From Kineococcus rubinsiae (GTDB lineage Bacteria; Actinomycetota; Actinomycetes; Actinomycetales; Kineococcaceae): a DNA stretch of 64,000 bases. Position 1 is the first letter of the stretch, and every line of letters starts with the position of its first letter. This document shows positions 1 through 64,000 of the stretch, one piece after another. The translations under genes were made by a program, and so were the position numbers. The notes below the pieces were generated by a model, which was not told where the DNA came from, did not search any database, and saw only the letters and a list, made by a program, of their open reading frames with translations. The stretch is from contig NZ_VWPY01000005.1 of NCBI RefSeq assembly GCF_011839805.1, positions 62,001 to 126,000 on the forward strand. Reading direction: 5' to 3'.

Positions 1-2
1 CC

Positions 3-1108
3 GTCCTGCTGCCCGGCACCGACAGCGCCGGCGCAGCCCGGGTCGCCGGGCTGGTGCTGTCCGCCCTGCGCGAGCCGTTCAACCTGGACGGCACCGGCTT
101 GCACGTCGAAGCCAGCATCGGGATCGCGCTATGCCCCCAGCACGCCGAGGGCATCGGCGGCCTGCTGCAGCACGCCGACATCGCGATGTACCGGGCGAAG
201 GCCACCCGCAGCGGGTACGAGGTCAGCTCCGGCGAGCTCCCCGGAGCCGACCGGCTCCGGCTGCAGACCCTGGAGCAGCTGCGGGCCGCGCTGGACACCG
301 ACGAGCTCCTCCTGCACTACCAACCCAAGCTCGACCTGACCAGCCGCACCGTCACCGGTGTCGAGGCCCTGGTGCGCTGGCAGCACCCCACCCGCGGGCT
401 GCTCTACCCCGACGGCTTCCTGCCGCTGGCCGAGCAGAGCGGCCTGATGCGCCGGCTCACCTTACACGTCCTGCAGCTCGCCCTGCAGCAGGCCGACGCC
501 TGGCGCCGCGCCGGTCTGGACCTGACCGTCGCGTTAACCTGTCCGCCTCCGACCTGCTCGACGTGCAGCTTCCCGGCCAGATCGATCTGCCCCTGCGCTC
601 TTTGGACCTGCCGGCGAACCTGCTCGAGTTGGAGATCACCGAGACCGTACTGATGGCCGACCCGGCCCGCGCCCACCAGGTGCTGTACGCGCTGCGCGCT
701 CTCGGCATCCGGATCGCCGTCGACGACTACGGCACCGGCTACAGCTCGCTGTCCTACCTGCAGGACCTGCCCGTCGACGACCTCAAGCTCGACCGGTCCT
801 TCGTCATGCGCAGCGCCGATGATCCCCGCTCGGCCGCAATCGTCAGCTCCACCGTTGGACTCGCCCACGCCCTGCAGATGCGCATCATCGCCGAGGGCGT
901 CGAGACCGAAGCCGTCCTGGACCAACTCACCGCCACCGGTTGCGACCTCGCTCAGGGCTACCACCTCGCCCGCCCACAACCCGCCAACCAGCTCACTGCC
1001 TGGCTTACCCGCGACTTGCCCGGCCAGCCCGCGAGCGCGGCGCTTCCCGCCCGCCGGGCCGAGCGCCGGGCCACCGCTGGGCAGGCCTACCCACCCACCC
1101 CCTGGTGA
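3..1108 (+). pseudogene. GGDEF-EAL c-di-GMP protein, 3' part, frameshifted
   Basis: The reading frame enters from the left edge, so the N-terminus is outside the window. The first residues (VLLPGT..) are those that follow a GGDEF motif, and the cyclase tail ends with HADIAMYRAK. An EAL phosphodiesterase domain follows: [20 protein letters not shown], then [30 protein letters not shown] and IIAEGVET. Near 533 one base is missing: the domain reads ..DLTVA in one frame and VNLSAS.. in the next, inside the substrate-binding strand. Both halves are otherwise well conserved, so either the gene was lost recently, or this is a sequencing error. If the frame is restored the EAL residues look complete and the protein would be a bifunctional c-di-GMP enzyme. 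Domain call is firm; pseudogene status is moderate. Confidence 0.85.
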
Positions 1109-1301
1109 CCATCGCCGCCGTCGACCGTCAGCGACTACACGTGCTAACGGTACACGGCAAGACCTCTTGCCCCGTTGATTGAATGCTCGGACACGAGCCG
1201 GCGGGTCTCATACAGCGCACCCACCCGCCATCTCTACCGGCCAGGACGTTGGTAGCACCGTGGCGTCTTGAACGTGAAAGGACCTCTGGGTGGGGTTTGG
1301 C

Positions 1302-1463
1302 TTGTCTAAGGCTCACATCCACCCGCAGGTCCTCGTGGCCCACGCTCATGCCCGCACCACCGTCCACGGCCGGTTGCTGATCCTCCAACGCTACCAAGCC
1401 GGCCGGGCCCAGACTCACATCGCGACAGCATGGGAGTGTCCCGCATGCGCGTCCCTTGGGTAG
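1302..1463 (+). pseudogene. IS481-type transposase, N-terminal remnant
   Basis: A 53-codon stretch from TTG to TAG reads AHARTTVHGRLLILQRYQAG and then THIATAWECPA, which resembles the N-terminal helix-turn-helix of IS481-family transposases (GRLRLVQRYQAGRP.. HVAAEMGIS..). The reading frame is lost just where the recognition helix should follow, and no DDE integrase domain is present before the next gene. It ends only 9 bp before the next start codon. This is probably the scar of an old insertion. The resemblance is short, so the family call is moderate. Confidence 0.5.
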
Positions 1464-1472
1464 CGTCACAGC

Positions 1473-2189
1473 ATGGATCACCGCAAAGTCCCCAACGGCT
1501 GGGCGGCATGGTTTCTCGTCCTCGCCGCCGCACTGCCCATAGTCGTGATCATCTGCTTCGGCGGCAAGGTGCTGACCGGCGCCGCTGATGAAGTCTTCGG
1601 CTTGCAAGATCGGGCGTTGACCGGTCTAGATCTGCTCGGCAGCCGCTGGTCCAGCCTCTGGCTGATCCAGCCGGTCTTAATTCTTCCCTTGGTCGGGCTG
1701 CTGCCGCTGATCGTGCTCGCCGCCCTCGTGGTCGCTGACCGCCCTCAGGCGCTCGTGCCCGTCAGCGTCGGCCGCGGCGCTGCAGCACTTGTCGCGGCCA
1801 TCACCAGCTTGTTGGGACTGGCCGCGAGTGTCGCAGTCATCGCGCAGCTCCTGGGTCTGCTGCCAGGCCTCGGCTGGGGCAGCGTCACCGGCTCGCAGAT
1901 GGAAGCCTACGCACCCGTCGCTGCGATCGTCTTCACTACGTCAGTCCTAGGGATCGCCGCGACCGCGGTCCTGTGGCCGCGAAGGCACGGACAGCACGAT
2001 GACGAAGCGGGCGTCGTCGAGGGAGTCACCGAAGACGGGTTCACCGAGGACGAGGCCGGCGCTGATGGGGCCATGGAACAGACTATGTCCGAGGCCGTCG
2101 TGGCCCGACCGGTAGTGCATCCACCGGTTGCGTTACCGGACCTGCCCGTCCCCTCGGTCAAAGACCTCGACCTGTACCGGCGCCAATAA
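1473..2189 (+). CDS. hypothetical multi-pass membrane protein
   Basis: 238 residues. I do not recognise a family. Four hydrophobic segments are visible: about residues 9-28 (WAAWFLVLAAALPIVVIICF), 64-88 (VLILPLVGLLPLIVLAALVV), 100-130 and 145-168, so it should sit in the cytoplasmic membrane. The C-terminal ~65 residues are hydrophilic, very acidic (DDEAGVVEGVTEDGFTEDE) and then proline/valine-rich, so probably a soluble tail. The ATG at 1473 has only a weak ribosome site. It stands alone, with a transposase scar directly upstream. Codon use looks normal for the replicon, supporting a real gene. No function can be assigned. Confidence 0.75.
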   Translation: MDHRKVPNGWAAWFLVLAAALPIVVIICFGGKVLTGAADEVFGLQDRALTGLDLLGSRWSSLWLIQPVLILPLVGLLPLIVLAALVVADRPQALVPVSVGRGAAALVAAITSLLGLAASVAVIAQLLGLLPGLGWGSVTGSQMEAYAPVAAIVFTTSVLGIAATAVLWPRRHGQHDDEAGVVEGVTEDGFTEDEAGADGAMEQTMSEAVVARPVVHPPVALPDLPVPSVKDLDLYRRQ

Positions 2190-2587
2190 TCATCTCCGCC
2201 GAAGCCCTGGCGTTTACTGGTCATGGCGCGGACCTAGCACGTCTGTCGATACCCGAATGCTTGTTCGACTTTGCGATCACCCACGGCTAACGACAAGTGG
2301 ACGAACCGTCACCTCTTCTACGGCGCCGAAATCGTGGCGCGGGCTGATGCTGTCGGCGTGCGCAAGCGGCAGTAAAGTGATGCGGGCTAACGGGCGTGCT
2401 TGCTGAGCGCCGCGGCGTCGCTCAACTCGAGCTGGATGACGCTCGAATAGCACCACGACCCTCGTCCAGGGTTAGCTCCTCCTCCTCCTCCTCCGGTCCC
2501 ACCCGAAGGCGACCCAGGTCGGATGCGCGGTCCCCGCGTTCGAACTAGTCTCGGGAGACTTCAGCAGCTTCCAGGGAAGGACTCGGT
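2190..2587. other. gap without a supported gene
   Basis: Short open frames exist on both strands but none has a ribosome site or a recognisable product. The stretch at 2478-2493 is a run of CCT/CTC triplets. Probably the promoter region of the small gene at 2588. Confidence 0.4.
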
Positions 2588-2773
2588 ATGGCCGTCTCCG
2601 TACACCAAGCCGCCCGCTCGACTGACGGTCATCCCGTATGTCACCGAGTCGAGCACGGCCACGCGTTCGTCGTTGAGAACGACGCCCTCGTGGTGCTCGA
2701 CGGCGACGGGGGCCAGCGACTAGCCGTGTTCCCGGCCGGAGGTTGGCTTCTAGCCGAGGTCGACAACGACTAG
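2588..2773 (+). CDS. small hypothetical protein, 61 aa
   Basis: Short gene with an ATG preceded by GGGAAGGA at 2573-2580, a good ribosome site at proper spacing. The product is soluble, with a hydrophobic core pattern (FVVENDALVVLDGD.. RLAVFPAGGWLLAEVDND) that suggests a small beta-rich fold in which each strand alternates polar and apolar residues. No family is recognised and there is no signal peptide or membrane segment. The ribosome site and the plausible strand pattern are the reasons to call it; the length leaves real doubt. Confidence 0.5.
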   Translation: MAVSVHQAARSTDGHPVCHRVEHGHAFVVENDALVVLDGDGGQRLAVFPAGGWLLAEVDND

Positions 2774-2971
2774 CAGTAGGCCAAGGCCTCACCATCCCGC
2801 CCTCGACGTCGCCGACAGCACGCGGGCGGCTCTTGGGTCTGTAGGCGCGCCCCGGCAACCAGGTCGATGGACGCCCCGCAGAGCTGACGCCGGCGCACCC
2901 GCAACTCCTGACTGGCGGGTGCGGCCCACTCAGCCGAGTGCGACAGGATCGCAGCGGGTGCGCGCCGCTAG

Positions 2972-3737
2972 ATGCGAGCTGCCCGGGCCGCCAATACCGA
3001 GCTGCTGAGCCTGTACTGGTCTATCGGCCGCGACATCCTCGAGCGCCAGGAGACTACGGGCTGGGGCGTCAAGATCATCGATCGTCTGGCCGCTGACCTG
3101 CACGCCGCCTTCCCCAGCAGCGTGGCTGGTCCCGTCGCAACCTGCAGTACATGCGCGCCATGGCCGCCGCCTGGCCCAGCCAGGACTTCGCGCAACGTCC
3201 TGTTGCACGACTTCCCTGGGGCACATCACCGTCCTGCTCGGCCGCCTCGACGACCAGGACTGAGAGGCTGGTACGCCGCCGCGGCCACTGAGCAGGCCTG
3301 GTCCCGCAACGTCTTGGAGCACCAGATCGCCACCCGCCTGCACCAAAGGTTGGGCGCCGCTTCCTCCAACTTCACCGCCCAGCTGCCACCCGTGGACTCG
3401 ACCTGGCCCAGCAGCTGACTCGCGACCCCTACGTCTTCGACCACCTTGGCTTCACCGAACCGGTCGCCGAGCGAGAGCTCGAGCAGTCCCTCATGGACCG
3501 TCTGCAGCAGACCCTCACCGCCTTCGGCCACCGCATGCCTTCGTCGGCCGACAGGTGCACTTCGGTGTCGATGACACTGAGATGGTCATCGACCTGCTGC
3601 TGTTCTCCATCGAGCAAGTCCGTTACGTCGTCGTGGAGCTGAAGGTCGGCCCCTTCTCCCCCGCCTACACCGGTCAGCTCGGCGCCTACGTCGCCCTTGT
3701 CGACGACCGGGCCTATCGACCTTATTCGCCCCTATAA
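2972..3737 (+). pseudogene. YhcG/DUF1016 PD-(D/E)XK nuclease family, decayed
   Basis: The N-terminal part reads ANTELLSLYWSIGRDILERQ and WGVKIIDRLAADL, the typical DUF1016 N-terminal domain. After residue ~50 the expected sequence (SRRNLQYMRAMAAAWPSQDF.. LPWGHITVLLGRLDDQD) continues in another frame, then WYAAAATEQAWSRNVLEHQI in a third, then RDPYVFDHLGFTEPVAERE, and finally VHFGVDDTEMVIDLLLFSI with VVVELKVGPFSPAYTGQLG. The last part is the nuclease core (D..ExK). At least three frameshifts are needed and the normal ~60 C-terminal residues are missing after ALVDDRAYRP. Relatives are often found near restriction or mobile genes; here the neighbour downstream is an IS110 remnant. Clearly non-functional unless the sequence has several errors. 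Confidence 0.8.
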
Positions 3738-3858
3738 GCAACCCTACGGAATGGGGTTCTGCATGGTAGCCGTCCCTGCCGGTGCCTCGACGTACGCCGC
3801 GGATGATGTGTCGTCTCTTATCCAATCTGTCGCATTCTCACGGCACCTGTCGCACCTC

Positions 3859-5227
3859 TCACCTGATCTGTCCACCTCTCACGAGTCTTGTCCTACCGGC
3901 CTGACACCGTCTAGCACTCACACCGCTGGTCGCGTCCTCGCTAGCGGCGGGCGAAATCCGCTCATGGACCCCTTCTATGTCAAGGGCCGGGTCTAACGGG
4001 GGTCTTGCGCGGTCGGCGGTGGGTGGCGACGATGGGCGTGGCGGGTCCGGGAAGTGACTTCTCCGAAGAGCCGGCATCGGGGTCCGAGCCGGTCGCGCTG
4101 GAGCCAGTAGACGCCCCGCTTGCCCTCCCGGGCCCGTCGCCAGGACCTGCTCCGAGGCGCTCTCCTCGACTTCGTGGGAGGACGCCGCCTCCGGGACGAC
4201 CGGGGTCGCGGCGACCTTGGCGTCAGCGACCATCTGCCGGTAGATGACATCGGACAGGCGCCGCTTCAAGCACCGGATCGCCTCCAGCGGTGACTTCCCC
4301 ACCGCCAACTTCCGCCGGTAGTAAGCCCGCCCTTCGGTGTCGTGACGGATCTGCACGATCGCGGCGATGTGTAACACCCGGTTGATCCGCCGGTTGCCCA
4401 GACGCGACAGACGCTGCCCTGCTGTTGTCACCGCTGGAGGCATCGATCGGTGCGGTCCCGTTTCAGGACGCGAAGTGCCCCTTGGTCGGGAACCGGGCGA
4501 TGTCGCCGACGTCGCCCAACAACCTCGCCGCCCCTGAGGGGCCGATCCCGTTCAGCTTCAGCAACCCGGAACCGGTCGCGGTGATCAGCTCGGTCAGCTG
4601 CTTCTTGGCCGCCTTGATCTTGGTGTCGATCACGGCCAGGTCGGCGATCTTCTCCGCTGCCAACGCGCGCCTGGTCTTGCCGAGGACGTCACGCGGCTTC
4701 ACGCTCGCCAGCAGCGCCTTGGCATGCGCCGCAGTCAGGAACGTCATAGCCCCACTGGGCATCAGCTCCAGCAGCAGCCCCTGGATGCGGTTGACCGTCT
4801 GGGTCCGCAGCACCCCAACTCATCCCGGCGGTCCACCAACAGGCGACGCCATGTTCTCCCCATCGACCTGCACCCGCTGCAAGGTGGGGGTCCTGGCTGC
4901 GACCAGGGCGATGGAGTGCGCGTCGGTGGCGTCGGTCTTGCGGCCGTTGCCGGTGGAGAACATTCGGACCCGCGCCGACAGCGTCGCCGGCACATCCACC
5001 ACCTGCTCACCATCGGCGAGTAGTCGCTGAGCAAGGTGCTTGCCGATCCCGCCCGCACCCTCGACCGCCCACGTCCGCTGCGGCCACTGACGGCCAGCGG
5101 TGAGCATGTCCTTGTAGCCGGCAGTGTCGGTGGCGAACCGGCCACCACCGATCATCTGGTGTCGCTGGTCGAGGACCTCGATCGTCGCCGACCGCTTGTT
5201 GGGGTCCATCCCGATGATGACGTCCAT
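3859..5227 (-). pseudogene. IS110-family transposase, decayed
   Basis: Reading from 5227 leftwards, the start is MDVIIGMDPNKRSATIEVLD, the first acidic strand of the RuvC-like DEDD domain of IS110 transposases, followed by WAVEGAGGIGKHLA (second acid) and GRKTDATDAHSIALVA (DxxD pair). A frameshift near 4840 and another near 4810 lead to LRTQTVNRIQGLLLELMPSG, then LLKLNGIGPSGAARLLGDVG, the start of the transposase-20 region. TGA interrupts it after KGHFAS, and after one more shift it continues as RLSRLGNRRINRVLHIAA with AYYRRKLAVGKSPLEAIRCL. So the full length of the transposase is present but it carries at least three frameshifts and one nonsense change. The last ~110 residues of the final frame do not match the family and may be read-through into flanking DNA. 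Confidence 0.85.
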
Positions 5228-5255
5228 ACCCGCTCCCGCCCTCGAGCCGCCGCCA

Positions 5256-5477
5256 GACCAGGCGGTTCGGCCGTCACTGCTGGCGAGGATGGGCAGCACT
5301 ACTTCGAGTGAGACAGTCCCTTCTTGAGCCACACCCGCCGGGCGGTGCCCGACGCTCCGCATGCCATGAGAAAGCCACACCGGGACAGCTGGTGGGCAGT
5401 CGAAAAGAGAGCTTCACGTCGGGCACCTCGGCACAGCCTGGCCGGGCCAGCACCGTGGGTCCAGCAAACAAGTAGTC
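5256..5477. repeat. dispersed ~222-bp repeat, copy A
   Basis: This stretch is about three-quarters identical to 16056-16280, in the same orientation. Shared blocks include CCGCCGGGCGGTGCCCGAC at 5333-5351, GCCATGAGA, AGCTGGTGGGCAG and CACAGCCTGGCCGGGCC near 5442. The similarity begins and ends sharply. It starts about 30 bp upstream of the IS110 transposase start at 5227. The block CCGCCGGGCGG could form a short hairpin. Read on the minus strand both copies give similar peptides, but in different frames, so coding is doubtful. Confidence 0.7.
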
Positions 5478-5823
5478 GAAGATTGAGGGCAAGCTGCGCA
5501 AGAAGATCACCCGCATCACGACGATGAGCGAATTTGAGGCCCTCACCGAGCGGGGGTCGGCCGATGACGAGAGGTACGTCAGGGCCCGTCGGCGCGCCGC
5601 AACACGATCAGCGGGGTCGCGTAGTGCTCGAGCACCCGTCCACCGAGCTCTCGACCGCCCCTGCTGCCGCCTCGGCCGTGTCCCAGTTGCTGGAGGTAGT
5701 GAACAAGTCACAGCCATGTGGGTGGCGCGGACGGGGCATGTGGATGACGGGAGGCTCACTCTCCGCATCCTCCCGGCGTCCGCTTGCACGATGGAGCCAA
5801 CATTCCTGTCCAGAGGAGCCCTG
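5478..5823. other. gap without a supported gene
   Basis: The upstream open frame that continues into the secreted-protein gene at 5824 is arginine-rich and lacks a ribosome site, so I treat it as non-coding. The minus strand around 5462-5660 has two short overlapping frames (for instance LIVLRRADGP and VIGRPPLGEGLKFAHRR) that could be remains of a gene, but no family is recognised. Confidence 0.35.
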
Positions 5824-6312
5824 GTGACCCCCCGACGTTTCACGACCCTCTCCTTGACCGCAGCGGGCGCCTCGGTGGTTGTCGCAACGGCCGCGATGAT
5901 CTTCGCCTACCCGGCGTCAGCCTCGGCGGGTGCGCCCAGCGGGGCGCACATCGACATCATCGGCCTGCCCCACAGCCGCGACGCGGTGCGAAGCGACGTC
6001 AAGGTGCGCTACCGCTGCTACACCGGCGGGGACGTCCAGATCGCGGCTCGCGTCTCCGGCCGCACGGTGACGCACTCCAACCGGTGGGCCCGGTTCGGTT
6101 ACCCGTTCCGGAGCGCTACCTGTGACGGTAGGACGCACCTGACCACCGTCACCGTGGCCGCGCAACCCGCAGCCACCGACGCCACCTTCAGCCCCGGCGA
6201 GCGGGTCCAAGTCGCCGTGGACCTGGAGCTGTACGCCTTCGACCCGACGACCCAGGCGCCGTCGACCCGGCGACTCCTCGACGGTGACGTCGAGTACCAC
6301 CGTCTCCGCTGA
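5824..6312 (+). CDS. secreted hypothetical protein, 162 aa
   Basis: The GTG at 5824 is chosen over upstream in-frame starts because AGAGGAG lies at 5812-5818 and because it opens a classic signal peptide: TPRR, a hydrophobic stretch TLSLTAAGASVVVATAAMIF, and an AYPASASA cleavage region. The mature part, about 125 residues, has two cysteines (RYRCYTGG and SATCDGR) that could form a disulphide after export, and beta-strand-like patterns (VQIAARVSGRTVTHS, HLTTVTVAA, VQVAVDLELYAF), so perhaps an Ig-like or beta-sandwich fold. No family is recognised. It stands alone, next to dispersed repeat copy A. Confidence 0.7.
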   Translation: MTPRRFTTLSLTAAGASVVVATAAMIFAYPASASAGAPSGAHIDIIGLPHSRDAVRSDVKVRYRCYTGGDVQIAARVSGRTVTHSNRWARFGYPFRSATCDGRTHLTTVTVAAQPAATDATFSPGERVQVAVDLELYAFDPTTQAPSTRRLLDGDVEYHRLR

Positions 6313-7242
6313 CCCCAGTAGCCCAGGCGCGCGAAGCTTCGGGGAGCGCCGCGCCAGCACGTCGCGACGGCCGCGGTCCACACCGTCGGCAAGGCTGACC
6401 GGTCTCGAGGCTGGCGGCGCTGTCGCCGCCGAACCACCCAGCGCCCGCCGACGTATCGCCTCACCAGGTGCCCGCATCACCGCACGGTGCAAAACAGCCG
6501 CGAAAGCGACGGCAGACGTCCAGCCGTCGGCCCGGCGGTGCCGGGGAGCTCGGGCCGCGGCTGCCGGCGCCGGCGCCGACTGACCCTGCCTTACCAAGGC
6601 TCCCTAAGACTGCCCCCGAGGAGGAGCTTCGGAGTGGTCTGCAGACCGGCACGCGACCTCGACGCGCCAGGCAACGACACGGTTGACCCAGCGGTACGGT
6701 GCGGTGCGGTGCGGCCGGACCGTCCCGCTCGTGACGAGGGTGGCTTCCCGAAGCGGACATTCGCGTCAACACGACGGGCACGTCAGTGGTTCGAGGCTGC
6801 ATGGTCCCCTCGCCTGAGAGCCGGCGATTCCGTCCGTGGTGAGGCCGAGAGCCCACCACACGGCGACTCTGCGTAACCCCTGGTTTGCGTTGCGAAGTAA
6901 TCTCGCTCGCGCGGTCGTAGCACTGGTCCGTTCGCGCTACCCGCTTCCCTGGTCCGACCTGGATAGGTCGTATGTTCGTGCAGAGAACGAGAGCATCGAC
7001 CACAGTTCCTCGAGCATGAGGACGGTGGGCGAGCGAGCAATCCGCGCAGGCACGAGTGTGTGTGACGACGCACTCCGCGCCCTACCAGGCAGCCGACGAC
7101 GACGACCACCGTGACCTGAGGGTGGTTCGTCGGGAGCCCACGACATGTTCGGCCACACGTTGGTCGATGTGGCGAGCGGGGGCCGCTGCCTGGACGTAGC
7201 GAGCGCGGATGGCTCCTCAACCAGCACTACATGGGGGGAACC
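6313..7242. other. long gap upstream of cslA
   Basis: About 930 bp without a credible gene: the frames present are arginine- or proline-rich shadows without ribosome sites. It has a run of GGTGC/GGTGCGGTGCGG repeats near 6692-6713. Its right end should hold the promoter and leader of the glycan cluster, including the hairpin at 7101-7131. The 6880-7000 part is visibly less GC-rich, as promoters often are here. Confidence 0.5.
7101..7131 (+). promoter_or_regulatory. hairpin in the cslA leader
   Basis: GACGACCACC at 7101-7110 pairs with GGTGGTTCGTC at 7121-7131 with a single bulged base and a 10-base loop. It lies ~110 bp before the cslA start. It could be a leader attenuator or the terminator of an unseen transcript; there is no U-tract. 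Confidence 0.35.
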
Positions 7243-9324
7243 ATGTCGATCACCGACTCCAACCGGATAGAACCGTCGAACGCACTGAGATTGGTGTCGC
7301 CGCAGGCATCGAAGCAGGCGACAGCAGCTGCGCAGGCGCCGACTCGTGCGTCGGCGTCACAGGCGGGTGCCACTGCGGAAGTCTCTGGGCCTGCTCTCGC
7401 CAGGGACCCTGCTTACACCACCATCGCGGGCCCGGTACAGCCTGTCACGACGCGTGACGGGCGCTTCCAGCCGCAGTGGCGCAACATCGCCGGCTCCCGC
7501 CGACGCCTCACCGCGACCATGCTGCTGGCCGGCTTCAACATCCTCTTCGAACTCGCCTTCGCCGTGTGGCTGCTGTGGCCGAACCATCACCCCCAGCACC
7601 TGCGCGGGGCGTTGGAGCTGTGGGCGAACGCCCTGGTCATCGCCGCGATCCTCGTCGTGGAACTGCTGCGCCTGATCAACGTCATCTCCCTCTCCGTCGC
7701 CTCCGTCATCGCCCGCGATCCGATTCCGGTGCCGGCGGTGCAGGATCAGCGCCTCGCCTTCGTCACCAGCTTCGTGCCGGGCAAGGAACCGCTGCCCATG
7801 CTGCAGGCCACGCTGAGGAAGATTCGTCAGGTCCGCGCTCCTGGAGACACCGAGATCGACGTGTGGGTGCTCGACGAAGGCAACGACGCCGATGTGGTGC
7901 TCCTGTGCCGTGAGCTCGGCGTGCACCACTTCTCCCGCCACGGCATCGCCCGCTACAACCAGCCCCGCGGCACGTTCAAGGCCAAGAGCAAGCACGGCAA
8001 CTACAACGCCTGGCTGGACGCGGTCGGCTATGAGCGTTACGACGTGCTGATGTCGGTGGATACCGACCATCAGCCGGAGGCCAACTACGCCGAGCGGATC
8101 CTGGGTGGCTTCCACGACCCCGACGTCGCCTACGTCGTCGGCCCGCAGGACTACGGCAACTCCGGTGACGGTTTCGTCCCCATGGGAGCCGAGAGCCAGC
8201 AGTTCCCGTTCCACTCAGTGATCCAGCGCGCGGCCAACCGCTACGGCGCAGCCATGCTGGTCGGCACCAACAACGCCTTCCGCCTCTCCGCGCTGCGATC
8301 CATCGGCGGACTGCGCGACTCCGTCACCGAGGACATGGCCACTGGCCTGGTCTTCCACACCAGCCGCAACCCAGCGACGGGCAAGCTCTGGAGCTCGGTC
8401 TACACCCCCGACGTCCTGGCCGTCGGGGAGGGACCGACCTCGTGGGGGGACTTCTTCAGCCAGCAGGACCGCTGGTCACGAGGCACCTTCGAGGTGTTGC
8501 TGCAGGACCTCTGGCGCCGGGCCTGGCGGCTGCGCCCGGGTCACCTGCTGCACTACGCGCTGATCACGACCTTCTACCCCTCCATGGCCATCGCGTGGCT
8601 GCTCGGTGCGGTGTGCGTGATGGTGTACGCGGTCGTCGGGACGGGCGGAGTGATCGTGCCGCCGCAGGTGTGGCTGGCCCTTTACCTCGACGCCACTCTC
8701 TTCCAGCTGTGGCTGTACTTCATCAACCGCCGCCACAACGTGAGCCCCTTCGAGAAGGAGGGGTCCTTCGGGTTCTCGGGAATGCTGATGTCGATCTTCG
8801 CCACCCCCATCTACGCCAGCGCCTTCCTGAAGACCCTGTTCCGCCTGCCCGCGAAGTTCGCCGTCACCCCCAAGGGCTCCAACTCCTCCGCCGATGGACT
8901 GTTCGCCTTCCGCCTGCACCTGTTCTGGTTGGGCTGGTTCGCTCTCGCCATCGCCTTGAGCATCGTCAACGGCAACGCCCGCGCGGCGTCGCTGATGTGG
9001 CCGGTCGTCTCCATTGTCATCCTATCCGCACCGATGCTGCTCAACCACGTCCACGGACGCCGCACCGCTCAGGCGGCGACCGCCGCTGCGACCGGACGCG
9101 TCATCGACCTGACCGCCTTGGAGGGCAGCAATCAATCGCACGGCCACTCAGAGGTCCAGCCGCCCAGCAGCACCACGTTCCCCACTCCCCGCCGCAGCGC
9201 GAGGGCTGACCCCTCCGGCGAGGAGCACCTGACGAGTGATCAGGACCCGAAGGACGAGGTCGACCCCGCTGCAGAGACCAACGGCCGCCACAGCGCGGCG
9301 AGCACCACGGAGGCCACCTCGTGA
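7243..9324 (+). CDS. cslA: CslA-like membrane family-2 glycosyltransferase
   Basis: 693-residue processive GT2 enzyme that should polymerise a beta-linked glycan from a nucleotide sugar at the membrane and move it outward. The order is: a ~75-residue alanine/serine-rich N-terminus, two membrane helices (about 90-150), the catalytic domain, then five or so helices and a hydrophilic tail. All signature residues are present: D211 (VLDEGND), D273/D275 (VDTDHQ), T362-E363-D364 (VTEDMATG) and Q407-Q-D-R-W411 (SQQDRWSRG). ATG 7243 is preferred to ATG 7231 because GGGGGG sits at 7233-7238. It overlaps the galactose-oxidase-like gene by 4 bp (GTGA) and a GH6 gene follows, the same order as the Streptomyces cslA-glxA locus needed for an apical glycan and hyphal attachment. 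The polymer made here is inferred to be cellulose-like. No PilZ domain is visible. Confidence 0.92.
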   Translation: MSITDSNRIEPSNALRLVSPQASKQATAAAQAPTRASASQAGATAEVSGPALARDPAYTTIAGPVQPVTTRDGRFQPQWRNIAGSRRRLTATMLLAGFNILFELAFAVWLLWPNHHPQHLRGALELWANALVIAAILVVELLRLINVISLSVASVIARDPIPVPAVQDQRLAFVTSFVPGKEPLPMLQATLRKIRQVRAPGDTEIDVWVLDEGNDADVVLLCRELGVHHFSRHGIARYNQPRGTFKAKSKHGNYNAWLDAVGYERYDVLMSVDTDHQPEANYAERILGGFHDPDVAYVVGPQDYGNSGDGFVPMGAESQQFPFHSVIQRAANRYGAAMLVGTNNAFRLSALRSIGGLRDSVTEDMATGLVFHTSRNPATGKLWSSVYTPDVLAVGEGPTSWGDFFSQQDRWSRGTFEVLLQDLWRRAWRLRPGHLLHYALITTFYPSMAIAWLLGAVCVMVYAVVGTGGVIVPPQVWLALYLDATLFQLWLYFINRRHNVSPFEKEGSFGFSGMLMSIFATPIYASAFLKTLFRLPAKFAVTPKGSNSSADGLFAFRLHLFWLGWFALAIALSIVNGNARAASLMWPVVSIVILSAPMLLNHVHGRRTAQAATAAATGRVIDLTALEGSNQSHGHSEVQPPSSTTFPTPRRSARADPSGEEHLTSDQDPKDEVDPAAETNGRHSAASTTEATS

Positions 9325-11336
9325 AGAACTTCCACCTCTTCCGGCGAACCCGCGGCGCCGAAGCTGCTGGCGCGGCCGGTCAGGCCGGCGGGAGCAGAAC
9401 CACCGGAGTCAGCGTCCTGCGACGTCCCCGCGATCGTCGCGTCGCCGGCGTGTCCGTGGTCGTCCTGGCCCTGCTCGGAGTCAACGCGGGCCCCGCGGTG
9501 GGCGGTGCGCAACTGGGCTACCACGAGTGGCAGGTCCGCACCCACGACTACAAGGCCACCCACGGGTCCTGGAGCACCTTCGAGCTGCCCGAGCAGTACC
9601 GCGTCAACGGCATCCACGCCGCCCTGCTCAACACCGGCAAGGTCCTCATCGTCGCCGGCTCGGGCAACGACCGGGAGAACTTCGAAGCCGGCAGCTTCCG
9701 CAGCATCGTCTGGGACCCGGCCGACAACACCTTCGACGAGATCCCCACCCCCGAGGACATGTTCTGCTCCGGGCACGCCTTCCTCTCCGACGGCCGCCTC
9801 GTCGTCGCCGGCGGCACGCAGCGCTACGAGATCCTCGGAGATGACGTCACCCACGCCGCCGGAGCGGTCACCGTCAAGAACGAGGACCCCGACTCCGCAC
9901 CGGCGACCTTCCCCAAAGGCACGACGTTCATCTCTCCCGAAGGTGTCGTCTACCTCGCCACCCACGAGTTCGTGCTGCCCCCCGCGCACAAGATGGAGTT
10001 CGAAGGCGGAGCCACCGTGCATGCCAGCGAGGTCGTCGTCTGGGCTGAAGCCGTCGACGAAGGAGCCGCCGCCGTCGACACGACGCCGGGCCAGTACACC
10101 GTCGGGGGTCTGAGCGGCACCCAGCAGCAGAACATCTACGGCCTGGTCCAAAAGATGACCCTCGACAAGCAGGACTACCAGGGCAGCCAGAGCACCTACG
10201 TCTTCGACCCGGTCACCGAGCGCTACAACCGGGTGGCGGACATGAAGTACAAGCGCTGGTATCCCACCGTCGTCCCCCTCTCCGACGGCACCCTGCTGGC
10301 GTCATCCGGGCTCGATGGCACCGGACAGGTGCTCACCGGCCAGACAGAGGTCTTCGACCCCACCACGATGACCTGGGCTGAACGCACCGACCTGGAGCGC
10401 TACTTCCCCACATATCCCTGGCTTTACCCCACAGCGGAGGGCGAGTTGTTCTACTCCGGCTCCAACACCGGCTACGGCCCGGCCGACGCCGGTCGCCAAC
10501 CAGGGCTGTGGGACCTGAGCGACAACTCCTTCACTCCCGTGCCCGGCCTGCGCGACCCGGACCTGCTGGAGACCAGCGGCTCCATCATGTTGCCACCGGT
10601 ACAGAATCAGACCGCCATGATCGTCGGTGGCGGCGGGGTGGGTGAGTCCCCACGCTCAAGTGACCGCACGGCGACCGTGGACCTCACCAGTGAAGCCCCC
10701 ACCTATGTCGACGGGCCGCGCCTGCCCGAAGGGACCCGCTACCCCAACCTCGTCAACCTGCCCGACGACACGACCCTGATCACCGGTGGGTCCTCGGACT
10801 ACCGCGGCAAGTCCGCCAGCGACAACCACACCTCCCTGCTCTACGACGCCGCCACCGGAGTGATGCGCGAAGCCGCCTCCCAGCGCATCGGCCGCAACTA
10901 CCACAGCGAAGCGCTGCTGCTGCCCGACGGTCGGGTCGTCACCGTCGGCTCGGACCCGTTGTTCTCCGACGAGAGCAACAGCATCGAAGGCGTCTTCGAG
11001 CAGCGCATCGAGATCTACTCCCCGCCCTACCTCTTCGACGGCACTCAGCCGGCCGTCACCGGCGGAGCCGAGGAGGTGGTCCGCGGGGAACAGGCCACGT
11101 ACACCCTGGCCGGTGCCTCCGACATCGCCACCGCCAAGCTGATGCGCCCCAGTGCCGTCACCCATGCAACCGACGTCGAGCAGCGCACCGTCGCCCTCGA
11201 CGTCGACCAGACCGGCGACCAGCTGACCGTCACCATTCCGCAGGACGCCGACATCGCGCCCAGCGGCTGGTACATGCTGTTCGTCACCAACGGTAGCGGC
11301 GTCCCGTCACAGGCCCGCTGGGTGCACGTCGCCTAG
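9321..11336 (+). CDS. glxA: GlxA-like copper radical oxidase
   Basis: 671 residues; GTG start overlaps the cslA stop and GGAGG lies at 9309-9313. An arginine-rich N-terminus and one helix (about 43-62) anchor it, with the catalytic part outside the cell. Kelch-like propeller blades are followed by a C-terminal beta domain of the galactose-oxidase type. Residues of the active site can be matched: C149 (DMFCSGH) and Y169 (GTQRYE) for the Tyr-Cys cofactor, Y527-H528 (RNYHSEALLLPDGR) and H615 (SAVTHATDVEQR) as copper ligands, and a tryptophan in RWYPTVVPLSDG that fits the stacking residue. The family uses O2 to oxidise a sugar alcohol group to an aldehyde and makes H2O2. In Streptomyces GlxA acts on the CslA product during glycan deposition and needs copper delivery; no copper chaperone gene is seen nearby. 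Confidence 0.92.
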   Translation: MKNFHLFRRTRGAEAAGAAGQAGGSRTTGVSVLRRPRDRRVAGVSVVVLALLGVNAGPAVGGAQLGYHEWQVRTHDYKATHGSWSTFELPEQYRVNGIHAALLNTGKVLIVAGSGNDRENFEAGSFRSIVWDPADNTFDEIPTPEDMFCSGHAFLSDGRLVVAGGTQRYEILGDDVTHAAGAVTVKNEDPDSAPATFPKGTTFISPEGVVYLATHEFVLPPAHKMEFEGGATVHASEVVVWAEAVDEGAAAVDTTPGQYTVGGLSGTQQQNIYGLVQKMTLDKQDYQGSQSTYVFDPVTERYNRVADMKYKRWYPTVVPLSDGTLLASSGLDGTGQVLTGQTEVFDPTTMTWAERTDLERYFPTYPWLYPTAEGELFYSGSNTGYGPADAGRQPGLWDLSDNSFTPVPGLRDPDLLETSGSIMLPPVQNQTAMIVGGGGVGESPRSSDRTATVDLTSEAPTYVDGPRLPEGTRYPNLVNLPDDTTLITGGSSDYRGKSASDNHTSLLYDAATGVMREAASQRIGRNYHSEALLLPDGRVVTVGSDPLFSDESNSIEGVFEQRIEIYSPPYLFDGTQPAVTGGAEEVVRGEQATYTLAGASDIATAKLMRPSAVTHATDVEQRTVALDVDQTGDQLTVTIPQDADIAPSGWYMLFVTNGSGVPSQARWVHVA

Positions 11337-11347
11337 ACGCAGCACCG

Positions 11348-11386
11348 GTCGGCGCCCGTCTCTCACCCCCCGAGTCGGGCGCCGAC
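11348..11386 (+). terminator. hairpin after glxA
   Basis: A perfect 11-bp inverted repeat, GTCGGCGCCCG at 11348-11358 and CGGGCGCCGAC at 11376-11386, with a 17-base loop, 12 bp after the glxA stop. There is no T-run, as is usual for actinobacterial I-shaped terminators. It would separate cslA-glxA from the GH6 gene or reduce read-through into it. Confidence 0.65.
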
Positions 11387-11613
11387 CCCTACCCCCACGA
11401 CCCGCCACCTCCCGTGGACGAGTCCGCCCGGCACATCCCCCGCGCCCTGGCCGGCACGAGGCCGGGGCCGGGCGTCGAGATCACGTCCGCCGTGTCGCGA
11501 CCCGTGTCAGCCAGACATCCAGGTCGTCCAGGCCCCCACAGCACCGCGCCACCCGTGCCGCCCCGGCCGTCCCAGGCCACTCCCGATAGATTCTCGAAGA
11601 GGTCCCAGCACCC

Positions 11614-12744
11614 ATGGATGCCCCGCTCAGCACGGCAACGCGTCACGGCCGCCACCTCGGCCGCCGCCGCCTCGGCCGCAGTCTTGGACGTCGTCCTGAA
11701 CGCTCCGGCAAGGTCACGGGCCTTGCCGTCCTCGCGCTGGCCGTGAGCGTGCTGGGTCTCCTGCTGAGCGGCTGCAGCCCGGACCGCAGCACCCTTGGCG
11801 CCGCATCGCCTCTCAACCCGCTGACCGGTGCCGTCTTCCACGTCAACCCGCAGGGCCACGCCAGTGCTCAGCTGACCCAGTGGGAGAACGACGGCGAACG
11901 AGAGAAGGCGTTCTGGTTGCGACGCCTGGCGGAGCAACCTGTCGCGACCTGGCTCACCGGGGCCGAAGCCGACCTCGACGGCGACGTCACACGGCTCACC
12001 TTCGCCGCGGCTGCCGCCGGCGAGGTCCCCGTCCTCGTGGCCTACAACATTCCCGGACGCGACTGCGGGTCCTACTCCGCAGGCGGAGCCGCCACCACCG
12101 AGGACTACACCCGCTGGATCGACACCCTCGCCCAGGGCATCGCCGATCGCGAAGTCGTAGTCATCCTGGAACCCGACGCCGTCATCCACACCCTCGACGG
12201 GTGCGCCTCGGCCGCCGGACACGACCCCCAGGAGCGCTACGTACTGCTGAAGGCCGCCGTCGAGCGGCTGAAGCAGAACCCGGGCACCACCGTCTACCTC
12301 GACGGCGGGAACGCCGGGTGGATCACCGATGAGGGCGCGGTCGCGCAGGCCTTGCGCGCCGCGGGCGTCCAGGCCGGCGACGGGTTCGCCCTCAACGTCT
12401 CCAACTTCAAGACGACCGCCGACAGCACGACCTACGGACGTGGCATCTCGCGATTGCTCAACGACGCCCACTTCGTCATCGACACCTCCCGCAACGGCTC
12501 GGGCCCCGCCCCGGCCGATGGCCAGGGCATCGAGTGGTGCAACCCCACGCACCGAACCCTGGGGCAGGCCCCCACCGCCGACACCGGTGACGCCCTCATC
12601 GACGCCTATCTCTGGATCAAGGTTCCCGGCGATTCCGACGGTGCCTGCCGCCCGGGAGAGCCCCCAGCCGGGACCTGGTGGCCCGACTACGCACTGAACC
12701 TGACGATGCAGACGCTCATGGGGCACCCCTTCGTCGGGCACTGA
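11614..12744 (+). CDS. GH6 endoglucanase-like lipoprotein (CslZ-like)
   Basis: 376 residues. After a basic N-terminus comes a hydrophobic segment and a lipobox LLSGC with Cys54, so it should be a membrane-anchored lipoprotein outside the cell. GAAGAGG at 11596-11602 supports the ATG. The rest is a glycoside hydrolase family 6 domain: YNIPGRDCGSYSAGG with D150, VVVILEPDAV with D188 (the usual proton donor), YLDGGNAGWI, VIDTSRNGSGP with D290, EWCNPTHRTLG and LWIKVPGDSDGAC. GH6 enzymes cut beta-1,4-glucan with inversion. Downstream of cslA and glxA it probably trims or releases the nascent glycan, as proposed for the Streptomyces counterpart. No cellulose-binding module is visible, which also fits a role in synthesis rather than nutrition. 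Confidence 0.9.
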   Translation: MDAPLSTATRHGRHLGRRRLGRSLGRRPERSGKVTGLAVLALAVSVLGLLLSGCSPDRSTLGAASPLNPLTGAVFHVNPQGHASAQLTQWENDGEREKAFWLRRLAEQPVATWLTGAEADLDGDVTRLTFAAAAAGEVPVLVAYNIPGRDCGSYSAGGAATTEDYTRWIDTLAQGIADREVVVILEPDAVIHTLDGCASAAGHDPQERYVLLKAAVERLKQNPGTTVYLDGGNAGWITDEGAVAQALRAAGVQAGDGFALNVSNFKTTADSTTYGRGISRLLNDAHFVIDTSRNGSGPAPADGQGIEWCNPTHRTLGQAPTADTGDALIDAYLWIKVPGDSDGACRPGEPPAGTWWPDYALNLTMQTLMGHPFVGH

Positions 12745-13056
12745 GCTCCCCGACCGCTGCGGAACAGGTGTTCACGTGACGACGCCGCCGTCGATCAGCC
12801 GCCTGGCGGACCGTGGCCGGGTATGTGCGTGAAAAGCCGGCGCGAGGACCGCGCAGGAAATACGTTGCACGGATCCTGCGGCAGCAGCCGACCGGGACGA
12901 CCTCACTCATCGAGCACTCGACTCTCGGTGTTCGGCAGCCACAGCCATCACTCTCAGTCGCACCACCTGGCGGACTGACGCGTTCAGGTCAGCTCGTGGA
13001 CCGGACCGCTTGATCACGGGCCTCACGGGTCGATCGCCTGGATGATCCTTCTCAGG
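12745..13056. other. gap without a supported gene
   Basis: Convergent region between the GH6 gene and the minus-strand pair at 13057-13537. Only short arginine-rich frames are present; no clear hairpin was found. Confidence 0.4.
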
Positions 13057-13272
13057 CTACCGGTGGTGCGCGGGTTCGGGGAGGAACGTTGCCGCGAGGC
13101 TCCGCAGGCCCAGGTCCGCCGCGGACCGCTGCTCCAGGGCCGCCGCGAGTTGCACGTCGCGCCCGGCGTCCGGTGCCAGGACCGATCCCAGGCGCCCCAG
13201 CGCGGTCCGGCAGGCCTCCCCGCACCAGTCCCGGCCGGTGGGCATCGGCCGGCCACACGTCAGGCAGGTCAC
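13057..13272 (-). CDS. small zinc-ribbon-like protein, 71 aa
   Basis: Starts at GTG 13272, which overlaps the TGA of the upstream frame (GTGA), suggesting translational coupling. The N-terminus TCLTCGRPMPTGRDWCGEAC has four cysteines spaced as CxxC...CxxxC, typical of a small zinc-binding knuckle; the remaining ~45 residues are helical and alanine/leucine-rich (LAAALEQRSAADLGL). Nothing more specific is recognised. It could bind nucleic acid or a partner protein. The cysteine pattern and the coupling are the main evidence; the upstream partner is itself broken. Confidence 0.45.
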   Translation of the reverse strand: MTCLTCGRPMPTGRDWCGEACRTALGRLGSVLAPDAGRDVQLAAALEQRSAADLGLRSLAATFLPEPAHHR

Positions 13273-13537
13273 GCGAACCACTTCGCGGACCGGATGACGC
13301 ACTTTACCTCGCGGCCGTGGCGGTAGCGGGGCAACTCGAGGAACTCGTCGCGCCCCTCCGCAGCCACGTAGGCGACGAACGCTCCACGGTGCCGTCCGGA
13401 GGCACGCGAACGTCCCCCAGCGTCATGACCACGGCCACGAAACCCATGGCGTCGCCACGAAGGCCAGCCGGTCGCCGAGGTGGTGTCCGATCTCGCTCGC
13501 CTGCAATGCTCAGCCACACCACGTAGGCGTCGTCCAT
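13269..13537 (-). pseudogene. hypothetical protein with an internal frameshift
   Basis: The frame from ATG 13537 reads MDDAYVVWLSIAGERDRTPP and GFVAVVMTLGDVRVPPDGTV, then turns into low-quality arginine/serine text. At that point (near 13380) the next frame reads FVAYVAAEGRDEFLELPRY and continues to TGA at 13269. The joined product, about 90 residues, looks like one small soluble protein, so one base has probably been lost or gained. No family is recognised. Its 3' end overlaps the zinc-ribbon gene. Confidence 0.4.
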
Positions 13538-13690
13538 CTAATGTCGATGAAGTTGGGCTTGGTCGACCTCCTTGGTGATCTTGGTCAGAATGGGTTAACC
13601 CTGAGTCGCGTGTGCGTCGGCAGCGCGGGTGGTTGCACCGTGGAGACTCCCGTGATTCGAACGCCCTAGGCAGCGCCTCGGCAAGTCGAT

Positions 13691-14302
13691 ATGGTCACCT
13701 TCGTGACAGGCGGCAACCGCACGGACTGGGCACTGCAAGCCCTTACTGTCATCGGTCCCATCGTGGTGACGGCCCTGTTTGCCGGGCTAGGCGTCGCTCT
13801 AAGAGAGTGGCGCCAAGAACGGGACCAAAACCATCGCTTAAATGCCATGCTTGAACAGGCGGAAAAGGAGGTCCGGTTTCTCAAGTCGTGGACCGATGCC
13901 GCCCTCCCGCTCCTTAGTTTAACTGAGCGAGACGAGACGAACACTGAGCTGAAAGACTCCCTTGCAAGGATCCGACGCCGCGTCGATGCAGCTGACCGCG
14001 CACCTGTCCACGCAGCAACACGCAACTGGTGGCGCACGCTCTGGCTCAGCGATCTCGAGACGTCCTCGCCTCTTCGGCTGCTCAAGTGGACATATCGCCT
14101 TGGACTCTTCCTCTACGCCATAATCGCGTATTCCTTCTTCAGTTACGAGCGAGATCCTGAACTCTCATGGGCCACGTGGTTCTTCGTCCGAGTAGCGGCC
14201 CTCGTCATTCTGGCGATTCCGGCATTGATCATGCGGGCCATCTATCGCGCTCGTACAGACACCCCGCACCCCGCACCGCGGGTAGGGGGAGAAGATAACT
14301 GA
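13691..14302 (+). CDS. hypothetical membrane protein with coiled-coil, 203 aa
   Basis: An N-terminal helix (about 15-36: ALTVIGPIVVTALFAGLGVA) is followed by a charged stretch (REWRQERDQNHRLNAMLEQA) likely to form a short coiled coil, then two further helices near residues 135-155 and 160-182. Codon use is noticeably less GC-rich than in neighbouring genes (several ATA, TTA and AAT-type codons), a hint of recent transfer. No family is recognised. ATG 13691 lacks a strong ribosome site. It is followed by a likely terminator hairpin at 14338, and no partner gene is adjacent. Confidence 0.6.
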   Translation: MVTFVTGGNRTDWALQALTVIGPIVVTALFAGLGVALREWRQERDQNHRLNAMLEQAEKEVRFLKSWTDAALPLLSLTERDETNTELKDSLARIRRRVDAADRAPVHAATRNWWRTLWLSDLETSSPLRLLKWTYRLGLFLYAIIAYSFFSYERDPELSWATWFFVRVAALVILAIPALIMRAIYRARTDTPHPAPRVGGEDN

Positions 14303-14337
14303 GCCTCCCTCGACTAAGAACCCTCGCCCTGGCCTGG

Positions 14338-14357
14338 CCTGGCCTGGCCCGGCCAGG
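14338..14357 (+). terminator. hairpin made from CTGGC repeats
   Basis: CCTGGCC at 14338-14344 pairs with GGCCAGG at 14351-14357 (6-base loop). The left arm is part of four tandem CTGGC units at 14328-14348. It lies ~36 bp after the stop of the membrane-protein gene and before the convergent broken nucleotidyltransferase, so it could serve both. Confidence 0.5.
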
Positions 14358-14408
14358 ACGCGCGTACGCGGAAGCCAAGGTCACGCGCGGCTGGAAGAGC
14401 AGCACCGT

Positions 14409-15208
14409 TCAGTCCGCTCGACCAACTGCTGCCGCGTCCAGCGCACCGCTCAGCGCATCCGCCCCACCATCGGGGGCGGCGAAGACCGCGTCGACGTCCT
14501 TGCTGAACCCCGCCGGGACCCCCGGCAACCGCCCAGCCGTCGCGACCGCGCCCTTTTCGTTGACCACCCACCGTCCCGCGGGGGCGTGCAGCGCATGAGC
14601 GCACAGCAGCACCGCCCGGAACAGGCAGCCCGCCACGTAGCCGCTGTCCCCGCGAGGGGCAGCCTTGCGAGCCCCACCGAGGATGGAGTTGGCCTCCCAC
14701 AAGCCAGTGACCACCGCTTCCCGCAACCGCGGCGGGTAGATGCCCGCAGCCTGGCGCAGGGCGGTCAGCTCCCCGCTGGAGTCGGCCAGCACGACGGCCA
14801 AGCCCGCCTTCCCGCGTAGGCGAAGCTGGGCACCCCCAGGGGGTGCCCGGTCTGAAAGTGCCACGAGAAGCGGCCCTCCTGTGCTTCTTGCCAGCTGTGC
14901 TGCGCGCGGTTGAGGTCGCGGTAGAGCCAGTCGACGGCGACGCCGTCGATGCTCAACCACCCCCCGCCGTCGACCCACGGCTCCACTGACCGGAAATCGT
15001 GACCGCGGCGTCAGGGCCGGCGAGCTCCCGAGCGAGGAGAGTCAACGCCGCCACGTCCACGGGCGGTCGGTAGTACAGCCCCAGGTCGACGTTAAAGCTC
15101 GGTGTGTGTTCACCGCGGGCACGGCTACCGCCGAGGGCGGCCGCATCCACCCCCCGGTACAAGGATTACCCGCTGGGCCAGGTCTCGTAGACGCGCGTCG
15201 CTGAGCAT
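14409..15208 (-). pseudogene. nucleotidyltransferase-domain protein, frameshifted
   Basis: From ATG 15208 the sequence reads MLSDARLRDLAQRVILVPG; an extra G in a run of six near 15155 shifts the frame to VDAAALGGSRARGEHTPSFN with VDLGLYYRP, the GSxxRG..(S/T)DxDL core of minimal nucleotidyltransferases (the family of kanamycin nucleotidyltransferase-like and MNT proteins). A second shift near 14980 leads to PWVDGGGWLSIDGVAVDWLY and a third near 14820 to LAVVLADSSGELTALRQAAG and WEANSILGGARKAAPRGDSG down to TGA at 14409. All parts of a ~265-residue protein are there, but no single frame is intact. Function before decay is unknown; relatives are often annotated as resistance-like but have no proven substrate. 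Confidence 0.75.
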
Positions 15209-15299
15209 CCGCACAGCATGCCGCCGACCCGGCGCACTTCGTCGAGGGTTTTCTCGGTCATGTCCCGTCTCGCGCGCTGTCCTGCCACCAGCTCTGACG

Positions 15300-16016
15300 T
15301 CATACTGCCCGCGCGTCTCGGAACGTTCCGTTCACCAGCCCGGGCACCACCTGGCTGACATCAACCTCACCCGCGACAGCAACGTCCCCGGCCAATCCCA
15401 TCGCCATCAACTCGCGGCCATTGGCGCAGCCTTGTAACGCGTGATTCAGGTCGGCCCGAACGCCGTCGTAGGCATCAGCGGCCATGACCGCTTCCACCGA
15501 CAGACCCACCCAACCTCGCCGACGCAGACCGGCGATGACCGCCCCAGCCCCCCACAGGTCCTCCACCGCCGGTCGCAACTGCCCTCCAGGCCAGTGCTCC
15601 CCAGCCGCGATGACCAGCACCTTCGCCTTCTGCCAGCCGTGCTGCTGACTCAGCCACGACGCCACCGCCTCAGCGTTGCGCAGCGAGGCCGCTACAACGT
15701 GAACGCCGGCGTCGCTCAGCCGGTGGGCGATGGTGGCTCCGTTCGGTGAGGGCAGGACCAGCCGCTGCAGCTGCGGGCCAGCCGCGCGCACCGTCAGCGG
15801 TGACAGGCTCACCTGCCCCGGTCGGGCGAGGGAGCGCCCCACCGCCAGGACAGCGTCGTGTCTAGCGGCGAAGTCAGCTGCGCCCTGGTCGGCCCACCGG
15901 TACGGCAGAATCTCGACCCCGCGGTCGAGAGCGACGCTCAGCGTGGTGGTGAAGGAGAGGACGTCGACGACGACCGCAACGTCGCACGCCGGCGCCATGG
16001 CCTCTGCGGCCGCCAA
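15300..16016 (-). CDS. 2-phosphosulfolactate phosphatase (ComB)-like protein
   Basis: About 238 residues: DVAVVVDVLSFTTTLSVALD, LPYRWADQGAADFAA, VLPSPNGATIAHRL, VVAASLRNAEAVASWL and KVLVIAAGEHWPGGQLRPAV with EDLWGAGAVIAGL match the ComB family, Mg-dependent phosphatases of 2-phosphosulfolactate in coenzyme M synthesis. Actinobacteria have many relatives without that pathway, so the actual substrate is unknown. The TTG at 16016 is only the first possible start in this frame; similarity to the family seems to continue upstream (RQVGFAAAAWRATWWGL), and that extension runs into the dispersed repeat at 16056-16280. The true start may therefore have been replaced or disrupted. No partner genes are nearby. 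Confidence 0.75.
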   Translation of the reverse strand: MAAAEAMAPACDVAVVVDVLSFTTTLSVALDRGVEILPYRWADQGAADFAARHDAVLAVGRSLARPGQVSLSPLTVRAAGPQLQRLVLPSPNGATIAHRLSDAGVHVVAASLRNAEAVASWLSQQHGWQKAKVLVIAAGEHWPGGQLRPAVEDLWGAGAVIAGLRRRGWVGLSVEAVMAADAYDGVRADLNHALQGCANGRELMAMGLAGDVAVAGEVDVSQVVPGLVNGTFRDARAV

Positions 16017-16055
16017 GCCCCACCATGTCGCCCTCCATGCCGCCGCCGCGAAGCC

Positions 16056-16280
16056 GACCTGGCGAGCGGCTCCGTCGCGCTGGCGGTGGTGGGCAGCGCT
16101 ACATCGAGCACGACAGACCCCTCTTGAGCCTCACCCCCGCCGGGCGGTGCCCGACCCTTCGCACGCCATGAGAGAGCCACACCGATCAAGCTGGTGGGCA
16201 GCCGCTAGGAAGAGCGTCGTGTCGGACACCTCGACACAGCCTGGCCGGGCCGTTGCCGTGAGGGAAGTGAACAAGTAGCC
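16056..16280. repeat. dispersed ~222-bp repeat, copy B
   Basis: Second copy of the element at 5256-5477, same orientation, about three-quarters identical with only small indels. Shared blocks include CCCGCCGGGCGGTGCCCGAC (16137-16156), GCCATGAGAGAGCCACACC and ACAGCCTGGCCGGGCC. It lies between the ComB-like gene and an IS110 transposase ~300 bp to the right. An IS110 gene is close to both copies, but on different sides. Confidence 0.7.
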
Positions 16281-16577
16281 GCTGGTCGCGCGGGACGCGC
16301 GCTCACTGCGCAGACTTTTCCCGCCAGCGGGTCTCCTGGGGCACCGTGTGCGGTGCCAGTAGCAAGGAGCTGCTGATGCACCTGGTCCCACCGGATCGCC
16401 GCCCAATGCGCGCAGACCTCGAAGGTCCGGGATGAGTAACGCGGGGTCCGGTGGTCCCCGGACGGGAGTGACTGGCGACAAGGCTATGCGCCATCGAGCG
16501 CCGATCAGTGAGCGACGGCTTCCACGTCCTGAGACCACCAGATGCCCACCTGCTGCGCCAACAGCAAGGAGGACACG
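16281..16577 (+). other. non-coding end of an IS110 element
   Basis: This non-coding stretch lies directly upstream of the IS110 transposase start. It has several inverted repeats, for example GGTCCG/CGGACC-type arms around 16425-16475. In IS110-group elements the end upstream of the transposase gene encodes the bridge RNA that selects target and donor DNA, so this is where one would look; I cannot define the RNA or the left end. Confidence 0.35.
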
Positions 16578-17054
16578 ATGAGTGTCGAACAGATCGACCG
16601 CACTCGTACAGAGGTGGCCGCGAGCCCTTCTGCATCAACCGCAGGCATTGACTGGGCCAGCGCTGACCACGCTGTCGCCGTCGTCGACGCTTCGGGCACC
16701 CAAGTCGTCCGGGAGATGGTCGAGCACACCACTGCTGGGCTGAGGCAGATGACTCGCCTGCTGACCCGTGCTGGTGTTCGCGAGGTCGCCATCGAACGCG
16801 GCGACGGACCCATTGTCGATGCGCTGCTCGAGGCCGGGTTCACCGTCTTCGTCATCGCCCCCGGGCAGGTGAAGAACCTGCGCCACCGCTACGGCGCCGC
16901 GGGGAACAAGGACGACCACTTCGACGCCTACGTCCTGGCCGACACCCTGCGCACCGACCACCACCGCGCGCTGGGTCGTGGTCCTCACCGGACCGCCACC
17001 GTTCCACGAGGTCACTGCCCAAACGCCGCCTCTGCCATCGACGCAACACCCTGA
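16578..17054 (+). pseudogene. IS110-family transposase, N-terminal half only
   Basis: ATG 16578 follows AAGGAGG, a strong ribosome site. Residues STAGIDWASADHAVAVVD, REVAIERGDGPIVDALLEAG, VFVIAPGQVKNLRHRYG and NKDDHFDAYVLADTLRTDHH give the RuvC-like DEDD domain of IS110 transposases, with all four acidic positions. After residue ~130 the expected LRPL..R..RARKDLV region is replaced by unrelated sequence and the frame stops at 158 residues, so the C-terminal serine-containing transposase-20 domain is missing. Non-functional. It belongs to a different IS110 subgroup from the copy at 3859-5227. The inverted pair GGAAGTTCC (17074) / GGAACTTCC (17150) just downstream may mark the break. Confidence 0.85.
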
Positions 17055-17192
17055 GCTCCGCGCTAGCCGAGCATGGAAGTTCCTGAGACGTGATTCCCGC
17101 CGACCCCGCCGAAGACGCGGGGACGCACGAGGCCGTCGGCCGAACCCCGGAACTTCCGAACGTCGGTGTGGTGCGGCAACGACCGACATGCA

Positions 17193-17546
17193 ACGGGGCC
17201 TCGCGGTTGGCAAGATCGTCGTGTACTACGAGTCATCGTCGACGTGGGCAACGGTCAGCTCTACGGGGTTCGAAGCGTTGGCGCGCTGGCAGCACCCCTC
17301 CCGCGGCCTGCTGCACCCGGCGGCCTTCTTCCCCGGTGGCCGAGGACTCCGACCTCGTCATCGACCTCGACCTCGTGGTCTTCCAGCAAGCCGGCCGTCA
17401 GCTGCGCCGCTGACAGGAGCGCGGGATCTAGAACTGGAAACCGTCGTGGAGGGCAACACCTGCGCCGAGAGCACGGCGCACGCGCTGCGTCGGGGCTGCC
17501 GCCTGGCGCAGGGCTACCCTACTCCCCGCCCCTCCCGGCGGCCTAA
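17193..17546 (+). pseudogene. EAL-domain relic
   Basis: Fragments of an EAL phosphodiesterase are spread over three frames: KIVVYYES.. and VIVDVGNGQLYGV (the family reads YQPIVDVGNGQLYGVE), then FEALARWQHPSRGLLHPAAF, VAEDSDLVIDLDLVVFQQAG, and finally VVEGNTCAESTAHALRRGCR with LAQGYPTPRP. The middle of the domain, including the LEITE and DDFGTGYSS parts, has been deleted, so it is far more decayed than the frameshifted gene at the left edge. It shows that c-di-GMP genes have been both gained and lost here. Confidence 0.7.
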
Positions 17547-17624
17547 GTGCGGTGGTGACGGTGAATCTCGGCCGGCGGCGCCGTGGAGGTCCGGACGACC
17601 TCGTCTCTCGCTGACCCGTCGCCT

Positions 17625-17984
17625 TTAGGGCTCCTCGGTGAACAGCGCCCGGGCACCGCAGACGCCCGCGACCCGCCGCAGCAAAGCGGACGGACGCAGC
17701 AGTTGCGGACGTCGCCCGACGGCTTGCATCCGCTGGTGCACGAGTTGTAGCGCGGAGATTCCCGACAGATCACAGAACGTCAGCCCACCCAGGTCCAGCT
17801 GCAGATCCGCTCGTCCCTGACGCAGCTGGTCCTCGACCGCGGAGAACAGCACAGCGACGCTTTCTACGTCCAGCTCGCCCCGCAGGTGGATCAGGGTCGA
17901 CGACCCGATGACCTCTACCGGGCAAGTCAGAACGGGTGCCTCGTCCGTCGGGATGGGCACGGTGCCGACGACTGGTGGTTGCAC
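17625..17984 (-). CDS. STAS-domain anti-sigma factor antagonist
   Basis: 119 residues, GTG start with GGAGG six bases upstream. VEVIGSSTLIHLRGELDVES, ADLQLDLGGLTFCDLSGISA and LRPSALLRRVAGVCGA follow the STAS fold of SpoIIAA/RsbV-type antagonists; the phosphorylatable serine should be S74 in the DLSGISAL loop. In such systems the unphosphorylated form binds an anti-sigma kinase and frees a sigma factor, and a SpoIIE/RsbU phosphatase resets it. The kinase-like gene at 18268 is divergent, 284 bp away, and a SpoIIE-type phosphatase is encoded at 60579, so a full partner-switching set exists in the window, though direct partnership is inferred. The neighbour downstream is an EAL relic. Confidence 0.88.
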   Translation of the reverse strand: MQPPVVGTVPIPTDEAPVLTCPVEVIGSSTLIHLRGELDVESVAVLFSAVEDQLRQGRADLQLDLGGLTFCDLSGISALQLVHQRMQAVGRRPQLLRPSALLRRVAGVCGARALFTEEP

Positions 17985-18267
17985 AGCATCCTCCGCGACA
18001 GGCCCGGCAGCTGACGGTCAGAAGGCACTAAAAGCTCAGCCAACCGTGCGACGGTCACTGGCGGGCGCTGGTTGGACCCACACCGGGTCTGATCCTAAGC
18101 AGACACCGGGTCGGGCGCCAGGGGATGACAGGACGGCAGTGGTCGGCAGACCACAGGCATGCCACCGGCGGGCGTCCGAACGCGTTGGACATGCGCACGT
18201 CGCCGACATGGCGTTCAGTGAGACACCTCGGGCCGTCCGGCCCGGCAACGACGGCGGAGGGGCTCGC

Positions 18268-18678
18268 ATGCCAACCTCCGGTGCGATGGACGGATCTCCG
18301 GCTCACCACCTGAACCTGCAGCTGGTCGACGACCTCAGCGCAGGCCGCCGAGCCCGGGCCGTCCTTCGCGGGTGCTGCCACGAGTGGGGCGTCGGTGAAG
18401 CGGCGTGCCAGGTGGCGTTGCTGTTGGGCAGCGAACTGGTCACCAACGCCGTCGTTCACGCCGCTGGCCCTGTCCGCCTGTGCGTCGAGATCGACGCGCA
18501 GTTCCTGCGGTTGGCCGTCTCTGACGCCAGCCCGGAGCAGCCCCGCCGTCGGGCGGCACCGCCCGAGGCCGGCGGCGGCCGCGGGCTGCTCCTGCTTGAG
18601 GAGCTGTCCCGGGAGTGGGGCGTGCGCAAGGTCCCCGAAGGTAAAGCCGTGTGGTGCCTCATTCCGCTGAGCCTCTGA
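18268..18678 (+). CDS. RsbW/SpoIIAB-like ATP-binding anti-sigma kinase
   Basis: 136 residues from ATG 18268, chosen because GGAGGGG lies at 18256-18262; upstream frame is proline/arginine-rich and has no site. It has the HATPase_c_2 features: LLGSELVTNAVVHA (N-box with the Mg-binding Asn), RLAVSDASPEQPRRR (a diverged G1 box, DxSPxxPR), and GGGRGLLLLEELSREWGVR (G2), then the final KAVWCLIPL strand. These proteins bind ATP and may phosphorylate a STAS antagonist or hold a sigma factor. No sigma gene is adjacent; the divergent STAS gene at 17625 is the closest partner candidate. Confidence 0.87.
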   Translation: MPTSGAMDGSPAHHLNLQLVDDLSAGRRARAVLRGCCHEWGVGEAACQVALLLGSELVTNAVVHAAGPVRLCVEIDAQFLRLAVSDASPEQPRRRAAPPEAGGGRGLLLLEELSREWGVRKVPEGKAVWCLIPLSL

Positions 18679-19028
18679 ATCTCCGAGGCCCCCGAGTCGT
18701 CGCCCCTGGAGCGGGGGTGCCCTGCGGCATCGCAGACCGCAGTCGCCGCTTGTTGAACCTTGGCGCCGTCCGCGGGCCGTCTGCGCATAATCTTGGGGTC
18801 CTTGCCGACGCAGCGCACTCGTCCGCAGCTGAGCGCCGCCGACGCCGGTGATCAGTTCTCGTCGCTGGGGTAGGGCCAGCCACGGCTTCGGACCGCGCCG
18901 CGAGGTCGTCCGCTTACCCCCGAAATCGTAGGTGTCGGGCGTCCCGTCGGCCTTCCATGAGCTGCCGCGAGCCCCACGCCACCATAGCCGCTGCAACCGT
19001 CGCCGATGCAGCCCTAAAGCATGCATGC
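18679..19028. other. gap without a supported gene
   Basis: Convergent space between the kinase-like gene and the GAF-ANTAR gene. The open frames here are arginine-rich shadows. No hairpin with a long stem was noticed. Confidence 0.4.
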
Positions 19029-19778
19029 TCAGGGCAGGCGTGGATGATCACCGCGCACGGCGGCAGCGACCATCTCTGCGGCGATGTCGCGCAGCTTGCG
19101 GTTGGTGCGCTGGGAGCGCTTGGTGAGCATCAGGAACGCTTCGTCGGCGTCACAGCCGGCGTAGCCCATGACGATGCCTTTGGCCTGGTCGATGACCGCA
19201 CGACTCGACATGGCCGCGTGCAAGTTGATGGCCTCCCGGTCTCGTCTGGCCAGGAGGGCTGCGTTGGCCAAGGTGGCGGCGGCGTAGGTACCGAACATGA
19301 CGGCAGCGGCCTCGGTCTGGGAACTGAAGGACTGCGCGCCGCGCAAGCGGTAGACGGTCAGTCCGCCGTGGACATGCGCCGGTAGGGACAGTCCAGAAGC
19401 CAGGACACTGGTGACGCCTTGGCGTCGGGCCACAGCGGCGAAGTCGCGATAGCGGGTCGCGGCGGCGGTGTCGTCGATGCGGATGACGCTGCCGGTGGTG
19501 GCTGCGTCCAGGCCGGGGCCGAAGCTGGCGTCGTACTGGCGCTCGTCGAGGGTGGCCGCCAGGGAGCCGCTGAAGACGGCGGTTCGGGTCCGGTCATCTT
19601 CGATGAGCACGATGGACACCTCATCGACGTCCGGGATGCTCGCGACGGCGAGCAGGCAGATGTCGTGCAAGAGCGCGGCGAACGGCTTTGCGCCCAGCAC
19701 GAAGCCCCCGAAGTGGCGCAGAGCCGACAGGGCATCCAGCGGGACCGGAGCCTGAGCCACACGCGACTCACTGATCAT
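19029..19778 (-). CDS. GAF-ANTAR regulator (1 of 3)
   Basis: 249 residues from ATG 19778 (GAAGGG five bases upstream). A GAF domain spans about residues 35-165 (VSIVLIEDDRTRTAVFSGSL, DAATTGSVIRIDDTAAA, RQGVTSVLASGLSLP) and a C-terminal ANTAR domain about 185-245 (SSRAVIDQAKGIVMGYAGCD, ADEAFLMLTKRSQRTNRKLR). ANTAR domains bind paired RNA hairpins and cause antitermination; the GAF part is the signal sensor, ligand unknown. This class is abundant in Kineosporia-like and other actinobacteria and is usually cytoplasmic. The gene is single. It is clearly related to the proteins at 47033 and, more distantly, 63170, which points to local family expansion. Confidence 0.9.
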   Translation of the reverse strand: MISESRVAQAPVPLDALSALRHFGGFVLGAKPFAALLHDICLLAVASIPDVDEVSIVLIEDDRTRTAVFSGSLAATLDERQYDASFGPGLDAATTGSVIRIDDTAAATRYRDFAAVARRQGVTSVLASGLSLPAHVHGGLTVYRLRGAQSFSSQTEAAAVMFGTYAAATLANAALLARRDREAINLHAAMSSRAVIDQAKGIVMGYAGCDADEAFLMLTKRSQRTNRKLRDIAAEMVAAAVRGDHPRLP

Positions 19779-20417
19779 GAGCGTCCCTTCGTCCACCACA
19801 CCTGGTCGGCACCTGGAGGAGGATCCGACCAGCGCGTGAGCGCTGGACCGTCAGCGATCGCCGGCGGTCGCTGCGGGCTGTGGGTCCAACCGGTGCGCGG
19901 CTGAGGCGTAAGGAGCTGACCGCAGCCGCGGTGTTGCAGTCGTCACAGTATGTACGCACCTTGAGCGGTACGCGGGGCACAAGTGGACTCAGAGAGCGCC
20001 GACCTGAGGACAAGGACCTGGTACGTGAACCGTCCTCGGTGCTGCGCAAGCGGGCGCCGCCGCTCCCCGCCGCGCTCATTGGGCTTTCAGCTGCGTAGGG
20101 TGGTGGCGGGGCTCACTGCGTACTGCGCCTGATACGCGGCGCCGAAGCGCCCTCGCGGGGGCTACGAGACGATCGCCGCTCTGCTCATCGCCGCCCACGG
20201 TGGCCTGGTGGCGGTGCTGGACATCGAACTGCCCCACGACCCCGGCGACGTCACGCGCGTAGCGGACAGCGCACCTCGGCGGGCGCTTCAGAGGTAAACC
20301 GCAAGATCTAGATGAATGCCTTCCGGCGTCCAGCAGCCCTTGCCCCGCGAGCTATTTTAAGCTTCCGCCGCCAGCGGATCGACACTTCTGATGCGACAAT
20401 CAAGTCGATTAGGCGGT
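19779..20417. other. gap without a supported gene
   Basis: About 640 bp. A short frame at 20145-20297 (YETIAALLIAAHGGLVAVLD) ends in TAA and has good codon bias but no start or ribosome site; it may be a leftover of a gene. Otherwise no signal. The part 20300-20420 is relatively AT-rich. Confidence 0.4.
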
Positions 20418-20678
20418 TCACGACCAAGGCTTCACCTTGCGCTGGTCGGGAATGCGCGCCACGTCCACCCCGTGCCCCGTCAGCACAAGCGAGCACATGC
20501 TCTCCGCCTGGTCCGCGACTTCGCGCGTCTGCGGGCGAGGGTGACTGTTTTGTTGGCTGCCTTCATCGGTCCCCCTATTGGCGTCAGCGCTCTGCACGTC
20601 GCGCCACAACGACAAAAGGGTCACGACCACCATGAACGCGGCTAAGCCTGCGAACACGAGATGCTCCAGCCAATCCAC
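20418..20678 (-). CDS. small membrane protein, 86 aa
   Basis: GTG 20678 is preceded by GGAAGG nine bases upstream. The N-terminus has one clear membrane helix (WLEHLVFAGLAAFMVVVTLL) followed by a positively charged and then polar tail (SLWRDVQSADANRGTDEG). No family is recognised. The helix is convincing; the tail may be incidental and the gene could be shorter or spurious. Confidence 0.4.
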   Translation of the reverse strand: MDWLEHLVFAGLAAFMVVVTLLSLWRDVQSADANRGTDEGSQQNSHPRPQTREVADQAESMCSLVLTGHGVDVARIPDQRKVKPWS

Positions 20679-21021
20679 GACGCCGCACCTTCCGCAGCCG
20701 ATGATTCCTGTAGCCAGTCTGCCCCTGCGAAGGCGAACGCGAGCGGTGAAGTCTCCTCGACGGCGATGAGCACATGCGCTGACCAAGGTCAGGGCCCGGT
20801 GAGGCAACCGCATGGTCATACCGCCGACTAGGACGTCGAGGATGCCCGCTGACGGGTCGGGCTCTGTCAGCGACGCTCGAGCGTGGCGCGGGAGACACCG
20901 ATGGCGGCGCGGTCTTGGCTGTGACCTTCAGCGGTGGGTGGCGTGGTTCTGACGGCGTTGACTGGCGGGTCCATGGAGCGCGACCAGCGGCACGACCAAG
21001 CGCAAGCACAGCGCCTGCAGG
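20679..21021. other. gap without a supported gene
   Basis: Between two minus-strand genes. Only arginine-rich shadow frames were found. It should hold the promoter for the small membrane protein. Confidence 0.35.
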
Positions 21022-21666
21022 TCAGTGATGGCCTCGTGCGATGCGCCTCTGTCCCTCATTCGCACCAAGGGCGGCCACAACGGCTGAGTCTTCGTCCGCG
21101 GCGAGTAGACCCACCACGTCCTGGGGTAGGTGGTCGTCACTGGCCAGGTACCAGCGGGTGATCGGCGAGCCTTCCTGGGCTAGATGACGTGCCCGTTGCG
21201 GATCCGGGCGCAGACCGTCAGAGGGCGTGTCGGCCCGCTCGATGGCCAGCTGCATCAGTGCCCGGACCTGGTGCTTGCCTAGCCTGCGCTCGGCCGCCGT
21301 GTACAGCGTGAGGACCACCTGCCCGCCAGACCAGGTGTTCCAGTCCGGGTCCGGCTGGCCGGGCTGCAGCACTTCGACCTGCCCGGATTCGATGAGGGCG
21401 CGCAAGGCGGCGGCCAGGTGGAACAAGTGATCGTCCTCACCCGTGCTGGAGATCGACAGGTTGGGTGCGTGGTCGCTGGACTCCACCGTCCAGGAGGCGT
21501 CAGCGGTGCAAGACCACGACCCGCTGCCCGTCCGGCGCACCCAGCCGGACTCGACTAGCGCGGCGGCCATCGCTTCTGCGCTACTAAGCAGGTCGTCACT
21601 GACGGCGCGCTTGGCCAGCTCCAGAACACTGTCAGGGACCCAGTGCGTCTTGCTGGCAGTGGTCAT
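21022..21666 (-). CDS. hypothetical soluble protein, 214 aa
   Basis: ATG 21666 follows AGGAGG at ideal spacing, so the gene is real. The product is soluble and mildly acidic, without signal peptide or membrane segments. It has an N-terminal helical part (WVPDSVLELAKRAVSDDLLS), a tryptophan-containing middle (GSGSWSCTADASWTVESSD), and helical C-terminal segments (HQVRALMQLAIERADTPS). No family is recognised. Neighbours give no hint: an IS110 remnant lies upstream and a gap downstream. A role cannot be assigned. Confidence 0.65.
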   Translation of the reverse strand: MTTASKTHWVPDSVLELAKRAVSDDLLSSAEAMAAALVESGWVRRTGSGSWSCTADASWTVESSDHAPNLSISSTGEDDHLFHLAAALRALIESGQVEVLQPGQPDPDWNTWSGGQVVLTLYTAAERRLGKHQVRALMQLAIERADTPSDGLRPDPQRARHLAQEGSPITRWYLASDDHLPQDVVGLLAADEDSAVVAALGANEGQRRIARGHH

Positions 21667-22018
21667 GACGGTCCTCCTGACGACGGTGGTGTGCAGACCG
21701 ACTGATCATGGGTGCACTGCGGCCTCGCTGTCGAGCAGAGCTGCCAGCCGATACAAGCGCACCCGCACCACCGCACCGACCGCCCAGCGACGCCATCGGC
21801 GGCCCGGACGCCGGGCGGCAGGATGTGAGTGACCACCTGAGGCAGCAGACGCCGTGCCGGGAACCGGCATCCGCAGGTCGAGGGCGGCTATTGACTTGGC
21901 GGCTCGTCGATGACTCCCTGAGCTCAACGTCCCGAAGCCTGACCGGTGCTTCGAAGTACTCGCACTGCAGCGTGGCAAGAGCGTGCGGTGCGCGACCAGC
22001 GGCTTGACTAGCCCTGGG
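21667..22018. other. gap without a supported gene
   Basis: Divergent/spacer region between the hypothetical gene and the IS110 remnant. It probably holds the promoter of the gene at 21022-21666 and one end of the IS; no terminal repeats could be defined. Confidence 0.35.
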
Positions 22019-22771
22019 TCAAGCGGCCGCTGCGAGAACGGTCTGCAGGGCCCGGTGCTGGGCGGGGTTGTAGGCGACGCCGTCTTGCCAGCAGCGCCAG
22101 ATCACGTGCAGCCAGGCGCGGGCCAGGATGCGGGTGGCGTAGGGGTGGTCGCAGCCGCGGGCGCGGGCTTCGCGGTGAACGTCCGCGGCCCAGACGTTGG
22201 CGTGGTGGGAGTCCCCGGCGAAGTCGGTGACCGCCCCGCGAAGTTCTTGTCGACGGCCCAGCGAAGCTGACGATGCGGACCTTGCCGGACTGTCGGGTCG
22301 AGGGTGTCGCCCCGGCGAGGCTGGTCAACGACTCGGGGGGTAGTAGCTGCGGCAGTCACCGATCTGAACGAGGAGTCGGGCAGCCCGGACGATGCCGGCC
22401 TTGGGTAGGGACGTGAACACGACGGCGTTAGGGTGGGCGAGCAGCTGGGTCTCGGTCTGCTCCTCCGGTGCCTTGATCTGCGTCTGCAGCGCGGTCAGGC
22501 TGGCGGTGAAGGCGGCGGTGACGTGGGCGCGGACTTCAGCTTCGGAGACGGTGGTGCCGCGGATCGCCGCCACCAGGTGGGCGTGCAAGCGTTCGGCGCG
22601 AGCGGGCTGGGGAACGCGCACGCATCCCCTTCGCCGACGGCACTCGCTGCTCCTCGGCGGCGTCGACCGCGTCTGGCTGGGGCGCGCTGGCCCAGCGACG
22701 TCCTCGCCGGCTGGTTGTCGGTCAGCCCTTGCGCGATCGATCACCACCCAGGCCGTACTGGTCGAAGTCAT
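22019..22771 (-). pseudogene. IS110-family transposase, C-terminal half, decayed
   Basis: Reading leftwards: AERLHAHLVAAIRGTTVSEA, EVRAHVTAAFTASLTALQTQ, HPNAVVFTSLPKAGIVRAAR (the family reads FxSLPxAGxVRAARLL) and then, after frame changes near 22330 and 22250, SLAGATPSTRQSGKVRIVSF with RWAVDKNF and HDHPYATRILARAWLHVIWR and CWQDGVAYNPAQHRALQTVL, ending in TGA at 22019. This is the second half of an IS110 transposase with its transposase-20 domain. The RuvC-like first half is absent. It belongs to the same subgroup as the N-terminal half at 16578-17054 on the other strand. Confidence 0.75.
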
Positions 22772-23076
22772 GCTCCATCCAGTGCGTCACACAGCCGTGC
22801 TAGAGACCAGGTCGCAGTCCACGACTGCGGCACATCACCCGACTGGTCTTCAGCCGGCCCAGCGCGCTCCACAAGGGAGTCCAGCCCACGACGTCCAACC
22901 GCCCACCGCTGTTGCGCACCACGTTGTCGCGGCGCAGGTCTCCGCGGCGCAACGCTGCTCCAGGCACCAGGGTTGACCGCCACCGGCTCTCTCCAGCTCC
23001 GTCAACGAAGCTGGCTTTCCGTATCCGCCAGCGAAGGTGCATCATCGACTTACAGCAGCGACGAAGGAGCACGAAG
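22772..23076. other. gap without a supported gene
   Basis: Contains the promoter and the GAAGGAG ribosome site (23063-23069) of the PAS gene. No other signal was found. Confidence 0.4.
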
Positions 23077-23976
23077 ATGACGTCGTGGGATGAGGAACAT
23101 CGCCTACGTCTGCGGGCAGAGCGCATCTCGATGCTGCTGCAGCGGTTGTGGGGCGACCAGCCGCCACCGGGGCACAATGGCGAACTCATCACCCTCATCG
23201 ATGCCATCGCAGGTGACGACGATCACGGACACCGGGACCACCTGGTCTGCCAGGTCGACGGCCTTACTTTCGAGGCCCTCGCCCACCTGCTGCACTTGGC
23301 GCGATCGATCCAGTCGTCGACTGCCACCTCAGCTGCGATGTCGGGTGTGCCTACTCTGCCGTCCTGGCGGGACGTCGACGTGAGCGGCCTCGTTCCGTCG
23401 CCGCTCCTGGCACGACTGCATGCGCTGGGGCTCCTGGATGACCTTGATTCTCTTCGCCTCAAGGAGGCTGCACGCGCCCCCGATCTAGGCATGTCGTCGG
23501 ACGCGGGTCTGCGCAACAGTGATGTCCAAAACCTATCCTTCACCGCCGGGCCAACCACGTTCCGATCCGCGGCGGACACGTTGGGGCTGGGGCGCGGTGT
23601 CGAAGCCACCACCACGACCGGTGTGTGGGAGCTCGACCCAGCTACCGGCATCGTGATTTTCGACGACGTAGCCGCTCAGTTGATCGGAGCAGGCACGACG
23701 GCCGGTAGTGACCTTCTCGACAGCCACCTGCAGGACCTCATCCATCCCGATGACCGCCACTCGGTAGCGAGTGGCATGCAGGAGTGCTTGCGGTCGGGAG
23801 TGCTGTTTTTGTGTCGCTTTCGCGTCTACTCACCCGGCGAGACGGTCAAATGGAGGATCAGTCAGGGCCGGGTCGTCCACAACCCCAGTGATGGGTCGGC
23901 GCGCCTCGCCGGCTTCATTACCCCCGACTATGAGTCTCCTCAGGCCGTCCCCACCGGGGCCCTGCACGGCCACTGA
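23077..23976 (+). CDS. PAS-domain protein, 299 aa
   Basis: ATG 23077 with GAAGGAG seven bases upstream. The first ~170 residues are helical and unfamiliar (LRAERISMLLQRLWGDQPPP, TFEALAHLLHLARSIQSST). The C-terminal part is a PAS_3-type fold: TTTGVWELDPATGIVIFDDV, LQDLIHPDDRHSVASGMQEC, FLCRFRVYSPGETVKWRISQ (the RxxxxDGxxxW-like strand), and ARLAGFITPDYES. There is no output domain such as kinase, GGDEF or HTH, so it probably signals by binding another protein, or lost its output domain; the stop codon lies directly before a tandem repeat array. The PAS call is good, the role unknown. Confidence 0.75.
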   Translation: MTSWDEEHRLRLRAERISMLLQRLWGDQPPPGHNGELITLIDAIAGDDDHGHRDHLVCQVDGLTFEALAHLLHLARSIQSSTATSAAMSGVPTLPSWRDVDVSGLVPSPLLARLHALGLLDDLDSLRLKEAARAPDLGMSSDAGLRNSDVQNLSFTAGPTTFRSAADTLGLGRGVEATTTTGVWELDPATGIVIFDDVAAQLIGAGTTAGSDLLDSHLQDLIHPDDRHSVASGMQECLRSGVLFLCRFRVYSPGETVKWRISQGRVVHNPSDGSARLAGFITPDYESPQAVPTGALHGH

Positions 23977-24676
23977 CCCAGCCCAGCCCAGGCCAGCCCA
24001 GGCCAGCCCAGGCCAGCCCAGGCCAGCCCAGGCCAGCCCAGGCCAGCCCAGGCCAGCCCAGGCCAGCCCAGGCCAGCCCAGGCCAGCCCAGGCCAGCCCA
24101 GGCCAGCCCAGGCCAGGTGGACCAGGTGAGGCCACCGAGCACGTTCCACACCGCGAACCGCCGGTACGGCATGCCCACCGCCCCGGCCAGTGCCGAGGTA
24201 ACCGCGCGCAGGAAGGCGGTGAACCGCCTCAGGAACACCGCGGCGCCCCCGCGAGCATCTACGAGCGCCCGGGCTCGCGCCACATCCGCGGCGCGCGCTT
24301 GCGCAGCACGGGCAACTCCAGGAGCCGGGTGCCGAAGCGGGAGCCCCATCAGGTACCCCACCGAGTCAGCGAGCACTGCAGCGGTCGCCACGACCGCCAG
24401 CACGAGCGGCAGGGGCGCTTGCCCCAGGCTCGCGGCGGCACCACCGACGAGCGCGGCGCTCTCGCCCGGCACGACGAAACCGACGAAGAGCGCGTCCTCT
24501 GCGAGGACCAGCGTGCTCACGACCAGGAGGAGCCAGCCGACCGGCACCCCCACCAGAGCGGCGAGTAGCCCGTCTACCCGCTCCACCCCCGCACCCGTCT
24601 CCAGCACCCCGACCGGCCTCGCCACGACGTACAGCCTCGCCGCCCGCCTGTAACACGCGCGGACGACGAGCGCCAC
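23918..24676 (-). CDS. DedA-family membrane protein with C-terminus replaced by repeats
   Basis: The first ~185 residues belong to the DedA family: WLLLVVSTLVLAEDALFVGF, VPGESAALVGGAAASLGQ, LAVVATAAVLADSVGYLMGL, and ALVDARGGAAVFLRRFTAFL with RAVTSALAGAVGMPYRRFAV, including the conserved FxxR(F/W)xxxxR and GxxxMPYRRF motifs. DedA proteins act in lipid flipping and envelope homeostasis. After WNVLGGLTW the usual final ~40 residues (a further helix) are absent; the frame enters the 10-bp array, giving four and a half PGLAWAGLGW units, and stops 20 residues later. So the gene is either a truncated allele or makes a protein with a repetitive hydrophobic tail. GTG 24676 as start is uncertain; internal GTGs are possible. 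The gene 24680-24979 ends 3 bp before it, so they may share a transcript. Confidence 0.7.
   Translation of the reverse strand: MALVVRACYRRAARLYVVARPVGVLETGAGVERVDGLLAALVGVPVGWLLLVVSTLVLAEDALFVGFVVPGESAALVGGAAASLGQAPLPLVLAVVATAAVLADSVGYLMGLPLRHPAPGVARAAQARAADVARARALVDARGGAAVFLRRFTAFLRAVTSALAGAVGMPYRRFAVWNVLGGLTWSTWPGLAWAGLGWPGLAWAGLGWPGLAWAGLGWPGLAWAGLGWPGLGWVSGRAGPRWGRPEETHSRG
23981..24117. repeat. 10-bp tandem repeat, 12 perfect copies
   Basis: GGCCAGCCCA is repeated without change twelve times from 23991 to 24110, with one variant unit before (23981-23990) and a partial unit after. The array begins 5 bp after the PAS gene stop and runs into the 3' end of the minus-strand DedA gene, where it encodes PGLAWAGLGW units. 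Perfect identity means recent expansion, so the copy number probably varies. It is not CRISPR: there are no spacers. Confidence 0.97.
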
Positions 24677-24679
24677 GAT

Positions 24680-24979
24680 TCACACCAGTGCGCTCTTCAC
24701 CAGCCACAGCACCACGACGGTCGCTCGGGCGTCGTGACTCACGAGTGCGCCGATGTCGTGGCCTACCGCCACGGCCAACGCCCCCGACGATGCCTCGGGC
24801 AGCGGCCCGGCGTCCTCCGACTTCTCCCTACTGCGCGCCAGTGGATCGGTCAAGGCTGGTGTCAACGACGCAGCAACGGAGTAGGCGAAAAGTCGTACCG
24901 ACGTGGGGGTGAGCAGGATCGTCCGACGGAGGACGAGCAGTTCTGCGTCAACGACCTGCTGGGATCGTCGTGTCATCAC
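24680..24979 (-). CDS. hypothetical protein, 99 aa
   Basis: Small frame that ends 3 bp before the likely DedA start, so co-transcription is plausible. It has a moderately hydrophobic first part (VDAELLVLRRTILLTPTSVR, LFAYSVAASLTPALTDPLAR) and a hydrophobic end (ARATVVVLWLVKSALV). No family is recognised and the ATG at 24979 lacks a clear ribosome site. Called mostly because of its position. Confidence 0.35.
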   Translation of the reverse strand: MMTRRSQQVVDAELLVLRRTILLTPTSVRLFAYSVAASLTPALTDPLARSREKSEDAGPLPEASSGALAVAVGHDIGALVSHDARATVVVLWLVKSALV

Positions 24980-25570
24980 GATGTGAGCTCAACGCGCAGT
25001 CCGCCTCGACGACTTGGTCGACGCACTGGCGAACCTGCCCGCCGGATGCATCAGGGAACTAACACCGACGACACCCCCTTGAGACGGGCCTCCAAGCCAC
25101 CAGCGCGCTCGCCCCAGGCGCGAAGGGCGGCCCTGTCGCCGTCGTGGTCGGCCGGGATGAAGTCGACTCGGGGCCACCCCAACCTGCCCGGCGACGTAGA
25201 CGATCCCTTCCTAGAGTGAAGTCGGTGACAGACCTGCCTCGGCCGAACAGTTGAGCGCCGTGGGCGACTCGCTACGGGGTGAGGCCGCCGCGCAACTAAG
25301 CGCAAGGGGGAGCCGTCGACCTCATGGACCCTCGCGGCGCTGCGTCCGGCGACGCTGTTGTGCGCCTGGGCGTCATCCGCGCGCGGCGCTGACGCGGCCA
25401 GTGCACCCGGAGCAGCCGTTGCCGCCGACGGCTGTGCGTTGGGCATGACCGGCAGCTGCTTTAACGAGCACCTTCTAGATGCACGTTCTACGTCAGTCAA
25501 GCCTAGTGAGGCACTGGCCGCACCCTGCTTCGTCCGTTGCGGTGACAGACGCGCTGATGAAAAGGATCCG
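24980..25570. other. gap without a supported gene
   Basis: About 590 bp with only shadow frames, some proline/arginine-rich. It should hold promoters for the divergent DedA transcript and for the chemoreceptor. Nothing else was recognised. Confidence 0.4.
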
Positions 25571-25681
25571 ATGAGTGTTCAAGTCGGCTCAGGCGCTGCC
25601 GACGAAGCACTGAGCAGCTCAGCGGGGTCCATCCCGTCCTTCGATACCGGCGTCAGTGCTGCGACGGCCGAAAGCACCTAG
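25571..25681 (+). CDS. possible 36-aa leader ORF before the chemoreceptor
   Basis: ATG 25571 follows AAAGGA; the product ([20 protein letters not shown] ...) is small, serine/alanine-rich, and its TAG lies 10 bp before the chemoreceptor ATG. It could be a leader peptide or a spurious frame. Confidence 0.25.
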
Positions 25682-25691
25682 GAGACGAGAG

Positions 25692-27278
25692 ATGAAGATC
25701 CTGCGCGACCTCACCGTGGCGACCAAGCTGTTCGCCGGTTTCGGCGTCCTGTGTCTGTTGCTCGCCGCGGTGGTCGGACTGAGCCTCAACCGCCTCAGCG
25801 CCTCACAAGCCGATCTCGCCGCTCTGTCTAGTCGCGGAATCGCATCCGTGCAGTCCATCAACGACGTGAAGTACGCTTTCCTCAGCATGAGGTTGGATCT
25901 GGCCAACGCAGGCCTCAGTTCTGACCCTGCAGCTAGGCAAGCCGCCCTGTCAGCCATGGGCAAGGACGACGACGCCTACGACGCCGCCTGGGATGCGTAC
26001 AGCAAGTCGTTGCCCCATTCGTCGCCGGAAGATCGCGCCGATGTGACCGATCTCAATGCGCAATACCGAACGGTGCGCCAACAGCTCGTCACCCTGGTTG
26101 AAGCCAATGACCTCGCTGGCTTCGTCGCTACCCGCACCGCGAAGACGACGCCGATCGCCGAGCAGATGCTGGTACTGCTGAACAGCATGAGCGCTGACGA
26201 GCACGACGCCGCCGCCGCGACGGCGGCTGATGGTTCCTCCGACTACCGGAGGGCAGTGGTGATGATGCTCGTCATGGGAGCCTTGGCCTTCCTCATCGCG
26301 GCTGTCATCGCCACCACCGTCGCTCGCTCCATCGCCGGTCCCCTCAGCCGCACCCTTGCCGTCGTCCGGGGGCTCGCTACCGGGCGCTTGGACCAACGCG
26401 TCGACTACGAGGCCGGCGACGAAGTCGGTCAGCTCGCCGCCGCGCTCGACCAGACCATGAACTCCCTCACCGTCACGATCACGGGTATGAGTGGATCTGC
26501 GACCGCCCTCGCCACGTCCAGCGAAGGACTCACCACGGTGGCCGCGCAGCTTGCCTCGGGAGCCGAAGAAGCCTCCACCCAATCGCAGGTGGTATCCGCG
26601 GCCACCGAGGAGATCGCCGCAAGCATCACCACCGTCGCTGCCGCTGGAGAGCAGATGAGCTCCGCTATCCGCGAGATCGCCGTCTCCACGTCCGAGGCGT
26701 CCACCACCGCGGCGGCTGCTGTCACCGCCGCCGAGTCCGCCAGCCATACCCTCGAGCGTCTGTCGACCTCCAGCCGAGAAATCGGTGACGTGGTCAAGCT
26801 CATCACTTCCATCGCTGAGCAGACCAACCTCCTTGCCCTCAACGCCACGATCGAAGCCGCGCGCGCAGGGGAGATGGGCAAGGGTTTCGCAGTCGTCGCC
26901 GGCGAGGTGAAGCAACTTGCTCAGCAGACCGCCAGCGCGACGGAGTCGATCACGACCCGCATCGCTGCCACTCAGAGCGACGCGTCGGAGGCCGCAGACG
27001 CCATCTCAGAGATCACCGCTGTCATCGCCCGCATCGATGACTTGCAGTCCACCATCGCGGCGGCAGTGGAAGAGCAGTCCGCCACGACCTCGGAGATGGT
27101 CCGCAACGTCGTGGAGGTCTCAGAGGGCAGCCGAGAGATCGCCTCGACCATTGGCGGCATCGCCGCGACCGCAGACCAAACCACTGCCGCTGCCATCCAC
27201 ACCGCGAGCACCGCCAAGGACATCGCCCGAGCTGCTAGCGACTTGAATCTTCTGGTCGCGGGCTTCCGTCTGCGTTAG
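25692..27278 (+). CDS. methyl-accepting chemotaxis protein (membrane)
   Basis: 528 residues; ATG 25692 with AGGAGACGAG just upstream. A first helix (about 13-33), a ~155-residue outer helical domain of the 4HB type ([40 protein letters not shown]), a second helix (about 190-212: [20 protein letters not shown]), a HAMP domain ([20 protein letters not shown]) and a long cytoplasmic coiled coil. The signalling tip reads [20 protein letters not shown] and [20 protein letters not shown], the most conserved MCP segment that binds CheW and CheA. So the organism is probably motile. No che or fli genes are in the window, so its pathway lies elsewhere. The ligand is unknown. Confidence 0.95.
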
Positions 27279-27399
27279 GGAGTACTGGCCATGGACGTGG
27301 ATGACACGCCCAAACCGCCGCGTCACTGACGTCAAGTGAAGCCCCAAGGACAGTGTGGAACTGCTCAAAGCCATCACCGCAACCACTCGGAGACATTGG

Positions 27400-27700
27400 C
27401 GTGCCGCCGCGACTCTCCTGCACGGAGGCTGGCGCTGGCGCGCGTCCTCGTCAACGGTCAATGGCCCATCAACCGCGCCGCCGAACGGTTGCAGTGCCGC
27501 GGGCGACCGCGGCCCGCCGGATTGACGCCCCGTGCCACCGCATAGCCGGCGGATGGGAGGCTCTCGGGATGCCGTACCGCTCACCCCACCTTGCGGCGTG
27601 TCCAGCGCTGACCTGTTGAGCCAGTGCAGGCGCAGTGAGGGTCCCGGGTCGGTCCACACCCAGTGAGGCAGCACGCCCGGCTGCCCGCAGGGCTCACTCG
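27400..27700 (+). pseudogene. IS481-type transposase relic
   Basis: RLALARVLVNGQWPINRAAE in one frame and AATAARRIDAPCHRIAGGWE, ALGMPYRSPHLAACPAL in another resemble the N-terminal helix-turn-helix and linker of IS481 transposases (RVL..GWPxxxAAERFxVSxATAARW..RYR..GxxGMxDRSSRPHxSP). Stops and frame changes interrupt it, and the DDE part is missing. A second relic of the same family lies at 1302. Confidence 0.5.
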
Positions 27701-27962
27701 CTGCGGATCACTCGGTAGCTCCTCTGTGCAAGCGCCATTACTGAGCCGACGGACAAGCGACCTCGAGCGACACCACTCGGTGGGTCCCATACAGGGGCTC
27801 GCGTCCTACCTCGGATGACCTGATCAGGTGAGCACAGTCGGCGGTGATCTCGCGCGCATCAGTCACGAGCGGCGACAGCAGAGCCTCTGACAATGGCAGC
27901 GGTGCCCTGTACGGGTCATCTACGTTGTCAAGCTGGGGAGCACGCCGCAGGCGGCGCGTGGC

Positions 27963-29858
27963 GTGGCCGAAGGGTGGGGGTGGGTGGGTGTGCGAGGTGG
28001 ACTGCCGCAAGTAGGTGGCTCCAGCGTCATCGCCGCCGCCAAGACGCTGTTCTGGGTCGCGGGCGGCGTGGTGGACGTCGCCGTCGGCTACGCCGAGCGC
28101 GGCACCCCCCTCCGCTCGGCGGCACTGTTGAGCATGGGAGTGCTCGCCCTCGCCTTCGCCGCACTGACCAGGTTGTTGGGCACACGCATGCCGCCCTGGG
28201 GCCGTCACGCGCTCTTCGTCGTCGCCACGGTCTTCTGCACCCTCACCGTGCTGGCCGTCCCGCGGCCCCTGGCGGCTCTCGCCCTGGCCGGCGGCTTCGC
28301 GTTCGTGATCACCGATGCCCTGGTCTTCTACCCCCTGCGTCAGGCGATCACCTACGTGACGGTGGCCGTGGCCAGCTGCAGCGCCGCCCTGCTCGTGCGC
28401 GCTGACGTGCCCTGGCCCGACGTGCTGGTGCACGGCATCGTGTTGCTGGCCCCCATGGTGATCATCGCCAACCTGGTGCGACGCGCCGCCAACGCCCACC
28501 AGGATCCGCTGACGGGTCTGGCCAACCGGCGGGCCTTCGACGACACCCTGGACACCACCCTGCTCGAGGTCGCGCGCACCGGTGGTGCCGTGTCGGTCGC
28601 CATGATCGACCTCGACCACTTCAAGGACGTCAACGACACCGCCGGGCACAGTGCGGGCGATCAACTGCTGCAGCGCCTGGCCGACAGCTGGAGCAGGCAG
28701 CTGCCCCCCTCGGTGCACGCTGCCCGTCTCGGCGGCGACGAGTTCGCCCTCATCCTGCCCGGTTACGACGGCCCAGGCGCCTTCGACCTGGTGGACTCGC
28801 TGCGCCACGTCGCCATCAGCACCCTGGGCATCGGTCTGTCCTGCGCGCTCGCCCAAGCCCGTCCGCGGGAATCGCCCACCGAGCTGCTACGCCGCATCGA
28901 CGTCGTCCTGTACCAAGCCAAGGCCGCCGGCCGCGGTCGGTGCCTGCTCATCCACGACGAGCACGAGCAGTTGGCCGCCGAGCTCAGCAGCGCCCTGCTG
29001 GAGGCGAAGGCGTTGCTCGACGCCGCTGGTGGGCCTGTCAAGAGCAGGAGCGGTTCCCCAGCCGGTACCCCTACCGCTGCGCCAGCACTCCCGGGCGCGG
29101 AGCTGGCGCAGTTGCAGGTCCACTACCAGCCGATCATGGACATGGTCGCTGGAGAGGTCGTCGGGCTCGAAGCTCTGCTCCGTTGGACGCACCCCGTCCT
29201 CGGCCCGCAGGAGCCCGAGGCCTTCGTCGCCCTGGCCGAGACGGAAGGCGTCATCGGCGACTTGGGCGCGTTCGTCTTGGCCCGTGCCTGTCGCGACGCT
29301 CACGCCGTGCAGGACGCCGCAGGACGTCGGCTGTTCCTGACCGTCAACGTCTCCGGCGCCGAGCTGACCTGCGAGCACTACCCCGACCTGCTTGCCGAGA
29401 CGCTGCAGGCGAGCGGGTGGCCGGCCGCGCAGCTGGTCCTCGAAGTCACCGAGAGCCTCATCGACGCCGATTCCGCGCCAGCGCTGCGGGCACTGCGGCG
29501 CCTGCGCCGGCTCGGCGTGGGGGTGGCCATCGACGATTTCGGCACCGGGTACTCCTCCCTGTCCCGCCTGGATACCCTCCCCGCCAGCCACCTCAAGCTC
29601 GACCACGCTTTCGTCGCCACGGTGACCACCTCGCCCTCCCGTGCGCGCCTGGTCGGCGCGGTCGTCACCCTCAGCCGGGCCTTCGACCTGCACCTGGTCG
29701 CTGAGGGCATCGAGACCGCCGACCAGGCCGACGCCCTGGTGCGCCTAGGCGCCCGCCTGGGGCAGGGGTTCCACTACCACCGCCCTCAGCCACTGGCCGG
29801 ACTGCTGACCACCGTGACCGGCTCGTTGCGGTCGCACGACGAACACTCGCAGGCGTAG
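27963..29858 (+). CDS. membrane GGDEF-EAL c-di-GMP protein
   Basis: 631 residues. Four or five helices fill residues ~20-165 (VLALAFAALTRLLG, ALFVVATVFCTLTVLAV, ALAGGFAFVITDALVF, VLLAPMVIIANLV), forming a MASE-like sensor. The cyclase domain has [32 protein letters not shown] and an intact GGDEF at 257-261; no RxxD inhibitory site precedes it. The EAL domain has EAL at 403-405 (GLEALLRWTHP), [35 protein letters not shown] and LVAEGIET, so both activities could be present; which dominates cannot be told. GTG 27963 is the longest start; GTGs at 27984 and 27990 behind a GGGTGGGGG stretch are alternatives. It is a single gene, following a transposase relic. Confidence 0.93.
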   Translation: MAEGWGWVGVRGGLPQVGGSSVIAAAKTLFWVAGGVVDVAVGYAERGTPLRSAALLSMGVLALAFAALTRLLGTRMPPWGRHALFVVATVFCTLTVLAVPRPLAALALAGGFAFVITDALVFYPLRQAITYVTVAVASCSAALLVRADVPWPDVLVHGIVLLAPMVIIANLVRRAANAHQDPLTGLANRRAFDDTLDTTLLEVARTGGAVSVAMIDLDHFKDVNDTAGHSAGDQLLQRLADSWSRQLPPSVHAARLGGDEFALILPGYDGPGAFDLVDSLRHVAISTLGIGLSCALAQARPRESPTELLRRIDVVLYQAKAAGRGRCLLIHDEHEQLAAELSSALLEAKALLDAAGGPVKSRSGSPAGTPTAAPALPGAELAQLQVHYQPIMDMVAGEVVGLEALLRWTHPVLGPQEPEAFVALAETEGVIGDLGAFVLARACRDAHAVQDAAGRRLFLTVNVSGAELTCEHYPDLLAETLQASGWPAAQLVLEVTESLIDADSAPALRALRRLRRLGVGVAIDDFGTGYSSLSRLDTLPASHLKLDHAFVATVTTSPSRARLVGAVVTLSRAFDLHLVAEGIETADQADALVRLGARLGQGFHYHRPQPLAGLLTTVTGSLRSHDEHSQA

Positions 29859-30336
29859 ACGGATCACCTGAGCTACCGCGGAAGCGATTCACTGCCTTCC
29901 GACCCTGAAGATGCTGCAATGGCGCACACCCACGTCGAATGCCCCGGACAGCCCACAGCTCGGAGCCGACCGAAGCCGCTGGCTGATCGGCGATAACCCA
30001 CGAGCGGGAGGACGCTCGTCGTCGCGACTGCGCCAAGACGGCCTGCGGGTGCCGGACACCTGCACCGCTTCGGACTTCGACCACCCGCGCAGAAAGCCAG
30101 CCAATTCCGTGACGCGCCGCTCGGTGGACTTCTTCACGCTGAGTTGCTGCCTAGCGCTGGCAAACAGTATTGGGTGCATCGCAGTCTGAGCCTGGGGAAG
30201 GCCGCGCTCACGGCGCGATGCACCCCGAGCAGTTCGGCAGGCTCTCCCCAGTCAACATCCCCGCAGCTGGCTCAAGTCAAGTGATCTTCTGCCGATGAAC
30301 GTTCACGTCATCGCACCTGCTGTCAGGAGAGCCACC
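29859..30336. other. gap without a supported gene
   Basis: Nearly 480 bp. The right part has a GGGGAAGGCC..GGCTCTCCCC arrangement (30192-30248) that could fold, and CAGGAGAG (30323-30330) as ribosome site for the next gene. I checked it against c-di-GMP riboswitch motifs and saw no match. Confidence 0.4.
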
Positions 30337-31896
30337 ATGTCCTTGTTCCGCCGCGACCCCGCGCCGACTCGATCCGCGGATGTGCGCACGCCGCGGGATG
30401 TGGAGGCGCTCGAGCGGGTCCTCGTCGCCTTCGACGGGGGTGTCACGGACGCGCAGGACGCCAGGGTCAAGCTCACCGACGCCATGGTGGCCGCGCTGGG
30501 CCTGGCGTACGGCGCCCGATGGGTGCCAGATGCAACCGGCCGACTGATCCTGGCTTACCAGACCGGTCGCCTGGCTGAGGTGGTGGATGCGGCGATCGCC
30601 GGCACGGGGACGCTTGAGCCCGACCAAGGGCTGGTGGGGCAGGCGGCAACCAGCCAGCGCCCGATACTCGTCGACGCCTCGCCCGAGCAGAGCGGTGTCG
30701 GGGGCCACTGCATGCGGTGGCAGGCCGCCCAGCGCGCCGGGATGGTGGCTGGAGCGGCCGTGCCGATGATGGATGAGGGCGACGTCGTCGGGGTAATGGA
30801 GTTCTACAGCGATCACCGCCTCCCCCGCTTCGGCGACGAGAAGTGGCAGGCGATCGGGCGCATCGCGACGCTTGCGCGTCGCCAGGCTTTGGTGGCGGCA
30901 GCCTTGAACGAGACGCTCAACGACCGCGAAGCGGTCACCACCGTTGTCGCCGAGGTCAGTCAGGCCCACGACGAGGCGGGCGCGGTGCGCACCGCACTGG
31001 AGACGGTGCGCACCGCCTTTGGCTGGGCCTACGGTTCGTTCTGGAGGTTGGATGAAGCGCAGAACGTGCTGCGCTTCGACCTGGAGTCCGGCTCGGCCGG
31101 CGAGGAATTTCGCAAGGTGACGCTGGCAGCGTCCTTTGCCGAAGGAGTGGGCCTATCGGGGCGTGCCTGGCGGGCCCGGGACCTGGTCTTCGTGCGCGAC
31201 CTGGCGGAGGTCACCGATTGCGTGCGGGCCCCGGCCGCGCAGCGCGCCGGGGTCCGCTCGGGAGTGTGCTTCCCTGTCCTGGACGGCGATCGGGTAGTAG
31301 GTACGATGGACTTCTTCACCACCGAGAGCATCGAGCTGTCCACCTCGCGGGCCGCGGCCCTGCGCAATGTGGCTCAGCTGGTCTCTCAGCGCCTATCGGT
31401 AGTGCGCCGCACCACCGCCGACGCACGCAACGCGCAGCTGCTGTTGGAAACGGTCGCTCAGCTGCGCGAAGCCACCCTTGACGCCGGACGGGTCGCCGAG
31501 CAAGCCGCGGAGCGTTCAGCGGCGATGACCTCGGAGGTCGCCGAACTGGGGGCGGCCTCCAGCGCCATCGGTGACGTCATTCAGATCATCTCCAAGATCG
31601 CGGATCAGACGAACTTGCTCGCGTTGAACGCCACCATCGAAGCCGCCCGCGCCGGTGAGCTCGGGCGCGGCTTCGCCGTGGTAGCCAGCGAAGTCAAAGA
31701 CCTGGCCCGCGAGACCGCCAGTGCCACCCAGCAGGTCGCCGAGCAGATCGCCGGCATCCAGGCCAGCAGCCAATCCGTTGCCAGCGGCATCGGTGCCACC
31801 AGTGAGATCATCAGCCGTCTGGACGTCGTGCAGACTCGCATCAACGACGTACTCGAGGAGCAGGTGCACATGGCCGCTGCGTTCGAGCAGCACTGA
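30337..31896 (+). CDS. soluble chemoreceptor with two GAF domains
   Basis: 519 residues from ATG 30337 (CAGGAGAG upstream). Two GAF domains, about residues 25-185 ([60 protein letters not shown]) and 205-360 ([60 protein letters not shown]), are followed by a short MCP signalling domain with [20 protein letters not shown] and [20 protein letters not shown]. There are no membrane helices and no HAMP, so this is a cytoplasmic receptor. The coiled coil is much shorter than in the receptor at 25692 and it ends without a methylation-rich return helix of normal length. The GAF ligand (small molecule, haem or other cofactor) cannot be told from sequence. It resembles DifA-like or cyanobacterial-type GAF-MCPs. 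Confidence 0.92.
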
Positions 31897-31986
31897 GGTT
31901 CGACCGTACTGCGCGTCGGCGGCAACCCTCCTGGTCCGCACAGCTAGTCCTCCTGGCTCGCGTGCCACACAACATCCTGCAGCCGC

Positions 31987-32475
31987 TCACGGTGCGGGCC
32001 AGTCCCACGCTGACTCATCGCTGAGCTTGTTCCGGCCCGCGCCGACGACCTTGAGCAAGAGCCGGTTCAGCTCAGCGCCTTCCGCAGTGGTCAGTCCTGC
32101 GTCCTTCAGGTCGTTGCTCGAGGTTGCCACGGCCCACGCCATCTGGAGTGCATGGCGGCCTTCGTCGGTGATCTGCACCGGGTTGCGGCGCCCGCGCACG
32201 CGGGCGCCGGTGCGCTGGAGCAGCCCGCGCCGTTCCAGCCCGTCGAGCAGAGGGGCGATGCTTTGCGGTCGCAGCAGCACGGCGCGGGCCAGATCGGCCT
32301 GGGACATCTGCCCGGTGATGTCAAGCTGGGCGAGTACGCCGAAGTGAACCGGGTGCAGCTCCTGAGGAGCCAGGCGCTCGGAAAGACGCTGCCCCAGGAA
32401 GCGGGCGACGCGCACCACGTTCCATGTCACGACCTCGTCCAGCTCGGCCTCCGTCAACGCCTCATGGTCATCCAC
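31987..32475 (-). CDS. MarR-family transcriptional regulator
   Basis: 162 residues from GTG 32475; AGGA at 32483-32486 supports this start over upstream ones. The winged-helix core reads LHPVHFGVLAQLDITGQMSQ, ADLARAVLLRPQSIAPLLDG, LERRGLLQRTGARVRGRRNP and VQITDEGRHALQMAW, a normal MarR layout with dimerisation helices at both ends. MarR proteins are usually repressors released by phenolic or oxidising ligands. The gene is divergent from the PPOX/NAD(P)-binding pair, with 70 bp between the starts, so it probably controls that operon and itself. Confidence 0.9.
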   Translation of the reverse strand: MDDHEALTEAELDEVVTWNVVRVARFLGQRLSERLAPQELHPVHFGVLAQLDITGQMSQADLARAVLLRPQSIAPLLDGLERRGLLQRTGARVRGRRNPVQITDEGRHALQMAWAVATSSNDLKDAGLTTAEGAELNRLLLKVVGAGRNKLSDESAWDWPAP

Positions 32476-32545
32476 ACGTCCATCCTCGCAGCGCTTGCCT
32501 TCCCTCTTGGGTTGCAGAGGCCTGCTAGTCGGGTGAGGCTGAGGC

Positions 32546-33043
32546 ATGGCCACCACTGAGCACGACGACCGCCAGCACATCGCCGACCTCGTCAGCAACG
32601 CCAAAGTGGCGATGCTGACCACGATGACGCCCGAGGGCCGCCACGTCAGTCGCCCGATGGCTCTGCAGGAGGCCGAATTCGACGGAGACTTGTGGTTCTT
32701 CGCCTACGAGGACTCCGCCAAGGCGACACAGGTCGCCGCTGACCCCGAGGTTGGCGTTTCCTTCACCGACGCCAAAAATCACTCGTGGACCTCGATCACT
32801 GGTCGAGCCCGGGTCGTGCACGACCGCACCAAGGCAGAGCAGCTGTACACACGGGTGCTCAAGGCTTGGTTTCCCGACGGCCTCGACACCCCGGGCTTGG
32901 TGCTGATCAAGATCGAGGCCGACACGGCGGAGTACTGGGAGGCGCCCAGCAGCACGACCGCCTTCGTCCTGGGCAACCTCCGCGCGGCGGTCACCGCGAA
33001 CCCGGCGAAGGACCCGATCACCAACAAGACCGTCGAGCTGTGA
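32546..33043 (+). CDS. PPOX-fold flavin-binding protein (general stress protein 26-like)
   Basis: 165 residues. DLVSNAKVAMLTTMTPEGRH, VSRPMALQEAEFDGDLWFFA, YEDSAKATQVAADPEVGVSF and GLVLIKIEADTAEYWEAPSS follow the pyridoxamine-phosphate-oxidase-like split barrel of the general stress protein 26 group, which bind FMN, FAD or F420 and whose reactions are often unknown. It is the first gene of a coupled pair: its TGA overlaps the GTG of the next gene. Divergent from a marR gene, so probably induced by a small ligand or oxidant. Cytoplasmic. Confidence 0.88.
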   Translation: MATTEHDDRQHIADLVSNAKVAMLTTMTPEGRHVSRPMALQEAEFDGDLWFFAYEDSAKATQVAADPEVGVSFTDAKNHSWTSITGRARVVHDRTKAEQLYTRVLKAWFPDGLDTPGLVLIKIEADTAEYWEAPSSTTAFVLGNLRAAVTANPAKDPITNKTVEL

Positions 33044-33795
33044 CCGCGCGTTCCGCCGAGCCCGACGCCGCCGACGCCGAGCTCCCCGGGCACCGCGTCG
33101 AGCTGCGCCACGCCCGGTTGCTGGTCCTGGGAGCCAACGGGCCCACCGGCCGGCATCTGGTCCGACAGGCTCTGGGCCGCGGCTACCGCACACACGCACT
33201 GACCAGGCACCCGGAGACGTTCCCGATCCACCACGACCGGTTGGACGTCATCGCCGGCGACGCGACCGACGAGAGCACCATCGACGCGGTTGTCGCCGAC
33301 AGCGACGCAGTCGTCTGCACCATCGGGACGTCCTTCACCCGGCACCCGGTTCGGGTGTACTCCGCTACTGCACACCAGCTGGTCGAGGCGATGCGTCGCC
33401 ACGACAAGCGGCGTCTGGTGGTGGTCACTTCCGCAAGCCTGACCCCCTCTGACCAGTCGGGGCGCACTGTGGGCAAGGCGTGTCGAAGCCTCATGCGCAA
33501 CTACGTCGGCAAGACCGTGTATGACGACATGGCCGAGATGGAGGCTTTGGTCTCCGTCAGCGGCCTGGACTGGACGATCGTGCGCCCACCAGGTCTGACC
33601 GATGAGGCGGGTGCCGGGTACGCGGTCGAGGAGACCGAGGTGAAGGGTGGGTTCTGCTCACGCGAGGATCTCGCCGCGATGCTGCTGGACCAACTACAAG
33701 ACGATCGTTTCCTCCGGAAAGTGGCCGCCGTGGCTACCCCCGGCTTGCGAGTCGGCGCCCTGCACATGCTGAGGCATGAGGTACTCAAGCGCTGA
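33040..33795 (+). CDS. NAD(P)-binding SDR/NmrA-type protein
   Basis: 251 residues; GTG 33040 overlaps the stop of the PPOX gene (GTGA). A Rossmann nucleotide site is clear: RLLVLGANGPTGRHLVRQAL (GxxGxxG), followed by LTRHPETF and LDVIAGDATDESTIDAVVAD with SDAVVCTIGTS. The lower part, LDWTIVRPPGLTDEAGAGYA and FCSREDLAAMLLDQLQ, fits the atypical SDR5/NmrA group that senses or uses NAD(P)H; the active-site YxxxK of classic SDRs is replaced by a diverged stretch (VYDDMAEME). It may be a redox sensor or a quinone/flavin reductase. Operon with the PPOX protein under likely MarR control. Confidence 0.85.
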   Translation: MTARSAEPDAADAELPGHRVELRHARLLVLGANGPTGRHLVRQALGRGYRTHALTRHPETFPIHHDRLDVIAGDATDESTIDAVVADSDAVVCTIGTSFTRHPVRVYSATAHQLVEAMRRHDKRRLVVVTSASLTPSDQSGRTVGKACRSLMRNYVGKTVYDDMAEMEALVSVSGLDWTIVRPPGLTDEAGAGYAVEETEVKGGFCSREDLAAMLLDQLQDDRFLRKVAAVATPGLRVGALHMLRHEVLKR

Positions 33796-33806
33796 CCGCC
33801 TGCACA

Positions 33807-33822
33807 GCGTGAACCTTCACGC
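33807..33822 (+). terminator. hairpin after the PPOX/SDR operon
   Basis: GCGTGAACCTTCACGC is a perfect inverted repeat (GCGTGAA/TTCACGC) 12 bp after the stop codon. Short, tight stem without a T-run; likely end of the operon. Confidence 0.5.
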
Positions 33823-34431
33823 AAGCTATCCAGTCTGACCCGACTGGTGGAAAGCCGCGCTGATGGCCGGGCCGTCACAGACGACCCGACGCTTGGGGAC
33901 TCGCGCACGCGGTATGGGTTACGCCGTTACAGCAAATGTCGACCTACCCGTCCACATCGGGCTGCTGAGCATCCGCGACGGCTCCGCCCGAGACATGCGC
34001 GGTCGGTTCGGCCACCACCGCGCTGCTAGTCCAGCCGTGCTGAAGCGCTGTCTTGCGTTCCCTGCCAAGCAGGGCTACCACGCAACAGCGATCCACTCGG
34101 CCATCGCCTTGCCTTCGCTTCGGGCCATGATGTAGGTAAGACATGACAGGCCGCGCCGCCTCCAAGGACACGGAGGTAGCGCCTGCATGCAGTGCTCGAG
34201 CCCAAGCATGACCCGGCGCCTCGGCGCCTGGCGCGACGTCCTCCTCGCCGACACTGTCGACTTCACGTCGGCTACTCCCCTCTCACCGCCTCATGTGCAC
34301 CACGTCAGGTCCCGTACTGGCCTCAGGATCTGCCATCGCATGGCCGATGAGACCTGAATGGCGGAGCAAGTCGTCTCCACCGCCTGTCGAGAACCCCCGG
34401 GCAAGGAAGGTTCCCGACTCAGGAGTCAGAC
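33823..34431. other. gap without a supported gene
   Basis: About 600 bp. A frame at 33863-34135 (with YAVTANVDLPVHIGLLSIRD) has no ribosome site and no known family; it may be a transposase remnant but I cannot support that. GGCGCCTCGGCGCC near 34212 is a small palindrome. The right end carries AGGAG for the protease gene. Confidence 0.4.
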
Positions 34432-36165
34432 ATGGCGATGGATCGCTCAGTGCGGTGGGGTTGCACCCGCAGAACTGCCGTAGTGGCGCTGGTAGGGGCT
34501 CTCGGGTTCCCCCTGCTCTCTGCCACCCCGGCCCTCGCGGGGCCGGCCCCAGCACCCAAGCCCCCCAAGGGGGTCACGGTCATGCAGGACCAGTGGGGTG
34601 ACCCGGTGGCGGACAAGGTCTCCAAGGCGCTCGACGGGAGGTACCAGGCCGACAAGGACCCCGGCTCGCTGTTCACGGTCACGACCGCGATCGGCGCCCG
34701 CAAGGTCTGGGGGCAGAAGGACGCCGCCGGGCGGGCGCTGACCGGCCAGGGCGTGACGGTCGCACTGCTGGACTCCGGTGTCGCCCCAGTCAAGGGCCTG
34801 GACGGGGCTGGCAAGGTCGTCTACGGCCCCGACCTCTCCCTGGAGAGCGGCAGCACGGCCCTGCACGACCTCGACACGTTCGGTCACGGCACTCACCTCG
34901 CGGCGATCATCGCCGGCGAGGACGTGGTGGATCACGACCCCGTGAGCGGCGAGCCGAAGGGCACCAAGCCCTCCGATCAGCTGGGCGTCGCGCCGGACGC
35001 GACGCTTCTTCCGCTCAAGCTCGCAACGGCCAACGGCAGCACGGACGTCAGCCAGGTCATCGCCGCCCTCGACTGGGTGAGCCAGCACGCGCACGACAAC
35101 GGCGTGAACGTCCGCGTCGTCAACCTGTCGTTCGGCACCGACTCGCTCCAGCCGTACCAGCTCGACCCCCTCGCGGCCGCCGCCGAGAACGCCTGGCGCC
35201 ACGGCATCGTCGTCGTCGTCTCCGGCGGCAACGAGGGCCAGCAGGCCTTCCGCCTCACCGACCCGGCGATGGACCCTTACGTCATCGCCGTGGGCGCCTC
35301 GGATCCGAACCTGACCGTCGGGGGCTGGAAGACGCCCACCGTTGCGGCGTTCACCAACACCGGCACCGCGGAGCGTCACGTGGACCTCCTCGCGCCCGGC
35401 AAGTCGATCACATCGCTGCGCGACCCCGGCTCCTCGGTCGACCAGCAGCACCCGGAGGGCCTGGTGTCCGGCGACGCGAGCACCCGACTGTTCCGCGGCA
35501 GCGGCACGTCTCAGGCCGCCGCGGTGGTCAGCGGGGCGGCTGCGCTGCTCGTGCAGGCCAACCCGTCGCTGACCCCCGATCAGGTCAAGGCGGCCCTCGT
35601 GGGCACCGCGACCCCGCTGGCCGGCGTGCCCGCCGTCTCCCAGGGCGCTGGTCAGCTCAACGTGGAGGCGGCCGTCGGTCTCGTCCGCGCGGCGCTCAAG
35701 GTCGGGCCGGCGCAGACGGCGCTGAAGGCGGCCGTGCAGCGGTTCCCGGTCTCGACCGGCACCGGCTCGCTGGAGGCGGCCCGCGGTGGGGCCAACCTCG
35801 TTGACCTCGCCTCCGGCACGGTCCTCAGCGGTGAAGTGGACGTCCAGGGCCGGCCGTTCCGGTCCGCTTCGTGGGCGAAGCTCTCCGCGGCCGGGACCGC
35901 GTGGACCGGCGGGGTCTGGAACTCCGCGCGCTGGAGCGGTGACGGCTGGGAGTCCGCGCGCTGGAGCGGCTCGGCGTGGCAGTCGGCCCGCTGGTCCTCG
36001 GCCCGGTGGTCCGCCGACGGCTGGTCGTCGGCGCGCTGGAGCGACAGCAGCTGGGACTCCGCGCGGTGGTCGTCGGCGCGCTGGAGCGGCGCCAACTGGG
36101 ACTCTGCACGCTGGAGCGACAGCAGCTGGGACTCCGCGCGCTGGTCTTCGGCGCGCTGGAGCTGA
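34432..36165 (+). CDS. secreted S8 subtilisin-like protease with Trp-rich repeat tail
   Basis: 577 residues; ATG 34432 with AGGAG seven bases upstream. A signal peptide (basic start, [20 protein letters not shown], cleavage before GPAP) directs export. The catalytic set is complete: D114 (VALLDSGVA), H152 ([14 protein letters not shown]), oxyanion N267 (VSGGNEGQ) and S360 ([17 protein letters not shown]), the subtilase kexin/pyrolysin-like arrangement. After ~470 a linker leads to a C-terminal ~85-residue region of repeated W-S-S-A-R-W-S units (W..SARWS about a dozen times), which has no sorting motif and could bind cell-wall carbohydrate or form a beta-prism-like pile. Similar tails exist in other actinobacterial S8 proteases, function unknown. 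The gene lies 8 bp ahead of a GGDEF-EAL gene on the same strand, so both are probably one operon. Confidence 0.92.
35912..36165 (+). repeat. in-gene repeats encoding SARWS units
   Basis: The 3' end of the protease gene is made of degenerate ~18-33-bp units with TCCGCGCGCTGGAGC-like cores, each encoding (W)xSARWS. The units differ at third positions, so the protein pattern, not only the DNA, has been kept. Confidence 0.85.
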
Positions 36166-36173
36166 CGAGCACC

Positions 36174-38729
36174 ATGTCGACACCTGCGTCTCGCAGGACC
36201 GGCGCCCTCGCGGCCGGCCTGGCGCTCATCGCCGCCGGGCTGGTCGCGACGGTCCCCGCCGTTCCTCTCCTCGTGCTGCCGCTGCCGGGGCCCGCTTGGG
36301 CGCTCACGGTGGTGCTGGCGGCGCTGTTCCTGGCCGCGGAGCTGCTCCTGCTGCATGTGGAGGTGCGCTCGCAGGCGTACTCCCTCACCCTCGCCGGCAT
36401 CCCGCTGGTGATCGGGCTGCTCGTCTGTGCTCCCTGGCAGCTGGTGATGGCCCGGCTCGCGGGGTCAGCCCTGGCCTTCGCTGTCCAGCGGTCGTCGGTG
36501 CTCAAGGCGGGGTACAACCTCTCCGCCTACGCTTTCGAGGTCGCCGCGGGCTTGGCGCTGCTGCACCTGCTCCTGACTCCCTCGACCTCGCTCATAGTCG
36601 CCACCGCCTGGTTCTGCGGCCTGGTCGTGCTCTTCATCGACCAGCTGATGAGTCTGTCGGTGTGCCAGGTCATCCGCTGGCACCAGGGGCCGCTGTCGAC
36701 GCGCCAACGCGCGGAGGTTCACCTCCCCGCCGTCGTGATCAGCTGCCTCGCGACCGCGAGTTCCTACGGACTTCTCCTGCTCGCCTTCGACGGCCTCGTG
36801 GGGGCTTTCGTCGTGGCTTTCCTCGTCGCCGGGTCGTCCCTGACGTACCGCCACTACCGGGTGCTGCACCGGCGTCACCGGTCGCTAGCTCATGTGCACG
36901 ACTTCATCCGGCTCAGCGAGAGCGACGAGGATCTCGACGAGCTCACTCGTCGCATGCTCGAGCAGGCTCGCACCCTCATGCGCGCCGAGGTCGCCGAACT
37001 CACGGTTCACGACACCGACCGTTTCGTGCGGCTGCGGGTCCAGGACGACGACCGCCCCCACGCGGCTCCCGCCCCTGCGGACGCGGCGACGGCCCTCACC
37101 GTCGCGGATGGCCCGGTCTTGCGTTCGCGGCGGACCCGCGACCCGGCGGCTCGGGCCTGGCTGCAGGCGTCTGGGTTCCGCGACGCGGTCGCGGTGCCCT
37201 TCGCCGCGCTGGACGGGCGGGCCGGAGGAACGCTCACCGTGGCAGACCGCATCGAGGGCACTGGCTCCTTCACCGCCGAAGACGTCACCCTGCTCGAGAC
37301 GCTCGCCGGTCACCTCGCCGTGGCGCTGAACAGCCGTCGCCGCCACGAGCGGCTGCACTACGAAGCCACCCACGACGTGCTCACCGGGCTCGGCAACCGC
37401 GCACTGCTCACCGCGGCCATCACTGCGGTCACGGGCGGCGACGCGCGCGAAGACGTCGCGCTGCTCCTGTTGGACCTCGACCACTTCAAGGACGTCAACG
37501 ACACCCTCGGCCACCACGTCGGTGACGCCCTGCTGCGCGCCGTGGCTGACCGGTTGATGGCGGCCCTGCCTCCCTCCGCCACGGTCGTGCGGCTCGGCGG
37601 TGACGAGTTCGCCGTGCTGCTGCCGGACGTCACCGAGCTACCGGGAGGCCGCGCCCGCAGGCGGCACGGCAGCGACCGCAGGAGTCGCGAAGAAGCGGTG
37701 ACGGCACTAGCCGTGCAGATCGCTGCCACCCTCGCGGCACCGGTGCCGCTGCCCGAAGCGGTTCTGACGACCCGCGCCAGCGTGGGTGTCGCGCTGGGTT
37801 GCGGCGAGGCCGACGCCACGGCTTCCACCCTGCTGCGCCGCGCCGACACCGCCATGTACGCCGCCAAGGCCGGACAGATCGCCGTCGTCCTCCACACTCC
37901 CGCCCTGGACCAGGGTCGTCTCGAGCGCCTGGCCCTGCTCGCCGACCTCCGCGTCGCGCTGGAGCAGGACCAGCTGCAGGTCCTCTACCAGCCGAAGCTG
38001 AACCTCGCCGCCGGCCGCACCACCAGTGTCGAGGCGCTGGTGCGCTGGCAGCATCCCCGGCTGGGGACCTTGAGCCCAGACATCTTCATCCCGCTCGCCG
38101 AAGCCAACGGACTCATCCCCCGCCTGACACAGATCGTCCTGGCCGAGTCGCTACGGCAGTGCGCCGCGTGGCGTGCAGCCGGTATCGACCTGTCCGTCGC
38201 CGTGAACCTCTCCGCGGCGACCGTGAACGACCCGTCGCTGCCGGAGCAGATCAGTACCGCCCTGCTCACCGCCGGTCTCCCGCCATCGAAGCTGACCCTG
38301 GAGATCACCGAGAGCGCGGTGATGAACGACCCCGAGCGCGCCGCGGCCATCCTCGAGCGGATCGCCGCCATCGGGGTCACCCTGTCCCTCGACGATTTCG
38401 GAACCGGCTACTCGAGCCTGTCTTACCTGCAACGTCTCCCCGTCGCGGAAGTCAAGATCGACCGGTCGTTCACCGCTGTGCTACGCGCCGACCAGCCCAA
38501 CAGCCAGATCCTCGTGCGGGCCGTGATCAACCTCGGCACCAGTCTCGGCCTGCGGGTCGTCGCGGAGGGCGTCGAGGACGCTGCGACCTTGAAGCTGTTG
38601 CGGAAGCTAGGATGCCATGTGATTCAGGGCTACCACGTCGCGCGGCCCCTCACCCCCGCCAATATTGTCACCCACCTTCACGAGCAGCACGCAAACTTCT
38701 CCCCGCGATTGCGTTCCGTCCCCGCCTGA
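36174..38729 (+). CDS. membrane GAF-GGDEF-EAL c-di-GMP protein
   Basis: 851 residues from ATG 36174. The N-terminal ~230 residues form six to eight helices ([58 protein letters not shown]), a MASE-like membrane sensor. Then a GAF-like domain (~290-390: [20 protein letters not shown]), a cyclase domain with [32 protein letters not shown] and GGDEF at 475-479, and an EAL domain with EAL at 620-622, [36 protein letters not shown] and VVAEGVED. A ~20-residue arginine-rich insertion ([17 protein letters not shown]) after GGDEF is unusual and sits near the cyclase dimer face. Both catalytic motifs are intact. Eight bases separate it from the secreted protease, which suggests that protease output and c-di-GMP level are controlled together. 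Confidence 0.93.
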
Positions 38730-39741
38730 CCGGCTCCGCCGCGACCGCGATTCTTGACGCAACCGTGCGCAACCACTGACGTAGGCCAAGATCGATGCCA
38801 CACCTGTCTGCAACACGAGCGGCACACCGGTCACGGCAGTGCAGGCAATCCTCAGTCACACCGTTCAAAGGGGATGTACCCCACGCGCCGTCCACCGGGT
38901 CGTAGCCGCCGCCGAACTTAGAAGGGCGAGACGCACGTCCCCGCCGGCCGTGGCGCTCCTCGCGCGCAGCGCGCAGCAGCACACAAGGGCGGCTCACATC
39001 GACTCAAGATTCGTGCAGTCTACGACGACCGCGATAGCGCGACTGGGTCAGCCACCTCACCTCGACGACACGTCGGTTGACCACGACCCGCAGCGGCCGA
39101 CAGCCAAGGCTGTCGATACAGCGTCCGCGCGTTGCCTGGGGCAGCAGCCACCCCGCTGGGGTTTTCGGTCGCTCCGACCGCGTAGCCAATTTCGTTCCTA
39201 CAGTGAGCTTGGGGTGCTATCAACGGCACAAGCACCTGAGCCGATGAGAAAGGCGCCGGAACCTGAGCGGACAACGCGGCGAAGAGTTCCTGATCAGCCT
39301 GTTGCAGAAGCACGTTCTGACACGCCGCCGCCGGCCGCGCCATGAGGAACTACGACTGACCATGCTCACCTGGGGCAGAACCACGGATTCCTGGCGGCGA
39401 CGTCAAGACACGCTCGGTCGACTAACGGTAATGATCGCCAGACACGTCACCGAGCCGCTCACGCAGCCTGATCGCCCCTTACCGACGGGATCAACCGGAC
39501 CGTGGACAGACCCGAGTGTTGGTGGCGCGTCGAGTCTCTGCAGACCCCATGTCACATCGCACCGATCCGTCCGGTTGATCAACCTCCGTGCCCTCAGTGC
39601 CGAGCGTCCGGCGCCGTGCGCGGCGGCAGTCCCTCTGGAGAGCTACTGCGCGTGCCCGCTGCAGGGCGACGACGGGCAGGCGGGGGGCTGTCTAGCGTTT
39701 CGGGTGTGCGCAGCGGGGTGCTGCGACGAGAGGAGAGCATC
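38730..39741. other. long gap without a supported gene
   Basis: About 1 kb. Open frames on both strands are short or arginine/proline-rich and have no ribosome sites or family resemblance. CGGTCGCTCCGACCG near 39168 is a small hairpin. The last part (39500-39741) should carry the promoter of the CPBP operon, with AGGAGAG at 39731-39737. Confidence 0.45.
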
Positions 39742-40713
39742 GTGGCGACAGAGGATGCAAGGGCGCGCAACGCGCTGGTGGGGCTGGACGCGCCAGGCGG
39801 TGAACCGGGCGAGCAGGCAAAGAGGCCGCCGACGCCACGGCTCCGGCCCGCGCCGGTGCGGCTGCTGGTGCTGCTGGTGCTGTTCACGGCCGTCTCTGCC
39901 GTCGTGGGCGCCGTGGTCACGTCCTCCGCCGCCGGGAAGGCCGCGGGCGGTCTGCTCCTCGGCTTGGGCTGCGCGGGGGGCGCGGCAGCGCTGTACGCCG
40001 GCGCCGTGCGGGTACTGGAGCGCCGAGACGCCGCGGAGGTGAGCCTGCATCACATGCCGTCGCAGCTGGGACGCGGCCTCGTGGTGGGGCTTGGACTGTT
40101 CACGCTGACGCTTGCGGTGATCGCCGCGGCCGGTGGCTACCGCGTGACCGGGTGGGGCTCGGCCGGTGACGCTGTTGCCTCCGTCGGTGTCATGGCTGCT
40201 GTCGCGGTGACCGAAGAGGTGCTGTTTCGGGCGGTGCTGTTCCGCGTCGCGGAGGAGCTCACGGGTACGTGGGGGGCGTTGGCCGTCTCGAGCGCGGTCT
40301 TCGGCGCGGCGCACCTGGCCAACCCGGGCGGAACGCTGTGGGGCGCGCTGGCGGTCATGGTCGAGGCCGGCTTGCTGTTGGGAGCTGCGTACACGCTCAC
40401 GCGGAGCCTGTGGCTGCCGATCGGATTGCACTGGGGGTGGAACCTGGCCGAGGGCGGCATCTTCGGAGCCTCGGTGTCCGGGTCGGGGCACGGTCCGGCT
40501 GGTCTGCTCACCGGTCACAGCACCGGGCCCGCAGTGCTCACCGGGGGCGCCTTCGGGCCCGAAGCGAGTGTCGTCGCCGTCCTGGTGTGCAGCGCCGCGA
40601 CATTCGCCCTGCTCCTCGTGGCCGTCCGTCGCGGTCGGCTGCGCTCCCGGACCCGCCGAAGCTTGCGGGGAGGGCCGTCGATGGCTCGCGCCCAGGGCAC
40701 GATGGGTGCGTGA
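39742..40713 (+). CDS. CPBP-family intramembrane metalloprotease
   Basis: 323 residues from GTG 39742, supported by AGGAGAG; the longer upstream frame is arginine-rich and unlikely. About eight membrane helices. The Abi/CAAX-protease signature is complete: E158-E159-x3-R163 (TEEVLFRAVLFR), F..H191 (FGAAHLAN) and H230 (GLHWGWN..AEG). Such proteins cut membrane substrates or protect against bacteriocins; the substrate here is unknown. It is the first gene of a tightly coupled operon: its TGA overlaps the GTG of the histidine kinase, so it may help sense or shut off the same envelope signal. Confidence 0.9.
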   Translation: MATEDARARNALVGLDAPGGEPGEQAKRPPTPRLRPAPVRLLVLLVLFTAVSAVVGAVVTSSAAGKAAGGLLLGLGCAGGAAALYAGAVRVLERRDAAEVSLHHMPSQLGRGLVVGLGLFTLTLAVIAAAGGYRVTGWGSAGDAVASVGVMAAVAVTEEVLFRAVLFRVAEELTGTWGALAVSSAVFGAAHLANPGGTLWGALAVMVEAGLLLGAAYTLTRSLWLPIGLHWGWNLAEGGIFGASVSGSGHGPAGLLTGHSTGPAVLTGGAFGPEASVVAVLVCSAATFALLLVAVRRGRLRSRTRRSLRGGPSMARAQGTMGA

Positions 40714-41906
40714 AGACGCTGACTTCGGTGCCGACGGCCGGTCCGTTGCGCCGGTGGCGGTTGCTGTCCCCTTGGGCACAGGACGGACTTCTGGGGATGG
40801 TGTTCACCGTGGCGGCCGTCGTCCCGGGGCTGCGATCCGGTGGTGTAGTGCTCGCGAACCTGCCGCCCCGGCCGCTGGATGCCCTCGCCGTGTTGCTGGT
40901 GCTCGGGCAGGGTCTCCCGCTGGCGCTGCGACGACGCGCTCCGATGATGTGCCTCACCCTGCTGTCGGTGGCCTTCGCCGTCTACCAGGCGCGCGGGTAC
41001 ACCTCACTGTTCACCGGGCTCGGGCTGTTCGTCGCGCTCTACAGCGCCAGCGCGCACCAAGCCCGGCACCGACGGCTCCTGATCGTGGCGGCCGTCGCGG
41101 CGTACGTCGCCCTTGCCGCCACCTTGCACGCGCTGGGCTCGCTGGCCCCGCCCGCGGACTACGCTGCGTTCTTCCTGGCGCTGGGTGGGTCGTGGGCGCT
41201 CGGGGCGTGGGTGCGGGCCCGCGCTCAGGAGGAGACCGGGCGACGTGAGCGCGAGCGGCAGGCGACCGTGCTCGCCGAGCGCGCACGCATTGCCCGGGAG
41301 CTGCACGACGTGGTCACCCATCACGTCACCGCGATGGTCGTGCAGGCCGACGCCGCCACCTACCTGACCGCCTCTCCGGAGCGGGTCACTGCGGCGCTCG
41401 ACGACATCGCCGCAACCGGTCGCCGGGCGCTGGTCGAGCTACGGCACCAGTTGGGCGTCCTTGACGCCGCAGCGGGGCAACCGGAGCCGGTGTCGTCTCG
41501 CGTGCCGGCGGTGGGTGGCGTGCACGACCTCGTCGAGCACGCCGCCGCATCCGGGCAATCAGTGCGGCTCATCGAGCACGGGCGGGCCGGGTCGCTGAGC
41601 GACGGGGTCGCGCTGGCGGTGTACCGGGTGGTGCAGGAGTCGCTGACCAACGCACTCAAGCACGCGCCGTCTCAACCGGTCACGATCGCGCTGCGCTATG
41701 AGGACGCGACGGTCGGCGTCGAGGTCACGAGCGCTGCGCCTGCCACCGGCGCGTTGCCCGGTCCCGACCGGCTGCCGACCGGTCCGGGGCGAGGGCTGAC
41801 TGGATTGCGGGAGCGGGTGCTTGCGCTCGACGGTCACCTGCAGACCGGTCCCGGCCCGGACGGCAGCTTCCGGGTCTGCGCCTCGATCCCCACGGCGGCG
41901 TCGTGA
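40710..41906 (+). CDS. NarL-type sensor histidine kinase
   Basis: 398 residues; GTG 40710 overlaps the CPBP stop. Five or six helices in the first ~165 residues (GMVFTVAAVVPGLRSGGVVL, LLIVAAVAAYVALAATLHAL, YAAFFLALGGSWALGAWV) serve as membrane sensor. The HisKA_3 domain reads RARIARELHDVVTHHVTAMV with phospho-acceptor H199, then ALDDIAATGRRALVELRHQL; the ATPase domain has VVQESLTNALKHAP (N-box) and GRGLTGLRERVLALDGHL (G-box). It should phosphorylate the LuxR-type regulator encoded next, again with a GTGA overlap. No extracellular sensor loop of any size, so the signal is probably felt within the membrane, as in LiaS/DesK-like kinases. Confidence 0.93.
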   Translation: MKTLTSVPTAGPLRRWRLLSPWAQDGLLGMVFTVAAVVPGLRSGGVVLANLPPRPLDALAVLLVLGQGLPLALRRRAPMMCLTLLSVAFAVYQARGYTSLFTGLGLFVALYSASAHQARHRRLLIVAAVAAYVALAATLHALGSLAPPADYAAFFLALGGSWALGAWVRARAQEETGRRERERQATVLAERARIARELHDVVTHHVTAMVVQADAATYLTASPERVTAALDDIAATGRRALVELRHQLGVLDAAAGQPEPVSSRVPAVGGVHDLVEHAAASGQSVRLIEHGRAGSLSDGVALAVYRVVQESLTNALKHAPSQPVTIALRYEDATVGVEVTSAAPATGALPGPDRLPTGPGRGLTGLRERVLALDGHLQTGPGPDGSFRVCASIPTAAS

Positions 41907-42601
41907 GCATGAGTACGCCGCAGCCCGCCCGCGACCTGGTCCGGGTGCTGGTTGCCGACGATCAGGCGCTGATCCGCACCGGCTTCGCCACGATCCTCGA
42001 TGCTCAGGAGGGTCTTGAGGTCGTCGGGGAGGCCGGCGACGGAGGCGCCGCGATCGATCTCGCACGCCGCCTGCGTCCAGACGTCGTGGTGATGGACATT
42101 CGGATGCCGGTCTTGGACGGCATCGAGGCCACGCGGGTGCTGGCCGGGCCGTACGTGCTGGATCCCGTGAAGGTGCTGGTGGTGACCACCTTCAACCTCG
42201 ACGTGTACGTCTACGACGCGCTGCGGGCTGGCGCTAGCGGGTTCCTGCTCAAGGACGCCCGGCCGGCCGAGCTGATCGCCGCAGTGCGCACCGTGGCCGC
42301 CGGCGACGCCCTGCTCGCCCCCGCCGTCACCCGTGCCCTCATCGGCCGGCACGCGACCCGGTTGCGCACGCCGGTGCCGGAGGGCTCCCCGGGCACCGGC
42401 TCGCTGACGCCGCGGGAGGTCGAGGTCTTGCGTCTGGTGGCAGTCGGTCGGTCTAACGCGGAGATCGCCTCGGACCTGTTCCTGAGCTATGAGACGGTCA
42501 AGACCCACGTCTCGCGCATCCTCACGAAGCTCGGCTTGCGCGACCGCGTGCAGGCCGTCGTTCATGCTTACCGCACTGGGCTGATTTCCACCGACACCTG
42601 A
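41903..42601 (+). CDS. LuxR/NarL-type response regulator
   Basis: 232 residues; GTG 41903 overlaps the kinase stop. Receiver domain: VLVADDQALIRTGFATIL, phospho-site D65 (VVVMDIRMPVLDGIEAT), T in VVTTF and K in FLLKDARP. The C-terminal HTH reads LTPREVEVLRLVAVGRSNAE and IASDLFLSYETVKTHVSRIL. It is the output of the kinase at 40710. Probable target is its own operon with the CPBP protease, but no obvious operator was seen upstream of 39742. Confidence 0.94.
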   Translation: MSMSTPQPARDLVRVLVADDQALIRTGFATILDAQEGLEVVGEAGDGGAAIDLARRLRPDVVVMDIRMPVLDGIEATRVLAGPYVLDPVKVLVVTTFNLDVYVYDALRAGASGFLLKDARPAELIAAVRTVAAGDALLAPAVTRALIGRHATRLRTPVPEGSPGTGSLTPREVEVLRLVAVGRSNAEIASDLFLSYETVKTHVSRILTKLGLRDRVQAVVHAYRTGLISTDT

Positions 42602-42874
42602 TCCTCACCCCGACACGCCACCACCATCCCACTGATGATCGTCATCCTCCTCAGCGCACGAGCCGGTGCAGCCTTGCGCCAGGCGTCGCCGCGCACGCGG
42701 TAGCCGAGTGATGGTGGGGGCGCGGCATAGATGCCCAGCACGATCCGTCACGAGCACCGCGCCATCCCAGAGGCTGAGGGGAGACGTCCAAGAAGCCATC
42801 TCGTGGGTTGATGCCTCCGGCGCCGTCGAGGACCTGAACTGGCCTACCAACAACAGGTCTGTCCGGAGGAACTC

Positions 42875-43377
42875 GTGCCCTACACCACTGACGACACCGC
42901 GCCCACTGCTTTGATCCCGGGCAACCCTCGACATGCAGCTGTTGTGATCGTTGGGGCCATCGCAGTCGTCGCGGCCATCGGCATCGGCGGCCGTCTCCTG
43001 CTGGACACGCTTTTGGATGAGTATTACACCAAGCACTACCACTACGCACAGTGTCCGAAGCGCCAACGCGCGGAGAGGCGACCAGCTTCCTGCCGACCTG
43101 GGTCCCCACCGACGCCCGCAGCATCTCCTTGGTCTCCGACACCCGCGGCAGGGGCAAGACGGTCCAGCTGAGCACCGCGGAATCGGGAGTGCGGGGCGAC
43201 TGCACGCTGACGGCGGCGCCGAGCACCGACCCATTCTTCTCGATGCAGCTGCCGGCAGAGGTTCGCACCGCCCCAGGCCTGCGCTGCCTGGACGGATGGT
43301 TTGTGGCCCAGCAGGGCACCCACCTCTACGCCTGGACCGTCGCCGCCGAACGCGAGGGCGGAGGCTTGCTCAACTAG
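42875..43377 (+). pseudogene. single-pass membrane protein, frameshifted
   Basis: GTG 42875 follows GGAGGAA. The first frame encodes a short cytoplasmic part, one helix (RHAAVVIVGAIAVVAAIGIG) and DEYYTKHYHYAQ; near 43050 the frame changes to SEAPTRGEATSFLPTWVPTD, RSISLVSDTRGRGKTVQLST and RCLDGWFVAQQGTHLYAWTV, a plausible outer domain with two cysteines, ending at TAG 43377. Joined, this would be a ~165-residue anchored extracytoplasmic protein. No family is recognised. One base is gained or lost; alternatively GTG 43049 could start a separate soluble gene. Confidence 0.5.
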
Positions 43378-43909
43378 ATGTCTCGTGTAGAACACCCACC
43401 GCCGGGCGGGGGTCGTGGTGGTCGTGGCGGGATCTTCAAACAGGGCCACGACGATCCCGCCCACACTGCGCTCTGCGCGACAGCTGCCGTTTCGACTTCG
43501 CCTCGGGAGCGGCGATGGCCGCCAGCGCCAGGTGAGTGCGAGCTCCTCCTCGTGCAGGTCGTGACCAGCGCCCCGACTGGCACGACATGCAACGCTGTAG
43601 GCCTGACTGCTCCAACGGCCCACCCCCTCGGCACAGCAGGGACCTAACAGGTCCGATCCGAGGACGTCTCCCGTTAGACCGCTGTGAAGGGCAACACCTT
43701 CGCTCGTTCTCTCGCGGGCCTCTCATGGGTAGTGCCGCCGGGGGCCGTCGCACCACGACGCAGGAGTAGACACGCGCAGTAATGTGTCTAGTATCCGCAA
43801 AGACGCGCTTTAGCTGTCGCCTTCAACAACCGATGCATCCACCGGTCCTCCCAACCAGTGGAGGCCACCCTCGCGCACCCTTGCGAGGAGCCAGCCTGGA
43901 GGAGCACTC
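43378..43909. other. gap without a supported gene
   Basis: About 530 bp. The minus-strand frames here are arginine/proline-rich and not convincing. The stretch 43765-43850 is relatively AT-rich and may contain the promoter of the LOV gene; GGAGGAGCA (43896-43904) is its ribosome site. Confidence 0.4.
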
Positions 43910-46267
43910 GTGAGCACCATCGAGCAGATCATCGCCGACGACTCGCTGCACAGTGTCTTCCAACCGATCATCGACCTGGACAGCGGCGCCGTCGTCGCCT
44001 ACGAAGCTCTCGCCCGGGGACCGCTAGGCCCGCTGAGTGGGCCGAACGAGATGTTCGCCGCCGCACGCCGAGCCGGTCTCCTCGCCGTCCTGGACCGCGC
44101 ATGCCGCGCCGCAGCCTTCCGCGGCGCCCTCGCGCACGGCCTGCTGGCGCCCTTGACGCTGTTCGTGAACGTTGAGCCGGGAGTCCTGGACACTGCCCCC
44201 GTCGATGACCTGCTGGCCCTGGCTGACAGCGCCCCCGGGCAATTGCAGATCGTGCTCGAAATCACCGAACGGGCGCTGGCCACACGGCCAGCTGAACTGC
44301 TGCGCACCGTCGAGCGAGTACGCGGCCTGGGCTGGGGCGTTGCGCTGGACGACGTCGGTGCCGACGCTGCCTCCCTCGCCTTCATGCCGCTGCTACGCCC
44401 CGATGTCGTCAAGCTCGACCTCAGACTCGTGCAAGAGCGGCCCTCCCCCGTCATCGCTGAGATCATGAACGCCGTCAACGCCTACGCCGAGCGCACCGGA
44501 GCACTGGTGCTCGCCGAAGGCATCGAGACCCAACAGCACCTCACGGTGGCCCGTGCTCTCGGCGCACGCCTCGGACAAGGATGGTTCTTCGCTCGCCCCG
44601 CCGCAGCACCCGCCTTGCAGTACCCGGTGGCGCCCTTGCACCTGCCCGTGGCACCCACCGCCGCCACTGTCGCCCCCTCGCCCTTTAACAGCCTGCCAGT
44701 CGGCACCTCGCTACGCCGCGCTCCCAAAAGATTGCTGGTCGAGCTTAGCAAGCAGTTGGAGCGTCAGGCGATGCGCTTGGGAGAGACGTGCGTCCTTGCC
44801 GCCACTTTCCAGGAAGCACGGCATCTGACGCCGGCGACGGCACTGCGCTACCGCGATCTGGTGGCGCGCATTGGCTTCGTCTGCGTCCTGGGCGAAGACC
44901 TGCCCATCGAGCCCATCCCGGGTGTGCGTGGCGCTGCCCTCGCCCCCGACGACCCCGTCCGCGGGGAGTGGGACGTCGTCGTGGTCAGCCCACACTTCAG
45001 CGCCGCACTGCTGGCCCGTGACCTGGGTGATGACGGGCCCGACATGGACCGCATGTTCGAATACGCCCTCACCTACCGTCATGACATCGTCGTGGGCGCC
45101 GCGCACAGTCTCCTCTCGCGCGTTGTGCCCACTCTCGATCCAGCCCTCGATCCGGCATCGCACAACGCGGACGAAGGCGCAAGCCGCTCGGTGGGCGACC
45201 TCGAGGTTCCGGCAGCATCGAACCTGCAGCCTGAACGCGGCCCGCGAGCACCCGCCACCTCGCTGACGCCCCCGTTGCCGTTCTCCTCGCAACTACCTAC
45301 CGGCTGGCAGGTGAGCCCCGTGTCGGAGGCTCTGCTGCGCCGTGCGCTGGCCGCCTCCACCAGCGGCATCACCATCGCCGACCTCCGCCAGCCTGACCAA
45401 CCACTGATCTATGTCAACCGGGCGTTCGAGCAGCTGGTCGGACACCGCTCCGAGGAGCTGCTCGGGCGCAACTGCCGTTTCGCGCAAGGACCCGACACCG
45501 ACCACGACACAGTCAGCCGGCTGCGAGCAGCCATCGCAGAGGGCCGAGAGGTCCGCGAGAGGCTGCTGAACTATCGCGGTCTCGATCGCACACCGTGGTG
45601 GAACGAGATCTACATGGCTCCCGTCGCCGATGAGCACGGCGCCATCGTGCAGTACATCGGCGTGCAGAACGACGTCACCGCGCACGTCCAGGCCGAACGC
45701 GCCCTCGTCCAAGAACGCGACCGCGCCCGCTCCTACCTGGCTCGCCTTGAGGACCTCGCCTACACCGACTTCCTCACCGGACTGGCCAACCGACGCCGCT
45801 TCGAAGAGAGCGTCGATTCGAGTCTGCGGGAGGCCGAAGGCAACGGTAGCGTCCTGGCCCTGCTCTTCGTTGACCTCAACGGCTTCAAGTCCGTCAACGA
45901 CAGTCTGGGGCACGCCGCTGGTGATGACCTGCTCGTGCAAGTCGCCCAGCGCATCAAAACCGGGATCCGACGAAGCGACCTCGCGGCCCGCCTCGGAGGC
46001 GATGAGTTCCTCATCGCGCTGAGTGGGTTGGACCCCAACGACGCGCGCCCGCACGCAGACCGCATCGCGCAGCAGCTGCGTGACGCCATCTCAGCTCCGT
46101 GCCAGCTCGGCGAGGCACTTGTCAGCGTCAGTATCAGTGCCAGCATCGGCGTCGCCATATTCCCCGATACCGATGCCGACCCAGGCGACAGCCACACAGG
46201 CGGCGACTTCCGCTCACTGTTGCACCGCGCTGACATGCAGATGTACGCCGCCAAACACGGCAGGTGA
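43910..46267 (+). CDS. EAL-DICT-LOV-GGDEF blue-light c-di-GMP protein
   Basis: 785 residues; GTG 43910 with GGAGGAGCA upstream. Domain order is unusual, with EAL first: E32 in AYEALARGPLG, FVNVEPG, LEITERAL, ALDDVGADAASLAFM, VVKLDLRLV and VLAEGIET. Then a DICT domain (~265-390: KRLLVELSKQLERQAMRLGE, WDVVVVSPHFSAALLARDL), known from cyclases and two-component proteins as a likely light-related sensor. Then a LOV domain (~480-590) with GRNCRFAQGPDTD, where C522 would form the flavin adduct, LLNYRGLDRTPWWNEIYMAP and QYIGVQNDVT. A GGDEF domain closes it (DFLTGLANRRRF, FVDLNGFKSVNDSLGHAAGD, GGDEF 696-700). So blue light probably tunes c-di-GMP synthesis; the EAL part lacks the usual DDFGTG (DDVGAD) but keeps both aspartates. 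Cytoplasmic; single gene. Confidence 0.93.
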   Translation: MSTIEQIIADDSLHSVFQPIIDLDSGAVVAYEALARGPLGPLSGPNEMFAAARRAGLLAVLDRACRAAAFRGALAHGLLAPLTLFVNVEPGVLDTAPVDDLLALADSAPGQLQIVLEITERALATRPAELLRTVERVRGLGWGVALDDVGADAASLAFMPLLRPDVVKLDLRLVQERPSPVIAEIMNAVNAYAERTGALVLAEGIETQQHLTVARALGARLGQGWFFARPAAAPALQYPVAPLHLPVAPTAATVAPSPFNSLPVGTSLRRAPKRLLVELSKQLERQAMRLGETCVLAATFQEARHLTPATALRYRDLVARIGFVCVLGEDLPIEPIPGVRGAALAPDDPVRGEWDVVVVSPHFSAALLARDLGDDGPDMDRMFEYALTYRHDIVVGAAHSLLSRVVPTLDPALDPASHNADEGASRSVGDLEVPAASNLQPERGPRAPATSLTPPLPFSSQLPTGWQVSPVSEALLRRALAASTSGITIADLRQPDQPLIYVNRAFEQLVGHRSEELLGRNCRFAQGPDTDHDTVSRLRAAIAEGREVRERLLNYRGLDRTPWWNEIYMAPVADEHGAIVQYIGVQNDVTAHVQAERALVQERDRARSYLARLEDLAYTDFLTGLANRRRFEESVDSSLREAEGNGSVLALLFVDLNGFKSVNDSLGHAAGDDLLVQVAQRIKTGIRRSDLAARLGGDEFLIALSGLDPNDARPHADRIAQQLRDAISAPCQLGEALVSVSISASIGVAIFPDTDADPGDSHTGGDFRSLLHRADMQMYAAKHGR

Positions 46268-46754
46268 GGTCATCAGGCAGCGCTCACGCAGCTCTGGCCC
46301 TCCTGCAACGACGTCCGCGACACGACCGTACGCGAGAGCGCAGCACCACGGCTCCCCGATACGTTCGATGAGCGGACCGACACCAGCGCTTGCGACGGTG
46401 TCACAGCTCGCTTCATGAGCGCTTACACGACCTCGGGATACTCGATCGTTGTTTCAAGGTGAGCGCGGCTCATGCACCCCCACCGACTGAGATCGAATTG
46501 CGCAAGCCATGAACCACGCCGGACGAACTGCGGCGACGTATCGGGCGCGCTTCGGTGCCGTCTCAACAATCGATCCGTGGACATGGTCGATCAGCCACGG
46601 CCGAGTGCCCGACACGCCCAGTGGCCTTCCGCCACACTTGACTGGTTGGCTCGCTCAAGACTGTGGGGCGCGGCGCATCTGACATGGAGTCGACGCGCGC
46701 TGGTCGCCTGGATTGCGACGCTCATCACCCGCAGAAACCCACATGCTCAAGACG
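46268..46754. other. gap without a supported gene
   Basis: About 490 bp between the LOV gene and the convergent HTH gene. Frames found are short and without ribosome sites. No strong hairpin was noticed. Confidence 0.4.
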
Positions 46755-46973
46755 TCAGGGCTCAGATCCTCCCAGGAGGATCTTCACAGCCGCCGCAGTG
46801 CTGCTGACACCGAGCAGCCGCCGGATTCGCAAAAGCTGCAGCGCGACCTCATCGAGGCTCACGTGGAGTTCCCGCGCCGCTTCAAGCGCAGAGCTACCCG
46901 AGCTGATCAACAGCAGTAGTTGACGATCGCGGTTGCTCAGTGCCGCGATCGAGAGTTCCGGATCCTCGGTCAC
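46755..46973 (-). CDS. small LuxR-like HTH protein, 72 aa
   Basis: GTG 46973 has AAAGG eight bases upstream. The sequence LSNRDRQLLLLISSGSSALE, AARELHVSLDEVALQLLRIR and RLLGVSSTAAAVKILLGG follows the four-helix GerE/LuxR HTH, but it is a stand-alone domain with no receiver. The recognition helix (VSLDEVALQLLRI) is less basic than usual, so DNA binding is uncertain; it might act through dimerisation with another regulator. Located just downstream of a GAF-ANTAR gene on the same strand (59 bp), so they may be co-transcribed. Confidence 0.65.
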   Translation of the reverse strand: MTEDPELSIAALSNRDRQLLLLISSGSSALEAARELHVSLDEVALQLLRIRRLLGVSSTAAAVKILLGGSEP

Positions 46974-47032
46974 TCAGTCACCTTTCCGCTCTGATGGCAA
47001 CGAAGCATCTAGCTTGCGTGCGAACTGGCCGG

Positions 47033-47782
47033 TCACGACAGGTTGAGGCTGTCGCCCCGCTCGGCGGAAGACACGATGTCGACCGCGAGATCGCGCACCT
47101 TCCGGTTGCTCTTGTTCGACTCGAGGACGAGCACCTGAAACGCTGCATCAGCGTCGCAGCGCACGGCGCTCATGACGACGCCCTTCGCTTGGTCGATGAC
47201 CGATCGAGACTCCATCGTGGCCACAAGTCGGTTCACGTACTGTTCGCGCTGAGCGAAGAGCGCTGCGTTGGCGACGGCAACGCCGGCGTAAACGGCGAAG
47301 GACGCCGCGACCGCCTCTGCTTCGCGGCTCACGGGCTCATCCCGGCGAAGCCGGTAAAGGCCTATCGCGCCCGAGAACCGGCTCGGCATGGGCAGAGGCA
47401 TCGCCAGCAAACTGGTGACCCCTTGGCGGCGGGCGAGCGCAGCGAAGGACGGGTAGAGGTCATCGCAGGCGGTGTCGTCGCTGCGGATAGGCACACCGGA
47501 TGTGGCCGCTCCCACGCAAGGGCCGAAGCCGGCCTCGTATTGCCATTCGTCGAGCGCGACCGCCAGGGAGCCGCTGAAGGCCGAGATGCGGGTGGCATCG
47601 CTCTCGAGGGTGATGGAGACCTCGTCGACGCCGGGGATGGTCACTCTGGCAAGCCGGGCCACCTCGTGAAGTACTGCGGTCAACGACCGCTCCCCCAGCA
47701 GGATCCTCGCGAGATCGCGAAGGGCAGAGAAGTGGACAGCCGCATGTGTCCCGAGTTCGCCTTCAGGAGATGTGGCGGGCAT
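47033..47782 (-). CDS. GAF-ANTAR regulator (2 of 3)
   Basis: 249 residues from ATG 47782 (AGGAAGGA upstream; the longer frame to 47833 has no site). GAF domain about 35-170: VDEVSITLESDATRISAFSG, VGAATSGVPIRSDDTACDDL, RQGVTSLLAMPLPMP. ANTAR domain about 185-245: ESRSVIDQAKGVVMSAVRCD, ADAAFQVLVLESNKSNRKVR. Close to the protein at 19029 in length and layout, so the two are probably recent paralogues. ANTAR proteins bind tandem RNA hairpins to stop termination; no such pair was found next to this gene. A small HTH gene follows on the same strand. Confidence 0.9.
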   Translation of the reverse strand: MPATSPEGELGTHAAVHFSALRDLARILLGERSLTAVLHEVARLARVTIPGVDEVSITLESDATRISAFSGSLAVALDEWQYEAGFGPCVGAATSGVPIRSDDTACDDLYPSFAALARRQGVTSLLAMPLPMPSRFSGAIGLYRLRRDEPVSREAEAVAASFAVYAGVAVANAALFAQREQYVNRLVATMESRSVIDQAKGVVMSAVRCDADAAFQVLVLESNKSNRKVRDLAVDIVSSAERGDSLNLS

Positions 47783-48047
47783 GGAAATCCTTCCTGTGAC
47801 AAGCTGAACAGCGCTCCACTGCAATCCGGCCATCTACGGGTAGCAGCGCAGTCCGTCAGCTCTTGAGCTCAAATCCGTTGAACGCGAGTCGTTGGGAGGG
47901 TGGTCAACATCCGCGCTGCCTCAGTCGTGTCCTGGTGCGACGATCAGCGTCCGGGCCGCTCACGTGCAGCGTCCCCGAGGTGAGTCGCTCCTCGATGCTG
48001 CACGTGCGTGGCTGGCGCTCAGGGCTGGGCGTCGTGCTTATGGTCGG

Positions 48048-48800
48048 TCAGCGACCGAGGCCTGCGCGGTCCACGCGGCGGTGGAACCGCATGCCGGCGA
48101 GGCCGCCGAGCACGGCCCCGAGGAGGGCGACGAGCAGGGCCGCGACCACCGTGATGATCGAGCCGGACGTCAGCGAACCCTCGTCGACCGGGATGCGCGG
48201 GAAGCTGTTCAGCTGGCCGAGCACGTTGTACTTCGAGCCGGCCACCGCGACGAGGATCGCGACCACGACGGCGATGACGATGGCCCACAACCACACGGCC
48301 ACCCCCTGCTTCGCGCCGTTGAAGCGCGCCATCCGGCCCGCGACGTAGCCGCCGCAGAAGTAGGCGACGAGCAGGACGACGAGGAGGGCGATCGCGCCGG
48401 CGATGCCGATGGTGCCGGCGTTGCCGCTCGCCTGGTTCTGGGCGCCGGACAGCGCCGCGTCGAGGCTGCCGCTGTTGGCGAGGCCCACGGCCGTCCCCGT
48501 GGCCGCGAGCAGCGCGGTCAGCAGGACCGCGGTCCCCGTGGCGGTGAGCCAGCCGAAGAACGCGGAACCCACCTTGACGCCGCCGTGGGCGTCCTTCTCG
48601 CGCTCGACGACCGCCTTGCGATCCATGTCCTGCCCGCCGGGTGCGGTACCGGGGTGGTTGTCACGCGCGGACGAGTCGTCCTGGTGCGCGGACCGGTCGT
48701 CGCGGTGTGCGGACCAGTCGTCGTTCTTCGCGGACCGGTTGTCGTGGCCGAACCCGCTACCAGCCGCGTGGGCGCCGTCTGAACCGGTGGGTGTGCTCAT
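48048..48800 (-). CDS. YrzE/TIGR04086-like four-helix membrane protein
   Basis: 250 residues from ATG 48800 with AGGAG in front. The first ~80 residues are hydrophilic and repetitive (NRSAKNDDWSAHRDDRSAHQ, DDSSARDN), probably disordered. Four helices follow: FFGWLTATGTAVLLTALLAA, GTIGIAGAIALLVVLLVAYF, AVWLWAIVIAVVVAILVAV and GSIITVVAALLVALLGAVLG, with GGYVAGRMARFNGAKQG between the second and third, a pattern of the YrzE/TIGR04086 group. Such genes often lie with DUF2382 and Asp23 genes in actinobacterial stress clusters, as here. The terminator-like hairpin at 48833-48866 lies just upstream, so it probably has its own promoter or is expressed by limited read-through. Confidence 0.82.
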   Translation of the reverse strand: MSTPTGSDGAHAAGSGFGHDNRSAKNDDWSAHRDDRSAHQDDSSARDNHPGTAPGGQDMDRKAVVEREKDAHGGVKVGSAFFGWLTATGTAVLLTALLAATGTAVGLANSGSLDAALSGAQNQASGNAGTIGIAGAIALLVVLLVAYFCGGYVAGRMARFNGAKQGVAVWLWAIVIAVVVAILVAVAGSKYNVLGQLNSFPRIPVDEGSLTSGSIITVVAALLVALLGAVLGGLAGMRFHRRVDRAGLGR

Positions 48801-48832
48801 GACTACTCCTGAAGTCGGGGGGATAGAACGGG

Positions 48833-48866
48833 CGAGCACCCCGGACGGTGGCGTCCGGGGTGCTCG
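48833..48866 (-). terminator. perfect 14-bp hairpin after the DUF2382 operon
   Basis: CGAGCACCCCGGAC at 48833-48846 and GTCCGGGGTGCTCG at 48853-48866 are perfectly complementary around a 6-base loop. It lies 30 bp past the stop of the DUF2382 gene (minus strand), so it should end that transcript, only ~32 bp before the next gene's start codon. Confidence 0.8.
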
Positions 48867-48895
48867 CGACCTCTGCGCTTCGGTGGCGCGAAGGA

Positions 48896-49300
48896 CTAGC
48901 TACGCCGCTGCGCAGCGGATTCATCGGTGACCGTGACGCTGGCGTGCTCGGTCCGGAGCTCGGTGCGCAGGACCTCCTCGCCGTACACCGTCTCGACCGA
49001 GACGGTCACGCGCTCGTAGGCCTGCGTGCTCACCGAGACGACCGGGACCTCCTCGTGCAGGACCATGACGAACTCCTCCGCCGGCGCCTGCCGGGGCAGG
49101 GGCCCCGACGAGTCGAGCGGTTCGCGGGTGATGACGAGCTCCTCGCGGCGCAGGGGGACCTGCACGGTGCGGAGCTCCTCCACGATGCGCTTGGAGATCC
49201 GCACCCGCTCGGCCGGAACCCGTCGGATCTCCACCGAGAGCTGCTCGGCGGAGAGGACGACCTCGGCGGTGCCCGGCGTGCTGTCTGCTCGCGGGCTCAC
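48896..49300 (-). CDS. DUF2382 (YsnF/AvaK-type) stress protein
   Basis: 134 residues from GTG 49300. VVLSAEQLSVEIRRVPAERV, RISKRIVEELRTVQVPLRRE, ELVITREPLDSS and EFVMVLHEEVPVVSVSTQAY, then ERVTVSVETVYGEEVLRTEL make two beta-hairpin repeats typical of the DUF2382 domain (valine- and glutamate-rich strands). The domain is common in osmotic, desiccation and radiation-resistant bacteria, with unknown biochemistry. It lies 13 bp after the PRC-barrel/DUF2382 gene and shares its transcript. Confidence 0.88.
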   Translation of the reverse strand: MSPRADSTPGTAEVVLSAEQLSVEIRRVPAERVRISKRIVEELRTVQVPLRREELVITREPLDSSGPLPRQAPAEEFVMVLHEEVPVVSVSTQAYERVTVSVETVYGEEVLRTELRTEHASVTVTDESAAQRRS

Positions 49301-49313
49301 GAGGACGGCCTGG

Positions 49314-50162
49314 TCAGTCGCGGTCGCGCGAGGAGTTCCGCACGCCCGGGTCGGTGTCGAGGTCGATGTGCTCCTCGCGGACCTCGGCGTCGACGGTCTC
49401 GGTGCCGGTGACGGTCTCGGTGCCGAGCTGGACGCGCTCGACCGGGACGGTCTCCTTCGCGACCACGGCGTGCTCCTCGGTGAGGACGACCTCGTGCTCC
49501 TCCTCGGTCAGGTCCCCACCGCTGAGCGCGTCGCCGCGGTTGGCCTCGGTGATCGGCTCGCGCGTGACGACGACCTCCTCGTGCGACACGGGGACCTGGC
49601 GCTGGACGTGCTCGGTGGTGATGTACTTGCGCAGCCGCGCACGGCCCGCCTCGCGGGTCTCGGTACCGACCCGCAGCTCCTCCTTGGAGCGGGTCATCGC
49701 GTCGTCGGTGTTGTCGCCGGAGGTGTCGTAGCCCTCGCCGCGGCTGTGGTCGTGGCCCTCGCCGCGGGTGCGGTCGGCGTCCACGCCACCGCGGGCGCGG
49801 TCGGTGTCGTAGCCGCCGGTGGTGCCGGTGGTCTGCGCGGAGGCGCTGGTGTCGGCGATGCCGTAATAGCGGTACAGGTCCGCCTCGTCGTTCTCGCTGA
49901 GCTCCGCGGCCGGGTCGTGATGCGGGGCGTCCTTCACCAAGGCCTTGTCGAAGGGCACAGTGATGGTGTCGCCGGACTGCGTCGCCTGCGCGAGGGGGAT
50001 CAGCGAGGTGTTGGAGCCGAACAGGCCGGTTTTGACCGAGACCCACTCCGGCTGGCCGGAGGCGTTGTCCAGGTAGACCTCGTCGACCTTGCCGATCTTG
50101 TCGCCGTCACGGCCGGTGACAGTGGCGCCGAAGAGGTTGTCGGCGTTGAAGTTCTGAGCCAC
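49314..50162 (-). CDS. PRC-barrel plus DUF2382 stress protein
   Basis: 282 residues from GTG 50162 (AAAGGA upstream). An N-terminal PRC barrel (~1-75: NLFGATVTGRDGDKIGKVDE, VYLDNASGQPEWVSVKTGLF, NTSLIPLAQATQSGDTITVP) is followed by a glycine/aspartate-rich linker with repeated DRxRGE units and a C-terminal DUF2382 domain (TRSKEELRVGTETREAGRAR, LRKYITTEHVQRQVPVSHEE). PRC barrels bind RNA or membrane surfaces; the fusion is common in actinobacteria and fits a stress role. First gene of an operon with the shorter DUF2382 gene. It has no signal peptide, so it is cytoplasmic. Confidence 0.9.
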   Translation of the reverse strand: MAQNFNADNLFGATVTGRDGDKIGKVDEVYLDNASGQPEWVSVKTGLFGSNTSLIPLAQATQSGDTITVPFDKALVKDAPHHDPAAELSENDEADLYRYYGIADTSASAQTTGTTGGYDTDRARGGVDADRTRGEGHDHSRGEGYDTSGDNTDDAMTRSKEELRVGTETREAGRARLRKYITTEHVQRQVPVSHEEVVVTREPITEANRGDALSGGDLTEEEHEVVLTEEHAVVAKETVPVERVQLGTETVTGTETVDAEVREEHIDLDTDPGVRNSSRDRD

Positions 50163-50226
50163 GGGTGGTTCCTTTCTCGTCCTGGTGGTCCGCACGGCAG
50201 GCGCCGGCGGGGTGGTGAAACGGTTT

Positions 50227-50247
50227 CTCGGCCCTGCCCGGACCGAG
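50227..50247 (-). terminator. hairpin after the glsB-like gene
   Basis: CTCGGCCC (50227-50234) and GGACCGAG (50240-50247) pair on the minus strand with one G-U and a 5-base loop, 18 bp after the stop of the GlsB-like gene. Confidence 0.5.
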
Positions 50248-50265
50248 TCGGTCGTCAAGCTAGGG

Positions 50266-50532
50266 TCAGCGACGACGGCCGTTCAAGCTGCCGACGATGG
50301 TCACGCCGACGGCGGCGACGGCGACCTGCAAGATCAGTTCGATCCAGTCGATGCCGGGGGTGTCGGCGACGCCGACAGCGCCCGCGAGCAGGGTGCCGAT
50401 GATGGCGGCGATGATGCCGACGACGATCGTCAGCAGGATCGAGATGTTCTGCTTGCCGGGCAAGACGAGCCGGGCCAAGGCCCCGATGATGGCCCCGATG
50501 ATGATCGCGGCGATGATGCCACCGATGGTCAT
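50266..50532 (-). CDS. GlsB/YeaQ/YmgE family membrane protein
   Basis: 88 residues from ATG 50532; GGGAGAG lies just upstream. Three helices with glycine zippers: TIGGIIAAIIIGAIIGALAR, ISILLTIVVGIIAAIIGTLL, and a last IELILQVAVAAVGVTIVGSL. The motif ARLVLPGKQN after helix 1 matches the GlsB/YeaQ/YmgE (transglycosylase-associated) family, small membrane proteins made under general stress. The extra loop between helices 2 and 3 (VADTPGIDW) is normal. Own promoter expected in the 370-bp gap upstream; lies between csbD-like and DUF2382 genes. Confidence 0.93.
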   Translation of the reverse strand: MTIGGIIAAIIIGAIIGALARLVLPGKQNISILLTIVVGIIAAIIGTLLAGAVGVADTPGIDWIELILQVAVAAVGVTIVGSLNGRRR

Positions 50533-50900
50533 GATTCTCTCCCTCGAGGAAGTGGTGCGGTGATGACATGGCCCGCGTGGTGAGGGCCATTGGCGGAGAA
50601 CGCTCTGCGGGCGAGCCGAATCAGCGGTTCCTGTGGCGCAGACTCCACCCGCGTCGAAGCTTGCGGGGGTCGTCCTTGGTTGCACGCGCAGAGACCAGAT
50701 CTGCTGCGCCGTGCAGGCCGCGGGAAAGCTTCGTCGGGCCGTCACCGGTCTCCAACCGCCGACCTAGGCCGGCGAGCAATCGCCTTGTCAGGGGTACGGC
50801 GACAGAGAAGAGGACCTAGCGGCGTAGACCGGTGAACAGCAGTACCCACATGAATGAACCTTCTTCTTCGGCGTGGACTTGCGGTGCCCGTGCGTGAGGA
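50533..50900. other. gap without a supported gene
   Basis: Between the GlsB-like and CsbD-like genes. Frames are arginine-rich shadows. It should hold the promoter of the GlsB-like gene; no consensus box could be picked with confidence. Confidence 0.4.
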
Positions 50901-51059
50901 CTACTCGAAGACGTCCTCGACGTTCCCCCCGGTCTGCTTGACCGAACCCCTGGACTGATCCGCCTGCAGCTGTTCGTCGCCTCGAACGGCGCCGGGCTTC
51001 TGCTTGACCTGACCGGTCGCCTTCACGGCAGCGATCTTGGCCGTGTCGATGAATCCCAC
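50901..51059 (-). CDS. CsbD-family stress protein, 52 aa
   Basis: A short gene from GTG 51059 to TAG 50901 with GGAGGACAG directly upstream. The product reads GFIDTAKIAAVKATGQVKQK, then GAVRGDEQLQADQSRGSVKQ and TGGNVEDVFE, the helical, lysine/glutamine-rich repeat pattern of CsbD proteins (K..GxxK..G...D..L...G). CsbD is a sigma-B-type general stress protein in Bacillus, of unknown biochemical role. It sits inside the Asp23/GlsB/DUF2382 stress island, which supports the call. The arginine-rich frame on the same strand, 50788-51087, overlaps it and is a shadow. Confidence 0.85.
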   Translation of the reverse strand: MGFIDTAKIAAVKATGQVKQKPGAVRGDEQLQADQSRGSVKQTGGNVEDVFE

Positions 51060-51163
51060 CTGTCCTCCTGGCTGCGACGTTGTTCACGGCTGCCAGCGAG
51101 ACTGGCGGTGAGATGGATGTCGGAGTCGTTGGTGGGCGATGCGCTCAGTCCAGTCCACCCCGT

Positions 51164-51745
51164 TCAGCGGACGCGGGACTGCTGACGTCCGCGGCGAGCG
51201 ACGCCCAGCTGGATACGAGCACGAGCATCGTCACGGCCGAGGACTTGCGCCAGGTCAGCGGTGACCTCATCGGTCGCCTCGACGACTGAGCGAAGGTCCG
51301 CGCTCGGCTCGATGGTGGCCTTGACGTCCACCACGAGCTCTCCGCGGTCGCGTAGCACCCGGCTGGAAGCCGACCGGACTCCGGGAGCCTCGGCGAGGAC
51401 GTCGGTGGCTGTGGAAGCCGCACCAGCCGGGTCCACGCTGAGACGACCGTTCTTGCCTGAGCCAGGCAGAGACAGGGTACCTACTCCGCGGCGGGGCAAG
51501 TGGGCCAGCAACCACCACAGCGCGAGCAAGATGCAGATCGCCCCGGCGATGCCGGCGGCCCACGACCACCACGTCATCGAGAAGGCGTTGCTGATGGTCC
51601 TCAGGGCGAGCTGCTCAGGCGCCGACGGCCACACCCGCGTCAACAGGTCCGCTCCCCAGGCGGCGGCGGCCAGCCCGACGACAAGCAGAACAAAGCCGAC
51701 GATCAGGGCGGCGATGCGGTCAAGACCCAAGACGGCGCGACCCAT
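51164..51745 (-). CDS. amaP: AmaP-like alkaline-shock membrane anchor
   Basis: 193 residues from ATG 51745 with GAAGGAG upstream. Two helices (about 8-32: RIAALIVGFVLLVVGLAAAA; 57-77: WWSWAAGIAGAICILLALWW) are followed by a cytoplasmic domain: GRLSVDPAGAASTATDVLAE, GVRSASSRVLRDRGELVVDV and DLAQVLGRDDARARIQLGVA. In firmicutes AmaP anchors Asp23 to the membrane; here it is the last gene of the six-gene Asp23 operon. Its ATG overlaps the stop of the DUF6286 gene by one base. The role in membrane tethering is inferred from family and position. Confidence 0.87.
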   Translation of the reverse strand: MGRAVLGLDRIAALIVGFVLLVVGLAAAAWGADLLTRVWPSAPEQLALRTISNAFSMTWWSWAAGIAGAICILLALWWLLAHLPRRGVGTLSLPGSGKNGRLSVDPAGAASTATDVLAEAPGVRSASSRVLRDRGELVVDVKATIEPSADLRSVVEATDEVTADLAQVLGRDDARARIQLGVARRGRQQSRVR

Positions 51746-52326
51746 CAGTTCTCCTTCGGCGTGCGCATGGTGACGTTCACCCGCGGTGGTGACTGCAGGG
51801 CCGACAGGCGTTCGGTGACAGCAGACGTGACGGACTCGCGCAGCCCGGTCTCGGCGGTGGCCTGGACGGCGACGGTGACCCTTTTGCGAGTCGCCGTCGA
51901 TGAAGCGCTCAGGACCCCGTCGACGGCGCTGGCCGCACTCGAGGCCAGGCGGGCGACGTCGCGGGTGTGCAGGAACACACCGCTTCGCGAGGCCAGCGGA
52001 AGGGTCTTGCGCGACCTCGGGCGCAGCGCGGTGATGACCAGCCATAAACCGATCAGGGCCACGACGATTCCGGCGGGAATCACCCACCGAACAGGTGCGA
52101 AGCCGTCGAGGGCGTCGACGGCAGAGGGCAGCCACTGCCGTCCCTGGAACGCGCCCGCTGCTACGAGCGCATCGCGCAGCAGCAGGGCACCGAGGGCAAG
52201 TAAGAGTACGGCCAGGAGCGGGCCGATGACACCGATGGGACCACTGCCACTCTTCTGGGTGGCCGCACGCATCGGCGTCGGGGCACTGGTGCTCTGGGAG
52301 GTGTCGCGGCCGGTGTCCAAGCTCAT
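51745..52326 (-). CDS. DUF6286-like membrane protein of the Asp23 operon
   Basis: 193 residues. An N-terminal polar part, two helices (IGVIGPLLAVLLLALGALLL and VIPAGIVVALIGLWLVITAL), and a C-terminal domain (VARLASSAASAVDGVLSASS, KRVTVAVQATAETGLRESVT, SAVTERLSALQ) built like the cytoplasmic part of AmaP and Asp23 partners. In actinobacteria the DUF6286 protein always seems to occur with Asp23 genes and may be a second membrane anchor. It starts within the stop of the Asp23 gene (ATGA overlap at 52323-52326) and its own stop overlaps amaP, so it is translationally coupled on both sides. Confidence 0.85.
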   Translation of the reverse strand: MSLDTGRDTSQSTSAPTPMRAATQKSGSGPIGVIGPLLAVLLLALGALLLRDALVAAGAFQGRQWLPSAVDALDGFAPVRWVIPAGIVVALIGLWLVITALRPRSRKTLPLASRSGVFLHTRDVARLASSAASAVDGVLSASSTATRKRVTVAVQATAETGLRESVTSAVTERLSALQSPPRVNVTMRTPKEN

Positions 52327-52853
52327 CGAACGCGTTTCCTTTCCGGAGTAGTCGGCCGGAGCACCTTGGCGACCTCCACGTCGACGGTGTCAATGTCGAG
52401 ATCAGCCAGCGTGCTCAATCGTTCGGCGACGTGCTCACGCACCGCGGCAGCAACCTGCGCGGCCGGTAGCGGCCATCGGGTGACGATGTCGGCCTGCACG
52501 CGCACCCGCCGCCCTGCAACGTGGACATCGACGCGGGGATAAGCCCGCCCGAGGGCAGTGGCGAGCGTGCCGGCGGTTTCTTGGGAGGCGATCACCCCGG
52601 GCACTTCGCCGACGGCAGCTTCAGCGATCCGTTCGACTGCTCGGTTCTCGAGCATCAGCGAGCCCCGAGTGCCCATCTCGAGGCGTTGCTCCGCGGTGAA
52701 CTCCGCAGCGGCTTCAGCAGGGCTGCGCCAGCGGCGCGGACGCCGCCCGAGACTAGAGCCGGTTCCGGCGGGTCGCCCAGGGCCAGTACTTCCACGATTC
52801 GGCCCGTTGCGTTCTACGACGGGTGCGGTCGCAGCCTCGAAGGCATCAGCCAC
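52323..52853 (-). CDS. Asp23/Gls24-family envelope stress protein (third in operon)
   Basis: 176 residues from GTG 52853, overlapping the end of the 59-aa membrane gene by 8 bp. The first ~60 residues are arginine/proline-rich and unusual; the Asp23 core follows: GTRGSLMLENRAVERIAEAA, VGEVPGVIASQET, YPRVDVHVAGRRVRVQADIV, WPLPAAQVAAAVREHVAERL and LDIDTVDVEVAKVL. Asp23 proteins gather under the membrane and protect the envelope. The long basic N-terminus is not typical and could interact with RNA or phospholipid. ATG-overlaps with the DUF6286 gene follow. Confidence 0.87.
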   Translation of the reverse strand: MADAFEAATAPVVERNGPNRGSTGPGRPAGTGSSLGRRPRRWRSPAEAAAEFTAEQRLEMGTRGSLMLENRAVERIAEAAVGEVPGVIASQETAGTLATALGRAYPRVDVHVAGRRVRVQADIVTRWPLPAAQVAAAVREHVAERLSTLADLDIDTVDVEVAKVLRPTTPERKRVR

Positions 52854-53025
52854 GGCTGCGGCCGGGCACGAGAGCGGCGAGATCCAGCTTGCCCTCCAGG
52901 TGCGCACCGATGACGTAGCCGACGCCGGCGAAGAGCAGGGCGAGCAGGAACCAGCCTAAACCACCCTCGTGAGCGATGAGGGCGAGAAGTAGACCGGCGA
53001 ACAGTCCGGCGATCGATGCGGACAC
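52846..53025 (-). CDS. small two-helix membrane protein of the Asp23 operon, 59 aa
   Basis: GTG 53025 with GGAGGAAAG directly upstream to TGA at 52846. It encodes SASIAGLFAGLLLALIAHEG, GLGWFLLALLFAGVGYVIGA and a tail HLEGKLDLAALVPGRS: two glycine-rich helices and a short basic end, like DUF2273-type proteins that occur with Asp23 in other bacteria. It is inserted between two Asp23 genes, and its stop overlaps the next start, so it belongs to the operon. It probably helps hold Asp23 proteins at the membrane, which is inferred from position. Confidence 0.8.
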   Translation of the reverse strand: MSASIAGLFAGLLLALIAHEGGLGWFLLALLFAGVGYVIGAHLEGKLDLAALVPGRSRG

Positions 53026-53105
53026 GACTTTCCTCCAGAAGGGCTGCGCCCAGCATCAGCTAGGCGAAAACGAATGCAGTAGTGCTCGCGGACATGACGT
53101 CAGTG

Positions 53106-53477
53106 TCAGGTCTTTGGGCCGCTGAGGTCTTCGACGAAGACCTGCACCGGTACCTCCACCACCGCGGCCACGACGGCATGAATCCTCTGCGCCACTGCGA
53201 GGAGGGGCGCCGAGTACAGCAGGACCACATGAACCTCCACTCGGTCCTCACCGAGCTTCACTCCTGTCACCCGCCGCCCAGGCAGGTACGTGGCGACTTC
53301 CCCGAACCGGCCGGCGTGCAGGCCCGCCACGCCGGGAACAGCGAGCACCTGCGCGGCGATCGCGTCCGCGGTCTCGGCCATCGGCGCCGGCGCGGTCTTG
53401 ATGACTGCTGCACCGCTCGCCTGAGGCCGGGGGTCGACGCGGGCGCCGCCACCAGTGCCGTCGATCGACTCGCTCAC
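53106..53477 (-). CDS. Asp23-like protein (second in operon)
   Basis: 123 residues; GTG 53477 overlaps the stop of the first Asp23 gene (GTGA). TADAIAAQVLAVPGVAGLHA, GRFGEVATYLPGRRVTGVKL, GEDRVEVHVVLLYSAPLLAV, AQRIHAVVAAVVEVPVQVFV, and EDLSGPKT keep the Asp23 fold pattern (V..I...V..VPGV..L / V.V.V......L....RI...V). It is shorter than classical Asp23 proteins and has no N-terminal tail, as in many actinobacterial operons where several Asp23 variants are encoded together. Cytoplasmic, probably in a mixed polymer with the other Asp23 proteins. Confidence 0.85.
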   Translation of the reverse strand: MSESIDGTGGGARVDPRPQASGAAVIKTAPAPMAETADAIAAQVLAVPGVAGLHAGRFGEVATYLPGRRVTGVKLGEDRVEVHVVLLYSAPLLAVAQRIHAVVAAVVEVPVQVFVEDLSGPKT

Positions 53478-53950
53478 TGCACCCGGACGACGCGCTGCTG
53501 CGACTCGTCGTCGGCGTCGTCGTCGTCCTGAGGAAGGTGGATGTCCGCCACGGAGATGTTCACCTCGGTGACCTGCAGGCCGGTCATGCGCTCCACGGAG
53601 GAGATGACGTTGCGCCGCACGCTGTTGGCGAGGTCGGCGATCGCGACGCCGTACTCGGCGATCAGGTCGACGTCGACGGCCGCCTGGGTCTCCCCGACCT
53701 CGACGGAGACACCCTGGGAGTGGTTGACCCGGCCGCCGGGGATGCGCTCACGCAGAGCGCCCACCGCACGGGATGCGCCGCCGCCGAGGGCGAAGACACC
53801 GGAGACGTCCTTGGCGGCGATGCCGGCGATCTTCGACACCACGGTATCGGCGATCGAGGTGGTGCCTTGGGTGCTGGCCAGCGGCCCGGAGGCCTTCACG
53901 GCCACGCCGGCCCCGGTGGTGCGGCTGACATTGCTGGTGGTCTCGCTCAT
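53474..53950 (-). CDS. Asp23/Gls24 envelope stress protein (first in operon)
   Basis: 158 residues from ATG 53950 with AAGGAG upstream. After a ~30-residue polar start: TTSIADTVVSKIAGIAAKDV, SGVFALGGGASRAVGALRER, GVSVEVGETQAAVDVDLIAE, YGVAIADLANSVRRNVISSV, ERMTGLQVTEVNISVADIHL, then an acidic end (DDDDADDES). This is the standard Asp23 protein of the cluster. Asp23 is made in high amounts on cell-envelope stress and sits on the inner face of the membrane via AmaP. First gene of the operon, so its promoter should be in the 53951-54259 region, next to a CRP-like palindrome. Confidence 0.92.
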   Translation of the reverse strand: MSETTSNVSRTTGAGVAVKASGPLASTQGTTSIADTVVSKIAGIAAKDVSGVFALGGGASRAVGALRERIPGGRVNHSQGVSVEVGETQAAVDVDLIAEYGVAIADLANSVRRNVISSVERMTGLQVTEVNISVADIHLPQDDDDADDESQQRVVRVQ

Positions 53951-54141
53951 AACGACTCCTTGTAGATGGAAGGGACGATGCACGGTCGAATGGGTGATCA
54001 ACGGGGTGTTGGCCCGACGACTCACCGCTCAAGTGATCGGGAAGGTTGGTCGGGGGCAGTTACAGCGGCCACCAGATCCCACCGCTGCGTCGCGACACTG
54101 AGATAGAGACCGTCGAACGCAAATCCTCATGGTGGAAGCGG

Positions 54142-54157
54142 TGTGATCTGTGTCACA
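54142..54157. promoter_or_regulatory. CRP/GlxR-type binding site
   Basis: TGTGATCTGTGTCACA is a perfect TGTGA-N6-TCACA palindrome, the consensus of CRP-family regulators (CRP, and GlxR or Cmr in actinobacteria). It lies midway between the Asp23 operon and the ECF sigma gene, 103 bp from the sigma start. The regulator itself is not in the window. Confidence 0.65.
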
Positions 54158-54215
54158 GTTAAGTCGACGGGTGTCCCGGTTGCCGACGCTGACCAGCACT
54201 GGTCGACTCTCCGTC

Positions 54216-54237
54216 AACGCTCACCCTCCTGAGCGTT
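54216..54237. promoter_or_regulatory. inverted repeat upstream of the ECF sigma gene
   Basis: AACGCTCA at 54216-54223 and TGAGCGTT at 54230-54237 are perfect complements with a 6-base spacer, ending 22 bp before the sigma GTG. It can act as operator or as a leader hairpin close to the ribosome site. Confidence 0.55.
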
Positions 54238-54259
54238 CCTCCTCGTGAAAGGGCGTCTC

Positions 54260-54913
54260 GTGAGTTCGGACACCAGTCCGCCTCTGCCTGGCGGAGTGGA
54301 GCGTCGGGCCCACGGCCGGGGCACCCGCGAATTGGATCACGGCGCTGCCCCGATTCCGGACGACGTGCTGGCGCGTCAGGCGGCGCTGGGTGACAAGACG
54401 GCGTTCTCGCAGCTGGTCAGCCGCCACGGTGCGGCGCTCTACCGCTACGTCAGCCGTTTGCTGCACGACACCCACGACGCTCAGGACTGCGTGCAGGAAG
54501 TGATGCTCTCAGCGTGGAGGAACATCGCCTCCTTTCGCGGAAGCTCTTCGGTGCGCACATGGCTGCTGGTCATGGGCCGCCACGAAGCGCAGAAGATCGC
54601 CCGTCAGCGTCAACCGCACTTTCCACAGTCGGGATCGCGCCCTGCGATCGACTTCGACGACGTCGTCGCCGACATGCGCAACAGGCACTCGGGTCCAGAA
54701 GGTGACACTCTCGAGGCGGAGCTGCTGGCCGCACTGGATGCGTCGCTGTCCTTGCTGCCTGAACGACAGCGCAGCGTTTGGGTCTTGCGCGAGATCGAGC
54801 ACCTGTCGTACACCGAGATCGCGACCGTTGTCGGGACCACCCCTACAGCGGTGCGTGGGCTCCTCCAACGGGCCCGCACCGCCATCGCAACGTCTATGGA
54901 GGAGTGGCGGTGA
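54260..54913 (+). CDS. ECF-type RNA polymerase sigma factor
   Basis: 217 residues from GTG 54260, chosen because GAAAGGG lies at 54247-54253; GTG 54245 is an alternative. Region 2 reads TAFSQLVSRHGAALYRYVSR, LLHDTHDAQDCVQEVMLSAW and FRGSSSVRTWLLVMGRHEAQ; region 4 reads LPERQRSVWVLREIEHLSYT and EIATVVGTTPTAVRGLLQRA. It should direct RNA polymerase to stress promoters. No zinc-binding anti-sigma gene follows; instead its TGA overlaps the GTG of an Asp23-like gene, so that protein might take the control role. Divergent from the Asp23 operon, its most likely target along with itself. Confidence 0.93.
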   Translation: MSSDTSPPLPGGVERRAHGRGTRELDHGAAPIPDDVLARQAALGDKTAFSQLVSRHGAALYRYVSRLLHDTHDAQDCVQEVMLSAWRNIASFRGSSSVRTWLLVMGRHEAQKIARQRQPHFPQSGSRPAIDFDDVVADMRNRHSGPEGDTLEAELLAALDASLSLLPERQRSVWVLREIEHLSYTEIATVVGTTPTAVRGLLQRARTAIATSMEEWR

Positions 54914-55434
54914 ACGACGGCGACGAGAGCGACCTGACAGTCGAGGAGCAAGACGACCGCGCCGCTGACGTGAGCGCAGGCGGCAACAAGTCCAGCGAGC
55001 GACTGGCGCGGGCAACCGTGCTCCTGCGCCAGCACACCGATATCGGCTGGAAAGCCATCGAGGACAACGTCATCGCCCGCGCTCTCACGCTTTACCGGCC
55101 CTCGGCTCCCGTGCGCGGTCATCATGAGTACGGCGACTTCTTCCTCGCCGCCGACCTGTTGGTCGCACAACTACGCTCCGTCATCGACGCCGTTCCGTCG
55201 GCTGCAGCCCGTGACATCACGTGCGTCACTGACGCTCAAGACCATCTGGAATCAGTGACGATCCAACTCATCGCTGCATACGGTGCCTCATTGCTCGAAG
55301 TCGCCAATCGAATCCACGCGGTGGCCGTCAGAGAACTTCGTCAACTCCTCGGTACGCTGGCGCCCACCGCAGGTCAGGTCCATACACACGTCCATTTCGG
55401 CGACGTCTCTGACGACCCGAGCGTGGTCAACTGA
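54910..55434 (+). CDS. Asp23-like protein coupled to the sigma factor
   Basis: 174 residues; GTG 54910 overlaps the sigma stop (GTGA), so the two are made together. It has an acidic start (DGDESDLTVEEQDDRAADVS), a helical middle (WKAIEDNVIARALTLYRPSA, YGDFFLAADLLVAQLRSVID) and a C-terminal VTIQLIAAYGASLLEVANRI, HAVAVRELRQLL that matches the second half of the Asp23 at 53474 (VDLIAEYGVAIADLANSVRR). The first half differs, so this is a diverged or hybrid Asp23 protein. Its place behind an ECF sigma gene, where an anti-sigma factor is expected, makes a regulatory role attractive but unproven. No CxxxC zinc motif or membrane helix is seen. Confidence 0.7.
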   Translation: MNDGDESDLTVEEQDDRAADVSAGGNKSSERLARATVLLRQHTDIGWKAIEDNVIARALTLYRPSAPVRGHHEYGDFFLAADLLVAQLRSVIDAVPSAAARDITCVTDAQDHLESVTIQLIAAYGASLLEVANRIHAVAVRELRQLLGTLAPTAGQVHTHVHFGDVSDDPSVVN

Positions 55435-56198
55435 CCGCGCGACACCTTCCCCGTCGACGGAATGGTTCGAAAGGTGCGCTGACCCGGCGGGCACCGCTGG
55501 TGCCCCGCTCTTCGTCGCCGTCATGCTTGCCGTAATATTAGCTCGACTCCGCCTTCGTGAAGACTGATGACTGACTCACCGTCGTGGTGGTGGGTTGATC
55601 GGTAAATCGTAACGGCTGGTGGAACTCAGCGCTGTCATCATCAGCCATCATCTTTCCCCACCTGAAGCGTGTCGGCTGCGCGTGCCGCTTTGAAACGCTG
55701 CAGATAAGCGGCCCCCGCGGCGCGCCAGGTCGCATTTCGCAAACACCCATATCGTGGCAAGCAGCTGCGCAAGCACGAGTGACCAATATGGCCGCTGCTT
55801 GTCCTAGTGCTCACCTGACGAGCAGCAGACGTTCACGCTAGGCGGCGAGCATGATCGCCTGCATGCTGATCAGGTCAGCGGTCACGTCCTGGACGATCTC
55901 GTGAGGCGTGATCGCGCCGCCGTCCCGGCCAAGTCGGCCGGCTCTCGGCGAAAGACCGTTCATACGGCCCCCGTCATCACGAACTGCACGGGAACGAAGG
56001 TGCAAGCGCTCAAGGTGCTCGGCACCCACCTCAGCCCCTCATTGCGGCTACCCCCTCAGGGTCTCGACTCACCCGGCGCATCCCACTCGCGGCACTCATC
56101 GGTGGACGCCGTCCACGACCAGGCACTATCGCCTCAAGGTGAGCATCACGGCCCCCGATGATCCATACGACCCGTCCAGCGTGAGCAAGGAGTCCACG
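55435..56198. other. gap without a supported gene
   Basis: About 760 bp, part of it less GC-rich than average (55520-55640). A minus-strand frame at 55838-56029 ending DVTADLISMQAIMLAA has good codon bias at its end but no ribosome site, so I do not call it. AAGGAG at 56187-56192 serves the next gene. Confidence 0.4.
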
Positions 56199-56369
56199 AT
56201 GAAGAAGTTCCGCTGCGGAGACGTGGTGCCCGGCTGCACTCGAGCCTTCGTTGGCTCTCCGGATGAGATCCTTCTGGCCGTACACAACCACGCCCGCGCC
56301 GACCATGGGCTCAGCGAGATGCCCGCCGGGCTCGTGGCTCAGGTCCGATCCGCCATGGCTGACGCCTGA
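56199..56369 (+). CDS. DUF1059-family small protein, 56 aa
   Basis: ATG 56199 follows AAGGAG. The product reads MKKFRCGDVVPGCTRAFVGS, DEILLAVHNHARADHGLSEM and LVAQVRSAMAD, which matches the DUF1059 family, small proteins with a conserved Cys-x6-Cys pair (C6 and C13) and a histidine-rich helix (H..HAR.DHG), probably metal-binding. They are frequent in halophiles and actinobacteria; the function is unknown. Stand-alone gene; the preceding frame upstream of this ATG is a shadow. Confidence 0.88.
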   Translation: MKKFRCGDVVPGCTRAFVGSPDEILLAVHNHARADHGLSEMPAGLVAQVRSAMADA

Positions 56370-56586
56370 GGGCGAACTGACATCGCCCATCGGCTCGCCC
56401 GCCTGCATCGAGCGACCCTGGGCTGATCAGCCGGGAAGCCCACCTGCCGAGATGCTCAGCCAAGCGGTTGAGCAGGCACGCGGCGTGGACGATTGGACTC
56501 GCGACCGCCGTCTGCAAGGGTCAGGATCACCATCGTCGCGGCACTGAGGCTGGGCTCGGGTAGCTGCGGTCATGTACGGAGGCAAC

Positions 56587-57507
56587 GTGAACGACGATGA
56601 CGAGCGCGTAGCGGCAGCACCTCAGCGATCGAGTGATGACGATCTTGCCCGCGCCGCTGTGGAGGGCACCCAAGCCCTCGTCCTCATCTTCGACGAGCGA
56701 GGGCACTGCCTCAGCGCTAATCCGGCCGTCACTCGCGCTTTGGGATGGACGCGCGAGGAACTGGGTGCTCGCCCCTTCTGGGACGTCTACGTCGCACCAG
56801 AGCACGTCATCCTTGCGCGTCAGGCATTCACCCTCGCCATCGAACGAGGACTGGCTTTTCCGCAAGAAGGGGACTGGCTGGACCGCTCCGGTGCCCGGCG
56901 CCGCATCCGCATGCACAACGATGTGCTGCGCGACGAGGGAGGCCAGCCGTACGCGCTGGTGACCGTCGGGATGGACGTTACACAACAGAATCACCGGGAA
57001 GCCCTGCTGCGCGAGCGAGCCGAGATTGACCACTTGACGGGCCTGAGCAACCGCTCCGCATTCTTCGACCACCTCAGCACGGCGCTGCACGCTCGCCAGG
57101 GCGCAGGCGTCGGTCTGCTGTTCTGCGACCTCGACGGCTTCAAGCAAGTGAACGATGAGCACGGTCACCACGTCGGGGACTTGCTGTTGACGCAGGTCGC
57201 TCAACGCCTTCAAGACTCATGCGCACCCGACCATGTCGCCGCCCGCTTTGGAGGCGATGAATTCGTCATCTTGTTCCCGCATGCCGATGAACAACGCTTG
57301 AGCCTTCTCGCCGAGCGCATCAAAATCGCCATGCGCGACCCGATCGTCACTTCATCTGGGACAATCAACATCGGCGTCAGCGTGGGCTGGGCAATCAGCG
57401 AACCGAAAATGGCAGCCGATGAGTTGATCCAAGCCGCTGACCATCGCATGTACCGGGTGAAATCCGTCCGCCAGCGACACGCCTCAATCCTAGACAGCGA
57501 TACCTGA
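56587..57507 (+). CDS. PAS-GGDEF diguanylate cyclase
   Basis: 306 residues from GTG 56587 (GGAGG at 56578-56582; ATG 56572 is in frame but has no site). PAS domain about 20-130: LVLIFDERGHCLSANPAVTR, LGWTREELGARPFWDVYVAP, ALVTVGMDVTQQ. The cyclase domain reads DHLTGLSNRSAFFDHLSTAL, FCDLDGFKQVNDEHGHHVGD, GGDEF at 222-226 and HRMYRVKSVRQRH. GGDEF is intact, so it should make c-di-GMP. No RxxD inhibitory site is seen before GGDEF (DHVAARF instead). No membrane segment, so it is a soluble cyclase. Located 250 bp from the rhodopsin gene, convergent with it. Confidence 0.92.
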   Translation: MNDDDERVAAAPQRSSDDDLARAAVEGTQALVLIFDERGHCLSANPAVTRALGWTREELGARPFWDVYVAPEHVILARQAFTLAIERGLAFPQEGDWLDRSGARRRIRMHNDVLRDEGGQPYALVTVGMDVTQQNHREALLRERAEIDHLTGLSNRSAFFDHLSTALHARQGAGVGLLFCDLDGFKQVNDEHGHHVGDLLLTQVAQRLQDSCAPDHVAARFGGDEFVILFPHADEQRLSLLAERIKIAMRDPIVTSSGTINIGVSVGWAISEPKMAADELIQAADHRMYRVKSVRQRHASILDSDT

Positions 57508-57758
57508 CTTCATCTGTCGCTACAATCGCAATCCCCTCGAGCTTCCTCGCGTGGCGTTTAAAGTCTTTAGCTAGTCGAGATATTTGACCAGCCGGCGCCG
57601 GCATCCAGCCATCGCGATGTCACTTCGTAGCTTTGTCCCAGATGTGGTGCGGTCGCTGGTCACCCGGTCGGTAAGTACGGAACCGGCGCTTCGGCGCGCT
57701 CACACCCTGCACTGGGGCTGTCTCTGTCGCCCGCAGCGCGGCAACAAGGCCGCTTGGG

Positions 57759-58796
57759 TCACGAGTGTGGCGGCTTTTCGGGGAAGGCGCGCGGGGTGTC
57801 CGAGGCCGTCGGAGGGGTCATGGTGGCACCCGTGATATCGCGCAGGTTCCGTTCACGCTCAGCAGTGGTGGTCGTCGTGCTCGCGCGCTGCAGACGCCCG
57901 CCGCCTTGGGCTTCGTTGGCGAGGATGACGCCCTTGAGCAGCGGCTGGACACCGTCGGACATCTTCACCGAGGAGATCCAGACCTCCTCGGGGTGGGTCT
58001 GCTCGCCGGCGTGGACGTCCTCGGCGGTGCGTAGCTTCGCGACCTTGTGGATCAGGGCGCCGAAGCCGACCTTAGCGGCGATATCGGCGAAGGAGAAGCC
58101 GACCTGGATGGTGACGGTCCACCACTGCCCGCTGGCCCAGTTGTGGATGGCGTAGGCGATGGGGTACCAGCCCCAGACGCTGAGCAGCAAGATCCCCGCG
58201 TTGCGGTAGGTGGCGTAGGCCCGGGCGCTCATGGAGGCTTTGGACTGGCGCAGGACATTGATCAGCAAGACGTACAGGGCGAGGTAGAAGACCGAGGAGA
58301 CGATGCCCCACACCAGCAGCGCTGTCTGGCTGGTCCCGTCGCCCTGCACGGTGGCACCGATGAACCCGGTGAGAATCATGAGGAACGCCGCGGTCATCAG
58401 CGTGAAGCGGCGCGAGCGGGCCGCAGCGCCCGCGATGGCGGACACGGCGAGGAACTCGATCATGAGCAGGGGGACGGTCACCGACCAGTCCATGTAGCGC
58501 GGGACCAGGGTGTTCAACGCCTCGGCGTTGGGCAGGTACCGCCCGTCGGTGAGGATGTAGCCCTGGTCGAACTTCACCACGAGGTAGACGTAGGCGAGGA
58601 ACGCGACTCCGGTGATGGACAGCGAGGCGAGCACGGCGGGTCGGTAGCGGACCCCGACCTCGGAAGTGGAGTTCCAGGTCCGCACGAAGTGCGCGAACAA
58701 GGCCAGACCGGCGACGACCATCGAGTACTGGATCAGGTCGTGAGCACTGGGGCTGAGGGTGACGAGTTCTGGGCGTGTGGCGGCGACAGCCAGCAC
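57759..58796 (-). CDS. microbial rhodopsin, outward proton-pump type
   Basis: 345 residues from GTG 58796, which has AGGAG five bases upstream; the longer frame in front is low-complexity. Seven helices carry the pump residues: R100, D103 (Schiff base acceptor), T107 and E114 (donor) in PRYMDWSVTVPLLMIEF, thus a DTE motif as in proteorhodopsins, and D238 with retinal lysine K242 in FADIAAKVGFGALI. L111 is at the tuning position of proteorhodopsin (L105) and predicts green absorption. The histidine next to the acceptor in proteorhodopsin (H75) seems to be missing. A ~90-residue C-terminal tail (from about 255, with DGVQPLLKGVILANEAQGGG) is much longer than normal and ends in a serine/threonine/arginine-rich stretch. 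No retinal or carotenoid genes lie in the window. Retinal must come from elsewhere in the genome. Confidence 0.95.
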   Translation of the reverse strand: MLAVAATRPELVTLSPSAHDLIQYSMVVAGLALFAHFVRTWNSTSEVGVRYRPAVLASLSITGVAFLAYVYLVVKFDQGYILTDGRYLPNAEALNTLVPRYMDWSVTVPLLMIEFLAVSAIAGAAARSRRFTLMTAAFLMILTGFIGATVQGDGTSQTALLVWGIVSSVFYLALYVLLINVLRQSKASMSARAYATYRNAGILLLSVWGWYPIAYAIHNWASGQWWTVTIQVGFSFADIAAKVGFGALIHKVAKLRTAEDVHAGEQTHPEEVWISSVKMSDGVQPLLKGVILANEAQGGGRLQRASTTTTTAERERNLRDITGATMTPPTASDTPRAFPEKPPHS

Positions 58797-59152
58797 AGGA
58801 GCTCCTGAGGTACGCGTGGCAAGCCGTTGGTTCGACCTGCAGGCGAAGGTAAATGTTGGACCGATTGTCAGCATCCTCAGCCAGCCAAGATGGCCGATAT
58901 CACTCACGGGGGAGCACCGCCGACGATCGTAGTGCTGTCGGTCACGCTGCTTCATTGGGGCCAGTTCGTTGGGAACGGCTGAGGCTGGCGGGTGGCACCA
59001 GGAGGTCTGCCGATCATGATCATCTGAGTGGCTGAGCTGCTGTTGCTCAGCTGCGCCGACCACGGCCTGCTCTGGCACGCGCATGGTCAAGCGCCGAACA
59101 ACCGGCCAGCGCCGAAGAGACACAGTCGCGTCAAGACCGAGCGCAACGCTTC
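58797..59152. other. gap upstream of the rhodopsin gene
   Basis: Should carry the rhodopsin promoter. Only arginine-rich shadow frames are visible. No clear operator was found. Confidence 0.4.
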
Positions 59153-59644
59153 GTCGAAGGACACCGGTGCCGCCGAGGTTGCCTTGGTCTTCGGCGCGCT
59201 GCGGCCGTGGTCTCCCTCGCCTCGGGGTGGGTCTCGAGCGCAGCGATGACGCGATCGCCGACCACATCGGCATCTCCGCGATGCTATTCGGCGCCACGCT
59301 CCTCGCAGCGGCCCCGTCGCTGCCAGAGCTGGCCACCGGCCTGACCTCGATACGCGACGGCGACGCCCAGCTCGCGGTCAGCGACATCGGCGGCGGTCAC
59401 GCCTTCTTGCCGATGCTTTCCGCTGGCGACGATCGTGTTCGGGCAGGCGGGGCTGCCGCGGGCAGCCGTCAGCGATATCACCCTCACCGCCGTTGGCATC
59501 CTGCTGCGCATCGTGCACAGGGTCGGTTTATCTTCCGGCCCACCAAGCGAGTACTCGGTATGGGCGGGGACTCCCCTGGTGGTCCTAGTGCTGTACGCCG
59601 TCTCGGTGGTCGGTGTTCTCACCTTGTCTGGCGCTGGTAGGTGA
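59153..59644 (+). pseudogene. Na+/Ca2+ exchanger (CaxA-type), C-terminal relic
   Basis: One frame reads SDDAIADHIGISAMLFGATL, LAAAPSLPELATGLTSIRDG and DAQLAVSDIGGGHAFLPML, the second alpha-repeat of sodium/calcium exchangers (GATLLAxxTSLPE). The next frame continues as VFGQAGLPRAAVSDITLTAV, GILLRIVHR and, after another shift, IFRPTKRVLGMGGDSP, and finally LVVLVLYAVSVVGVLTLSG with TAG at 59644. So at least three frameshifts break the gene and the first half is gone. It is a remnant of an ion antiporter; the neighbour is the rhodopsin gene on the other strand. Confidence 0.75.
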
Positions 59645-60186
59645 AGCGCGGGCCACGACGTCTGAGGACAGCGTGGCCCGCACCTCGCAGGGCGCGCCGA
59701 GATACGTTCGTCGCCGAGCCGGTGCTGAGGAGCAGGCAGTGGGCGGGGCATCTGCGCCCACAGCCCTCATCGGCCAGCACACCTTCACGCCAAGCCCGCG
59801 CTGCCGCTGAGGCGGAGGTCACTGATCACCTTGCGCACGAGCCGCGCAGTGCCCCCGATCAGCGCGACTCCAGATGTTGAACCGCACTTACCTGTACGCT
59901 CTTCGCGCCAGAGATGCTGGCGGCCATCTCAGGGTTCGTCGTTGATCTCTCATCGACTGATGATCCCTGCCAGGCGGCAGCGCACAGCTGCACCGAGCTT
60001 CACTCGGCTGATGCAGAGATGAAGCGGCCAGCACCCGGTCAGTGAGCAGGTCGAGGTCTGACGTCGACGAGAAAATTTGTCCCAGAGCAGGCATCGTGGG
60101 ACGTGGTCCAGCCAGGGCCCTGCCATCTTCCCCTCCTCAGGGCACGTGTCAGCAGCCAGCACCATTGACCGTGTCAGGAGGTCGTC
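59645..60186. other. gap without a supported gene
   Basis: About 540 bp; only short frames without ribosome sites. The stretch ends with AGGAGG at 60176-60181 for the next gene. Confidence 0.4.
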
Positions 60187-60456
60187 GTGGATCATCACGG
60201 CAAGCGCGAGCAAGAACGCAGTGCACATGAGCGCTTCGTGCTCACCACCGTCGTCAAGGAAGCGCAGTGGCAGGCCGACGCCTGCGCCGTGCTGGTCGAT
60301 GCTCGCACCACGCTGCACCAACGAGCTGCCCAACGCGGCCTGCTCATCACGGGTGAGCCGTTTGAGGACGTCGAGGTAATGGTCGGTGATCACCGGGTCA
60401 GAATCACCCTGACCGCCGCCGCGGCGCCCATCGCGTCAAGCCCTCCGATCTCTTAG
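60187..60456 (+). CDS. hypothetical protein, 89 aa
   Basis: GTG 60187 with AGGAGG five bases upstream, a strong site. The product is soluble: DHHGKREQERSAHERFVLTT, VVKEAQWQADACAVLVDART, and GLLITGEPFEDVEVMVGDHR followed by a VRITLTAAAAP strand. It has two halves, a charged helical one and a short beta-rich one. No family is recognised. It ends 122 bp before the LOV phosphatase gene on the same strand, so a link to that signalling gene is possible but not shown. Confidence 0.6.
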   Translation: MDHHGKREQERSAHERFVLTTVVKEAQWQADACAVLVDARTTLHQRAAQRGLLITGEPFEDVEVMVGDHRVRITLTAAAAPIASSPPIS

Positions 60457-60578
60457 CATCGCCGGTGGCGGCGTGACGTGTGCCCGCACGGGCACCAACG
60501 GGCAGGCGTATATGTCTTCAGCGACGAATCGCACCGGGCAGTGCTCGCTCAAGAGCGGGCGGCTCGTATCCTTCCGCC

Positions 60579-62873
60579 ATGAGTGATCAGGCACATGAGG
60601 TCGCCGATCGCGGCGATAGCCTTGTGCCGTCTCAGTCGGCGGGCCAAACCGCCTCGGAAGGTGTCACCGACCCGCGGCCTGAGGTGATGTCCGCAACCAC
60701 GTTAAACGTCGAGCTACCCAGCGTGGTGCACGACTACCCCGCCGCGGTGCTGCTGATCGACACCGGCCCCAACCAGGACACCGGATTCAACCACGTCGTG
60801 TACGTCAACGACCTCGCCCGCCAGCTCGCTCCTGATGCGAGCCTGCCCATCGGCGTGGAGGACTGGTCGCGCGCAGCGGGACTGAAGGTCGACACCGGCG
60901 CCGCCCTCAGTGCCAGCAGCACACCCCTGTCCCAGCTCGCGGCCGGCGAACCCGAGAGCGGGCGCCAAATCAGCGCCGCCCTGCAAAGCCAAGCCACACA
61001 CGCCCGCGAGGCATTGTGGGCGATCGGGATGCCTCTACGTGGTGCACCGCAGCCCCTGCGAGCCCGCTCGTTGCTGGTGTTGATGCCGCTGCGTTTCCCT
61101 GACGCCGTCGCCGACGTTCAGGCCGCTGCCGTCAGCGACCGCGCCCGCGGCTCGGTGCTGGCCAGTGAGCTCGCCATCGCGATCAGCGACCCCACCGCCG
61201 CCGACGACCCGCTGATCTGGGTCTCCCCCAGCTTCGAGCATCTCACCGGCTACACCAGCACCGAAGTGCTGGGGTACAACTGCCGCTTCCTGCAGGGACG
61301 CGACACCGACCCCGCTGCCGTACAGCAACTACGCGAAGGTTTGGCCGCGCAGACCACGGTGAGTCAGACCTTGCTGAACTACCGCCATGACGGCTCCGCC
61401 TTCTACAATCACCTAGTTATCTCCCCCGTCTTCGACGCTGATGGCACCCTCACCCACCACGTCAGCGTCCAGAGCGACGTCACCGGACAAGTCCTGGCCC
61501 AGCGAGAGCGTGAGACGGCCATGCGCGAAGCCGAGCGAGCCCGCCAGGCCCAAGCGGCGGCGCAGCAGGCGCAAGCCGCAGCAGAGGAGGCCGGACGCTT
61601 CGGGCAGCTGCTGCTGAGGTTGAGCGAGGCCCTGACCGCCACCGTCTCCCTGCAGGAGGTCACGACCACCCTCACCGGCGTCCTGGCCGACGAGCTTGGC
61701 GCCGTCGGCGGCGGGCTGCTGCTGCCCGATGTCAGCGCAACCCAGCTCAACTTCACGACTTTGCACGACATGCCCGCCGGTACCGATGCGGCGTGGACAC
61801 GCATCGGCTGGCAGGAGGACGCCCCTGCCGCCCTCGCGGCCCGCACCCGGCGGGCGGTGTTCTACCCCGACACCCAGGCCCTGCTGGCCGCCCACCCCTC
61901 CATCACGACTCACGCCGCGCTGGCGGCGATGGGTGCCAGCGCCCACCTGCCTCTGGTCGCCGGCCACGACGTCGTCGGCGTCCTCTTCCTGTACTGGGAC
62001 CGCCCTCACCAGCTGACCGCCCAGCAGCAAGAGGCGCTGCGCGCCCTCGCGCGCTACACCGCCCAAGCCGTGCAATGCGCGACCCTCATCAACCAGCGCC
62101 GCAGCGCCGCCGAAGTGCTGCAACGCTCCTTGTTGACCCACCTACCAGAACCAGACCACTTGGAGCTGCGCGCTCGCTACGTTCCCGCGGCGGCAGGTGA
62201 ACACGTGGGCGGAGACTGGTACGACGCCGTCGTCCTGCCAGAGGGGGCCACCACAGTGATCATCGGTGACGTCACCGGGCACGACATGGTCGCCGCAGCA
62301 CACATGGGCCAGCTGCGCGGGCTGCTACGCGCGTATGCCTTCGACCGCGAGGAGGCTCCCGCCGCGATCGTGTCACGCCTGGACCGGGCGCTGTCCGGAT
62401 TGGGCATCGACGGCCTGGCCACCCTCGTCGTAGCCTGCATCGAGCAAAGCGATCACGACAAGGCGGCGGGATTGCGCCGACTGCGCTGGACCAACGCCGG
62501 ACATCCGCCACCGGTGCTGTTGCACGTCGACGGCAGCACCGAGGTCCTTGAGAGCGAGCCGGAGCTGCTCATGGGCCTACTGCCAGCCACCACCCGCACA
62601 GATCATGTGCACGTGCTTCCGCCGGGCTCCACGCTGCTCCTTTACACCGACGGGCTCGTCGAGCACCGCGGGCGCAGCATCAGCGACGGCATCAGCGACC
62701 TGCGCCGGGTTCTGTCCACGTACTCTGGACAGAACCTGCAAGAGCTGCTGGATCACCTGGTGCATGAGCTGGTCGGAGACTCACCTGATGACGACTGCGC
62801 CATCCTCGCTGTGCGCGCTCACCGAGAAGATCGTGACCGTCCCGCCGAGGCAGGTCCCAACCGCCTCAACTAG
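60579..62873 (+). CDS. PAS-LOV-GAF-SpoIIE serine phosphatase (blue-light RsbU-like)
   Basis: 764 residues from ATG 60579; the frame also opens at 60480, and no clear ribosome site decides it. A first PAS-like domain (~40-170: AAVLLIDTGPNQDTGFNHVV) is followed by a LOV domain (~190-310): LIWVSPSFEHLTGYTSTEVL, GYNCRFLQGRDTD with adduct cysteine C235, LLNYRHDGSAFYNHLVISPV and HHVSVQSDVT. Then an alanine/glutamine-rich coiled coil (REAERARQAQAAAQQAQAAA), a GAF domain (~350-500) and a PP2C-type SpoIIE phosphatase with EHVGGDWYDAVVLPEGAT, IGDVTGHDMVAAAHMG, WTNAGHPPPVLLH, LLYTDGLVE and DDDCAILAVR: the metal-binding aspartates are all present. Such enzymes dephosphorylate STAS antagonists, releasing a sigma factor. 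Candidate substrate: the STAS protein at 17625. Light as input is inferred from LOV. Confidence 0.93.
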   Translation: MSDQAHEVADRGDSLVPSQSAGQTASEGVTDPRPEVMSATTLNVELPSVVHDYPAAVLLIDTGPNQDTGFNHVVYVNDLARQLAPDASLPIGVEDWSRAAGLKVDTGAALSASSTPLSQLAAGEPESGRQISAALQSQATHAREALWAIGMPLRGAPQPLRARSLLVLMPLRFPDAVADVQAAAVSDRARGSVLASELAIAISDPTAADDPLIWVSPSFEHLTGYTSTEVLGYNCRFLQGRDTDPAAVQQLREGLAAQTTVSQTLLNYRHDGSAFYNHLVISPVFDADGTLTHHVSVQSDVTGQVLAQRERETAMREAERARQAQAAAQQAQAAAEEAGRFGQLLLRLSEALTATVSLQEVTTTLTGVLADELGAVGGGLLLPDVSATQLNFTTLHDMPAGTDAAWTRIGWQEDAPAALAARTRRAVFYPDTQALLAAHPSITTHAALAAMGASAHLPLVAGHDVVGVLFLYWDRPHQLTAQQQEALRALARYTAQAVQCATLINQRRSAAEVLQRSLLTHLPEPDHLELRARYVPAAAGEHVGGDWYDAVVLPEGATTVIIGDVTGHDMVAAAHMGQLRGLLRAYAFDREEAPAAIVSRLDRALSGLGIDGLATLVVACIEQSDHDKAAGLRRLRWTNAGHPPPVLLHVDGSTEVLESEPELLMGLLPATTRTDHVHVLPPGSTLLLYTDGLVEHRGRSISDGISDLRRVLSTYSGQNLQELLDHLVHELVGDSPDDDCAILAVRAHREDRDRPAEAGPNRLN

Positions 62874-63169
62874 GTCGGCCAGGCCCCGATAAGTGCTTTG
62901 CAGGACCGACCCGCCGTGTCGACGCGAAGACAGCACAAGGGGGCCATCCAACTCGCACGGGCGCGACATCACTAACGCGGATCATGTTACCGGCAGCGTG
63001 CTCAACGTCTCAGGCGAGTCGCTCTCGAGACGATCGACCGTTCGATGTCAGCAGATGACGGTGGCGTCCCTGACGGAAGAGCGAGTCGGAAGAGAAATCG
63101 CCGCAGGAGCTCCTCGGCCAAAGCTTCCACAAGCCCATCGTTGCACGCGCGGTACCGGGCCATGCTGGC
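62874..63169. other. convergent gap
   Basis: Space between the phosphatase gene and the convergent GAF-ANTAR gene. No credible frame and no strong hairpin. Confidence 0.35.
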
Positions 63170-63898
63170 TCAAATGCTGCCGCGAGGCCCGACGAGTTGC
63201 CCGCTGGAGGTCAGCTCCTCGGCGATGTCGCGCAGCTTGACGTTGCGGTGCTGGCTGACCGTGATCAGCAGGTTGAAGGCCTGGGCGGCGCTGAGCTTGT
63301 GCCGTTCCATGAGGATGCCCTTGGCCTGCCCGATCAGGTCTCGACTGTCCATGGCGGTCTGCTGGCTCGTGCGCTGCAGGGCTTGAGCTAGGGCGACGGC
63401 GGCGTGGGCGACGAAGGGCAGCCCAATCTGCCGTGATTCCTCGTCGAAGGCGTGCGGGGCGCGGTTGTACAGGTTCATCGCGCCGAGGTCGTTGCCGGAG
63501 ATGAAGAGGCGGAAGGACATCATGGCGCCCACCCCCATTTCGGAGGCTTGCTGGGCGAAGTGCGGCCAGCGCGACTCGGTGCTCATGTCGGGTGCGTCGA
63601 CGACTTTGGCGTCGAAGGCGGCGTCCAGGCAGGGTCCTTCAGCAACCTTGCTCTGCAGTGCGTCGATGCCGCGGGGCAGGTCGCTGGAAGCGGCCCATGA
63701 CTCGACTTCCGTTCGGCCGGTGACGACGCTGATGGAGCCCTCTTCGGCGCCGGGGATGAGGGCGATGGCGGCGGTGACGACCTTCTCGAGGGTGTCCTCG
63801 GTACCGGCTTTCTGCTGCATCTGCCGTGCCAGGTCCGCCAGGGCGTCCACCAAGTGGCTGGGGCGAACGTCGCGCTGGCCGCCTGCTGTCTCGTCCAT
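63170..63898 (-). CDS. GAF-ANTAR regulator (3 of 3)
   Basis: 242 residues from ATG 63898 with GGGGGAGA upstream. GAF domain about 25-165: AALIPGAEEGSISVV style core, VAEGPCLDAAFDAKVVDAPD, MGVGAMMSFRLFISGNDLGA; ANTAR domain about 175-232: TAMDSRDLIGQAKGILMERH, KLSAAQAFNLLITVSQHRNV, KLRDIAEEL. It is more distant from the two other GAF-ANTAR proteins in the window (different GAF, KLSAAQAF type ANTAR) and closer to the mycobacterial Rv1626/EutV-like consensus ANTAR. RNA antitermination is the expected output. Convergent with the LOV phosphatase gene. Confidence 0.9.
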   Translation of the reverse strand: MDETAGGQRDVRPSHLVDALADLARQMQQKAGTEDTLEKVVTAAIALIPGAEEGSISVVTGRTEVESWAASSDLPRGIDALQSKVAEGPCLDAAFDAKVVDAPDMSTESRWPHFAQQASEMGVGAMMSFRLFISGNDLGAMNLYNRAPHAFDEESRQIGLPFVAHAAVALAQALQRTSQQTAMDSRDLIGQAKGILMERHKLSAAQAFNLLITVSQHRNVKLRDIAEELTSSGQLVGPRGSI

Positions 63899-64000
63899 GA
63901 CCGTCTCCCCCTCGCCTGCGCAGACCTCGCCGACATGGCGACCGACTGTCGGTGAGGCTATCCACCGGTTCACCGTTGAAGCTGCGGTCGATCCGCTGGC

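Follow-up and report, generated by a model that had tools for sequence, protein, structure and literature searches.

Blue light regulates c-di-GMP turnover through LOV-GGDEF-EAL photoreceptors such as SL2 of Synechococcus elongatus, as stated in the accessible part of PMC8846402, and it controls the EAL domain of the BLUF-EAL protein BlrP1 (PMC4844311 and PMC8846402, accessible parts). In LOV-GGDEF diguanylate cyclases the linker between the two domains, measured from the D of D[IV][TS] to the L of DxLT, falls into two length classes of 35 (long) and 21 (short) residues, and a LadC homologue is required to carry the LOV motifs FxxxT[GE]Y, Gx[ND]C[RH][FI]L[QA] and N[YF]xxx[GD]xx[FL]xN, according to the available text of PMC10396304. 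For the 35-residue members MsLadC and SfLadC, high light activation is described in the portion of PMC12805367 at hand. The DICT domain, in turn, is said to have "no discernible physiological purpose" in the consulted part of PMC8846402.

Here we describe a gene for a protein that carries an EAL, a DICT, a LOV and a GGDEF domain in this order, located in a window (the whole stretch of DNA that was analyzed) of 64,000 nucleotides of Kineococcus rubinsiae (contig NZ_VWPY01000005.1, positions 62,001 to 126,000, forward strand). The host is a soil actinobacterium. The reading frame of 785 codons starts with GTG, and its bounds are exactly those first noted (Table 1). Pfam detected all four domains above the respective cut-offs, i.e. 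EAL with 143 bits (cut-off 31.3), DICT (PF10069, aa 270-371) with 42.2 bits (gathering cut-off 23.8), the LOV domain as PAS_9 (aa 494-591) with 58 bits (cut-off 27) and GGDEF with 134 bits (cut-off 23.8). The motifs named in the original prediction, E32, GRNCRFAQG with C522 and GGDEF at residues 696-700, were all found in the translation.

Table 1 Features of the EAL-DICT-LOV-GGDEF gene. Positions refer to the window; aa, residues of the encoded protein.
Feature	Position	Strand	Basis
EAL-DICT-LOV-GGDEF protein, 785 aa	43910..46267	+	ORF and Pfam
GGAGGAG, likely ribosome-binding site, 5 nt 5' of GTG	43898..43904	+	sequence reading
EAL phosphodiesterase domain, aa 5-230	43922..44599	+	Pfam, alignment
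EAL loop 6 DDVGAD, aa 147-152	44348..44365	+	family form DDVGA[DE]
DICT domain, aa 263-408	44696..45133	+	Pfam, model
DICT-LOV tether, disordered (predicted) and unconserved, aa 412-468	45143..45313	+	alignment, model
LOV domain, aa 472-587	45323..45670	+	Pfam, solved relative, alignment
Codon of predicted photoactive C522 (GRNCRFAQ)	45473..45475	+	sequence, alignment
LOV-GGDEF linker, 35 residues, aa 588-622; predicted helix 590-618	45671..45775	+	
GGDEF cyclase domain, aa 617-783	45758..46258	+	Pfam
RxxD product-inhibition site R687-D690	45968..45979	+	alignment
GGDEF motif, aa 696-700	45995..46009	+	sequence, alignment

With SL2 the protein shares three domain kinds (PMC8846402, accessible part), but EAL comes first rather than last and DICT is added, whereas BlrP1 has BLUF instead of LOV and is without a cyclase. 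MsLadC and the window protein have LOV-GGDEF, the 35-residue linker, the adduct cysteine, DxLT, GGDEF and RxxD in common; unlike MsLadC, the window protein carries EAL-DICT and a tether before the LOV domain, and the LadC LOV motifs and salt-bridge residues are missing. The DICT domain is common to all DICT proteins (PF10069; MerR-DICT, EAL-DICT and DICT-GGDEF) and the EAL-DICT module is shared as well, but these proteins are without the LOV-GGDEF half. A description of the EAL-DICT-LOV-GGDEF arrangement was not found in the literature searched, where no paper mentions the DICT domain along with LOV, EAL and GGDEF.

The domain order had been called unusual, which is true in comparison with the sensor-GGDEF-EAL layout; within the lineage, however, it is common, and uniqueness of the layout was rejected on the basis of the relatives. 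Besides the own genome, 58 relatives were searched, and strong matches were present in 11 of 11 relatives of the same genus or family (G001-G011) and in other families of the order (G018, G033, G036, G044, G052). A scan of named genomes gave, among the matches listed, 79 loci (L034-L112) in Kineococcus, Pseudokineococcus, Quadrisphaera, Blastococcus, Modestobacter, Geodermatophilus, Klenkia, Goekera, Trujillonella, Cellulomonas, Motilibacter, Nocardioides and some MAGs. After removal of L003, which is the window gene itself, and four duplicates, 101 EAL-DICT ORFs remained among the matches listed, including 82 EAL-DICT-LOV-GGDEF, 8 EAL-DICT (two of them cut by contig ends), 6 EAL-DICT-GGDEF and 5 EAL-DICT-LOV proteins. 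Since the EAL search patterns contained D147, D148 and Q223, and L034-L112 represent the top 80 of the similarity-ranked matches (588 stretches, 357 confirmed), the share of four-domain proteins and the conservation of these three residues are partly built in. Controls free of this bias are the family members among L001-L033 and a DICT census, for which the Pfam DICT model alone, and not EAL, was used on 296 genomes of the class. The census gave 51 places in 36 of the 296 genomes, and the 47 ORFs read, all outside G000 and G033, comprised 10 four-domain proteins, 14 EAL-DICT, 2 DICT-GGDEF and 21 others; three census loci, L166, L168 and L188, correspond to the genes L111, L102 and L024 of the other set, respectively. 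A MerR pattern was present in 12 of the 21 others and was confirmed by Pfam in the two MerR-DICT ORFs checked; in such actinobacterial proteins (L118, L123 and other census loci) DICT often follows the MerR DNA-binding domain. The ORFs neighbouring the window gene had DNA matches at E 1e-10 in at most two of the 79 loci L034-L112; the other listed matches belong to uninformative antisense ORFs that overlap the gene. Known parts are combined here in a real and conserved arrangement.

For the EAL domain, we take E32, N87, E117, E120 (the loop-6 glutamate), D147, D148, K168, D170, E203, E206 and Q223 to be the catalytic or loop-stabilising residues. All eleven are present in the window protein. 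The catalytic residues are intact in 82 of the 82 listed four-domain proteins, with E32 in all 80 that have a residue at this place. In the census, which is free of the pattern bias, each of the 10 four-domain proteins has all eleven, as do 8 of the 14 EAL-DICT-only ORFs, and the other six lack catalytic residues. Loss of catalytic residues was seen in only three of the 101 listed ORFs, all distant EAL-DICT proteins, one of which is among these six. The canonical loop 6 reads DFG[TA]G, in place of which the window protein has DDVGAD; the original prediction had pointed to this deviation from DDFGTG, which is indeed present but represents the family norm DDVGA[DE], with V149 and A151 each in 81 and D or E at residue 152 in all of the 82 listed proteins. 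Decay of the EAL domain was therefore rejected, as the loop-6 form is family-wide and the catalytic residues are kept.

The AlphaFold2 model of the monomer (50 aligned sequences; mean pLDDT 86.2, pTM 0.58) shows a pLDDT below 50 for residues 412-468 and a single helix running from LOV to GGDEF. The stretch 409-471 has a mean identity of only 12% to the window protein over 16 of the 18 other rows aligned, compared to 75% for DICT and 66% for LOV, and the spacing between DICT and LOV varies from 24 to 68 residues in the 82 listed four-domain proteins. The role of DICT as the coupling element between the two enzymes, which had been proposed before, is not supported: DICT pairs with EAL, 14 of the 47 census ORFs being EAL-DICT alone, and its connection to LOV is predicted to be disordered and is variable in length and sequence. 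We therefore rejected a rigid coupling role of DICT as the default view, given the 57-residue tether and the modular occurrence of EAL-DICT; judging from the model, the disordered tether makes rigid coupling between LOV and EAL unlikely. The same features, i.e. the unconserved tether and the EAL-DICT module occurring alone, favour the idea that two independent switches reside on one chain, in which LOV would act on GGDEF only and DICT on EAL only, while the tether merely co-locates them. In line with this idea, LOV-GGDEF is known as an autonomous switch (PMC10396304, available text).

To characterize DICT itself, residues 255-410 were modelled alone (mean pLDDT 93.7). The top VIA match was TrmB (2f5t; Z 10.9, 125 aligned, 3.7 A), 68 of 998 chains had a Z of at least 8, and all 50 entries listed are TrmB, TrmBL2, polyphosphate kinase, phospholipase D or proteins that we assign to the phospholipase D (PLD) superfamily; families beyond this list may resemble DICT as well. 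Foldseek gave nothing at E ≤ 0.001 (best E 0.0026), and its list also includes unrelated folds lower down, e.g. dihydrodipicolinate reductase. The predicted fold suggests a resemblance of DICT to TrmB and phospholipase D domains. TrmB is a dead, ligand-binding version of the PLD-type fold, and HxK is the catalytic motif of phospholipase D; since HxK is absent from DICT residues 255-410, DICT would, if related to PLD, be a dead and perhaps ligand-binding version. Residues S280, E284, F300, Q301, R313, E353 and W354 are common to all kinds of DICT (each in at least 42 of 45 sequences).

The LOV domain of the window protein keeps C522 as well as N554, N565 and Q586, which we take to be the flavin contacts. 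The cysteine is present in 80 of the 82 listed four-domain proteins, and position 525 is L in 77, M in 4 and A solely in the window protein. None of the three LadC LOV motifs, as given in the accessible part of PMC10396304, is matched by the window protein; among the 82 listed relatives, the first occurs in 2, the second (cysteine) motif in 67 and the third in 1, and only L020, a protein with a short linker, has all three. Because the motifs are unmatched, the window LOV is a variant that may differ in photochemistry, and we rejected its classification as a LadC homologue; going by its sequence, the protein is at most LadC-like and may work like LadC without being one. The mismatch also speaks for a LOV domain that is not a light sensor here but a redox, other flavin or PAS sensor, in which case the protein would be light-independent; we consider this highly improbable in view of the retained cysteine and flavin contacts in the window protein and of the cysteine in nearly all listed relatives.

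At 35 residues, the LOV-GGDEF linker matches exactly the long class of light-activated cyclases, to which MsLadC belongs. This length was found in 80 of the 82 listed proteins, the exceptions being L020 (21) and L035 (a decayed 33), while the ten census proteins, two of which (L111, L102) belong to the 82, have 35 (six proteins) or 21 residues (four proteins). The closest solved relative, 8c05, aligns over residues 471-726 with the linker ungapped, and we take it to be MsLadC, since the linker residues named in the available text of PMC10396304 sit there at a constant offset. E132 of MsLadC, a Glu at a weak place of the coiled coil, corresponds to E602, which is kept in 80 of the 82 listed proteins. 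The dark-state salt bridge D44-R174 of MsLadC aligns with R513 and G644, places that are unconserved across the listed family, so that the tight dark lock of MsLadC need not apply here. Further downstream, DxLT reads DFLT (620-623) and GG[DE]EF reads GGDEF; among the 82 listed proteins, the exact GGDEF motif is present in 67 and RxxD in 73. The window protein contains one of each domain, and the added EAL-DICT may fall outside the filter described in the accessible part of PMC10396304.

Two further DICT proteins are encoded in the host genome, the full paralogue L002, which is 74% identical to the window protein, and L001 (G000:C87:92697-95996), which has intact EAL and DICT domains but Ala for the LOV cysteine, a broken linker and GPREF in place of GGDEF, and is apparently a light-blind paralogue. 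We compared such natural variants by pairwise Nei-Gojobori dN/dS, taken as descriptive values from non-independent pairs. Between the window protein and L002, dN/dS was 0.085 for EAL, 0.088 for DICT, 0.19 for LOV, 0.21 for the linker and 0.41 for GGDEF, which points to purifying selection on every domain; the cyclase of the window protein looks intact and is under selection. The LOV cysteine is lost in L001 and in its sister L035 of Kineococcus siccus, and their dN/dS against L002 was 0.60 and 0.92 for LOV and 0.26 and 0.19 for EAL, respectively. EAL is the most conserved domain (mean identity to the window protein over the same 16 of 18 rows: EAL 77, DICT 75, LOV 66, GGDEF 52%), and its catalytic residues persist in all listed four-domain proteins while GGDEF was lost repeatedly; this would fit a protein that is chiefly a light-regulated phosphodiesterase, with GGDEF serving mainly to regulate or to sense GTP/c-di-GMP, a situation that may also apply to SL2, where light activates EAL (PMC8846402, accessible part). 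However, the window GGDEF keeps the checked catalytic and I-site residues and is selected, most listed proteins retain the exact motif, and the search patterns themselves account for part of the EAL conservation at D147, D148 and Q223, so that we regard this explanation as distinctly unlikely.

A tree of EAL-DICT was built from 105 rows, including 10 four-domain census rows, with two genes present twice; L022-L024 (distant) and L044, L088 and L109 (cut by contig ends) were dropped. In this tree, which is of the quick kind with 35 of 102 inner branches open and in which a GGDEF was called dead by motif alone, at least 11 GGDEF changes and 5 LOV changes occurred overall. According to our reading, GGDEF was lost or ruined with the LOV cysteine kept at six places, namely in a Blastococcus clade of nine proteins, in a Modestobacter clade of four proteins without GGDEF and in the single proteins L108, L089, L009 and L091. 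Copies from Modestobacter and Quadrisphaera have lost the cyclase entirely and keep the LOV cysteine, as do all five listed EAL-DICT-LOV proteins; in L108, we read the ORF as stopping cleanly past the linker, followed by a LuxR-type-looking ORF. The nine Blastococcus proteins with a ruined GGDEF retain the LOV motif (GRNCRFLQ in eight, GRNCRFMQ in one), the 35-residue linker and RxxD.

Comparing the dead with the live Blastococcus clade (36 pairs each, from nine of nine dead and nine of twelve live proteins), dN/dS was 0.48 versus 0.24 for GGDEF, 0.345 versus 0.119 for the linker, which is relaxed, 0.145 versus 0.099 for EAL, which is slightly less constrained, and 0.21 versus 0.26 for LOV. 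In the Modestobacter group (6 pairs), dN/dS was 0.38 for LOV and close to 1 for the short remnants of linker and GGDEF. Within the family, these variants indicate that EAL-DICT is the core and the cyclase the most dispensable part. The LOV domain seems to be kept for more than the cyclase, and because its cysteine outlasts cyclase loss and its constraint is unrelaxed in Blastococcus, light probably acts on the phosphodiesterase as well; the retention in the dead Blastococcus clade could also be lag. The retained cysteine and the unrelaxed LOV constraint speak against the two independent switches introduced above, which we now consider rather unlikely. The broader reading by which the same chassis has become a purely light-gated phosphodiesterase in Blastococcus and Modestobacter is, as a whole, unlikely too, and it was marked down slightly on account of the LadC motif mismatch. 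In addition, Blastococcus encodes LOV-less EAL-DICT proteins with a decayed GGDEF close to the four-domain gene, which they follow directly in L053, L074 and L080 and at a distance of about 1 kb in L054; these appear to be tandem pairs of light-sensing and light-blind copies.

We favour, with a probability of roughly 0.46 (lowered from 0.50 because of the LadC motif mismatch) and hence tentatively, a protein in which an EAL-DICT phosphodiesterase is tethered to a light-activated LOV-GGDEF cyclase and the LOV dimer influences both. The activities, the light response and its direction are what we infer from the observed architecture, residues, linker length and selection. The front module EAL-DICT would act as a phosphodiesterase for c-di-GMP whose level is set by a sensor of its own, DICT, and the back module LOV-GGDEF would work like the long-linker light-activated diguanylate cyclases, both being joined by the floppy tether. 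Upon illumination, a flavin-C522 adduct would form and the LOV dimer rearrange, shifting the 35-residue helix from an inhibiting to a stimulating coiled-coil register, whereupon the two GGDEF domains would come together, with RxxD providing product feedback on the cyclase. The LOV dimer would also affect the phosphodiesterase, most likely via the geometry of the EAL-EAL dimer and not via a rigid path through DICT. As a net effect, c-di-GMP would be low in the dark and raised by blue light. The earlier interpretation, a switch between making and breaking c-di-GMP in blue light, is thereby supported in part at the level of sequence, by two apparently intact opposed enzymes, the LOV adduct cysteine, purifying selection and the linker length.

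The host genome (4.88 Mb) contains 35 EAL and 61 GGDEF matches, some of which are pieces of one gene, indicating a large c-di-GMP network. In the window itself, two genes on the forward strand carry GGDEF and EAL in one frame and one carries PAS-GGDEF (27963-29855, 35976-38726 and 56572-57504), and a further GGDEF-EAL gene at 54-976 (+) shows EAL matches in two frames (273-527, 530-976), i.e. a frameshift or an assembly error. A second LOV-like photoreceptor at 60480-62870 (+) has a PAS_9 domain with GYNCRFLQG (cysteine intact), GAF and a SpoIIE-type phosphatase, and two GAF-ANTAR proteins are encoded on the reverse strand (47036-47833 and 63173-63973).

The family addresses the open question of how one sensor may govern two opposed c-di-GMP enzymes in one chain. 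Because many relatives have the same layout, it becomes possible to test whether light controls both enzymes, and the natural variants on the conserved EAL-DICT core, i.e. intact, cyclase-dead, cyclase-less, LOV-less and light-blind forms, make the path from LOV to each enzyme testable by comparison. The family furthermore suggests a fold for the DICT sensor domain and could supply optogenetic parts for both the synthesis and the degradation of c-di-GMP.
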